Positions 1 to 40,511 of a stretch of DNA of 40,511 bases are shown here, in pieces. The stretch is from contig JAQUWL010000020.1 of the NCBI GenBank assembly GCA_028692875.1, positions 1 through 40,511 on the forward strand. Reading direction: 5' to 3'. The notes below the pieces were generated by a model, which was given only the letters and a program-made list of their open reading frames with translations, was not told the DNA's origin and did not search any database. Numbering within the stretch: the stretch's first letter is position 1; each line of letters starts with the position of its first letter. The translations under genes were made by a program, and so were the position numbers. This DNA is from Sulfurospirillaceae bacterium. Its GTDB lineage: Bacteria > Campylobacterota > Campylobacteria > Campylobacterales > Sulfurospirillaceae.

Positions 1-46
1 CGATAATACTCTCCCTTACTGGGATGGAAACGTAGGTCGCTGCCAG
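1..46 (+). rRNA. rrf: 5S ribosomal RNA, 3' end only
   Basis: The first bases match the 3' third of bacterial 5S rRNA. A GATAATAC segment is followed by a short CTCCC/GGGA(T)G hairpin and then GTAGGTCGCTGCCAG, equivalent to GAGTAGGGAACTGCCAG in Escherichia coli. The end is set near the CTGCCAG that pairs with the missing 5' end, so it may lie a few bases later. A T-rich run (TTTCTTTTTT, 53-62) follows and probably terminates the rRNA operon. The window therefore starts at the tail of an rRNA operon. No gene is seen in 63-103. Confidence 0.75.
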
Positions 47-103
47 TTCGTGTTTCTTTTTTACTGCAAAAATTACTACAAAATACAAAAATCCAATAAG
101 TTT

Positions 104-979
104 TTAATCAAAATGCTCTTTTGTTAGACTCTCATCTCGATAAGCATTTCGCTCGTATATTCCAAGATATTTTATATTTTTTGCAAAAAATATAAGTTCT
201 TCAATGGCTAATACGATTGATTTTTCCTCTGGATGTCCATCAATATCTACATGAAATTGACTTGCTTGTAATGTTCCTTGAAGACTATAACTTTCAAGCT
301 TTATAAGATTGACTCCATTTGTTGCAAATCCGCCTAGTGCCTTATAGAGAGCAGCTGGAATGTTTCGCACCTGAAAAACAATCGATGTAATATAGCGTTT
401 GGTTTTATCGTATTCTGGGATTGAATTGTTTTTTGATAGTACAATAAAGCGTGTTACATTGTCATGCTGATCACCAAAGTTGTCATTCAATATTTCTAGG
501 TCATATAATTTTGCAGCAAGTTCAGAAGCAATGGCACAAAATTTCGTATCATTCTTTTCTTTAACCTCTTTCGCAGAACCTGCTGTATCAAATTTGGCGA
601 TAGCTTCAAGTTGATGTTTTAGAATATTGTGATGACATTGTGCTAATGCTTGTGGATGCGATGCAACATATTTAATATTTTTAATGTTACTACCGCTAAC
701 TCCAAGAAGACAATGTTTTACTGGCTGAAAGTGTTCTGCAACTATATGCAAAGAGAGTTGTGGTATTTTGCGGTATATCTCTTCCACTCTTCCTGCTGTT
801 GAGTTTTCAAGAGGAATCATCGCAAAATCCGCAGTTTCAGACTCAACTAATTTCATTGCATCTTCAAATGTATGACATGCTATGGTAATTGATTTTGGAA
901 AAAAACTTCTACATGCAAGATGGGAATAAGCACCCTCAACACCTTGATATGCAATAACATAACTATTCAAATTGTGCAT
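104..979 (-). CDS. pheA: Prephenate dehydratase, monofunctional, alphaproteobacterial-like
   Basis: Converts prephenate to phenylpyruvate in phenylalanine synthesis. The periplasmic-binding-protein-like catalytic fold spans about residues 7-185, with the NVTRF motif carrying the catalytic Thr near residue 176. A C-terminal ACT regulatory domain (about 195-285) carries GVNLIKLESY, the phenylalanine-sensing ESRP-type site. There is no chorismate mutase domain: the protein starts at the dehydratase fold. From memory, Campylobacter PheA is a longer mutase-dehydratase fusion. The wording of this protein (IPAALYKALGGFATNG, IDGHPEE) is closer to alphaproteobacterial enzymes, so transfer is possible. 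The AAGG before the ATG directly abuts it; a TTG at codon 4 (start at 970) has better ribosome-binding spacing and may be the real start. It diverges from the tRNA gene. Confidence 0.9.
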   Translation of the reverse strand: MHNLNSYVIAYQGVEGAYSHLACRSFFPKSITIACHTFEDAMKLVESETADFAMIPLENSTAGRVEEIYRKIPQLSLHIVAEHFQPVKHCLLGVSGSNIKNIKYVASHPQALAQCHHNILKHQLEAIAKFDTAGSAKEVKEKNDTKFCAIASELAAKLYDLEILNDNFGDQHDNVTRFIVLSKNNSIPEYDKTKRYITSIVFQVRNIPAALYKALGGFATNGVNLIKLESYSLQGTLQASQFHVDIDGHPEEKSIVLAIEELIFFAKNIKYLGIYERNAYRDESLTKEHFD

Positions 980-1035
980 CCTTTTAAATTTATTATTTTT
1001 CTAGCCAAGCTTATCAAGCTAGTGCAACATAACAT

Positions 1036-1063
1036 TTGCTTTTTTAAAAAAATAAGGTATAAT
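1036..1063 (+). promoter_or_regulatory. Sigma-70-type promoter of tRNA-Arg
   Basis: A perfect TATAAT -10 box lies at 1058-1063, 17 bases before the mature tRNA. A TTGCTT -35-like box lies at 1036-1041 with a 16-base spacer, and a T/A run fills the spacer, as is common in Campylobacterota promoters. Transcription would start a few bases before the tRNA. Confidence 0.7.
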
Positions 1064-1080
1064 ATCGCCTTTGTAAATGT

Positions 1081-1157
1081 GCGCTCGTGGCTCAGCTGGA
1101 TAGAGCATCGGTTTGCGGTACCGGAGGTCACAGGTTCGAATCCTGTCGAGCGCACCA
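1081..1157 (+). tRNA. tRNA-Arg, anticodon GCG
   Basis: A complete cloverleaf with encoded CCA. The 7-bp acceptor stem is GCGCTCG/CGAGCGC. The D arm is GCTCAGCTGGATAGAGC, including A20, an arginine identity base. The anticodon stem is TCGGT/ACCGG (first pair T-G) around the 7-base loop TTGCGGT, giving anticodon GCG. The T arm CAGGTTCGAATCCTG is canonical and the discriminator base is A. GCG reads CGC and CGU. Most bacteria read these codons with an ACG anticodon edited to inosine, so the anticodon is notable. Confidence 0.93.
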
Positions 1158-1183
1158 TTTCTAAACTCTTAAAACTTCTAATC

Positions 1184-1218
1184 AAAAAAGCTAATATTTT
1201 CTTTTTAAAAACATTAGC
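1184..1218 (-). terminator. Intrinsic terminator of the ftsW-murG operon
   Basis: Read on the minus strand, the arms GCTAAT (1213-1218) and ATTAGC (1190-1195) form a 6-bp stem. After one mismatch the stem continues through A/T pairs, and six T residues follow (1184-1189). It lies just downstream of the last gene of the minus-strand operon. Confidence 0.6.
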
Positions 1219-1231
1219 AACAGTTATTGCT

Positions 1232-1477
1232 TCAATCTTTTTTTAATCTCGTTTTTTGAATCCAAAGATATGTTTTGTAGCTCGTCATGCCTATAAAATA
1301 GCAAGCACCCATTAGCAAAAAGGTATTTACGAGCAATTGCTTAGATTCTCCCTCTAGTCCAAAGTAATTTGCAGCAGAAGAAAATGCGATAAGAGATGTT
1401 GCAAGCCCAACCCCTAGGATAAAATCTCCCACAATAGGAATTTTAGAAAGATCTTGACATATTTTCGTTGCATTCAT
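1232..1477 (-). CDS. Small two-helix membrane protein of unknown function
   Basis: The start MNATKICQDL is chosen because GGAG stands 7 bases before this ATG and the ATG follows the murG stop after one base; a longer frame to 1519 would run into murG. The product is about 81 residues. It has two hydrophobic stretches, around residues 14-37 (IPIVGDFILGVGLATSLIAF) and 50-66 (LVNTFLLMGACYFIGMT), and a basic C-terminus (KTRLKKD). It is the last gene of ftsW-murG and is followed by a terminator. No family is recognised. Position suggests a cell-envelope or division role, but that is inference only. Confidence 0.7.
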   Translation of the reverse strand: MNATKICQDLSKIPIVGDFILGVGLATSLIAFSSAANYFGLEGESKQLLVNTFLLMGACYFIGMTSYKTYLWIQKTRLKKD

Positions 1478-1478
1478 T

Positions 1479-2492
1479 TTAATTCTCCATAATGTAGTCA
1501 ACAATTTTTTTTGCACCAAAGGGCTTTATTTTTGTCATTAAATTTTGTGATATCAATTCTAGATTTAGATTTTTGATGCTTTGCCAAATTTTATCAGGAT
1601 TTAAATCATTTTGCATTCTTAATTGTGCTAAATTATCTTTCAATAAAGGCAGAACATTGTGGTATTGGTGATTTTTGGCAGCGTGCTGGTATGGTATAAA
1701 AAGTGATGGCAATCCACATGCACAAAGCTCCCAAAGAGTACTTGCTCCAGAGCGACTGATAGCAAAATCTGCTTCAGCCATTTTTTGCGCCAAAGTATCA
1801 CTGAAAGCAAAAACATCTGCTTTTATGTCATTATTTTTATAGAATGTATTTACTTCATCGAACTCTTTTGAACCTGTTTGGTGAATAATGCCGATATCGT
1901 GTTTTTTTAAAATAGGTGCCATCTGCATCGCCAAAACATTTATGCTATTTGCCCCTTGGCTTCCGCCTAGAAAAATTATATTTTTAAACTCTTTTCGAAT
2001 GCGTGCATAGTTAAAATAGGTTTGGTTTACAGGATAGTCACTGCAAGGAGACAAGGTATTATAGGAGCTAAAAAATGCTTTTGCAAAAGGCTTTAATAGG
2101 GTGTTTAGTTTTCCAGATATGGCGTTTTGCTCGTGAATATAGAGTTTTTTACCTAATATTACGGCACAAATAGAAGCAGGAGCAGCGGAATATCCTCCAA
2201 CACAGATTACTTTTTTAATATTGTGTTTTTTAAAAATATCTCTACATGTAAAGAGTAGTTTTAGCACATAAAACAAAGAAATCAGTTTTTTTAAACCTTT
2301 TTGATTGACAACTCCTTGAGAGTTTAAGAAATATTTATCCTCAAACCCCTCGCTGTTTTCAAACCAAAGCTTGTCTTGACCTTTGCTTGAGCCTATATAG
2401 ATAGGCTTAATTCCTAGTTTGTTAAACTCTTCTTTTAAAGCTTTTGCTATCACAAGATGTCCGCCCGTACCTCCGCCCGTAATAGCAATCAT
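1479..2492 (-). CDS. murG: MurG, lipid II-forming GlcNAc transferase
   Basis: Transfers GlcNAc from UDP-GlcNAc to undecaprenyl-PP-MurNAc-pentapeptide (lipid I) on the cytoplasmic face of the membrane, giving lipid II. The 337 residues fit the family. The N-terminal glycine loop TGGGTGGHL (residues 5-13) is the MurG signature. FLGGSQGA and the C-terminal donor-site run SRSGASTLWELCACGLPSLFIPY mark the GT28 domain. Its ATG overlaps the ftsW stop by 4 bases (ATGA), implying coupled translation, so synthesis of lipid II and its use by FtsW are coexpressed. A TACATGTA palindrome lies at 2243-2250. Confidence 0.96.
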   Translation of the reverse strand: MIAITGGGTGGHLVIAKALKEEFNKLGIKPIYIGSSKGQDKLWFENSEGFEDKYFLNSQGVVNQKGLKKLISLFYVLKLLFTCRDIFKKHNIKKVICVGGYSAAPASICAVILGKKLYIHEQNAISGKLNTLLKPFAKAFFSSYNTLSPCSDYPVNQTYFNYARIRKEFKNIIFLGGSQGANSINVLAMQMAPILKKHDIGIIHQTGSKEFDEVNTFYKNNDIKADVFAFSDTLAQKMAEADFAISRSGASTLWELCACGLPSLFIPYQHAAKNHQYHNVLPLLKDNLAQLRMQNDLNPDKIWQSIKNLNLELISQNLMTKIKPFGAKKIVDYIMEN

Positions 2493-3649
2493 AGCTTAGC
2501 TCTTTTGCTTACCATAAGAACCATTCCTATGCCCAGTGATATTGCCAATATGGAACTGCCACCATAGCTAATAAATGGAACAGAAATGCCTTTTATGGGC
2601 GTGATAGAGGTAATGCCATATGCATTCATTAAAAAAGAAAATGTTATCAGAAGACCGATCCCAATTGAGAAAAGATAGTATACTCTATTAGTGCTTCTTC
2701 CAGCTATTCTAAAAATTCTGTAAATAATCATGAAAACAACAAGAGTGATAAATGCGACTCCTAGTGACCCTATCTCTTCGGAAATACCAGCAAGCACAAA
2801 GTCTGTATGTACTTCACTTAGAAATCCTAATTTGAAAAGTCCGTTTCCAAGTCCTTCGCCGATAAGCCCACCGTGTTTTATCGCATTAAGTGAGTGTGAT
2901 ATCTGATAAGGCTCAGGAGCATTTTCGACCCTGAGGGCATTTGCTATGTTTTCAGGAAAAAGTGAAAGTACCATATTTTGTATTGTTGCCCACCATGTTT
3001 TTATTCTGACGATTCGATGGTGTGAGGTAAAAATAGCAATTAAAAAGACCACAATAGAGCCTAAAATAGAGAGCATAAAAAGCTGAAGGCTAGTACCAGC
3101 AAAAAATGCCATAACCGCAAGAGTAAGTGCCAAAACAACCACTTGACCTAAGTCGTTTTGCATAACAGCAATCAGATATATAACAAGTACAAAAACCGCC
3201 AAATATGGCAATATAAGTTTCATTTCGTCAATGAGTGATTTTTTATTTTCATCTAGTCTTCTTGCAAAACTCCAAGCCAAAAAATAGACAAAACCAATTT
3301 TGAAAAACTCAACAGGTGCAAAAGAGAAGCCTGGAAACCTAATCCATCTTTTAGCTCCGCCCGAAGATGTTACCAAGGATTCTGGAAGATAGTGCATGAT
3401 TCCCATTAGCAAAAGGCAACTAAAAAAGATAAAAAAACCTATATATGGAAGGTATTTGTCTGGATTTAGTTGTGATATGCCCCACATAACAAAAATACAA
3501 ACTATCCCTACGATAAATTGTCTTGTAAAAAAATGCCATTCGTTGTACGAAAAGAAAAGGGTTGTAAATACAGGCAAAGACAGAGAAAATAAAATGCTAG
3601 TAAAAATGCAAAAGGCACATAGTGAAAAAAGAACTTTGTCGGTGGTCAT
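2489..3649 (-). CDS. ftsW: FtsW/RodA-family peptidoglycan polymerase, probably FtsW
   Basis: Integral membrane SEDS glycosyltransferase that polymerises lipid II at the septum. The 386 residues carry about ten hydrophobic helices. Family motifs include GGAKRWI, ENAPEPYQ-SLNAIKHGG, GEGLGNG and FISYGGSS near the C-terminus. FtsW is preferred to RodA because it is coupled directly to murG, a division-cluster arrangement, and because a class B PBP gene lies nearby, though on the other strand. The ribosome binding site is weak. It diverges from flgB across about 130 bases; no confident promoter is seen on this strand. Confidence 0.9.
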   Translation of the reverse strand: MTTDKVLFSLCAFCIFTSILFSLSLPVFTTLFFSYNEWHFFTRQFIVGIVCIFVMWGISQLNPDKYLPYIGFFIFFSCLLLMGIMHYLPESLVTSSGGAKRWIRFPGFSFAPVEFFKIGFVYFLAWSFARRLDENKKSLIDEMKLILPYLAVFVLVIYLIAVMQNDLGQVVVLALTLAVMAFFAGTSLQLFMLSILGSIVVFLIAIFTSHHRIVRIKTWWATIQNMVLSLFPENIANALRVENAPEPYQISHSLNAIKHGGLIGEGLGNGLFKLGFLSEVHTDFVLAGISEEIGSLGVAFITLVVFMIIYRIFRIAGRSTNRVYYLFSIGIGLLITFSFLMNAYGITSITPIKGISVPFISYGGSSILAISLGIGMVLMVSKRAKL

Positions 3650-3729
3650 AGGTTTCGCATTCTCTTTGTTTTTTTATGATTTTACATTATTTATGATTAA
3701 AATCGCCTCTGTTTTTAAAAGGTATTTTC

Positions 3730-3745
3730 TGGAATAGAATTTGCT
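3730..3745 (+). promoter_or_regulatory. Sigma-54 (RpoN) promoter of flgB
   Basis: TGGAATAGAATTTGCT fits the RpoN pattern TGGCACNNNNNTTGCW: the invariant GG (3731-3732) and GC (3743-3744) are separated by exactly ten bases and the downstream box is TTGC. Transcription would start near 3755, about 27 bases before the flgB ATG. Control of rod genes by RpoN/FlgR is established in Campylobacter and Helicobacter. Confidence 0.85.
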
Positions 3746-3781
3746 TTCATGATGTGTATAATTTGTGAAAATGGAGAAAAC

Positions 3782-4213
3782 ATGAGCTTTACCATAAGCA
3801 AATCAAGTATTTTGATAGAAAAAGCACTTGATGCTAGATCTGTGCGACAAGATCTCATATCTGGCAATATTGCAAACATTGACACCCCTTTTTACAAAGC
3901 GAGAGATATTGATTTTGAAACAGTTTTGGCTCAAAAATCAAGAGAGATATATGCCAAAGGCGAGACTCAAGAGCTTAAAATGGCACAAACAAACAAAATC
4001 CATATGGATGGAGCAAAAGATTTTAACTCTTCAATGCCAACGGTTTATTTCAGGGATGGACATATGGCGAGAAATGATGGAAACACGGTTGATTTGGATG
4101 TGGAGAGTACGGAACTTGGCAAAAATGCGATGATGTATAACGCACTAACCTATGCTTTGCAGAAAAACTCTATACTTTTCAGAAGTGTTATAGAGTCTTC
4201 CGCTAAGGTTTAA
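3782..4213 (+). CDS. flgB: FlgB, flagellar proximal rod protein
   Basis: Component of the proximal rod of the flagellar basal body, exported by the flagellar type III apparatus. The conserved rod-protein N-terminus has ISGNIANIDTPFYKARDIDF, the 'NIANxxTPxYK' signature, and the C-terminal helix ends ALQKNSILFRSVIESSAKV. The start MSFTISKSS is chosen because GGAG lies 5-8 bases upstream; an upstream in-frame ATG at 3749 would precede the expected transcript start of the sigma-54 promoter. The product is 143 residues, normal for FlgB. First gene of flgB-flgC-fliE-pbpB, the same order I recall from C. jejuni. Confidence 0.95.
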   Translation: MSFTISKSSILIEKALDARSVRQDLISGNIANIDTPFYKARDIDFETVLAQKSREIYAKGETQELKMAQTNKIHMDGAKDFNSSMPTVYFRDGHMARNDGNTVDLDVESTELGKNAMMYNALTYALQKNSILFRSVIESSAKV

Positions 4214-4222
4214 GGATAAAAA

Positions 4223-4717
4223 ATGGCATATTTAAGCAGTTTTGATATTAGTGGATATGGGCTTTCCGCACAACGTTTTCGTATGGATGTTATTAGCTCC
4301 AATATTGCCAATGCAAACACAACTAGAACCAGCGAGGGTGGACCTTATCAGCGAAAAGATGTTGTTCTTAAGGCTGTTGATTTTACTAAGACACTAAACA
4401 AAGAGATGGCTAGTAGCTCGAATATGCTTGAGTATGAAAATCCACTAGATGATACTTTCTTGAAAAGCAGTGCTAATCCTGCTATAATGAGCGTTAAGGT
4501 GGATAAGGTTGTGCGTGACGAGAGCGATTTTAAGATGAAATTTGAGCCTTCTCATCCAGACGCCAATGCAGATGGTTATGTTGCTTATCCAAATATAAAT
4601 CCAGTTATAGAGATGTCCAATCTTATCGAGGCAACTAGGGCTTACCAAGCTAACGTCGCAGCATTTCAGAGTGCAAAAGCTATGGCACAAAGTGCTATAG
4701 ATATACTAAAAGGGTAG
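4223..4717 (+). CDS. flgC: FlgC, flagellar proximal rod protein
   Basis: Second proximal rod protein. The N-terminal signature MDVISSNIANANTTRTSEGG and the C-terminal NLIEATRAYQANVAAFQSAK are typical of FlgC and the axial protein family. The 164 residues match the family. It lies 9 bases after flgB and 4 bases before fliE, clearly cotranscribed from the RpoN promoter at 3730. Confidence 0.96.
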   Translation: MAYLSSFDISGYGLSAQRFRMDVISSNIANANTTRTSEGGPYQRKDVVLKAVDFTKTLNKEMASSSNMLEYENPLDDTFLKSSANPAIMSVKVDKVVRDESDFKMKFEPSHPDANADGYVAYPNINPVIEMSNLIEATRAYQANVAAFQSAKAMAQSAIDILKG

Positions 4718-4721
4718 ATAA

Positions 4722-5024
4722 ATGCAAAATAATAGCATTGATAAAATTTCAGCACTTAATACACTCTCTTCTGGTATCGTTGATACAAAAGAGAAGGTAG
4801 GGACTGGCGATTTTTCTAAAATACTAAATGATTCTATTAACGAAGTGAATAATTTGCAAGTAAAAGGCGATAAGGCATTGGCGGATATTGCAACAGGAAC
4901 TGTTAAGGATTTACACCAAGCTGCCATTGCTATTGGAAAGGCTGAAACAAGCATGAAGATGATGCTTGAGATTAGAAATAAAGCATTGAGTGCTTATAAA
5001 GAAATTGCTAGGACGCAAATATAA
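4722..5024 (+). CDS. fliE: FliE, rod/MS-ring adaptor
   Basis: Links the MS ring (FliF) to the proximal rod. The 100-residue length and the helical C-terminal half (GDKALADIATGTVKDLHQA, then IAIGKAETSMKMMLEIRNK) fit FliE. The variable N-terminus is rich in Ser and Asn. Start codon 4 bases after the flgC stop. Confidence 0.94.
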   Translation: MQNNSIDKISALNTLSSGIVDTKEKVGTGDFSKILNDSINEVNNLQVKGDKALADIATGTVKDLHQAAIAIGKAETSMKMMLEIRNKALSAYKEIARTQI

Positions 5025-5036
5025 TTTTTTGCCTAA

Positions 5037-6812
5037 ATGCAGCAATTCGAATCAAACAAAATCAAAATCCTTTTTCTATTTTTTATTGTATTTCTTTGTT
5101 TTGTAATTTTTTTAGGAACGCTTTTTTATTGGGCAAGTATTGACAGAAGGCTTCCTAGGCTAGAGCATACAGAGATAAATCATGCCTTGAGAGGAAGTAT
5201 TATTAGTGCGGACGGTTTTAAGATCGCAACAAGTCAAAAGATGTATAAGGCAGTTGTTGATACTAGAAACATAGACCCACTAAAAAAAGATTTATTTATA
5301 AAACTATATGCTTTATATAGCTCTCAAGATGCAAAGTCGGTAGAAAAAGCTATTGAGAACACCAACGGCAATCTCGTTCTGTCTTATAAAATTGACTCCA
5401 AAACTGCAAAATATCTTCAAGATTTGTCAAAAAAACTTTTAAGGTTGGGTGTTTTTATTTCATATGTTGATACTCAGACAGGTGTTCCTTTTATAAGGGG
5501 GCTAAATATTATTGAAAGCGGAGAGAGCAGAATCTATCCAGCCATTGACACAGCGACCCCACTAGTTGGATATGTAAAAAAAATTGAGCAAGAAAACATT
5601 ACAAAATCTTCCGGCGTAAAAGGAATTGAGAGGTTTTATGAAGATAAACTCTCTTCTTCACAAGATTCTCTTACTTCAGGATCTAGGGATATATCTAAAG
5701 CTATTATTTTGGATGGAAATAGTATCACATCGCAGAGAATTGATGGTTATGATGTCCATCTAAGTATCTCTTTAAAGATGCAAAAAATTGTAGAAAATAT
5801 TATCGACCAGTATTCTAAAAAACTTGATGCGAGAGAGATTTTTGCAGGTATTATGGATAGTGAAACCGGCGAGATGATTGTGTTTGCAAGTAGCCATAGA
5901 TTTAATCCAGACTTTATTAGAAGAAGAGATTATGAATGGCTTAATGTATCGGCTGTTGAGCAAAGTTATGAACCAGGTTCTGTTATGAAGACAATAACAT
6001 TTGCCTTGCTCTTAAAAGAGAATAAGATAAACCCATACGATATGATTCCTGTGTATGGTGGAAGATATAAGCTTGGCAATAAAACCATTACGGACACCCA
6101 TCATGATGATTGGTTAACGGCAGAGGATGTTATTGTATATTCAAGCAATGTTGGAACCGCCCAAATTGCACAAAAGCTTGATCCAGTAGAATTTTATCAA
6201 GGGCTAAAAGATTTTGGTTTTTCTTTGCCAAGCGGTATTGATTTGCCATATGAAAATTCTGGCTACATTCCTCCTTTGCACAAATTTAATTCGCAAATTT
6301 ATAAAGCAACTGTTGGCTATGGTTATGGCATGACTTCAAATTTTATGCAAGTTCTTAAGGCGTATAACGTTTTTAACAATAATGGAAGGATTGTGACTCC
6401 CATGCTGGTTAAAAAACTTGTTTCTCAATCAGGACAAGAGATTTATCCTCCAAAAGAGCAAGAGCATCAAATATTGCCAGTGGCTGTTGCTAAAAGAATG
6501 CAAAAGATAATGATAAAAGTAGTTGAAAAAGGAACCGGCACAAATGCAAAAATGGATGGTTTGGAGATAGGTGGAAAGACAGGAACTGCTCATATTGCAC
6601 AAGATGGCGAATATGTTAAGGTATACAATAGCTCCTTTTTTGGTTTTGCAAACGATAAGAAAAATAGATATACCATCGGAGTTTTAGTGCGAGAGCCTAA
6701 AAAGAAATATTCCTATTTTGCTTCTCAAAGTGCAGTTCCTATTTTTAAAGAAATAGTAGAAAGACTAGTTGAAAATAGCTATCTGGTTCCATTATATAGC
6801 GGAGTCGAATAG
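5037..6812 (+). CDS. pbpB: Class B penicillin-binding protein (FtsI/PbpB type)
   Basis: Peptidoglycan transpeptidase, probably the septal enzyme partnering FtsW. A single N-terminal anchor spans about residues 10-33 and a PBP dimerisation region follows. The catalytic motifs are SVMK (active Ser near residue 315), SSN in VYSSNVGTAQ, and KTGT in GGKTGTAHIA. The 591 residues match PBP3/FtsI. It is the last gene of the flagellar rod operon, as recalled for C. jejuni (pbpB), so division and flagellar genes may share readthrough transcription. There is no strong ribosome binding site. It converges on hemH with only 4 bases between stop codons and no visible terminator. Confidence 0.93.
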   Translation: MQQFESNKIKILFLFFIVFLCFVIFLGTLFYWASIDRRLPRLEHTEINHALRGSIISADGFKIATSQKMYKAVVDTRNIDPLKKDLFIKLYALYSSQDAKSVEKAIENTNGNLVLSYKIDSKTAKYLQDLSKKLLRLGVFISYVDTQTGVPFIRGLNIIESGESRIYPAIDTATPLVGYVKKIEQENITKSSGVKGIERFYEDKLSSSQDSLTSGSRDISKAIILDGNSITSQRIDGYDVHLSISLKMQKIVENIIDQYSKKLDAREIFAGIMDSETGEMIVFASSHRFNPDFIRRRDYEWLNVSAVEQSYEPGSVMKTITFALLLKENKINPYDMIPVYGGRYKLGNKTITDTHHDDWLTAEDVIVYSSNVGTAQIAQKLDPVEFYQGLKDFGFSLPSGIDLPYENSGYIPPLHKFNSQIYKATVGYGYGMTSNFMQVLKAYNVFNNNGRIVTPMLVKKLVSQSGQEIYPPKEQEHQILPVAVAKRMQKIMIKVVEKGTGTNAKMDGLEIGGKTGTAHIAQDGEYVKVYNSSFFGFANDKKNRYTIGVLVREPKKKYSYFASQSAVPIFKEIVERLVENSYLVPLYSGVE

Positions 6813-6816
6813 AAAT

Positions 6817-7764
6817 CTATACAGCGTTTTTAACAGCTTGTGTTATAAATTTTACAAAATCTTCTGAATCATTTGGGCATTTTGAGACAATATAGTTTTT
6901 AATGCCAAAATCCTTAGCAACCTCTGCGTATTCGATAGATAGTTCAAACTCTGTTTCTGAGTTGTCAATAGTGAAAGAAAGTGGACATATGATAATGTTT
7001 TTAGAGGAAAGACTTTTGATTTTATCCTCAAGACTAGGCTCAAGCCATTTAACTGGACCAAGTTTTGACTGGTAGGCAATATGTGTATTGGCAAAATTAA
7101 TATCCTCTTCTTCTAGAAACTCCTTAATAATCTTTACATGTAGCTCAATTTGATTTTGATAGGGATCACCTGAATCAATAATCTTTTGAGGCAAAGAGTG
7201 TGCCGAAAAAATTAGCTCAAAATCATCTGCTTTTTTGTCCTTTAGTGCCTCTTTGATATTTGAGACCAAGCTTTTGTTATAAAGGGCGTTATCAAAAAAA
7301 GGCTCAATTGTTGTTACTTTGGTGTCAAAAAAAAGCTCATCTGCTTTTTTGGCAAAATCTTCCAGTGAAGATTTGGTGGTAGTTGTTGAGTATTGTGGAT
7401 AAAGTGGAAAAAGAATAACCTCTTGAATATCTTTATTTTCCAGCTCGGCTATGGCGTCTTGCGAAAAAGGAGGCGTGTAACACATGGCAAATGTAACATA
7501 ATAATCATCTCCTAGTGCTACTTGCACTTTTTGAACCAACTGCTTTGTGTAGCCACATATTGGAGATTTTCCACCGATTTTGGAGTAATTTTCTCTTGCT
7601 ATCTTTTTGCGAGATGTTGTAATCATCCATGCGATAATGCTTCGTAGAAGATTGTTTTTAACAGTTATAATGTTGGGGTCGTTAAACATATTTTTTAGAA
7701 AAACTTCAACCTCGTCTAGATTGTTAGGACCGCCCATGTTGAGGAGTATAACTGCTTTTTTCAT
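6817..7764 (-). CDS. hemH: Ferrochelatase
   Basis: Inserts ferrous iron into protoporphyrin IX (or acts on coproporphyrin), completing heme. MKKAVILLNMGGP is the family N-terminus. The catalytic His is in FSAHSLPQ (about residue 189), and the acidic metal site is in CPLSFTIDNSETEFEL. The 315 residues are normal for the short bacterial form. Third gene of gnnB-gnnA-hemH, starting 3 bases after gnnA; the same order is recalled from C. jejuni. A TACATGTA palindrome is at 7135-7142. Confidence 0.95.
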   Translation of the reverse strand: MKKAVILLNMGGPNNLDEVEVFLKNMFNDPNIITVKNNLLRSIIAWMITTSRKKIARENYSKIGGKSPICGYTKQLVQKVQVALGDDYYVTFAMCYTPPFSQDAIAELENKDIQEVILFPLYPQYSTTTTKSSLEDFAKKADELFFDTKVTTIEPFFDNALYNKSLVSNIKEALKDKKADDFELIFSAHSLPQKIIDSGDPYQNQIELHVKIIKEFLEEEDINFANTHIAYQSKLGPVKWLEPSLEDKIKSLSSKNIIICPLSFTIDNSETEFELSIEYAEVAKDFGIKNYIVSKCPNDSEDFVKFITQAVKNAV

Positions 7765-7767
7765 TTT

Positions 7768-8664
7768 TTATCCGTTTGATGAGATATTTAAAGTGATAAT
7801 GCTATCTTCAATAGTGCTTAACCCACCCCTTGTGCCTGTTTTTACAAAATTAACAAATGCCTTATGTTCTCGCACTAAAGGCTCTTCTTTTTTAACCATA
7901 CATTTTCTTATAACGTAAGAGTTGTTTTTTTGGTAAGCCGAGTATTCAACAAGGTCTTGCTCCATCAAGTTGGCTTCATAATAGCCCTCTTTTGTGGCAA
8001 CCTCAATCGTTCTTTTTCTAAAAGGCGTTAGCCAGTTTGTCGTAATGCTTGCTACTATATCATCTTGAAGTTTAAATGACAATATTGCATTGTCTTCATA
8101 ATGGTTGTGAATTTTTTTGGATTTAAATATAGCGGTTTGTTCAATCTCTTTTTCTGAAATGTAGCGTATAAGGTCAATATCATGAACAGAGAGGTCTGTT
8201 AGGATGCCAACATCGGCAATTCTCGGAGGAAAAGGACCCACTCTGGTAATGCCAATACTGTATATCTCTTTATCTGCAAGCTCTGCTTTTAGTGCTTCAA
8301 CAACAGGGTTAAATCGTTCAATATACCCTACGCATACTTTAGCCCCAACGGCCTTTGATGCCTCTAAAATCTCTTGTGCCTCGATAGCATTAGAGGCGAC
8401 AGGTTTTTCAATAAAGAGGTCTTTGCCTTTTTTTAAACATTTTAAAGCAACCTCTTTATGTAAAAAAGTTGGCACGGCAATCACAACTGCATCGCACAAA
8501 GTCTTTTCTAGCATCTCTTCTACGTCATTATAAAAAGGCTCATCGTATTCTCTGTTTTTGTTTACATCGCATAAGGCTACTACTTCAACTTCTCGTATGC
8601 TTTTTAGAACTCTATAGTGGTTTTGACCCATAGAGCCTAGTCCGATTAGTGCTATTTTAACCAC
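7768..8664 (-). CDS. gnnA: GnnA-like UDP-GlcNAc 3-dehydrogenase (Gfo/Idh/MocA family)
   Basis: NAD-dependent sugar oxidoreductase. The Rossmann N-terminus is ALIGLGSMGQNHY (residues 4-16); the EKPVASN motif holds the catalytic-region Lys, and DLSVHDIDLI follows. The start is GTG, with AAGGAG 5 bases upstream inside the gnnB end. With the aminotransferase GnnB it would convert UDP-GlcNAc to UDP-GlcNAc3N, the precursor of lipid A with two amide-linked acyl chains on each diamino sugar, as shown for Acidithiobacillus and C. jejuni. The function comes from the gnnB-gnnA pairing and conserved position beside hemH; a related nucleotide-sugar oxidation is possible. Confidence 0.8.
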   Translation of the reverse strand: MVKIALIGLGSMGQNHYRVLKSIREVEVVALCDVNKNREYDEPFYNDVEEMLEKTLCDAVVIAVPTFLHKEVALKCLKKGKDLFIEKPVASNAIEAQEILEASKAVGAKVCVGYIERFNPVVEALKAELADKEIYSIGITRVGPFPPRIADVGILTDLSVHDIDLIRYISEKEIEQTAIFKSKKIHNHYEDNAILSFKLQDDIVASITTNWLTPFRKRTIEVATKEGYYEANLMEQDLVEYSAYQKNNSYVIRKCMVKKEEPLVREHKAFVNFVKTGTRGGLSTIEDSIITLNISSNG

Positions 8665-8666
8665 AA

Positions 8667-9761
8667 CTACTCCTTAATAACATTGACGATAAAGTCTTGT
8701 TGCTCATGTGTTAAAAATGGACTCATTGGAAGTGACATAATGCTTAAGCCAACTTTTTCGCTAATTGGAAAATCTCCATTTTTGTGTCCCAAATACTGCA
8801 ACGCCTCTTGAAGATGAAGAGGGATTGGGTAGTGAACTGCGGTTGGAATGCCTGCGTCATTTAGTTTTTTCATCAGAGCCTCTCTGTCTTCGCAAAGGAT
8901 TGAAAATTGTGCAAATACAGATGTTCTATCATCCAAAACAGTAGGTGCTTTAACGCCTTTGGCATCTGATAAAAGCTCACAATATCTATTTCCTATCTCA
9001 ATACGCTTGATAATCTCATCGTCAAAATGTTTTAATTTAACATTTAAAATAGCTGCTTGAAGTGCATCGAGTCTGCCGTTGATGCCGATGTATTTATGTT
9101 CATATCTCTTGCCTTGACCGTGGTTTAGAAGAGATTTTATTTTTTGGGCAATGGCGTCATCGTTGCAAAATATAGCACCCCCGTCTCCGTAGCAGCCAAG
9201 TGGTTTTGAAGGAAAAAAGCTTGTGCATCCAATGGTGCTTAGGTTGCAACTTTTTTTACCTCTATAGGCAGAGCCAAAACTTTGGCAACCATCTTCTATG
9301 ACAATCAAATTGTGTTTTTTGGCAATCGCATTAATCTCGTCCATATCGGCAGGTTGTCCGTAGAGCGAAACAGGCATGATAGCTTTAGTTTTAGATGTTA
9401 TTTTTGCCTCTATTAGCTTAGGGTCTATGTTGTAGGTGTCTTTGTCAATATCAACAAAAACAGGTTTCGCCTTAAGTAGTGCAATGGTTTCAGCTGTGGC
9501 GATAAATGTAAAAGGGGTTGTTATAACTTCATCATCAGGTTGTATGTCAATAGCCATAAGTGCCAAAAGCAAAGCGTCTGTTCCGCTTGAACAAGCGTAT
9601 GCGTGAGGTGAGCCAGTGTGTGATGCTAGACTCTCCTCTAGCTTTTGAACTTGTGGTCCCATTATAAATTGTGCTGATTCAAGAACCTCTAAAATCTCTT
9701 TGTTTATTTCGTTTTTGTAAGCATGGTATTGTGATTTTAAATCAATAAAGGGGATATTCAT
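8667..9761 (-). CDS. gnnB: GnnB-like UDP-sugar aminotransferase (DegT/DnrJ/EryC1 family)
   Basis: PLP-dependent aminotransferase predicted to aminate the 3-keto sugar made by GnnA. Family features are GTDALLLAL near residue 60, the IEDGCQSFGSAY aspartate region, FFPSKPLG with the PLP-binding Lys at about residue 186, and the C-terminal AVHYPIPLHLQ. The 364 residues are standard. First gene of the operon, followed by gnnA after 2 bases. AAAGG precedes the ATG. In other bacteria this family also makes O-antigen or flagellin sugars, but no such cluster is present here. Confidence 0.82.
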   Translation of the reverse strand: MNIPFIDLKSQYHAYKNEINKEILEVLESAQFIMGPQVQKLEESLASHTGSPHAYACSSGTDALLLALMAIDIQPDDEVITTPFTFIATAETIALLKAKPVFVDIDKDTYNIDPKLIEAKITSKTKAIMPVSLYGQPADMDEINAIAKKHNLIVIEDGCQSFGSAYRGKKSCNLSTIGCTSFFPSKPLGCYGDGGAIFCNDDAIAQKIKSLLNHGQGKRYEHKYIGINGRLDALQAAILNVKLKHFDDEIIKRIEIGNRYCELLSDAKGVKAPTVLDDRTSVFAQFSILCEDREALMKKLNDAGIPTAVHYPIPLHLQEALQYLGHKNGDFPISEKVGLSIMSLPMSPFLTHEQQDFIVNVIKE

Positions 9762-9845
9762 GTGCTAACCTTTTGCGGTAAAAATAAGACACATTCTACC
9801 CCAAATATTCTTTTGAGAGGATAAATATGAGACTAAAAAGAGGTG

Positions 9846-10307
9846 CTAAAAGTTTTTCAAAACACTTGAGAGTATTTCATTGTTTTTAGTTTGTAGGTTT
9901 TTTATTTGCATTCGAGCTTGTAGCTCTTTGGCGTATTCGCTGAGCATTTTTTCTAGTGTGGCTAGTGCAGTTTTTCTATCTTCTTCACTCAAAGGCGGGT
10001 TTGTGTTTTCATCTAAACCTAGTGATTTCACAAGTTCCGAGCGTTTGTCTTCTATAAGTTTTTCTATTTTTTCAAGGTTTAGTTTTTGCACAAAAGCACT
10101 AGCTCCCAAGGTGGTTAATTCATCTTTGAAAGAGTCAATATATTTTGTTGTTTTTGTCTTCTCGTCCTCTTTTGCAACGGCTGTATCCATCTTTACGCTT
10201 TGCTCTTGAAGCTCTGTTTGAAATGATGAGGTTGGCTTGCTGGACAAAGCACTAGAGACAAGGTCTGTCACTAAGCCAATAGCTAACATGTAGGGATTGA
10301 TGGTCAT
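9846..10307 (-). CDS. Uncharacterised helical protein
   Basis: The start MTINPYMLAIG is chosen because AAGGAG precedes this ATG at good spacing; an upstream in-frame ATG would add 13 unlikely residues. The product is about 153 residues. A short hydrophobic N-terminus (MLAIGLVTDLVSSAL) is followed by a Ser/Thr/Gln-rich linker and then a charged, mainly helical region (KLNLEKIEKLIEDKRSELVK; EKMLSEYAKELQARMQIKN) likely to form a coiled coil. No domain or motif is recognised. It is a single gene divergent from alaS, with a 149-base gap holding inverted repeats. Confidence 0.7.
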   Translation of the reverse strand: MTINPYMLAIGLVTDLVSSALSSKPTSSFQTELQEQSVKMDTAVAKEDEKTKTTKYIDSFKDELTTLGASAFVQKLNLEKIEKLIEDKRSELVKSLGLDENTNPPLSEEDRKTALATLEKMLSEYAKELQARMQIKNLQTKNNEILSSVLKNF

Positions 10308-10358
10308 AAAAACTCCTTTAGTAAACCTCAGTGTATTTATCAACAAGCAAAAAACATT

Positions 10359-10390
10359 CCCTATCCCCTATTAATAATAGAATAGGGATA
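10359..10390. repeat. Inverted repeat in the alaS upstream region
   Basis: TATCCC (10362-10367) pairs with GGGATA (10385-10390) and CTATT (10368-10372) with AATAG (10376-10380) around an AAT loop, leaving a 4-base bulge. CCCTAT (10359-10364) can alternatively pair with ATAGGG (10382-10387). No T-run follows directly, so an operator or a minus-strand leader hairpin is as likely as a terminator. Confidence 0.5.
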
Positions 10391-10397
10391 TTTTCGG

Positions 10398-10440
10398 TAA
10401 AATAGAAAAATTTTTATAAATCTTGACATAAATTTGTCAA
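10398..10440 (+). promoter_or_regulatory. alaS -10 box and leader palindrome
   Basis: TAAAAT at 10398-10403 is a plausible -10 box preceded by GG, as in the tRNA promoter of this window. Downstream, TTGACA (10423-10428) and TGTCAA (10435-10440) are perfect inverted arms around a 6-base centre, 16 bases before the alaS ATG. The palindrome would lie in the 5' leader just before the ribosome binding site. E. coli AlaRS is known to repress its own gene through a palindrome near its start; similar control here is inference. Confidence 0.5.
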
Positions 10441-10456
10441 TATAGCAGGATAGTAC

Positions 10457-13003
10457 ATGGATGTAAGAGAAGCGTTTTTAAAGTTTTTTGAACAAAAAGG
10501 TCACAAGATTATTGAGAGTTCTCCTCTTGTGCCTGATGATGCAACGTTATTGTTTGCCAATGCCGGCATGGTGCCTTTTAAGAGTATTTTTACAGGTGAA
10601 GTGCCTCGTCCAACCCCGCCTCGTGCGACAACATGTCAAACGTGCATTCGTGCAGGTGGAAAACACAATGACCTTGATAATGTTGGTTACACTGCACGCC
10701 ATCATACTTTTTTTGAGATGTTGGGTAACTTTTCTTTTGGGGATTATTTTAAAGAGGATGCGATTTCTCATGCATGGGAATTTGTGACTGAAGTATTAAA
10801 ACTGCCTAAAGAGAAGCTTTGGGTAACAGTGCATGAGAGCGATGATGAGGCGGAGGAGATATGGAAAAAGCATATTGATGCCTCTCGTATCATGCGTTTT
10901 GGGGATAAAGACAATTTTTGGCAAATGGGCGATACTGGTCCTTGTGGTCCTTGTAGTGAGATTTTTATTGACCAAGGGGCTGAGAATTTTAATACGCCAG
11001 AAGATTACATGGGTGGCGATGGGGATAGATTTTTAGAGATTTGGAATCTCGTGTTTATGCAGTATGAGAGAGACAAGGCAGGCGTGCTTCATCCCCTTCC
11101 AAAACCTTCCATCGACACTGGTATGGGGCTTGAAAGGGTTGTTGCGGTTAAGGAGGGTAAATTTAGTAACTACGATTCAACGCTATTTATGCCTCTTATT
11201 GACAAGGTGGTGGAGCTTTGTGGTAAACCTTATACGTATGCCTCAGGTGCAAGTTACCGTGTCATCGCCGATCATATTCGCTCCGTTGCATTTTTATTGG
11301 CACAAGGAACAACATTCGGAAGAGTAGGGCGAGGTTATGTTCTAAGGCGCATATTAAGACGTGCTGTTAGACATGGCTACCTTTTGGGTGTTCACAAGCC
11401 TTTTATGTATCTTTTGCTTGATACGCTGTGCGATTTGATGGGCAAGCAGTATCCTTATCTTGTGATCAAAAAAGAGATAATTGCAGAACAGATTAAAAAT
11501 GAAGAAGAGAGCTTTTTGGCGACCATTGCTTCGGGACTGGAGCTTTTTGAAAAAGAGCTGTTAAATACAAAAGATATTTTTAGTGGAGAGGTTGCTTTTA
11601 AACTTTACGATACTTACGGCTTTCCTCTTGACTTGACGGCAGATATGCTTAGAGAAAAAGGCTTAAGTGTAAATGAAGCTGAGTTTGAAGCTTTGATGGC
11701 GGAGCAAAAAGCACGTTCAAAAGCATCATGGAAAGGTAGTGGAGACGCAGCGACGCATGGCGAATTTAAACCATTGATTGAAAAATTTGGTCTTAATACT
11801 TTTGTGGGCTATACTCAAAAAAAGATTGCGACAAAAGTGTTGGCACTTCTTGATGAAAACTTTAAAGAAGTTCAAAGTTTAGAGGAAAATGGTTGGGTGC
11901 TGTTTGAAAAAACCCCATTTTATGCGATGAGCGGTGGACAATGTGGTGATGAGGGAGGTATTGAAGGGTATGGAAAAGTGCTCGATACGAAGAAGTTTTT
12001 TGAACTTAATCTCTCTTTGGTGGAGCTTGAAAAACCTTTACATGTAAACGATATGGTAACACTAAGTGTGGACACTTCTCGTTTGGAAATCGAAAAACAT
12101 CACTCCGCAACACATTTGCTCCATAGCGCACTTCGCAAAGTTCTAGGAGAGCACGTCTCTCAAGCGGGAAGTTTGGTTGAAAAAGATAGACTTAGATTTG
12201 ATTTTTCACACCCAAAAGCGATGAGTTTTGAAGAGATTGCACAAGTGGAAACATTTGTCAATGCTGTCATAGGAAGTGGCGTAGAGGGCGTAACAAAACT
12301 TATGAAGATAGATGAGGCTAAAAAAAGTGGAGCAATGGCACTTTTTGGCGAGAAGTATGGTGATGAGGTTCGTGTAGTTAGTTTTGGTGATGCCAGCACT
12401 GAGCTATGCGGTGGAACACATGTTGATAACGTAGCCAAAATCGGAAGTTTTTTTATTCTCAAAGAGAGTGGTGTGAGTGCTGGAGTAAGGCGTATAGAAG
12501 CGATTTGTGGAGGGGCTGCTTTAGCATATGCTCAAGCGTTACGTTCTGAGCTTGAAGCGATTAAAGAAAATGTCAAACATAAAGAGCCGTTGATGGGTAT
12601 CAATCGTCTTAAAGAAGAGATTAGGGCTTTGAAAAGCGAAATAGAATCACTCAATTCTCAAGTCGGCAAAACGGTAGAATCTTTACATGTAAACGGGGTG
12701 GAGTTGATTGTGGATGTATTGGGTGCCGGGGACATTAAAGCACGTATTGATGATTTGAAAAATGAAAAAGAGTCAGTTGCCGTACTTTTGTTTCAAGTAA
12801 AAGATGACAAAGTAACTATTGCTGCTGGCATTAAAAACGCACCATTAAAAGCGGGCGCTTGGATAAAAGAGATAGCACCGATTGTTGGCGGTGGTGGCGG
12901 AGGAAGAGATGACTTTGCACAAGCTGGTGGCAAAGATGCTTCAAAGGTTGAAGAGGCAAAAGCAAAGGCGTTGGAATACGCAAAAAAGATTCTTCAAGGA
13001 TAG
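10457..13003 (+). CDS. alaS: Alanyl-tRNA synthetase
   Basis: Charges tRNA-Ala and edits mischarged Ser/Gly. The 848 residues contain, in order: the class II catalytic core ([30 protein letters not shown]), the tRNA-binding domain, the editing domain with zinc ligands HHSATHLLH and ELCGGTHV, and the C-Ala domain with [15 protein letters not shown]. All are intact. Start chosen at [16 protein letters not shown], the usual AlaRS N-terminus, with AGGA upstream. CGT/CGC arginine codons look frequent here compared with the AGA-rich flanking genes. Two TACATGTA sites (12039, 12684) both encode Leu-His-Val. Confidence 0.98.
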
Positions 13004-13005
13004 AT

Positions 13006-13503
13006 ATGCGAGAGTTTTTGATAGAAATATTTGGCAATTTTAGTCGTGTTATTATTTTTTTACACATTGCAAGTGCTGTTTTGCTAGTGGGCGGTATGTT
13101 TGTGTTTCGCTTGGTAGTTGACCCTGCCATGCGTATTATTGAGGATGAAAAAGCAAGATACGAAAGCTACATAAAGATGATTGGGAGATTTTTTATTTTT
13201 TTAGTTCCTGTTATGTTTATCCTTGTTTCGGCATCGGTTTTTATGAATGTTGGGTTAGGATTTCGCTATGGAGACCCTACTACTTTTGTCATGATTCACA
13301 CCAAAGAGGCGATTTGGTCTTTCATCGCTTTTAATTTTATCTACATGTACATCAAATACGTCAAAGCCAAAAATGCTTTGGCTAAAAATGACTATTTGGT
13401 TGTTGATGAAAATATTATCTTGATGACACACTATCTTATCCCCCTAAATACTGTGCTTGGTTTTATCGCTATTTATTTGGGAATTGTCGTTCGGGGCTAT
13501 TAA
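13006..13503 (+). CDS. Four-helix integral membrane protein, possibly CopD/HemJ-like
   Basis: 165 residues with hydrophobic segments at about 15-36, 60-80, 98-116 and 143-163. Helix 1 carries His in FLHIASAVLLVGGMF, and the last helix follows an HYLIPLN segment with another His. Membrane His residues of this kind occur in CopD- and HemJ-type (protoporphyrinogen oxidase) proteins and in b-type cytochromes, so a heme or metal role is possible but unproven. It starts 2 bases after alaS, and its stop overlaps the maf start by 1 base (TAATG), so it is in the alaS-maf operon. TACATGTA at 13343-13350 is read Tyr-Met-Tyr. Confidence 0.8.
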   Translation: MREFLIEIFGNFSRVIIFLHIASAVLLVGGMFVFRLVVDPAMRIIEDEKARYESYIKMIGRFFIFLVPVMFILVSASVFMNVGLGFRYGDPTTFVMIHTKEAIWSFIAFNFIYMYIKYVKAKNALAKNDYLVVDENIILMTHYLIPLNTVLGFIAIYLGIVVRGY

Positions 13504-14057
13504 TGGAGATGATTGTTCTTGCTTCCCAGTCATCTACTAGAGCCAGCATTTTAGATGCTTTTGGCGTTTCCTTTATCCAAAGAGTTTGTGATTTTGACGA
13601 GGATTCCATTAAGACTACCAATGCTAGCCATTTTGTTTATAGGGTTGCACAAGGGAAATTGCAAACATATCTTCAAAGATATGTTTTGGATATACCTGTT
13701 TTGGTTGCAGATACTGTTGTGTGTGCAGATAATAAAATTTTAAGAAAAGCAAAAGATGTTGATGAGGCAAGAGAAATTTTACGCAAACAAAGTGGTAACA
13801 GTGTTTCCATCCTTACATGTATGATTTTCAAGTCGGTTAAATTTGAGATGATTGATCTTTCTCGTACTGATTATCTGTTTGCCCCTTTTGACAAAAATGA
13901 GCTTGAAGAGTATTTGAAAGGGGATGATTGGAAGGGCAAGGCAGGTGCTTGTATGGTTGAGGGTTTTTGTCGTAAATATATCAAGGAAACGATTGGCTAT
14001 GAGAGTACTGCGATGGGGCTTTGCGTGGAAAAACTGTTACCATTTTTACGCCCATGA
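13503..14057 (+). CDS. maf: Maf-family nucleotide pyrophosphatase
   Basis: Hydrolyses non-canonical or canonical nucleoside triphosphates (dTTP/UTP or modified forms) to monophosphates, for housecleaning or division arrest. The N-terminal LASQSSTRASIL corresponds to the LASxSPRR loop, although the usual Pro-Arg-Arg is changed to STRA. LVADTVVCAD holds the catalytic Asp, and KGDDWKGKAGACMVEGF the C-terminal motif. The 184 residues are normal. It lies between alaS and pbpA as in C. jejuni, here with extra genes inserted. Overlaps bioF by 4 bases. Confidence 0.92.
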   Translation: MEMIVLASQSSTRASILDAFGVSFIQRVCDFDEDSIKTTNASHFVYRVAQGKLQTYLQRYVLDIPVLVADTVVCADNKILRKAKDVDEAREILRKQSGNSVSILTCMIFKSVKFEMIDLSRTDYLFAPFDKNELEEYLKGDDWKGKAGACMVEGFCRKYIKETIGYESTAMGLCVEKLLPFLRP

Positions 14058-15148
14058 TGTATTCTAACGAACTTAAAGCTATTAAAAAGGCAAATCGTTT
14101 TAGAGAAAGAGAAATTTATGACGAAAATATTGTCGACTTTGCCTCCAATGACTATTTGGGCTTGGCTGATAATCCCGAGTTGTTTGAGCGTGCAGTTTCT
14201 CGCATAAGGTTATTTAAAACACACGCTCCAAAAGCATCCCAGTTGGTCAATGGATATCATCAAATACATCGTGACTTTGAAGATTATTTGGCTACATGTA
14301 GCGGTTTTGAATCCGCCATGGTTATGGGCAGTGGCTTTTTGGCAAATTTAGCACTTATTGAGGCATTGCCACGCAAAAAGGATATTTTGATTTTAGATGA
14401 AGAGTTTCATGCCAGCGGTATTTTGGCGTCCAAAACCGTGGATGCTAAAGTTGTTTTTTTTAAGCACAATGACCCGCAGGATTTAAAACGCATATTGGAT
14501 TCGCATACTTTTAAAAGGGCGATTATTGCCGTTGAAGGAATATACTCAATGAGTGGCAATATGCTTTCTCGTGAGATTTTTGATGTGGCTGAAAAGTATA
14601 ACGCTTTATTGGTGGTCGATGAGGCACATAGTGTGGGAGTGCTGGGTAAAAAACTATTGGGTGTGTTTGAGCATTATCAAATCACGCCATCCCAAAATCA
14701 TATCAAAATGGGAACGCTTGGCAAAGCTTTGGGAAGTTATGGTGCTTATGTTTTGTGCTCTAATCATATTGCACAGTATCTTCGCAATAGAGCCAAAGCC
14801 TTTATTTATGCTACCGCACCCTCTCTTTTTGATATCGCATTGGCACACGAGGGATTTTTGTTTATTGGCGAACATGCAAAAGAGCTGGCTCAATCCATCA
14901 AGAAACGTCAAGAGATAGTTTTAAATGCTTTTGGAAAAGAGATTGATGGGCTTATATTTGCGTTGCAAATGCAAAGCTCCAAAGAGGCTCTACAGGTACA
15001 GAAGATATTGATGTCGCAAGGATTTTTGGTAGGTGCCATTCGTCCTCCAACAGTTGAAAAACCAATTTTGCGGATTATTCCTCGCATCAATTACGATACA
15101 TCAGTGCTTTTAAAAATGCTTGAGTGTATCAAAGAGAGCAAAAGATGA
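14054..15148 (+). CDS. bioF: 8-amino-7-oxononanoate synthase (BioF-type)
   Basis: PLP enzyme of the alpha-oxoamine synthase family, expected to condense pimeloyl-thioester with alanine in biotin synthesis. Motifs are VDFASNDYLGLAD, GYHQIHRDFEDYLA, LDEEFHASGI (His stacking on PLP), VVDEAHSVGVLG, and MGTLGKALGSYG with the PLP Lys near residue 224. The C-terminal AIRPPTV is present, but the usual TAAH tail is replaced by RIIPRIN. Start MMYSNELKAI at 14054 gives an ATGA overlap with maf; the next ATG at 14057 is also possible. bioD lies 25 kb away, so the biotin genes are dispersed. A 2-amino-3-ketobutyrate ligase role is less likely. Confidence 0.85.
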   Translation: MMYSNELKAIKKANRFREREIYDENIVDFASNDYLGLADNPELFERAVSRIRLFKTHAPKASQLVNGYHQIHRDFEDYLATCSGFESAMVMGSGFLANLALIEALPRKKDILILDEEFHASGILASKTVDAKVVFFKHNDPQDLKRILDSHTFKRAIIAVEGIYSMSGNMLSREIFDVAEKYNALLVVDEAHSVGVLGKKLLGVFEHYQITPSQNHIKMGTLGKALGSYGAYVLCSNHIAQYLRNRAKAFIYATAPSLFDIALAHEGFLFIGEHAKELAQSIKKRQEIVLNAFGKEIDGLIFALQMQSSKEALQVQKILMSQGFLVGAIRPPTVEKPILRIIPRINYDTSVLLKMLECIKESKR

Positions 15149-15840
15149 GCCTTACATGTAGAGAACTTAGCGTTAAGATAAATGAAAAAGTTTTACTAGA
15201 CATAGAGTTCTCTTTTCGCAATACTTTTGCACTAATCGGTCAAAGTGGAAGCGGAAAAAGCCTTACGCTTAAAGCACTTTTGGGAATGTTGCCACAAGAG
15301 TTAAGTGTTACATGTAATGTTGAGGCGTCTTATGATTTGGAACGGGGCAAGAGTGTATCTATCGTTCCGCAAAACCCATTCACTTCGCTTTCGCCATTGA
15401 CTAAAATCGCCCATCAGTTTTTAATGCCTTTAGAAAAAGCCAAAAAGTATCTTGAGATGGTGGAGTTGGAGGAGCATTTTTTACAAAGATTTCCGTCTGA
15501 GTTAAGTGGTGGACAACTGCAAAGAGTTATTATTGCGATGGCACTTTGTGTAGAGCCAAAGTTATTGCTTTTGGATGAGCCAACGACAGCACTTGACGAG
15601 CAGACAAAAGAGCATGTTTTAGCTCTTGTATCAAGGCTTCAAAAAGAGGTTGGTTTTGACCTTTTGTTTGTAACGCATGATATTGAGTCTGTTAAAAATG
15701 TTTGTGAAGAGGTTGCTGTTATCAAAGATGGAAAAATTGTTGAAAGAGCTGACATCGCACGCCTTTTGGAAAATCCCCAGAGTGAGTATGCAAAACAGCT
15801 AATAGAGGCTGGATTTAAACATAGGAGTTTTAGACAGTGA
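15145..15840 (+). CDS. ABC transporter ATP-binding protein, orphan
   Basis: A 231-residue ATPase with Walker A GQSGSGKS, Q-loop VPQNPFTSLSPL, signature LSGGQLQR, Walker B LLLLDEPTTALD and switch His in FVTHDIES. The NPFTSLSP Q-loop and overall wording place it with peptide/nickel (DppD/OppD/NikD) ATPases, but it lacks their usual C-terminal extension. No permease or binding-protein gene is in the operon, so the substrate is unknown. Start MSLTCREL chosen for the ATGA overlap with bioF; its own stop overlaps the GTG start of pbpA. Two TACATGTA sites (15153, 15309) both encode Thr-Cys. Confidence 0.88.
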   Translation: MSLTCRELSVKINEKVLLDIEFSFRNTFALIGQSGSGKSLTLKALLGMLPQELSVTCNVEASYDLERGKSVSIVPQNPFTSLSPLTKIAHQFLMPLEKAKKYLEMVELEEHFLQRFPSELSGGQLQRVIIAMALCVEPKLLLLDEPTTALDEQTKEHVLALVSRLQKEVGFDLLFVTHDIESVKNVCEEVAVIKDGKIVERADIARLLENPQSEYAKQLIEAGFKHRSFRQ

Positions 15841-17759
15841 GATATATTGTGACGTTATTTTTTGCTGGAGCTTTTTTGCTTTTTGCTTTTTTGATTTATA
15901 TTTACGGACAAGTAAGATTTGATGCATATAAGATTATTGACTATTCTCCTAAGTTAACAACTCAAATATTTGATAAAAACAATAACCTAGTTGCCAATAT
16001 TTTTGACGAGGAGCACAGGCTTTACGTTCCCTATGGTGAGATTCCGCCACGCGTGGTAGAGGCTCTTGTTGCTATTGAGGATACATCTTTTTTTGAACAT
16101 GGGGGTGTTAACTTTGAGGCAATTTTTAGAGCAGCAGTAAAAGATATTCAAGCGATGAAGTTAGTGGAGGGTGCTAGTACATTAACACAGCAGTTGATTA
16201 AAAATACTGTTTTGACTCGCAAAAAAACAATAATGCGAAAACTCAATGAAGCAGTTTTGGCATATAAGATTGAAAGTGAGCTAACAAAAGAGCAAATTTT
16301 GGAGAGATACCTAAATCAGGTCTATTTTGGACATGGATACTATGGTATCAAAACTGCTTCCTTGGGGTATTTTAACAAGCCATTGAGTGCACTTACACTT
16401 AAGGAGATAGCTATATTGGTAGGACTTCCAAAAGCACCTAGTTCGTATGACCCAACAAGGCATATGGACCTATCTTTGGGTAGAGCAAACAGGGTAATAT
16501 CGCGTATGCACACCTTGGGATGGATTAGCGAGGAGGAGTACAAAAAGGCGACTCAAGAGATTCCTATTGTTTTTGATGAGACGCTAACACAAAATAGAGC
16601 ACCTTATGTGGTAGACGAGGTTATTAAGAGCATTGGTTCTCAATTTGAGGATTTGAAAAAAGGTGGCTATAAGATTTATCTAAATATTGATTTAAGACTG
16701 CAAGAGCTTGCCAGAGAGTCCTTGAAAATCGGTTACGATGGTATTGTTGAGCGAAATAAAAATGGTGACAATAGTGAACAAAATGGTGCTATTGTTGTAG
16801 TTGAAAATAGCACAGGAGCCGTACTTGCGATGGTTGGAGGTATCGATTATGCTAAAAGTAGTTTTAATCGTGCTACGCAAAGCAAGCGACAGCCTGGCTC
16901 TAGTTTTAAGCCATTTATATACCAAAAAGCACTTGATTTGGGGTACTCGACCATGAAAGAGATACCGGATATTTCAAGAACATATACAGATAAAAGTACG
17001 GACGAGGATTGGAGACCTAAAAACTACGAAAACGATTTTGAGGGAATGATAACACTTAAAGAGGCGTTGGTTCATTCTAGAAACCTTGCTACGATAAATC
17101 TTTTGAGTGAGCTTGGAATGGATAGTGTTCATAAAGATTTAAAAAAAGATGGGTTTAAAAATATCCCATATGATCTATCTTTGGCTTTGGGTAGCTTTGG
17201 TATATCTCCTCTAGATTTTAGTGCTTTTTACTCAATGTTTCCAAATTACGGCTTTATTGTAGAGCCAATATTGATAAGAAAAATTGTAAACAGACAAGGC
17301 AGTGAAACGGTTTATGAGCCAAAGAAAAAAAGAGTTACCTCTGAGCAGCAAAGCTACCTTATGATAGATATGTTAAAAACTGTTGTAAAGCGCGGAACGG
17401 GTCGAAATGCTAGAGTTGAAGGTATAGAGACAGCAGGAAAAACAGGCACAACTAACAATAACGTAGATGCTTGGTTTTGTGGCTTTACTCCAGATATTGA
17501 AGTTTTGACGTGGTTTGGCAAAGACGACAATACACCGATGAAAAGAGGCGAAACAGGCGGTCGTGCCGCAGGACCCTCTTTTAGGCATTTCGTTACAAAA
17601 TATATTGAGCTTCATCCTGAGACGACTCGTAATTTTAGAATCCCGCAAGGCGTATACGAGAAAAAAATAGATGGTGAAAATCAATATTTTACTGACAAAT
17701 CACCTCTTTCTTCGTCAAACGTGCAAAAACAAAACGAAGAGAACGGATTGATATTTTGA
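15837..17759 (+). CDS. pbpA: Class A penicillin-binding protein (PBP1A-like)
   Basis: Bifunctional glycosyltransferase-transpeptidase that polymerises and crosslinks peptidoglycan in the periplasm. An N-terminal anchor spans residues 4-24. The GT51 domain has AIEDTSFFEHGG (catalytic Glu81) and EGASTLTQQLIKN. The transpeptidase domain has GSSFKPF (active Ser near 355), HSRNLATINLL as the SxN motif, and AGKTGTTNNNVDAWF. The 640 residues match Campylobacter PbpA, and alaS-maf-pbpA order is recalled from C. jejuni. The start is GTG, overlapping the ABC gene stop by 4 bases. The double hairpin/terminator region follows. Confidence 0.96.
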   Translation: MRYIVTLFFAGAFLLFAFLIYIYGQVRFDAYKIIDYSPKLTTQIFDKNNNLVANIFDEEHRLYVPYGEIPPRVVEALVAIEDTSFFEHGGVNFEAIFRAAVKDIQAMKLVEGASTLTQQLIKNTVLTRKKTIMRKLNEAVLAYKIESELTKEQILERYLNQVYFGHGYYGIKTASLGYFNKPLSALTLKEIAILVGLPKAPSSYDPTRHMDLSLGRANRVISRMHTLGWISEEEYKKATQEIPIVFDETLTQNRAPYVVDEVIKSIGSQFEDLKKGGYKIYLNIDLRLQELARESLKIGYDGIVERNKNGDNSEQNGAIVVVENSTGAVLAMVGGIDYAKSSFNRATQSKRQPGSSFKPFIYQKALDLGYSTMKEIPDISRTYTDKSTDEDWRPKNYENDFEGMITLKEALVHSRNLATINLLSELGMDSVHKDLKKDGFKNIPYDLSLALGSFGISPLDFSAFYSMFPNYGFIVEPILIRKIVNRQGSETVYEPKKKRVTSEQQSYLMIDMLKTVVKRGTGRNARVEGIETAGKTGTTNNNVDAWFCGFTPDIEVLTWFGKDDNTPMKRGETGGRAAGPSFRHFVTKYIELHPETTRNFRIPQGVYEKKIDGENQYFTDKSPLSSSNVQKQNEENGLIF

Positions 17760-17876
17760 TTCTGACACGCTTTTAAAGCAAAGCTAACGCTAGGATTATT
17801 TTCTGCCAACTTGTTTGGCAAGCTTTAGTGCCATAGTGGCTAACGTAGCCAAAGGAGCTTTGCCCCTTTGGCGTGT
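17760..17876. repeat. Chain of overlapping inverted repeats after pbpA
   Basis: Non-coding. It contains TGCCAA/TTGGCA (17804-17809, 17815-17820), GCCA/TGGC (17830-17833, 17837-17840), GGCTA/TAGCC (17838-17842, 17846-17850) and GCCAAAGG/CCTTTGGC (17848-17855, 17865-17872). Neighbouring stems share bases, so they are mutually exclusive. GCTAACG occurs twice (17783, 17839). No T-run follows any of them. It may be a decayed REP-like element or a structured 3' UTR. Confidence 0.6.
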
Positions 17877-17880
17877 AAAG

Positions 17881-17918
17881 AAATTAAGAAGAGGGTATTA
17901 TCCTCTTCTTAATTTTTA
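17881..17918. terminator. Bidirectional terminator between pbpA and glnA
   Basis: A perfect 14-bp stem, AAATTAAGAAGAGG (17881-17894) with CCTCTTCTTAATTT (17902-17915), has a 7-base loop. On the plus strand its U-rich 3' arm runs on as TT, ending pbpA transcripts. On the minus strand it begins at the glnA stop codon and can terminate glnA. Confidence 0.85.
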
Positions 17919-19346
17919 ACATGAAAACATTGTTTTAAATTCAAATGCCGTAGGTCTTGCCTCATCTGGCCAAACTTGCGTTTCAAATTTGTAGTGTTGG
18001 TAAGTGTCGATAAACTCTTTAGACATGACAGGTTTAAGATACTCATTGTCACGAATCAATGCTTCAAGAGAACCTCTGAGTGTATGAGGCATTTGGTTAA
18101 TCCCTTTTTCTCTGATTTCATCGAGGGTCAATTCAAATAAATCCTCATCCATTGGACCAACAGGTTCTGTTTTGTTGTTGATACCATCAATACCCGCTAA
18201 AAGCATAGCTGAGAAGGCAAGGTATGGGCATGCTGTTGAATCAGGAAAACGCATTTCAACACGAACTGATTTTTCGCCAGCACCGTAAGGGATACGACAT
18301 GAAGCTGAACGGTTTTGCATAGAGTAAGTCAGAATTGAAGGTGCTTCAAATCCTGGAATTAAACGCTTATAGGAGTTGGTTGATGGGTTTGTAAATGCCG
18401 CAACACTACGTGCATGTTTTAAAATACCACCGATGTACCAACGTGCCATATCGCTGAGGTTTGCGTATTCACCCGCTTTGTAAAACAAGTTTTTGCCATC
18501 TTTCCAGATAGATTGGTGAACGTGCATACCGCTACCATTGTCGCCGTAAAGTGGTTTTGGCATAAATGTTGCTGTTTTACCGTTAAGGTGTGCAACCATT
18601 TTGACTACATATTTGTATTTTTGTACATTATCAGCCGCTTCTATAAGGGTTCCAAATTTCACACCAATTTCGCCTTGACCTTGTGCGACTTCATGGTGAA
18701 CCACAAACACTTCAAGACCAATTTGTTTTAAAATTTGTACCATCTCTGCACGTAAATCAACCATTGAGTCGATTGGAGGAACGGGGAAGTAACCACCTTT
18801 GGTTCCTGGTCGGTGACCTGTGTTGTATCCATCGGTATAGTTTTTTGCACTATTCCATCCACCCTCTTCAGAGTCCACTTCATAGTATGAGCAGTTGATT
18901 TCATCACGAATTTTAACATCGTCAAATACAAAAAATTCATTTTCTGGACCAAAATAAGCAATATCTCCAAGACCTGTTTTTGACAAATACTCAAGGGTTT
19001 TTTTGGCTATGCTTCTCGGGCATTTTTCATACATTTGACCTTTGTAGATGTCATAAACATCACAAAAAACAATGATTGTTGGATCGGCGGTAAATGGGTC
19101 TAAAAACGCTGTTTCAGCTTCAGGTTTGAGGAGCATGTCAGACTTGTTAATCGGTTGCCAATGTTCAATAGATGAGCCATCAAAAGGAATCCCGCTCACA
19201 AAAGAATCCTCTGTGATAGCCTCTATTGTGTATGTTAAATGGTGCCATGTACCCTTCATGTCCGAAAAGCGAAAATCAACAAATTCTACTTCGTTTTCAG
19301 AGCAGTATTTGAAGAATTCTTTAGTGTTGTTAACAAATTTTCCCAT
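17916..19346 (-). CDS. glnA: Glutamine synthetase, type I
   Basis: ATP-dependent amidation of glutamate, the main ammonium assimilation step. The 476 residues carry [17 protein letters not shown], the metal-site region [26 protein letters not shown], and [17 protein letters not shown]. At the position of the E. coli adenylylation Tyr (KNLYDL) this protein has EDLFEL, with Phe at about residue 404, so control by GlnE-type adenylylation seems impossible. AGGAG stands before the ATG. A weak -10 (TAGAAT on the minus strand, 19375-19380) would give a leader of about 20 bases. It lies beside cheZ as recalled for C. jejuni, with a PHP gene between. Confidence 0.97.
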
Positions 19347-19414
19347 AAAAACTCCTGTCTATAAATTTTATGTAATTCTATCTAAAATAACCAGTAGACA
19401 ATGTTCTTTGTTGA

Positions 19415-20194
19415 TTAAAAATCAACCATTTTTCTTTGTCTATTCTTAAATACAGCACACTTTGAATATCCAAATTGTTTGGCTAGATTTCTCATTTCAT
19501 CTTGCTTAAATCCTATTTGGTTTACATAGTGAGCGTCTGAACCGAATGTTATCTTTATGTCGTGCTCGGCAAGCATTTCCATAATGGCAACGCTTGGATA
19601 TTGCTCCCCAATAGGTTTTCTGATGCCAGCAGAGTTTATTTCAACTACCATGTCAGCTTTTTTAATCTCCCTTATTGCTGGTTCAGCAATAAGTCTTATA
19701 TCTTTAGTGGGCATAAAGTTAAAAAGCTTAATTAAGTCAATATGTCCAACGATATCAAAAAGTTTTGTTTTTGCCATATTTTCAATGGCTTTAAAGTAGT
19801 CGCTCCATACCACATCTAGGTCTTTGTTTTTATACTCTCCAATAAATTCGGGATTGTCAAAACCCCATTTGCCCAAAAAATGAACAGAGCCTATAAAATA
19901 GTCCACTTTTCTCTTCAGTACAGATTCATCTATATAGCCTTCAAGATAGTCTACCTCATATCCCAACAGAACCTCGATGTTATTTTTGTAATTTTTTTTG
20001 GCTTTTAAGACATCTTTTTCGTATGTGTCCATCTGTGAAAAATTCATTCTATAGGCTTGATCTAGATTCATTGGTGCATGATCGGCAAATCCAAAAATAT
20101 CTATATTTAACTCAATTGCCTTTTCAACAAATTCTTCTATGGTGCCTTCGGCGTGGTTGCATAATGAAGTGTGGTTGTGCAAATCAATAATCAT
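19415..20194 (-). CDS. PHP-domain phosphoesterase, HisJ/HisK histidinol-phosphatase family
   Basis: Metal-dependent phosphoesterase, most similar to HisJ-type histidinol phosphatases that release phosphate from L-histidinol phosphate. PHP metal motifs are visible: DLHNHT (residues 4-9), FADHAP, GYEVDYLEG, IGSVHFLG, VGHIDLIK, EINSAGIRKPIGEQYPS and FGSDAH. The start MIIDLHNH is chosen because PHP proteins begin at this strand; a frame open upstream to 20293 crosses the cheZ promoter region. The promoter is divergent from cheZ. Substrate is not proven: related PHP enzymes act on other phosphates. A weak hairpin (19410-19426) lies at its stop. Confidence 0.82.
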   Translation of the reverse strand: MIIDLHNHTSLCNHAEGTIEEFVEKAIELNIDIFGFADHAPMNLDQAYRMNFSQMDTYEKDVLKAKKNYKNNIEVLLGYEVDYLEGYIDESVLKRKVDYFIGSVHFLGKWGFDNPEFIGEYKNKDLDVVWSDYFKAIENMAKTKLFDIVGHIDLIKLFNFMPTKDIRLIAEPAIREIKKADMVVEINSAGIRKPIGEQYPSVAIMEMLAEHDIKITFGSDAHYVNQIGFKQDEMRNLAKQFGYSKCAVFKNRQRKMVDF

Positions 20195-20221
20195 AATATA
20201 GCCTTTGTTTTGTCTTGTTAA

Positions 20222-20251
20222 AGTGAAATTATATAAAAAGTTCACTATAAT
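20222..20251. promoter_or_regulatory. Divergent promoters of cheZ and the PHP gene with an inverted repeat
   Basis: The plus-strand -10 TATAAT is at 20246-20251 (cheZ ATG at 20285). The minus-strand -10 TATAAT is at 20228-20233 (PHP ATG at 20194). The inverted repeat AGTGAA (20222-20227) / TTCACT (20241-20246) spans both -10 regions with a 13-base centre. A protein bound there would block both genes, but no regulator is identified. Confidence 0.6.
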
Positions 20252-20284
20252 AAAGCATAATTTGCCACTTTTAGGAGATGCCCT

Positions 20285-21028
20285 ATGACACAAGAAGAGC
20301 TAGATGCTTTGATGGCCGGAGATTTGGATGATTTTGAAGATTCTCAAGAAGAGACAGCTGAATCCAAATCAGATGAATCGGCAGATGAGCAACAAGAAGA
20401 AAATAGTGATTTGAATGACGAGAATATTTCTCAAGAAAAAGAGAGTTCTGGTGATACAAATAGATACAAAGCGTCAGCGGACTTGTCGTGGCCACCTCCG
20501 CCACCTACCGAAGACCATAAAATGGTAAGGCAGTTGGATGATGTAACAAAAGACTCGGAGATTAAAGCAACGCAAATATTTGACAAGCTTGAAATAATAA
20601 ATAATTTCATGGTGGATACTGAGACAAATGCAAAAGATATTATTATTCTTATCAAATCCAATATCTCATTGTTTGAAACTCTTGTGACAAAATTTCCTAG
20701 CATTGGTCAGTTTCAAAATGCTCTAGACGAGAACAGGCAAATGCAAGAAAAAATTGAAGATCTCGTATCAAATGCACAGATGGCAGAGGATGAGATTATG
20801 ATGATTATGGATATGATGCAGTATCAAGATATTCATCGTCAAAAAATTGAGCGTGTTATCAATGTTATGCGTGCCTTGTCAAAATACATGAGTGCATTGT
20901 TTGAAGGTACAAAAGATGACTTAAAACGTGTTGGCTCAGCAGTTCACATACATGGGGATGTTAGTACCGAAGAGGTTGTAAGCAACGAAGACATTGAGGT
21001 GTTGATTGCGGCATTAGGAAAGAAATAA
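20285..21028 (+). CDS. cheZ: CheZ-like CheY-P phosphatase
   Basis: Dephosphorylates CheY-P to terminate chemotactic signals; acts at the receptor array or flagellar pole. The long helical region (about residues 85-215) ends with DMMQYQDIHRQKIERVINVM, holding the catalytic Gln in the QYQD segment typical of epsilonproteobacterial CheZ. The C-terminal NEDIEVLIAALGKK resembles the CheY-binding helix of E. coli CheZ. The N-terminus, MTQEELDALMAGDLDDFED, resembles the EIDALL peptide of FliM that also binds CheY. An acidic Gln/Glu/Ser-rich linker and a WPPPPP stretch (about 69-74) separate them. AGGAG precedes the ATG. Gene position next to glnA and the U32 gene matches C. jejuni. Confidence 0.88.
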   Translation: MTQEELDALMAGDLDDFEDSQEETAESKSDESADEQQEENSDLNDENISQEKESSGDTNRYKASADLSWPPPPPTEDHKMVRQLDDVTKDSEIKATQIFDKLEIINNFMVDTETNAKDIIILIKSNISLFETLVTKFPSIGQFQNALDENRQMQEKIEDLVSNAQMAEDEIMMIMDMMQYQDIHRQKIERVINVMRALSKYMSALFEGTKDDLKRVGSAVHIHGDVSTEEVVSNEDIEVLIAALGKK

Positions 21029-22291
21029 GTGGCAAAAGTCGAGTTGCTATCTCCTGCTGGAAATTTTGAAAAACTGAAAATAGCACTTGCTTATGGTGCA
21101 GATGCTGTGTACGGCGGGGTAAGTCACTTTTCACTTAGGCTTCGCTCTGGCAAGGAGTTTACTTATGAAAGTTTTCAAGATGCTATTGATTATACTCATA
21201 CTCAGGGCAAGAAACTTTATGTTACCATAAACGGTTTTCCGTTTAATTCCCAAATAACGCTTTTAGAAAAACATATCGAAAAAGTTTCGGCAATGAAGCC
21301 TGATGGCTTTATAGTTGCTGCTCCAGGGGTTATTAGGCTCGCAAAAAGTATCGCTCCAAATATCCCAATCCATCTATCCACGCAAGCCAATGTGTTAAAT
21401 TATTTGGATGCACAGGTCTACTATGAGATGGGTGTAAAGCGTATTGTGGCAGCTAGAGAGGTAAGTTTGAAGGATTTGGAGCAGATTAAAAGTCGCCTGC
21501 CAGAGCTTGAGATAGAGGTTTTTGTTCACGGCTCAATGTGCTTTGCATATAGCGGTCGTTGTTTGATTAGCTCGGTTCAAAGCGGAAGAGTGGCAAATCG
21601 TGGCAGTTGTGCAAATGACTGTAGATTTCCATACACGCTTTATGCTCAAAACGAAGAGAGCGGAACGCTTTTTCGCATTGATGAAGATGCCGATGGAACG
21701 CATATTATGAACGCAAAAGATCTAAATCTCTCGTCGCATATAAAAGAGATACTTGATAGTGGTGTAGTGGATGCACTTAAGATAGAAGGTAGAACCAAAA
21801 GTGATTATTATGCAGGGATTACTGCTAAGACATATAGAAAAGCCATTGATGACTATTATATGGGTGTTTTTGAGCCATTTTTGTATGAGAGGGAGCTTGC
21901 GACCACAAAACATAGGGGTTTTACCGATGGTTATTTGGTAAATAGACCGTATGAAAAAAATGACACACAAAATTTAAAAGACTCTATTAGTGAGGGGACT
22001 CATCAAGTTTTTGCGGAAGTTGCCCAAAGCGGACTTACATGTATGGCAAAAGACAAGCTTGAGCCAAATGTGCCTTTTGAGCTGGTGCTTCCTACATGTA
22101 AAGAGTCTGTTGTTTTGGTGGATAATGATATCGGAAAAGTATATTGCGAAGAGGGTGTTTTTTATATTGTGTTTAAAACATTAAAATCAAGCTCTGGAAA
22201 AGTGTTTGAGGCAGTTCATAGTGGCAATGTGCATGAGATTACTCTTCCTGCTCCCTTGCCAGCGTTTACATTTTTAAGAAAAAAACTATAA
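21029..22291 (+). CDS. trhP: Peptidase U32 family, TrhP-like tRNA hydroxylation protein
   Basis: Related to E. coli TrhP (YegQ), needed for prephenate-dependent 5-hydroxyuridine formation at tRNA position 34. ELLSPAGNFEKLKIALAYGADAV is split over the U32 TIM-barrel start; EVFVHGSMCFAYSGRC and CANDCRF carry the four Cys expected of the iron-sulfur site, and DALKIEGRTKSDYY the later signature. The 420 residues are normal. GTG start directly after the cheZ stop. Older annotations call it collagenase-like protease, but protease activity is doubtful for this subgroup. Two TACATGTA sites (22036, 22093) encode Thr-Cys. Confidence 0.85.
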   Translation: MAKVELLSPAGNFEKLKIALAYGADAVYGGVSHFSLRLRSGKEFTYESFQDAIDYTHTQGKKLYVTINGFPFNSQITLLEKHIEKVSAMKPDGFIVAAPGVIRLAKSIAPNIPIHLSTQANVLNYLDAQVYYEMGVKRIVAAREVSLKDLEQIKSRLPELEIEVFVHGSMCFAYSGRCLISSVQSGRVANRGSCANDCRFPYTLYAQNEESGTLFRIDEDADGTHIMNAKDLNLSSHIKEILDSGVVDALKIEGRTKSDYYAGITAKTYRKAIDDYYMGVFEPFLYERELATTKHRGFTDGYLVNRPYEKNDTQNLKDSISEGTHQVFAEVAQSGLTCMAKDKLEPNVPFELVLPTCKESVVLVDNDIGKVYCEEGVFYIVFKTLKSSSGKVFEAVHSGNVHEITLPAPLPAFTFLRKKL

Positions 22292-22308
22292 ATAAAAGGA
22301 TTGCTGGA

Positions 22309-22797
22309 ATGAAGTTCGTTTCTATTATTATGGGAAGCAAAAGCGATTATGATATTATGCAAGAAGCAGGAAAGATATTTGAGAAATTTGGTGTTCAGTA
22401 TGAATTGTTGGTATCTTCGGCACATCGAAGTCCAGAGCGAACACATCAGTATGTAAAGCAAGCTGAAGAAAAAGGCGCAAAAGTTTTTATATGTGCGGCT
22501 GGCATGGCAGCGCATTTGGCTGGAGTTGTCTCTTCTTTAACAACTAAGCCCGTTGTTGGAGTTCCTATGAGAGGAGGTGCCATGGATGGAATGGATGCTC
22601 TTTTGAGTACCGTTCAGATGCCCTCAGGTATGCCAGTGGCCACCGTAGCGATAGGCGGAGCAATCAATAGTGCTTATTTGGCGATGCAGATTTTGGCGAT
22701 AGACGATGAGGAGTTATCGGCAAAACTCAAAGAGGATAAAATCCTGAAAGCAAAAAGGGTTGAGACCGACTCTATGGGCATAGAGGTAATCATATAA
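22309..22797 (+). CDS. purE: PurE, N5-carboxyaminoimidazole ribonucleotide mutase
   Basis: Interconverts N5-CAIR and 4-carboxy-AIR in purine synthesis. MGSKSDYDIM, SSAHRSPERT (catalytic His) and CAAGMAAHLAGVVSS, plus GVPMRGGAMDGMDALLSTVQ in the active site, are all intact. The 162 residues are the standard class I length. AAGGA precedes the ATG. Confidence 0.97.
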   Translation: MKFVSIIMGSKSDYDIMQEAGKIFEKFGVQYELLVSSAHRSPERTHQYVKQAEEKGAKVFICAAGMAAHLAGVVSSLTTKPVVGVPMRGGAMDGMDALLSTVQMPSGMPVATVAIGGAINSAYLAMQILAIDDEELSAKLKEDKILKAKRVETDSMGIEVII

Positions 22798-22807
22798 GGC
22801 AGTTATT

Positions 22808-23293
22808 ATGCAAACTTGGTTAGAGATTGAGGAATTTAGCAAGCTTACGCATTTGGATATTGATACGATACGAGAGATGATTCAAGACAATAAAATGGTA
22901 GCAAAAACAGAAAATGGAAAACAATATATTGAGGTTAACAAAGGTGTCCATTTCTTAATGCCTATTATTACCAGTGCTGTTAATGACAAAAACAACGAGA
23001 CAGTTGCTTTTTCTGGTGCTGAATTTGTCGAGAAGACCATAGGTACTATTTTGAGTTTGCACGAAAAAGTTATAGATGCCAAGGATGAAACGCTTGATGC
23101 ACTTAAGGGGGAAAACCGTTTTTTAAAAGAGGCTCTTTTTTCTATGCAAGAGTTGTATGACGAAGATAGAAAAACTATAGAAGTTTTAAGTGCACAACTA
23201 AAACAAGCTCAAGAAGAGCTAGAGTTTGCACGCAGAAAATACAAACTAATGTGGAATAAAGCGGTGGATAATTATGTCGCCGAGAAAAAATAG
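22808..23293 (+). CDS. Conserved Campylobacterota protein, DUF3972-like
   Basis: 161 residues. The N-terminus ([20 protein letters not shown], then [10 protein letters not shown]) looks like a small helix-turn-helix or excisionase-like domain, followed by [10 protein letters not shown]. The second half (about 75-155) is a charged coiled coil ([40 protein letters not shown]). From recall this purE-glyQ interval gene is conserved in C. jejuni and carries DUF3972. Function unknown; a DNA-binding or structural role is possible. It lies between purE and glyQ with 10- and 23-base gaps. Confidence 0.8.
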
Positions 23294-23316
23294 ACAATAG
23301 GCAAAAGGAAATAACA

Positions 23317-24180
23317 TTGTTAACGTTTAGTCAAATGCTTTTAAAACTTCAGACTTTTTGGCAAGATCAAGGTTGCACCATTGTTCAGCCTTACGATATG
23401 CCCTCTGGTGCTGGAACATTTCATAATGCAACATTTTTAAGAAGTTTGGGCTCAAAGCCGTGGGCTACTGCATATGTTGCCCCTAGTCGCAGACCAACAG
23501 ATGGAAGATATGGCGAAAATCCAAATAGGCTAGGAAGCTATTATCAATTTCAGGTTTTGATTAAGCCTAGCCCTGACAATATTCAAGAGCTTTATCTTAA
23601 GAGTCTTGAGATGCTTGGTTTGGATTTGAAAAAGCATGATATAAGATTTGTGGAGGACAACTGGGAGTCTCCAACCCTTGGTGCATGGGGGCTCGGATGG
23701 GAAGTATGGCTAGACGGCATGGAAGTTACGCAGTTTACCTATTTTCAACAAGTGGGAGGCATTGCTTGCGAGCCTGTTTCGGTTGAGATAACTTATGGTG
23801 TTGAAAGACTTGCAATGTATCTTCAAGAGGCTAAGTCGGTGTTTGATTTGATTTGGAATAAAAACCAACATGGCACTGTAACGTATGGTGATGTTCACAA
23901 GCAAAGTGAATATGAGTTTAGTAAATACAATTTTGAAATCGCTGATGTGTCAATGTTGTTGAGTCAGTTTGAAAATGCAAGGGTGGAGTGCTTGAGATGC
24001 TTGGAGGCGGATTTGCCACTTCCTGCTTATGATTACTGCTTGATGGCATCACACACATTTAATGTTTTGGATGCACGCAAGGCAATATCGGTTACACAAA
24101 GACAAAACTATATTTTAAAAATCAGAGAGCTTGCAAAAGGATGTGCATTGAAATACAAAGAAGTGACCGATGCAAGTTAG
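23317..24180 (+). CDS. glyQ: Glycyl-tRNA synthetase alpha subunit
   Basis: Catalytic subunit of the bacterial alpha2beta2 Gly[53 protein letters not shown], and [18 protein letters not shown] are canonical. The 287 residues are standard. The start is TTG with AAAAGGA upstream; this places the first residues exactly at the family N-terminus. The beta subunit gene glyS is not in the window. Its end overlaps the nif3 start by 11 bases. Confidence 0.97.
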
Positions 24181-24892
24181 GGAAATTTATGATTTGCTGG
24201 ATGAGATAAGTCCTTTTTCTTCTCAAGCTTCATGGGACAATAGCGGTCTTAATGTTGGCAGTATGAACAGTGAAGTACAAAGAGTATATCTTGGTTTGGA
24301 CGTGGACTCTTTTTCTGTTGAAGAGATGGAAAATGAATCTTTGCTAATTGTTCATCATCCACTGATTTTTAAAGAGCTTAAAAGTCTTAATTTTGACCGA
24401 TATCCCTCATCTTTGATTCAAAAGCTGATTCGCAAGAACATTAGTGTTGTTGCTATGCATACCAATTTTGATCTTTCACATCTAAATAGGTATGTTGTTT
24501 CCGAGGTTTTGGGTTTTAAGACTTGCGTAACAGAGGAGTATATTTGTTATTTTGAACCACAAACATCTTTTGAAGAGATTGTTTTGGATGTTAAAAAAGC
24601 TTTTGGTATGGAGACAACAAGAGTGGTTAAGTGCAACAATTTTGTGCAACGATGTGCTTTAACAACCGGTTCTGGCGGGGATTTGATAAACAGAGTTGAT
24701 GCGGATTGTTTTATTAGTGGCGATTTAAAATATCACACAGCATTAGAGGCGAGAGAAAATAGCCTCTCTTTGATAGAGGTAGGACATTTTGAGAGCGAGC
24801 AGTATTTTTCGGAGTGCCTTAGCTTTCATTTGAAAAATTTGCCATTAAAAGTTATAATGTCAAATTATAAAAATCCGTTTGAGTATAGATAG
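24170..24892 (+). CDS. Nif3/DUF34 dinuclear metal protein
   Basis: Member of the NIF3 family, often annotated GTP cyclohydrolase 1 type 2, whose cellular role is unsettled. Metal-binding motifs are [10 protein letters not shown] (His62, His63), MHTNFDLSH, and the C-terminal [24 protein letters not shown] near the N-terminus is the other signature. The 240 residues match the short form without the PII-like insert. Overlaps glyQ and is followed by flgZ after 14 bases; this order is conserved in Helicobacter and Campylobacter. Confidence 0.88.
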
Positions 24893-24906
24893 AGGACAAA
24901 AACCAT

Positions 24907-25626
24907 ATGAATAAGTATTTAGAACAACTAATTGATCTTTCTGCATTAGACAAAGAGATTGACGATTTTGGACCACGAATAGCAAAAGTAGAGAGGACAC
25001 TAAAGCTTGCGCTAGACAAAGAGAAAGATTTGGAGTTGCAGATAGTTTCTATGCATTCTGAAATAATGGATGCAAAACTCAAAAAGAACAAAAACGAGTT
25101 GCATTTGGCAGAACTCTCTTTGAAATTGAAAGATTTGAGCAAAAAGAGCGCATTGCTAAAAACCGCCAAAGAGATTAAAGCACTTCAGGTTGAAGAGGAT
25201 ATCGCTAAAGAGCAATGTGATTTTGCCAATGAAGAGATTGTGCGTTTAGACAAAGCAATAGAAATTAAGCAGGAAAATATAGCTCAAATTCAGACAAAAT
25301 TGAGCGAGTTAGCACAAGAGACTCAAGAGATTAAGTCTTCCATAGACGCTCAGATTAAAGCTGTTGAAGAAGACAGAAGGGAAGTTTACAAACGAAGAGA
25401 AGAGCTGGTGTCTCAGATGAGTCAAAAGATTTTAACTTTTTATCAAAAGATTAGAAAATGGGCAGGAAATACAACCGTTGTCCCTGTTAGAAAACAGGCA
25501 TGCTACGGCTGTTTTATGCGCATTAATGATAAAACTTATGCAACTGTTATTAAGCAAGACGATATTGTAACATGCCCACATTGTGGACGTATATTATTTA
25601 AAGAGACCGAGGCGGTAGAGGCATAA
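24907..25626 (+). CDS. flgZ: FlgZ, coiled-coil/zinc-ribbon RpoN chaperone (HP0958 family)
   Basis: 239 residues. A long antiparallel coiled coil (about 5-175) is followed by a C4 zinc ribbon, CYGCFMRI and CPHCGRILF (Cys pairs about residues 198-201 and 220-223). This is the architecture of Helicobacter pylori HP0958/FlgZ, which protects sigma-54 from turnover, contacts FliH and is needed for flagella. The chlamydial homolog binds sigma-54 too. The neighbours nif3 and waaA match HP0958's locus. It fits functionally with the RpoN promoter of flgB in this window. Role assigned by family and synteny. Confidence 0.85.
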   Translation: MNKYLEQLIDLSALDKEIDDFGPRIAKVERTLKLALDKEKDLELQIVSMHSEIMDAKLKKNKNELHLAELSLKLKDLSKKSALLKTAKEIKALQVEEDIAKEQCDFANEEIVRLDKAIEIKQENIAQIQTKLSELAQETQEIKSSIDAQIKAVEEDRREVYKRREELVSQMSQKILTFYQKIRKWAGNTTVVPVRKQACYGCFMRINDKTYATVIKQDDIVTCPHCGRILFKETEAVEA

Positions 25627-25628
25627 TA

Positions 25629-26813
25629 TTGTTTCTTATCCTATATTTCATTTTAGCAACGCTTATCTATTTGATGGCGTTGCCTTTTTTGCTGCCCCTT
25701 TCTTTTAAAAAAAAGTATAAAAACTCCATTCCTTCAAGGTTTTTCCTTAAAAAAAATCCATCTTTTTCACAAGAGGGCGTTTGGTTTCATGCTTGCTCGC
25801 TCGGAGAGGTTCGTTCGCTTTTGCCAATTATTGCAGGGATAAAAGGTAAAAAAATAAACATTAGCGTTATAACTCAAACAGGTTTTGCTGAGGCATCTAA
25901 GATAAAAAATGCCGAAGTAAGATATTTGCCATTTGAGATTTTTTTACCTTTTTGGATAAAAAAGCAAGAAGTTTTGGTGGTGGCAGAAGCAGAATTATGG
26001 CTACTTTTATTTTGGGTGACCAAGAAGATGGGTATTAAGACTGTTTTGATGAATGCTCGAATATCGGATAGCTCATATGCGGGATATCGAAGATTTGCAT
26101 GGTTTTATCGTTTTATTTTTGGATGCATTGATGAGATTTTTTGTCAAAGCGATATTGATGCGAAAAGGTTGATCTCTTTAGGTGCAGATAGTCTACATGT
26201 AAGAATCAATGGAAATATCAAGACTTTTCAAGACCTACATGTAACAAAGAAGTATCAAAAACCTGCTGGCAAAGATGTTGTTATTTTTGCTAGTACGCAT
26301 GAAAAGGAAGAGGAGATTATTCTTAAAAATATCAAAAAAAGCCCCAAGGATACTCTGATTTTTGCACCTAGGCATCCAGAGAGATTTGGAAAAGTTGATA
26401 CGCTTTTAAGTAGATATTGTCAAAAAAATGGATTTAGCTATTCTCGATTGAAAGATGGGGATGATTTGAATTTTGATGTTGTATTGTGTGACCTTATGGG
26501 GGAGCTAATAAATCTTTATGCTATTGCGGATGTGTCTGTTTTGGGAGGCTCTTTTGTGGATGGCATAGGCGGACACAATCCTCTAGAGCCGGCTTTTTTT
26601 AAAAACAAAATAATTAGTGGCAAATATATTTTTAATCAAAAAACGCTTTTTGCATGTGTCGAGAATTCGGTGTTATGCGAAGCGGAAGAGATTGGAAATT
26701 ATTTGGAAAAGCGAGATACTTTGAGGGCATCTTGTATTATAAACAGTGGCGACATTGCATCGCTAGTGTCTGAAATTAACGGAAAAAATAATGAAACTAG
26801 AAAAAGCTTATAA
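25629..26813 (+). CDS. waaA: Kdo transferase (lipid A glycosyltransferase, GT30)
   Basis: Transfers 3-deoxy-D-manno-octulosonate from CMP-Kdo to lipid A precursor at the inner membrane. An N-terminal anchor (FLILYFILATLIYLMALPFL) is followed by WFHACSLGEVRSLLPII with the catalytic Glu, the central VLMNARISDSSYAGYR, and VLGGSFVDGIGGHNPLEPA in the CMP-Kdo site. The 394 residues are typical. TTG start 2 bases after flgZ, with GAGG about 8 bases upstream. Overlaps the next gene by 23 bases. Two TACATGTA sites (26194, 26236) both encode Leu-His-Val. Confidence 0.93.
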   Translation: MFLILYFILATLIYLMALPFLLPLSFKKKYKNSIPSRFFLKKNPSFSQEGVWFHACSLGEVRSLLPIIAGIKGKKINISVITQTGFAEASKIKNAEVRYLPFEIFLPFWIKKQEVLVVAEAELWLLLFWVTKKMGIKTVLMNARISDSSYAGYRRFAWFYRFIFGCIDEIFCQSDIDAKRLISLGADSLHVRINGNIKTFQDLHVTKKYQKPAGKDVVIFASTHEKEEEIILKNIKKSPKDTLIFAPRHPERFGKVDTLLSRYCQKNGFSYSRLKDGDDLNFDVVLCDLMGELINLYAIADVSVLGGSFVDGIGGHNPLEPAFFKNKIISGKYIFNQKTLFACVENSVLCEAEEIGNYLEKRDTLRASCIINSGDIASLVSEINGKNNETRKSL

Positions 26814-27531
26814 ATTATTGGCATTGCAGGAAGACATCTCCAACAGAACAGCAAAAGACTTGATTGACCGAGGGGTTGTATACTCAAACGGAAAAAAAGT
26901 AGTTGTTGCCAGAGGCGAGATGAGTGTGGATTCAAAATTTAAAATTGAAAAAATTGAAAAAATTAGAGTTCTTTTTGAGGATGACAAAATTATGGCGGTC
27001 GACAAACCAGCTTTTGTTACATCCGAAGAGGTTTCCAAAGAAAAAGGCTACCCACTTGTACATCGTTTAGACAGAGAGACTAGTGGTGTTTTGATTTTAT
27101 CTAAAGATGAGGCTTTTAGAAAAAAAGCCGTTGAAGCCTTTAAGGCAAGAGAGGTAAAAAAAGAGTATATAGCTGTTGTTGAGGGGAGGCTCATAGAAGA
27201 TATTGTTATAAATTCGCCTATATTGACAGTTAAAAAAGGCAATGTGGCACATAGTAGGATTAGCGATTTAGGAAAAGAGGCTATTAGTAGAGTTGAGCCT
27301 TTGATGTACGAGAGCAAAAAGTCAAAAATAAAAATCACTATTGATACAGGAAGAACACATCAAATAAGAGTGCATCTTAAGAGTATTGCTGCTCCAATTC
27401 AAGGCGATGTTCAGTATGGAGGCAGACCTTTTAAGCGTATGATGCTTCACGCTCAACGTATCGTTTTTATGGGATATAACATTGTTAGTGGCGAGCCAGA
27501 TGATTTTAAAAAGTTTGCTAGTATATCTTAG
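26791..27531 (+). CDS. RluA-family pseudouridine synthase
   Basis: Isomerises uridine in rRNA or tRNA. An S4-like RNA-binding start (EDISNRTAKDLIDRGVVYSN) precedes the catalytic domain with PLVHRLDRETSGVLIL (catalytic Asp) and GRTHQIRVHLKSIAAPIQGD. The 246 residues are somewhat short for RluD. It sits between waaA and ffh as in C. jejuni and H. pylori. The exact target uridine cannot be told from sequence alone. A terminator hairpin follows. Confidence 0.9.
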   Translation: MKLEKAYKLLALQEDISNRTAKDLIDRGVVYSNGKKVVVARGEMSVDSKFKIEKIEKIRVLFEDDKIMAVDKPAFVTSEEVSKEKGYPLVHRLDRETSGVLILSKDEAFRKKAVEAFKAREVKKEYIAVVEGRLIEDIVINSPILTVKKGNVAHSRISDLGKEAISRVEPLMYESKKSKIKITIDTGRTHQIRVHLKSIAAPIQGDVQYGGRPFKRMMLHAQRIVFMGYNIVSGEPDDFKKFASIS

Positions 27532-27532
27532 C

Positions 27533-27554
27533 AAATTGCCTTAAGTGGCAATTT
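27533..27554 (+). terminator. Hairpin terminator after the pseudouridine synthase gene
   Basis: A perfect 8-bp stem, AAATTGCC (27533-27540) with GGCAATTT (27547-27554), and a 6-base loop, beginning 2 bases after the stop codon. The U tail is short (TTT then ATT), so termination may be partial. Confidence 0.6.
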
Positions 27555-27597
27555 ATTCACGCTAAAGTATTTATTTTGTATCATTGCATTCCCTATG

Positions 27598-27617
27598 TAA
27601 AGGGCTTTTGCCCTTTA
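27598..27617 (+). repeat. Perfect hairpin in the ffh leader
   Basis: TAAAGGGC (27598-27605) and GCCCTTTA (27610-27617) pair perfectly around a TTTT tetraloop, about 28 bases before the ffh start. No U-run follows, so it is not a normal terminator. It resembles the GCCAAAGG/CCTTTGGC hairpin at 17848-17872. Confidence 0.6.
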
Positions 27618-27645
27618 GGACTATATCAATCTATGAGGAAAATTT

Positions 27646-28989
27646 GTGTTTCATGTTTTAACCGATTCGTTTAAATCAGCAATAAATAAAATTCGTTTTG
27701 CGGATGATGAAAAATCTTTAAAAAATGCTCTTGAGAACCTAAAAAAGTCTCTTCTTAAGGCGGATGTGCATCATAAGGTTGTGCGTGATTTGTTGCGTCA
27801 AGTAGAGGTTGAAACCAAAATCGCAGGCATTGGGCAGAATAACTTTTTAAAATCGCTAAGAGCAAATATTACCCAGCTTCTTACTGTGGCTGGAAAGCAA
27901 GGTTTTGTTTTTGCTTCAAGACCTCCTACTGTTGTTTTGATGGCTGGTTTGCAAGGTAGTGGAAAGACAACAACTACTGTTAAATTGGCAAATTATCTAA
28001 AGTTGCGCCAAAAAAAGGTTTTGGTGTGTGCATGTGACTTGCAAAGACTTGCTGCGGTTGAGCAGTTGCGTCAATTGTGTTTGGCAAATGAGATAGATTT
28101 GTATTTTGAAGATAATGAAAAAAATCCCCTTAAAATAGCAACAAACGCTCTAAAAAAAGCAAAAGATGGACTATATGATGTTCTTTTGATAGATACTGCG
28201 GGTCGCTTGGCGATTGACGAAGAGTTGATGCAAGAGTTAGTCTCTGTTAAAAATAGTTTAAATCCAGATGAAATTTTTTATGTTGCAGATGCTATGACAG
28301 GACAAGATGCGGTAAAAAGTGCATTAAGCTTTCATGAAAAACTTGCACTAAGTGGTGTGATACTTAGCAAGTACGATGGAGATAGCAAAGGCGGTGTGGC
28401 ACTAGGAATTGCACATCAGACAAATGTTCCGTTGAGATTTGTAGGAACTGGCGAAAAGATTGCGGATCTGGAGATTTTCATACCTGAGAGAATCGTAAGT
28501 CGTTTGATGGGTGAGGGCGACTTGGAGACTTTGGCAGAAAAAACAGGTGCTATTATTGATGAGAAAAAAGCCAAAGCAATTAATAAAAAGATTAAAAAGG
28601 GCGAATTTAACTTTAATGACTTTTTAGAACAGATGGAAAGTATGAAAAAGCTAGGAAGTATGAAATCTTTAATGGGAATGATTCCAGGGCTCTCGTCAAT
28701 GGCTGGAAAACTAAAAGATGTTGATTTGGAAAACTCGGTTGAGATGAAAAATATAAAGGCCATGATAAGCTCCATGACTCCACGCGAGAGGGAGACTCCA
28801 GATTTGCTTAACAATAGTCGAAAAAGGAGAATTGCTCAAGGTGCTGGAATGTCACAAAATGATGTAAATCGTTTTTTTAAGCAATTTCAAAATGCTGCTA
28901 AAATGGCAAAAAGATTTTCAGGAAAATCTGGAATGAAGGATTTGCAAAATCTTTTAGCACAAAGCAAGCAAAGCGGAATTCCACGCTAA
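27646..28989 (+). CDS. ffh: Ffh, signal recognition particle GTPase
   Basis: SRP54 homolog that targets nascent membrane proteins to FtsY. The N domain is followed by the GTPase G domain with GLQGSGKTTT (P-loop), DTAGR, SKYDGDSKGG and GTGEK, and then by the methionine-rich M domain (about 300-447) that binds SRP RNA and signal peptides (FLEQMESMKKLGSMKSLMGM). The 447 residues are standard. GTG start with GAGG upstream; it gives the expected MFHVLTDSF N-terminus. SRP RNA was not found in this window. Confidence 0.97.
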   Translation: MFHVLTDSFKSAINKIRFADDEKSLKNALENLKKSLLKADVHHKVVRDLLRQVEVETKIAGIGQNNFLKSLRANITQLLTVAGKQGFVFASRPPTVVLMAGLQGSGKTTTTVKLANYLKLRQKKVLVCACDLQRLAAVEQLRQLCLANEIDLYFEDNEKNPLKIATNALKKAKDGLYDVLLIDTAGRLAIDEELMQELVSVKNSLNPDEIFYVADAMTGQDAVKSALSFHEKLALSGVILSKYDGDSKGGVALGIAHQTNVPLRFVGTGEKIADLEIFIPERIVSRLMGEGDLETLAEKTGAIIDEKKAKAINKKIKKGEFNFNDFLEQMESMKKLGSMKSLMGMIPGLSSMAGKLKDVDLENSVEMKNIKAMISSMTPRERETPDLLNNSRKRRIAQGAGMSQNDVNRFFKQFQNAAKMAKRFSGKSGMKDLQNLLAQSKQSGIPR

Positions 28990-29000
28990 TTTTTAGATTA

Positions 29001-29029
29001 TTTACATTTAAGAGATTTTTGGGTACAAT
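29001..29029 (+). promoter_or_regulatory. Promoter of the rpsP operon
   Basis: TTTACA (29001-29006), 17-base spacer, TACAAT (29024-29029): a near-consensus sigma-70 promoter giving a start near 29036 and a leader of about 140 bases. A second -10, TATAAT at 29116-29121, lacks a clear -35 box but could be an additional promoter. Confidence 0.75.
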
Positions 29030-29035
29030 CCCAAA

Positions 29036-29176
29036 TCGTTTTGGCTTACAAAATAATCCCTCTGTGATTGTAAGTTCCACATGGCGCTTTAGGGCGGTAA
29101 GAGGCACAATAAACTTATAATAAATTTATTCTGCAACATTACCACTTAAATATTTTTAACATAAAAAGGAAATCGT
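29036..29176 (+). promoter_or_regulatory. Structured 5' leader of rpsP
   Basis: A long leader for a ribosomal protein operon. CTTACAA (29045-29051) pairs with TTGTAAG (29068-29074), and AATAAA (29108-29113) with TTTATT (29125-29130). No known leader family is recognised. Autoregulation by a ribosomal protein is possible but inferred only from length and pairing. Confidence 0.4.
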
Positions 29177-29404
29177 ATGACCGTTGTAAGATTGACAAGA
29201 ATGGGAAGAAACAAGTCTCCATTTTACAGAATTGTTGTAACAGACAGTAGAAAAAAACGTGATGGAGGATCTATTGAGACTATCGGATATTACAATCCAT
29301 TGACAAATCCTCAAGCTGTTAAGTTCGATGCCGATAGACTAGCGTATTGGAAAAGTGTTGGTGCAAAACTTAGCGACAGGGTTGCTAAAATAACCGGAAA
29401 CTAA
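29177..29404 (+). CDS. rpsP: 30S ribosomal protein S16
   Basis: Small-subunit protein binding 16S rRNA. The whole 75-residue sequence is typical: [38 protein letters not shown], and the C-terminal [22 protein letters not shown] stands before the ATG. First gene of rpsP-khpA-rimM-trmD-rplS. Confidence 0.98.
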
Positions 29405-29405
29405 G

Positions 29406-29651
29406 ATGATTGAAAAATTTCTCGAAGAGTTTGCTAAACTTTTTGTTGATGCTCCAGAAAATGTGCGCGTTGAGAAAAACAACATAGATGATGCTTTTTG
29501 CGAAGTGATTATTTACGCAGATAAGGTTGATACTGGCAAGCTCATTGGAAAAGACGGAAAGATGATTAACTCTCTTAAGACTCTTATCTCTGGATGTAAG
29601 GCAAAAGACGGCAAATCTTATAGGGTAACCGTTAAAGCAAATAATGAATAA
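29406..29651 (+). CDS. khpA: KhpA-type KH-domain RNA-binding protein
   Basis: 81 residues consisting of one KH domain with the GxxG loop in GKLIGKDGKMINSLKTLI. Homologs bind RNA with KhpB in other bacteria; older name YlqC. Starts 1 base after rpsP and overlaps rimM by 8 bases, the usual place between S16 and RimM. Confidence 0.93.
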   Translation: MIEKFLEEFAKLFVDAPENVRVEKNNIDDAFCEVIIYADKVDTGKLIGKDGKMINSLKTLISGCKAKDGKSYRVTVKANNE

Positions 29652-30180
29652 AAAAGTTTCACCAATTGAAGTCGCCCAGATTGGGCGGCTTGTTGGATTG
29701 ACAGGTGAGCTTAAACTTCATCTTCATTGTGATTTTCCAGAACAATTCAAAAAAGGTAATACTTTTTTTACTGAAAAAAATGCAACCCTTGAAGTTGCTA
29801 CTTACAACAAGTCAAGACAGACCATAAGTTTTGTGGGTTACCAAGATAGGGATTTGGCTTCAAAGTTGGTCAATGCTCTTTTGTTTACTAGTAAAGAGAG
29901 TACGCTTGAAAATTGCAAGCTCAAAGAGGGTGAATTTTTCTGGTTTGACATTATTGGTTCAAAAGTTTTTGATGGCTCGCAACTTTTGGGCATTGTTGGC
30001 GATATAGAGCGAATCGCCATCAGCGACTATCTTGTTATTAAAACAGATGACGCTTTGGTTTCACAAGGTTTTACAAAGAGTTTTTATATACCCTATATTG
30101 ATAGATATATTGTTCATTTTGACTCTTCCAAAAAAGAGATTGTGACGAGAGATTGTACAGGGATTTTGGAGAATTCTTAA
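29644..30180 (+). CDS. rimM: RimM, 16S rRNA processing factor
   Basis: Assists 30S maturation, binding S19. Two beta-barrel-type domains: the N-terminal [19 protein letters not shown] and the PRC-barrel with [12 protein letters not shown] and [20 protein letters not shown]. The 178 residues fit. Overlaps khpA, and its stop overlaps the trmD start by 1 base (TAATG). Confidence 0.95.
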
Positions 30181-30872
30181 TGAATTTTACCTTTGTAACG
30201 CTCTTTGAAAATCTCGTCTCCTCTTATTTTGATGATTCTATTCTTAAAAGAGCGATAGAGGCAAAGATTTTGAGCGTGGCTTTTTACAATCCCAGAGACT
30301 ACGCTAAAAATAGATTTTCTAAAGTGGATGATTATCAAGCTGGAGGTGGTGCTGGGCTTTTGCTTATGCCACAACCAATGTTTGATGCCCTAGAGACCAT
30401 AAAGCAAGAAGATGTTGATGCGTATTTTGTTTTCGCATCTCCTGTTGGAAAGCCCTTTAAGCAGATAGATGCAAAAAGGTTAGCACAGAAAAAGAGTATT
30501 GTTTTTGTGTGCGGAAGATACGAAGGGATTGATGAGCGGGTTGTTGAGACGTATGCCGATGAGATATTTTCTATCGGAGATTATGTTTTAACAGGTGGCG
30601 AGTTGGCAAGTTTGGTAATGTGTGATTCGATTAGCCGAAACATCAAGGGTGTGCTTGGAAATGAAGAGTCTTTACAAGAGGAGAGTTTTGAAGAAGGACT
30701 GCTAGAAGCCCCTTCATTTTCAAAGCCAGCCAATTATAATGATAAAGTAGTTCCCTCAGAGTTTTTAAAGGGAAATCACGCTAAAATCACAAGCTTAAAA
30801 AACGAAATGTCTAAAATGAAGACAAAATACTTCAGACCAGACCTTTTTGCCCGCATAGAAACGAGGCATTAA
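30180..30872 (+). CDS. trmD: TrmD, tRNA (guanine37-N1)-methyltransferase
   Basis: SAM-dependent methylation of G37, preventing frameshifting. Knotted SPOUT fold with [31 protein letters not shown] and [13 protein letters not shown] (cofactor knot). Start [10 protein letters not shown] is chosen because it overlaps the RimM stop by 1 base and is the standard TrmD N-terminus; nine extra upstream codons would lie inside rimM. About 230 residues. A substrate in this window may be tRNA-Arg(GCG), which has G37. Confidence 0.97.
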
Positions 30873-30891
30873 CAATGAAAAAGGACCGAAA

Positions 30892-31248
30892 ATGAGAAAT
30901 AAATTTATTGAAGCTTTTGAAGCAGGTCAAATTGCGACAAAAAACGTTCCTGCGTTTAGAGCAGGAGACACACTAAGAGTGGCTGTTAAAATTGTTGAAG
31001 GCGACAAGCAACGTATCCAAAATTTTGAAGGTATTTGTATCGCAAGACGTGGCGAAGGTACTGGCGAAACATTTATGGTACGTAAAATAGGTGCAAACAG
31101 TGTTGGTGTTGAGAGAATCTTCCCAATCTACTCTGACAGCATTGATGAGATTGTTGTTCTAAGACGAGGTCAAGTTAGACGTGCTAAGTTGTTTTATCTT
31201 AGAGATAGACGTGGTAAAGCTGCGAAAATTAGAGAACTTAGAAAATAA
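30892..31248 (+). CDS. rplS: 50S ribosomal protein L19
   Basis: Large-subunit protein at the 30S-50S interface. [51 protein letters not shown] and [17 protein letters not shown] are canonical. 118 residues. Last gene of the S16 operon, followed by a strong hairpin terminator. Confidence 0.98.
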
Positions 31249-31255
31249 TTTTTTT

Positions 31256-31285
31256 AGCGGTAGGCAAAAATCTACCGCTTTCTTC
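31256..31285 (+). terminator. Intrinsic terminator after rplS
   Basis: Perfect 8-bp stem, AGCGGTAG (31256-31263) with CTACCGCT (31272-31279), 8-base loop, followed by TTCTTC. A T-run (31249-31255) before the stem also makes it a possible minus-strand terminator. Confidence 0.85.
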
Positions 31286-31299
31286 AAAATCTTACTTTT

Positions 31300-32166
31300 A
31301 TGAAAATCCAAAAAGATTGTATCGCCTGTATAGAAAATCAAGCTCAAAGAGTTTGCGATAACTTGCGTGTTGATGAGATAGCACAAAATGATATAAAAAA
31401 TATTGCAAAAAAACATATTGAAAACTTCGATTTAGAACTTACACCTCCTCATAATGCAACCGCACTTTATCAAGATATCGCTAAATATTTAGGGGTTGAG
31501 GATCTTTATGCCAAAGAGAAGAGTGATGCTTCTTTGAGGGCAAAAGAGTTTATTCCTTTTTGCGAGAGTATTATTGCTAATAGCTCCAACAAGCTTTTAA
31601 GTGCAACCAAAACAGCTGTTGCTGGAAATGTTATTGATTTGGCTGCTGTTATGATGTATGACCTTCAAGAAGAGTTGGAAAAAATTTATCATATGGATTT
31701 TGCTATTGATGATTTTAAAGAGCTTGAAGATAGGCTGGGTTCTTCAAAGACACTTGTTTATCTAGCAGATAATGCTGGAGAAGAGATTTTTGACAAAATT
31801 TATATTCAAGTGCTACACCAACTCTTTCCCAAGATGGACGTTTTTTATTTTGTTCGAGGAAAGCCTATCATTAATGATCTTACATGTAAGGATGCGTTGA
31901 GCTCAAAAATGGATGAGGTTGCGACTATCGTCAATAGTGGTGTTCCAACGCCTGGACTTGCACTTGAGCTTATGAGTCAAGAGGCAAGCGACATTTTCTA
32001 TAAAGCAGATTGTATTATTTCAAAAGGTATGGGAAACTATGAGTGTTTGGGCGAGGATAATCCTTTTCCTATATTTTTCCTTCTTAAGATTAAGTGTCAA
32101 GTTGTTGCAAATACTATTGGTGGACAACTTGGAGATATCGTTTGCAAAAAAGGTTTTATCTCTTAA
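31300..32166 (+). CDS. DUF89/ARMT1-like metal-dependent phosphatase
   Basis: Member of the DUF89 family, shown elsewhere to be damage-control phosphatases acting on harmful sugar or cofactor phosphates; the substrate here is unknown. The N-terminal CIACIENQ pair of Cys is typical of one bacterial/archaeal subgroup. Metal and phosphate motifs are VYLADNAGEEIFDKI, NSGVPTPGLAL and ISKGMGNYECL. The 288 residues are standard. No ribosome binding site is visible before the ATG, which comes just after the rplS terminator; it may use a promoter hidden in that region. TACATGTA at 31881-31888 encodes Thr-Cys. Confidence 0.85.
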   Translation: MKIQKDCIACIENQAQRVCDNLRVDEIAQNDIKNIAKKHIENFDLELTPPHNATALYQDIAKYLGVEDLYAKEKSDASLRAKEFIPFCESIIANSSNKLLSATKTAVAGNVIDLAAVMMYDLQEELEKIYHMDFAIDDFKELEDRLGSSKTLVYLADNAGEEIFDKIYIQVLHQLFPKMDVFYFVRGKPIINDLTCKDALSSKMDEVATIVNSGVPTPGLALELMSQEASDIFYKADCIISKGMGNYECLGEDNPFPIFFLLKIKCQVVANTIGGQLGDIVCKKGFIS

Positions 32167-32189
32167 ATTTTTTCAAAAAGCCAAATTTA

Positions 32190-32216
32190 TAAAGTTTTCT
32201 AGGATTTGGTCGATAG
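32190..32216 (+). promoter_or_regulatory. Sigma-28 (FliA) promoter of motAB
   Basis: TAAAGTTT (32190-32197), exactly 11 bases, GTCGATAG (32209-32216). This matches the FliA consensus TAAAGTTT-N11-GCCGATAA at all eight -35 positions and six of eight -10 positions. The start would be near 32224, about 32 bases before the motA ATG. Confidence 0.85.
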
Positions 32217-32255
32217 TGTCTGTGGACATTTACCGCTATTCTCGGAGCAGATAAA

Positions 32256-33029
32256 ATGGATTTAACAGTTATACTTGGTATGTTGATTTCGGTGGCATGT
32301 ATTGCTATTGGCGATCTTATGGAGGGTGGAAATCCCTTACATGTACTTCATATCACTTCATTTATTATAGTTATACCAACAGCTCTCGCTTCGGCGATGA
32401 CTGGTACCTCTTCTGAATATGTCAGAGCAGCCTTTAAAGAATTTAAGGTAATTTTTAAAAAATCCCCTATCAACTTGCGTGGAAGAATTAGCCAGATTAT
32501 TGATTTTGCTGTTATTGCAAGGCGAGACGGTATTTTGGCGCTTGAAACTCACGCAAACCAAATGGACGATGAGTTTTTCAAAAAAGGTCTCAGTATGGCG
32601 GTTGATGGAATCGAGGCTCACGAGATAGAGGAGACGTTGGAGATTTTGATTGAAGAGACTGAAGAGTATTATCACGGTGCGGCACATTATTGGTTACTTG
32701 CTGGTGAGTCCTGCCCTGTTATTGGACTTATAGGCGCTGTTTTGGGTCTTATTTTGGCACTTCAAAAACTAGACAATCCTGCCGAGATGGCTGCTGGTAT
32801 CGCTGGAGCATTTACTGCAACTGTTACTGGTATTGCCGGGGCTTATATCTTTATGGGTCCTTGGGGGAACAAACTAAAATCAAAATCAAAATATATCATA
32901 AAAGAAAAGAGTATTATTTTAGCCGGTATTTTAGGAATTTCTCATGGCGACAATCCTAGAACATTAGAGGCAAAGTTGTTAAATTATCTCTCTTTGGCAG
33001 AAGAGAAGAAAAGTCAATTTGAAAAATAG
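32256..33029 (+). CDS. motA: MotA, flagellar stator proton channel subunit
   Basis: Stator component converting ion flow to torque. Four membrane helices: about 3-20, 30-48, 150-172 and 184-206. The large cytoplasmic loop between helices 2 and 3 contacts the rotor. GESCPVIGLIGAVLGLILAL holds the conserved proline. 257 residues. GGAG precedes the ATG. Followed by motB after 8 bases. TACATGTA at 32338-32345 encodes Leu-His-Val in a periplasmic segment. Confidence 0.96.
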   Translation: MDLTVILGMLISVACIAIGDLMEGGNPLHVLHITSFIIVIPTALASAMTGTSSEYVRAAFKEFKVIFKKSPINLRGRISQIIDFAVIARRDGILALETHANQMDDEFFKKGLSMAVDGIEAHEIEETLEILIEETEEYYHGAAHYWLLAGESCPVIGLIGAVLGLILALQKLDNPAEMAAGIAGAFTATVTGIAGAYIFMGPWGNKLKSKSKYIIKEKSIILAGILGISHGDNPRTLEAKLLNYLSLAEEKKSQFEK

Positions 33030-33037
33030 GAAATAAC

Positions 33038-33835
33038 GTGGCTAGTAGAAAGCGAAAAAAAACTGAGTGTCCCGCAGGAGAGAGGTGGGCGGTTCCTTAT
33101 GCTGATTTTTTAAGTCTTTTATTAGCTCTTTTTATCGCTCTTTATGCTCTTGCTTCAGTTAATACTGAGAAGATGAAAGCCCTCAAGGAAGAGTTTGTAA
33201 AAATTTACGATTTTAGTGCAAAACCTACCGAGGGAACGCCACTAACCAGCAAGAGTTCAAAATCTGGCAGTTCAACTAGAGATAAAGATCAAGGCAATGC
33301 AGGTGGTGCCTCAGCATATATGGAAGAGATATCCAAAATGGCGGAAATGATAGAAAAGATGAATATTGGCGAGGGTTCATTGGAGCAAAAAATAGATGGT
33401 GCCATAGTCAAATTGCCAACCAAATTGCTTTTTGTTGCAGGTTCTGCTGATATCACAAATAGTGATTCTGTTATATTTCTCAAGCGTGTTGCGGATATTA
33501 TCTCTAAATTGCCAGAAAATGTTGAAGTTATAGTTAAGGGTTTTACGGACAACTCATCTTTGCCACAAGATTCAAAATTTAAAGACAATCTTGAGCTATC
33601 CTCATCCCGTGCCAATGCGGTTATTAGGGAGCTTATTAAAAACGGTATTGATAAAAACCGCTTAAGTTCTGCAGGCTATGGTGATACAAAAGCTATTGCT
33701 AGCAACAGCACTCCAGAGGGAAGGGAACAAAACAGTAGAGTTGAATTTACTATGAGAATATCTGGACCTAGAACCCCAATAAATAAAGAATCTGTTTTGG
33801 ATACTCTAAAAGTTGTGAAAGAAAATACAAAGTAA
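33038..33835 (+). CDS. motB: MotB, peptidoglycan-anchored stator subunit
   Basis: Partner of MotA. Basic N-terminus, then one helix with AVPYADFLSLLLALFIALYA carrying the ion-binding Asp23, a Ser/Lys/Thr-rich plug/linker region (about 60-90), and a C-terminal OmpA-like peptidoglycan-binding domain (VKGFTDNSSLP; SSSRANAVIRELIKNGID; GREQNSRVEF). The single-helix residues suggest a proton type, but ion choice cannot be proven here. GTG start with AGGA upstream. 265 residues. Confidence 0.96.
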   Translation: MASRKRKKTECPAGERWAVPYADFLSLLLALFIALYALASVNTEKMKALKEEFVKIYDFSAKPTEGTPLTSKSSKSGSSTRDKDQGNAGGASAYMEEISKMAEMIEKMNIGEGSLEQKIDGAIVKLPTKLLFVAGSADITNSDSVIFLKRVADIISKLPENVEVIVKGFTDNSSLPQDSKFKDNLELSSSRANAVIRELIKNGIDKNRLSSAGYGDTKAIASNSTPEGREQNSRVEFTMRISGPRTPINKESVLDTLKVVKENTK

Positions 33836-34038
33836 CTCTAAGGTTACATACATACTTAATATAGCTCTACCGTCGTTTGCTATATATCGCCAAAATAACC
33901 CAAAATAACTTTTTTAATGTGAATGAGCAATTTGATTTGGATTTTTGTGTGCCCGTGCGGTTTAAATTGTGACAAAAGTGAAACATTTTGTGTTGCAAGT
34001 GCTATAATAAAAGAGCCTAAAACGTAAAAAGGGTTGAT
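33836..34038 (+). promoter_or_regulatory. Intergenic region with the kinase-operon promoter
   Basis: An extended -10 promoter, TGCTATAAT (TATAAT at 34003-34008), lies 31 bases before the kinase ATG. Just upstream is an inverted repeat, ACAAAA (33972-33977) / TTTTGT (33986-33991), at about -30 to -50, a possible operator. After motB there is a 7-bp hairpin, ATATAGC (33859-33865) / GCTATAT (33879-33885), without a T-run, and a short tandem repeat CCAAAATAAC x2 near 33891-33910. No gene is seen. Confidence 0.6.
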
Positions 34039-37000
34039 ATGGATGATGTAAAGCCGACAATATTTATCGTCGATGATACGCCTGACAATCTTTCTTTTGT
34101 TGCTGGTTTGTTGAAAAATATCTACAATATAAAGGTTGCAAACTCAGGCAAAAAGTTATTGGATTACTTAGTTTCCAATAGCGTTCCAGATCTTATCTTA
34201 CTTGATGTGATTATGCCAGATCTCAGCGGATATGATGTTTTGCTAAAACTCAAAGAAAATAAAAAAACAAAAGAGATTCCCGTTGTTTTTTTGAGTGCGA
34301 TGAGTGGCGAAGAAGAGAGGCAAAAAGGACTTGATATGGGTGCGGTTGATTATCTTGTGAAGCCTATCGATGGATCGTCTCTTCTTGGGTGTATTGATAA
34401 GCAGCTTGCAAAAACAAACAAAAAGGATGGCTTTATTATGAAAACATTTATTGCACTATTTTTATTACCCATATTTTTGTTTGCATCTATAAATACCTCT
34501 TTGACTCAAGAGGAGGAAGAGTGGCTACAAAACCAAAAAGAGATACGTGTTGGTGCGATGGAGGCGTGGGCGCCTTTTGATTTTTTGAACTACAAGGGTG
34601 AGCCATCAGGAATAGGCGCAGACATCATCAACGCCCTAAATATAAGGCTTAACGGAAAACTAAAAATCGTTTCTGGAAGTTGGAGCGATATATACGAAAA
34701 GACAAAAAAAGGCGAGTTTCACGCCATACTTGACATTACCGAAAAGGAAGAGCGGAAGGATTTTTTTTATTTTACGCAGTCCTATCTTCAAGTCCCACAT
34801 GTTATTGTTTCAAGAAAGAGTTCGCCACGCATTGGCTCATTAAAGGAGCTTAAAGGCAAAAAGGTTGGTTTAGAAAAAAACATCGGAACGATTTTTGATC
34901 TTCAAGAAAACTTTCCATCTGTTACTATACAAACCTACACAAATACATCACACTGTCTTGATGCACTCTCTCGCGGCGAGGTCGATGCTTATGTTGGCAA
35001 TCGTGCGGTTGTGACCTATCTCATAGCAAAAGAGATGCTTGACAATCTTAAAATAGACGCACTTGACACGACAAGACAAAATTCTCCTTTGGCGCTGGGC
35101 ATCTCCAAACAATATCCTATTCTCAATGCAATACTCCAAAAAAAGATGGATGAGATATCTGGTGGCGAGCTTGGTGAGATTTTGGCAAGTTGGTCTGTTG
35201 GAAAATCTTCAAAAATAGATCTTAGCGAAGAGGAGTTTGCATGGCTCAATGCTCATCCTGTTATAAGGTTTACGGCAGATCCACACCACCTTCCCTTTGG
35301 AGGATTTGAAGAAGATGGGGATTATGTTGGGATTGTGGCAGATCATCTTAGGATACTTGAGGAAAGGCTTGGGGTTGCTTTTGTTAAAGTTCCCAGCAGT
35401 AGCCTAAGTGAAGCACTCGAGAAGGCAAAAAAAGGCGATGTCGATATCGTATCAAATCATATTGCAGACCAAACGCTTAAGCAGACACATGTTACGACAA
35501 AACCGTATATAAAAAGCCCTCTTGTTATCGTCACAAAAAAAGATAAAAGGGATTATTTTATAACCGATTTGTCAGAGCTTAAAAGAGATGTTATTGCCGT
35601 TATGAAGGGATATGGATATCTAAATCAAATCTACAAACAATATCCAAAATTAAAATTTGTAGAAGTTCAAAATGTTCAAGAGGCGATGGCTGGTGTTGCT
35701 TATGGAGAGTATGATGCTATGTTGGCATCTTTGACTCTAGCAACATATACAATAGGAAAAATGGGGCTTTACAATATCCATATCGCAGGTAAAACAGATA
35801 CTGTTATGGAGCTTGGAATCGGTGTTCGAAAAGATTGGGAGATTTTTGCGAAAATTCTTGAAAAAGGACTTGACTCTATAACACAGGAGGAGTCGAAAAA
35901 TATCACACAAAGCTGGATTTCAATCGAATCAAAATCATCTGTCGATTATGATTTGATTTTGAAGATTGTTGGCGTTTTTCTTTTTGTACTTTTTGTACTT
36001 TTTTATTGGAACTATGAACTTAAAAAGCAGGTGGCAAAAAAAACAGCTGAGCTTAAAGCGTTTAACTTAAAGCTTGAAAGTATCGTTGAAGCAAGGACGA
36101 GAGAGTTGGCATTTTTAAATGAGGAGCAACAGGCGATTTTTGATTCGGCAAGTGTTGGGATAGCTCTTTTGAAAAATGGTGTTATTGTTCAGTGTAACAG
36201 AAGAATGGATGAGCTTTTTGGGTATGAACAATCAGAGCAGTTGCATAAAAATGCAGATATTTGGTTTCCTAACAAATCTGACTTGTCACAGATTTGTGAA
36301 AATATTTGGTATAGCAAGACGTCTATATGGGAGCAGCAATTTCTTAGAAAAGATGGTTCTATGTTCTGGGGGCGTATCTCTTGCCGTGCTATTAATATAG
36401 AAAAAAAAGAGAATGGTGTTGTTTCGGTTGTGGAGGATATAACAGGCGAAATACAAGCGATGGAAGATATCAATAGAGCAAAAATTCTTGCAGAAGAGAC
36501 AACAAAAATCAAAAGCGATTTTCTTGCCAATATGAGTCACGAAATAAGAACGCCGATGAATGTTATTATTGGCATGTCAAATCTTGCTCTTCAAGGAGAG
36601 CTAAATCCAAAGCAGAAAAACTATATTGAAAAAGTCAATGCCGCTTCAAAAAATCTACTTAGAATTATTAACGATATTTTGGATTTTTCAAAGATAGAAG
36701 CTGGAAAAATGACCTTTGAAAATATTGATTTTTATCTAGAAGAAGTTATGGAACATTTGTCGGATATTTGTGTTATGAAGGCTCAAGAGAAGGGACTGGA
36801 GCTTCTTTTTGATGTTGGCTGTGATGTTCCAACTGGGCTGAAGGGTGATCCACTAAGGCTGAGTCAGGTTTTAATAAATCTTTTAAACAATGCTATAAAA
36901 TTTACCGAAGCCGGAGAGGTAAGACTTGGGATTCATCTTGTTTCTAAAGACAAAAACTTTGTCACGCTTCATTTTGAAATAAAAGATACTGGTATAGGAA

Positions 37001-39048
37001 TGTCCAAAGAGCATTTGGAGAAAATATTTCAAGCCTTCTCTCAAGCAGATATATCAACAACTCGCAAATACGGAGGTTCTGGACTAGGACTTGCTATATC
37101 AAAACATCTTATCGGGATGATGCAAGGAAATATAGGCGTTTCTAGTGAGCTTGGGAAAGGTAGCACTTTTTATTTTAATGCTACTTTTGGTCTTCAGGAG
37201 GAGCAAGAAAAAGTTGTTTTAAAAGATGAGGAGATTCAAAATCTTCGCATATTGGTTGTTGACGACAATGATAGTGCCAGAGAGATTTTGGAAAATATAT
37301 TGCGATCTTTAAAGTTTGAAGTGAGTTGTGCTCGTGATGGATTTGAGGCTATATCGATGCTTCAAGAGGCTGTCGCTCAAAATCGCCCATATGGACTTGT
37401 TTTTATGGATTGGATTATGCCAAAAATGGATGGCGTTCAGACTATCAATAAGATACGCAAAGAGAGTGGTATCTGCAATACGGTGGCGTTTGTAATGGTA
37501 ACATCTTATAGTAAAGAAGAGTTAAAAATGCAACTTGACAAGACAAAAATAGATGGAATTTTGATCAAGCCTGTAAGTCCATCAGGTCTTCTTAATGCCA
37601 TTTTAAATGTTCTCGGCAAGGAGGCTTTGATACGTTCAAGAAAAGATGATAAAAAATATCTCTATGAAAACGCAGTGAAGTCGCTAGCGGGAGCTAAGGT
37701 TTTGCTAGTCGAGGACAATGCAGTCAATCAAGAGATGGCGATAGATATATTGGGGGGTGCTGGCTTGAAAGTTGAGATTGCCAATGATGGAAAAGAGGCG
37801 ATTTTAATGGTGGAGAAAAATAGATACGATGGTGTTTTGATGGATTGTCAGATGCCAACAATGGATGGATTTGAGGCGACAAAAATCATAAGAGCCAATG
37901 AAAAATTTAAAGACCTTCCTGTATTGGCGATGACCGCAAATGCGATGACTGGGGATCGAGAAAGATGCCTTGAATGTGGAATGAATGACCATATCGCAAA
38001 GCCAATTGATGTATTGCAACTTTTTTCAACAATGGCAAAATGGATAAAACCACAAGAGCAGTCGCTCCCTAAAGTCGATGATAATTGCCCAAAAAAAAGC
38101 TCTTTAAAGACAAAAGAGATAGAACATCTTGATTTGGAAGGGGCTTTGCAGAGATTTGGCGGAGATGCTAAGCTTTTTCTTAAGATGCTAAAACGATTTG
38201 CACAGAGCCAGCTTGGTGTTATCGATAGCATCAAAGAGGCGATTTTGGTTTTAGACTTTGAAAAAGCTAGCAGAGATGCCCACACACTAAAGGGTCTTGC
38301 TGGGAATGTTGGTGCTTATGAGCTTTTTGAAGATGCAAAAGAGCTTGAAAAAAGATTGCAACATGGTGGAGTTGAGGGAATTGATATTTTGCTTGAAAAA
38401 GCTTCTGCATCGCTTACTTTGGCAATAAAAAGCATTGAAAAAGTTTTAGAAAAAGAGGAGCATTTGGGGATTGATTATGATGCTGGTTTGGCAACGGCGA
38501 TGGGGAATGATGCCCTTTTTAACGAGCTTTTAATAAGATTTCGAGACCATGAAAAAGATTTTGAAACAAAACTCAATGACGCTTTAGAGAAAAATGATAT
38601 TCATTCTGCTATCATTTGTGTTCATAGTCTAAAAGGATTGGCTGGAAATATCGGTGCAAAAGAGTTGCAACATTGTGCTTTAAGGCTTGAGTTAGCATTA
38701 CAAAAAAATCTTTCCAAAGAGAGTATTCAAGAATATAAAAAAGAGATGCTAGAGTCCTTGCAAGAAGTTATGGATGAGCTTGAGCACATCAAAGAGAAGA
38801 GTAAAAAGCAGAATAAAAAACAGAAGTTTGATAAAGAATTTGCAATCTTTTTGCTAAAGGTGCTCAAAGAGGAGTTGCAAGGATACGATGCAAAGGCATG
38901 TGAAAGTGTTGAAAAGCTGGTTGCCTTTTTTGATGGACACGAGATGGAAGAAGAGTTCGAAAAGGTCTCTCGATACACAAATGAGTATCGATTTGAAGAG
39001 GCCTTGGCAGAGATGGAGAGATTTGAAAAGAAGTTAAAGGGGGCTTGA
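34039..39048 (+). CDS. Giant hybrid sensor histidine kinase with N-terminal receiver
   Basis: 1669 residues. Domain order: receiver (1-125, DD12-13, phospho-Asp56, Lys in YLVKP); a signal-peptide-like segment from Met134 (MKTFIALFLLPIFLFAS); two bacterial SBP_3-type periplasmic sensor domains (about 169-387 and 405-625); a membrane helix (640-657); a coiled coil; PAS (about 697-803); HisKA with MSHEIRTPMN (His834); HATPase with NNAIKFT, DTGIGM and GGSGLGLA; two receivers (phospho-Asp1124, Asp1269); and two HPt domains (His1415 and His1529, both in H-[TS]-LKGLAGN). The sensed ligand is unknown. An internal ATG at 34438 has AAGGA upstream and could produce the receptor without the first receiver. 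It is followed 3 bases later by a second kinase. Confidence 0.9.
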   Translation: MDDVKPTIFIVDDTPDNLSFVAGLLKNIYNIKVANSGKKLLDYLVSNSVPDLILLDVIMPDLSGYDVLLKLKENKKTKEIPVVFLSAMSGEEERQKGLDMGAVDYLVKPIDGSSLLGCIDKQLAKTNKKDGFIMKTFIALFLLPIFLFASINTSLTQEEEEWLQNQKEIRVGAMEAWAPFDFLNYKGEPSGIGADIINALNIRLNGKLKIVSGSWSDIYEKTKKGEFHAILDITEKEERKDFFYFTQSYLQVPHVIVSRKSSPRIGSLKELKGKKVGLEKNIGTIFDLQENFPSVTIQTYTNTSHCLDALSRGEVDAYVGNRAVVTYLIAKEMLDNLKIDALDTTRQNSPLALGISKQYPILNAILQKKMDEISGGELGEILASWSVGKSSKIDLSEEEFAWLNAHPVIRFTADPHHLPFGGFEEDGDYVGIVADHLRILEERLGVAFVKVPSSSLSEALEKAKKGDVDIVSNHIADQTLKQTHVTTKPYIKSPLVIVTKKDKRDYFITDLSELKRDVIAVMKGYGYLNQIYKQYPKLKFVEVQNVQEAMAGVAYGEYDAMLASLTLATYTIGKMGLYNIHIAGKTDTVMELGIGVRKDWEIFAKILEKGLDSITQEESKNITQSWISIESKSSVDYDLILKIVGVFLFVLFVLFYWNYELKKQVAKKTAELKAFNLKLESIVEARTRELAFLNEEQQAIFDSASVGIALLKNGVIVQCNRRMDELFGYEQSEQLHKNADIWFPNKSDLSQICENIWYSKTSIWEQQFLRKDGSMFWGRISCRAINIEKKENGVVSVVEDITGEIQAMEDINRAKILAEETTKIKSDFLANMSHEIRTPMNVIIGMSNLALQGELNPKQKNYIEKVNAASKNLLRIINDILDFSKIEAGKMTFENIDFYLEEVMEHLSDICVMKAQEKGLELLFDVGCDVPTGLKGDPLRLSQVLINLLNNAIKFTEAGEVRLGIHLVSKDKNFVTLHFEIKDTGIGMSKEHLEKIFQAFSQADISTTRKYGGSGLGLAISKHLIGMMQGNIGVSSELGKGSTFYFNATFGLQEEQEKVVLKDEEIQNLRILVVDDNDSAREILENILRSLKFEVSCARDGFEAISMLQEAVAQNRPYGLVFMDWIMPKMDGVQTINKIRKESGICNTVAFVMVTSYSKEELKMQLDKTKIDGILIKPVSPSGLLNAILNVLGKEALIRSRKDDKKYLYENAVKSLAGAKVLLVEDNAVNQEMAIDILGGAGLKVEIANDGKEAILMVEKNRYDGVLMDCQMPTMDGFEATKIIRANEKFKDLPVLAMTANAMTGDRERCLECGMNDHIAKPIDVLQLFSTMAKWIKPQEQSLPKVDDNCPKKSSLKTKEIEHLDLEGALQRFGGDAKLFLKMLKRFAQSQLGVIDSIKEAILVLDFEKASRDAHTLKGLAGNVGAYELFEDAKELEKRLQHGGVEGIDILLEKASASLTLAIKSIEKVLEKEEHLGIDYDAGLATAMGNDALFNELLIRFRDHEKDFETKLNDALEKNDIHSAIICVHSLKGLAGNIGAKELQHCALRLELALQKNLSKESIQEYKKEMLESLQEVMDELEHIKEKSKKQNKKQKFDKEFAIFLLKVLKEELQGYDAKACESVEKLVAFFDGHEMEEEFEKVSRYTNEYRFEEALAEMERFEKKLKGA

Positions 39049-39051
39049 AAA

Positions 39052-40203
39052 ATGAAAAAATTTAAATTGCTTATCATCGATGATTTACCTGAAAATATTT
39101 CTCTGATGACAAACATATTGAAAGATGATTATGAGATTGTGGTTGCAAACAGTGCGCATTTGGGACTTGAGTTGGCAAAAAAAGATCCCAAGGTTGACCT
39201 CATTTTACTAGATATCGTTATGCCCCAGATAGATGGATATGAGGTGTGTAAAATCCTCAAGTCACATGTCTGTACGCAAGATATTCCAGTTATTTTTCTT
39301 ACTATTTTGGATGAAGCTTCAGATGTTGAAAAAGGGTTTTTATCGGGCGGGGTGGATTATGTGACGAAGCCTTTTGAGCCTTCTATTTTAAAGGCTCGTG
39401 TAAAAACGCATTGTATTCTTGCATCTCAGAAAAAAGAGCTTAAGCGATTTAACCACTCTTTGGAGGCTTTGGTTGTAGAGCGGACAAAAGAGCTAGAGCA
39501 GGCAAATCTGCAAGTAGAAAGACTTGCACGTCAAGCCGCATTGGGTGATGTTATCGCTATGATAGCCCATCAATGGAAACAGCCTATCAGTGTTATCTCA
39601 ATGGCAGTAAATTATGTTTTGTCTGATATAGAGCTTGGGCAGTTAAACCCCGAAGAGACACAAAGAGAGATGCAAAATATTATCAAACAGATAGATCATA
39701 TGACAAGTACGATTGATAACTTTAGAAACTTTTTTAAACCAAACAAAGAGAAGCAAATCGTTAATGTTATTGAGTTTTTTGACTGTTTGAGGGACCTAAT
39801 GAGGGCGGTTCTTTCTCATTATGGCATTGACCTAACTATCGAGTTTAACGGTGTTGAGACTTTGGAGATATATAAAAATGAGCTTTTGCAGGTTGTGATA
39901 AATCTTATCAATAACGCAAAAGATGCAATCGTCTCAAATGGAATACAAAATGGAAAAATAACAATCAAACTACATAAGCTAAATAACGGTGTTAATGTAG
40001 AAATATGTGATAACGGTGGTGGTATTTTGGAGAGTGTTGCTGAAAAATTGACAGAGGCGTATGTGACAACAAAAGGCGACAAGGAAGGCACAGGGTTAGG
40101 TCTTTATATGAGCAAAATGATAGTTCAAAAACATCTTCAAGGCACACTTGATTGGTACAATCAAAATGGTGGTGCTTGTTTTTGTATCACGATACCACAA
40201 TAA
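39052..40203 (+). CDS. Soluble response regulator-histidine kinase fusion
   Basis: 383 residues, no membrane segment. The N-terminal receiver (1-120; DD10-11, phospho-Asp54, Lys in YVTKP) is followed by a coiled coil (about 130-160) and a kinase core with MIAHQWKQPISVISM (His173 in an HQWKQP H-box, not the usual HExRTP) and an ATPase domain with INNAKDAI, CDNGGGI and GTGLGLYMSK. Its receiver could accept phosphate from an HPt domain of the preceding giant kinase. It starts 3 bases after that gene, so the two are coexpressed. No output DNA-binding domain is present; the final target is unknown. Confidence 0.9.
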   Translation: MKKFKLLIIDDLPENISLMTNILKDDYEIVVANSAHLGLELAKKDPKVDLILLDIVMPQIDGYEVCKILKSHVCTQDIPVIFLTILDEASDVEKGFLSGGVDYVTKPFEPSILKARVKTHCILASQKKELKRFNHSLEALVVERTKELEQANLQVERLARQAALGDVIAMIAHQWKQPISVISMAVNYVLSDIELGQLNPEETQREMQNIIKQIDHMTSTIDNFRNFFKPNKEKQIVNVIEFFDCLRDLMRAVLSHYGIDLTIEFNGVETLEIYKNELLQVVINLINNAKDAIVSNGIQNGKITIKLHKLNNGVNVEICDNGGGILESVAEKLTEAYVTTKGDKEGTGLGLYMSKMIVQKHLQGTLDWYNQNGGACFCITIPQ

Positions 40204-40218
40204 GCAAAAGAGGAAAAG

Positions 40219-40511
40219 ATGAGCTTGAAGCCAATTTTTATTACTGCTACCAATACCGATGTTGGAAAGACATATACGGCTTTAAAGTTGATTAAAGCTT
40301 TAAGTTTGCAAGGCTTACATGTAGGGATTTTCAAGCCAATTGAAACGGGCGTGATAGAGGATAAACCGCTAGATGGAGTTATGCTGTGGGAAGAGGCGAA
40401 AAAGCATAATCCAAAAATGCAAAATCTTACCATAGGCGACATTGTGCCGTATCGTTTCTGCTTGAGTGCGTCGCCGTATGTTGCAAAAGGCGATACTCAA
40501 ATCTCTCTTGA
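40219..40511 (+). CDS. bioD: Dethiobiotin synthetase, N-terminal part
   Basis: Forms the ureido ring of dethiobiotin from 7,8-diaminopelargonate, CO2 and ATP. PIFITATNTDVGKTYTALKL is the BioD P-loop start; GIFKPIETGV and YRFCLSASPYVA follow as in the family. The first 97 codons are present; the gene runs off the window. AGAGGA precedes the ATG, which lies 15 bases after the REC-kinase stop. TACATGTA at 40316-40323 encodes Leu-His-Val. Confidence 0.93.
   Translation, partial: MSLKPIFITATNTDVGKTYTALKLIKALSLQGLHVGIFKPIETGVIEDKPLDGVMLWEEAKKHNPKMQNLTIGDIVPYRFCLSASPYVAKGDTQISL

Follow-up and report, generated by a model that had tools for sequence, protein, structure and literature searches.

The gene examined here raises the question of what a FliM-like peptide might be doing at the very start of a phosphatase that acts on phosphorylated CheY (CheY-P). 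CheZ sets the duration of the run/reverse signal in H. pylori, C. jejuni and free-living relatives, and the window (the whole 40,511-nucleotide stretch of Sulfurospirillaceae DNA that was analyzed, with all features described below on the forward strand) contains a 247-residue CheZ (20285..21028) whose translation begins MTQEELDALMAGDLDDFED, with MTQEELDALMAGDL at the N-terminus and SNEDIEVLIAALGKK at the C-terminus. The start of the gene is sound, given that a Shine-Dalgarno-like AGGAG (20273..20277) lies 7 nt ahead of the ATG, which is itself the earliest in its open frame. The NCBIfam profile NF041271 (Phos_CheZ, protein phosphatase CheZ) matches residues 1-247 with an E-value of 1.6e-68, at 230.8 bits against a curated cut-off of 350 bits. 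Across the phylum a significant match was found in 249 of 298 sampled genomes and the cut-off was reached in only 23 of the 298, so that passing it marks a subset of the family, not the family as a whole. With the cut-off at 350 bits, most Campylobacterota CheZ may escape automatic annotation. A Pfam scan of the ORF gave no credible match, with no CheC or SPOA domain, and neither a sequence search of the PDB nor a search of viral contigs found a relative.

The closest named relatives of this protein belong to Sulfurospirillum, and directly downstream lies an ORF for trhP of the U32 peptidase family (21029..22291). The cheZ-trhP pairing is constant in F3-class Campylobacterota (PMC9321776), and trhP/U32 adjoins cheZ in 121 of the 132 loci that we fetched outside the Arcobacteraceae-like family described below. 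Judged by its profile match, its relatives and this synteny, the ORF product is orthologous to H. pylori's remote CheZ, for which CheY-P phosphatase activity has been shown (PMC11237671), and is by these H. pylori-type relatives a putative CheY-P phosphatase itself. Elsewhere in the window a 1669-aa ORF with three receiver domains (34039-39048) is followed by an ORF with a receiver domain (39052-40203).

An AlphaFold2 model calculated with 50 relatives suggests a protein built around a helical hairpin with a short helix at either end, the N-terminal one connected through a long acidic tether whose last part is WPPPPP. The N-terminal helix is predicted at residues 3-11 with a pLDDT of ~64 and largely coincides with the FliM-like peptide MTQEELDALM, residues 1-10 (20285..20314). 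Behind it comes an acidic, variable linker (residues 12-68; 20318..20488) that is predicted to be disordered, with pLDDT <50 at residues 17-63, and then WPPPPP (residues 69-74; 20489..20506). This stretch between linker and hairpin is replaced in the Arcobacteraceae-like family; most of the other genera conserve it. The hairpin, or CheZ core (residues 77-207; 20513..20905), consists of predicted helices 77-136 and 141-207, the second of which bears the catalytic D182-xxx-Q186 (20828..20842), aligned with FQDLTGQ of E. coli CheZ and with D189/Q193, the active site of the H. pylori enzyme (PMC11237671); both D182 and Q186 are invariant in 33 aligned CheZ. The last helix (residues 234-246, NEDIEVLIAALGK; 20984..21022) is conserved and aligns with the C-tail of E. 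coli CheZ, and its binding to CheY is a prediction. An acidic linker and WPPPPP joining two end motifs, with a usual CheZ-type helix at the C-terminus, is how the original prediction had pictured the protein, and that observation is confirmed and turns out to be broader than first described. When the model was compared with the PDB using Foldseek and VIA-align, the only matches were generic ones to many unrelated helical hairpins, which carry no information on whether the protein belongs to CheZ.

The likeness of the CheZ N-terminus to FliM, from which the original prediction set out, holds up within the same genome, where FliM starts MADILSQEEIDALLEVVD. The pattern [ST]QEE[hydrophobic]DxL has just two matches in the 1.94-Mb genome, at the N-termini of FliM and CheZ, with none in the reversed control. 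Among 101 Campylobacterota genomes, 80 contain a looser pattern anchored on ATG, in nearly all cases as a single copy at the start of cheZ, again with 0 in the reversed control. Those of the additional matches that were read are internal to unrelated proteins or sit at the DnaA start, and no third FliM-like protein family was found among them. The C-terminal core, [ED][ED]h[DE]xLh, is not rare, occurring 52 times genome-wide versus 19 in the control, and what stands out is that both ends of a single protein carry it. Because such a core is this frequent, we make no claim for the loose [ED][ED]h[DE]xLL cores seen in a CheX-like protein upstream of FliN and in the CheA linker. The linker of the CheA ORF (L271, residues ~167-195), at a place where P2 might be expected, reads MSDKEVEDEIERLLKIRKEEDKKRR and may hold a short segment for CheY docking.

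Conservation of the motif was assessed on CheZ sequences gathered without the N-terminus as bait, using a family HMM together with catalytic and QLDDV patterns. This yielded 188 full-length-type CheZ from other genomes in more than 45 genera, not all of them independent, as some species are in both collections. Poor conservation, which would have told against the motif, did not occur: it was found in 187 of the 188, the exception (L061) being a diverged protein, and mean pairwise identity over residues 1-10 is 0.87, close to that of the catalytic helix (0.86), where the C-terminal helix reaches 0.67 and the linker 0.17. An H. pylori-like CheZ (L002) has MTQEELDALMSGGDLENLE at its N-terminus and ADDIEALIASFGAK at its C-terminus, and the most divergent CheZ family reads MSMSQEEIEALMNGLD at the N-terminus. 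The peptides of FliM and CheZ have in common the core Q-E-E-[IL]-D-A-L, a position at the extreme N-terminus and an acidic stretch behind. They differ in that CheZ replaces I by L in most species, LL by LM and the Leu before SQ by Met, and has a phosphatase attached; the hydrophobic residue ahead of S/T-Q is Met, not Leu, in all CheZ aligned, and CheZ consistently reads LM-[NA]-G where FliM has LL-[ED]. Two short CheZ-like proteins (L062 and L063) are without either end motif, FliM being undetectable in one of their genomes and a weak match in the other.

In one family (f7), all 19 of the cheZ genes examined adjoin a cheY whose product is 60-66% identical to the CheY of the source genome. Because this pairing matches the cheZY arrangement of Arcobacter, where the FliM-binding residues survive in the CheY called CheYz (PMC9321776), we take the family to be Arcobacteraceae. 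The tail of its CheZ is long, measuring 97-202 residues under the linker definition applied, and contains further FliM-like motifs, which are new here; that of L059 holds MSEDDIANLI, MSDNDIDALL, SSDEIDSII and TSEIDDLI. By one motif definition the linkers of this family contain 31 instances in 2,732 residues, a count inflated by the relatedness of the sequences, versus 1.4 in shuffled linkers, and 0 of 500 shuffles reach 31; the same definition finds 1 instance in 10,903 linker residues of 169 other CheZ. Most of the 19 proteins have one motif at residues 34-51, with the rest of the tail variable. Extra tail motifs were seen in L052-L054, L056-L059 and L175-L185, those of L052 and L057 matching only a looser or different definition, and none was seen in L055.

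Some genomes of this family also encode short CheZ paralogues of ~119-162 aa, in which the N-motif is present or absent and the C-motif always present. Two of them (L173 and L174, ~150-160 aa) have lost the WPPPPP/proline-rich stretch but retain both end motifs along with the catalytic helix, and in four others (L186-L189, ~119 aa) the N-motif is missing, with the C-motif and the catalytic helix still present. Since the paralogues may lose the N-motif but never the C-motif, the latter looks the more essential, which agrees with the H. pylori deletions described next, and the N-motif seems optional but strongly kept.

The CheY of the source genome, whose gene neighbors prmA, has its closest counterpart in H. 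pylori CheY1 (E-value 2e-63) and shows, as aligned, the same residues over α4-β5-α5; it also keeps Y106 and K119 of E. coli CheY, leaving the face intact. In V. cholerae CheY3 the equivalent of K119 is poised to form a salt bridge with Asp-12 (D12) of FliM, and the CheZ C-terminal helix and FliM bind the same face of CheY (PMC3774744). The site for CheY-P in the N-termini of FliM and FliY is the EIDAL(L) motif (PMC9126983, PMC6946799). For H. pylori CheZ, deletion of residues 1-39 is reported to have left phosphatase function and biofilm initiation unaffected, loss of the C-terminus is reported to have abolished phosphatase function, and the N-terminal region was called of unknown function in 2024 (PMC11237671). 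We found no comparison of this N-terminus with FliM in the literature searched; the primary CheZ papers of 2010 and 2015 lie outside that scope and may mention it.

The likeliest reading of the N-terminal peptide, conserved, predicted to be helical and tethered as it is, is that of a FliM-type docking peptide for CheY-P. The further idea, that it captures CheY-P as an obligatory step before presentation to the catalytic helix, finds no support in the reportedly harmless deletion of residues 1-39 in H. pylori or in the short paralogues that do without the N-motif; with the C-terminal deletion harmful, the peptide would be an accessory. We therefore consider it fairly probable that the N-terminal peptide is a second, non-essential docking arm that tunes the response and competes with FliM, with the C-terminal helix essential for catalysis. 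In E. coli CheZ it is established that the C-terminal helix docks CheY-P for catalysis, and by extension catalysis by D182/Q186 here would depend on docking through the same helix. The first ~10 residues would act as an EIDAL-type peptide, becoming a short helix upon binding to α4-β5-α5 of phosphorylated CheY, and, on an acidic tether of 55-70 residues, would raise the local capture of CheY-P. The arm would allow a CheZ dimer to hold or hand over CheY-P, with more CheY-P held than there are active sites, and to compete with FliM for the same surface. Its effect would then be on the sensitivity and timing of the response, which it would tune without enabling the catalytic step, and this would explain the mild phenotypes of the H. 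pylori deletions. CheY-P binding, competition with FliM and the tuning role are putative functions that we infer from these comparisons.

Further in favor of this docking arm are the extra tail motifs in the Arcobacteraceae-like family, whose cheZ genes lie next to a cheY, matching CheYz with its FliM-binding residues (PMC9321776), and the minimal paralogues L173 and L174, which retain both end motifs and the catalytic helix. Counted against it are the reportedly intact function after deletion of residues 1-39, the additional contact that FlhG makes with the N-terminus of FliM in some bacteria with polar flagella (PMC12826062), and the consistent differences between the CheZ and FliM peptides. 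These differences suggest that the CheZ peptide may be tuned in affinity or to another receiver domain or partner.

Other explanations of the conserved N-terminus can be set against this evidence. A motif at the very start of a gene could be conserved as a translation start or RNA element, rather than as a peptide. We rejected this explanation, whose chance of being right we regard as negligible, because synonymous codons vary freely: the exact peptide MTQEELDALM occurs in 53 sequences and is encoded by 40 distinct 30-mers, with an average of 3.4 of 8 degenerate codons differing between pairs of identical peptides, which argues that selection acts on the peptide. A structural or autoinhibitory role, in which the N-terminal helix lies against the CheZ bundle or masks the C-terminal docking site as long as CheY-P is absent, would suit a short, amphipathic helix, and the two ends of CheZ are alike enough that they could occupy related surfaces. 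We nevertheless consider it improbable, since a hypervariable disordered linker separates the helix from the core, the similarity is to FliM, and the helix itself is predicted with low confidence.

Two further explanations keep the peptide as a docking element and change its partner. It might dock to the REC domain of CheV, CheA or ChePep, not to CheY-P, and so tie CheZ to the array or the pole. The CheA of the source genome does end in a REC domain, Campylobacterota use CheV, and in H. pylori CheZ requires its partner ChePep to take up its polar position (PMC11237671, PMC7750401). Consistent departures from the FliM peptide would likewise be in keeping with a different receiver. Yet the residues of the EIDAL motif, which binds CheY, are found in the CheZ peptide, and the motif arrays of the Arcobacteraceae-like family adjoin cheY, so that we hold this partner to be unlikely, if the best placed of the alternatives. 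Lertsethtakarn et al. reportedly mapped the region for polar localization to the middle of H. pylori CheZ in 2015, which also counts against this partner. Mimicry of FliM could alternatively serve to bind FlhG, the ATPase that sets the number of polar flagella, and thereby link CheZ to flagellar assembly. FlhG and polar flagella are both present in Campylobacterota, but we found no report of an FlhG-CheZ contact in the literature searched, multiple copies of the motif in a CheY phosphatase encoded beside cheY fit CheY better, and the same protein has a related CheY-binding-type helix at its C-end; we rate this as slightly less probable even than the structural role.

Returning to the docking arm for CheY-P, a FliM mimic on a phosphatase would give a testable role to the N-terminal region of H. 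pylori CheZ. A bolder version is that Campylobacterota CheZ is a multivalent hook for CheY-P, which would be a phosphatase and also a CheY-P buffer or FliM competitor, shaping motor switching independently of catalysis. In most genera each chain would carry two FliM/CheZ-type peptides, and most Arcobacteraceae-like CheZ would have two to five along the N-terminal tail in addition to the C-terminal one. This we put forward only tentatively, as a possibility that falls short of probable, and the Arcobacteraceae-like repeats would offer a direct route to asking if multivalent binding, not catalysis, tunes the motor.

Of the known systems, H. pylori CheZ (HP0170), the subject reportedly of work by Lertsethtakarn and Ottemann in 2010, is like the source CheZ in its DxxxQ, its trhP neighbor and its N- and C-terminal motifs, and differs from it in nothing essential. 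E. coli CheZ likewise has a DxxxQ catalytic helix and a C-terminal CheY-binding helix (SQDQVDDLLDSLGF), and these two parts are all that aligned when the proteins were compared as profiles; its N-terminus (MMQPSIKPADEHSAGD), from the only CheZ compared from outside the phylum, is without a FliM-like motif. FliY of B. subtilis and T. maritima is also a CheY-P phosphatase with an EIDAL-type N-terminus that binds CheY-P (PMC9126983, PMC12826062). Unlike CheZ, it is built into the motor, combines a CheC-type phosphatase with a SPOA domain and has no sequence relation to CheZ; the source CheZ, with neither domain in its Pfam scan, does not belong with FliY, and the motif is absent from the Campylobacterota FliY N-termini seen. 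It is thus suggested that two unrelated phosphatases, CheZ here and FliY in Firmicutes, have acquired or kept the same motor peptide. From sequence, the N-terminus described here would be a FliM-type CheY-binding peptide fused to a CheZ of the H. pylori type, an arrangement that resembles FliY in principle only.
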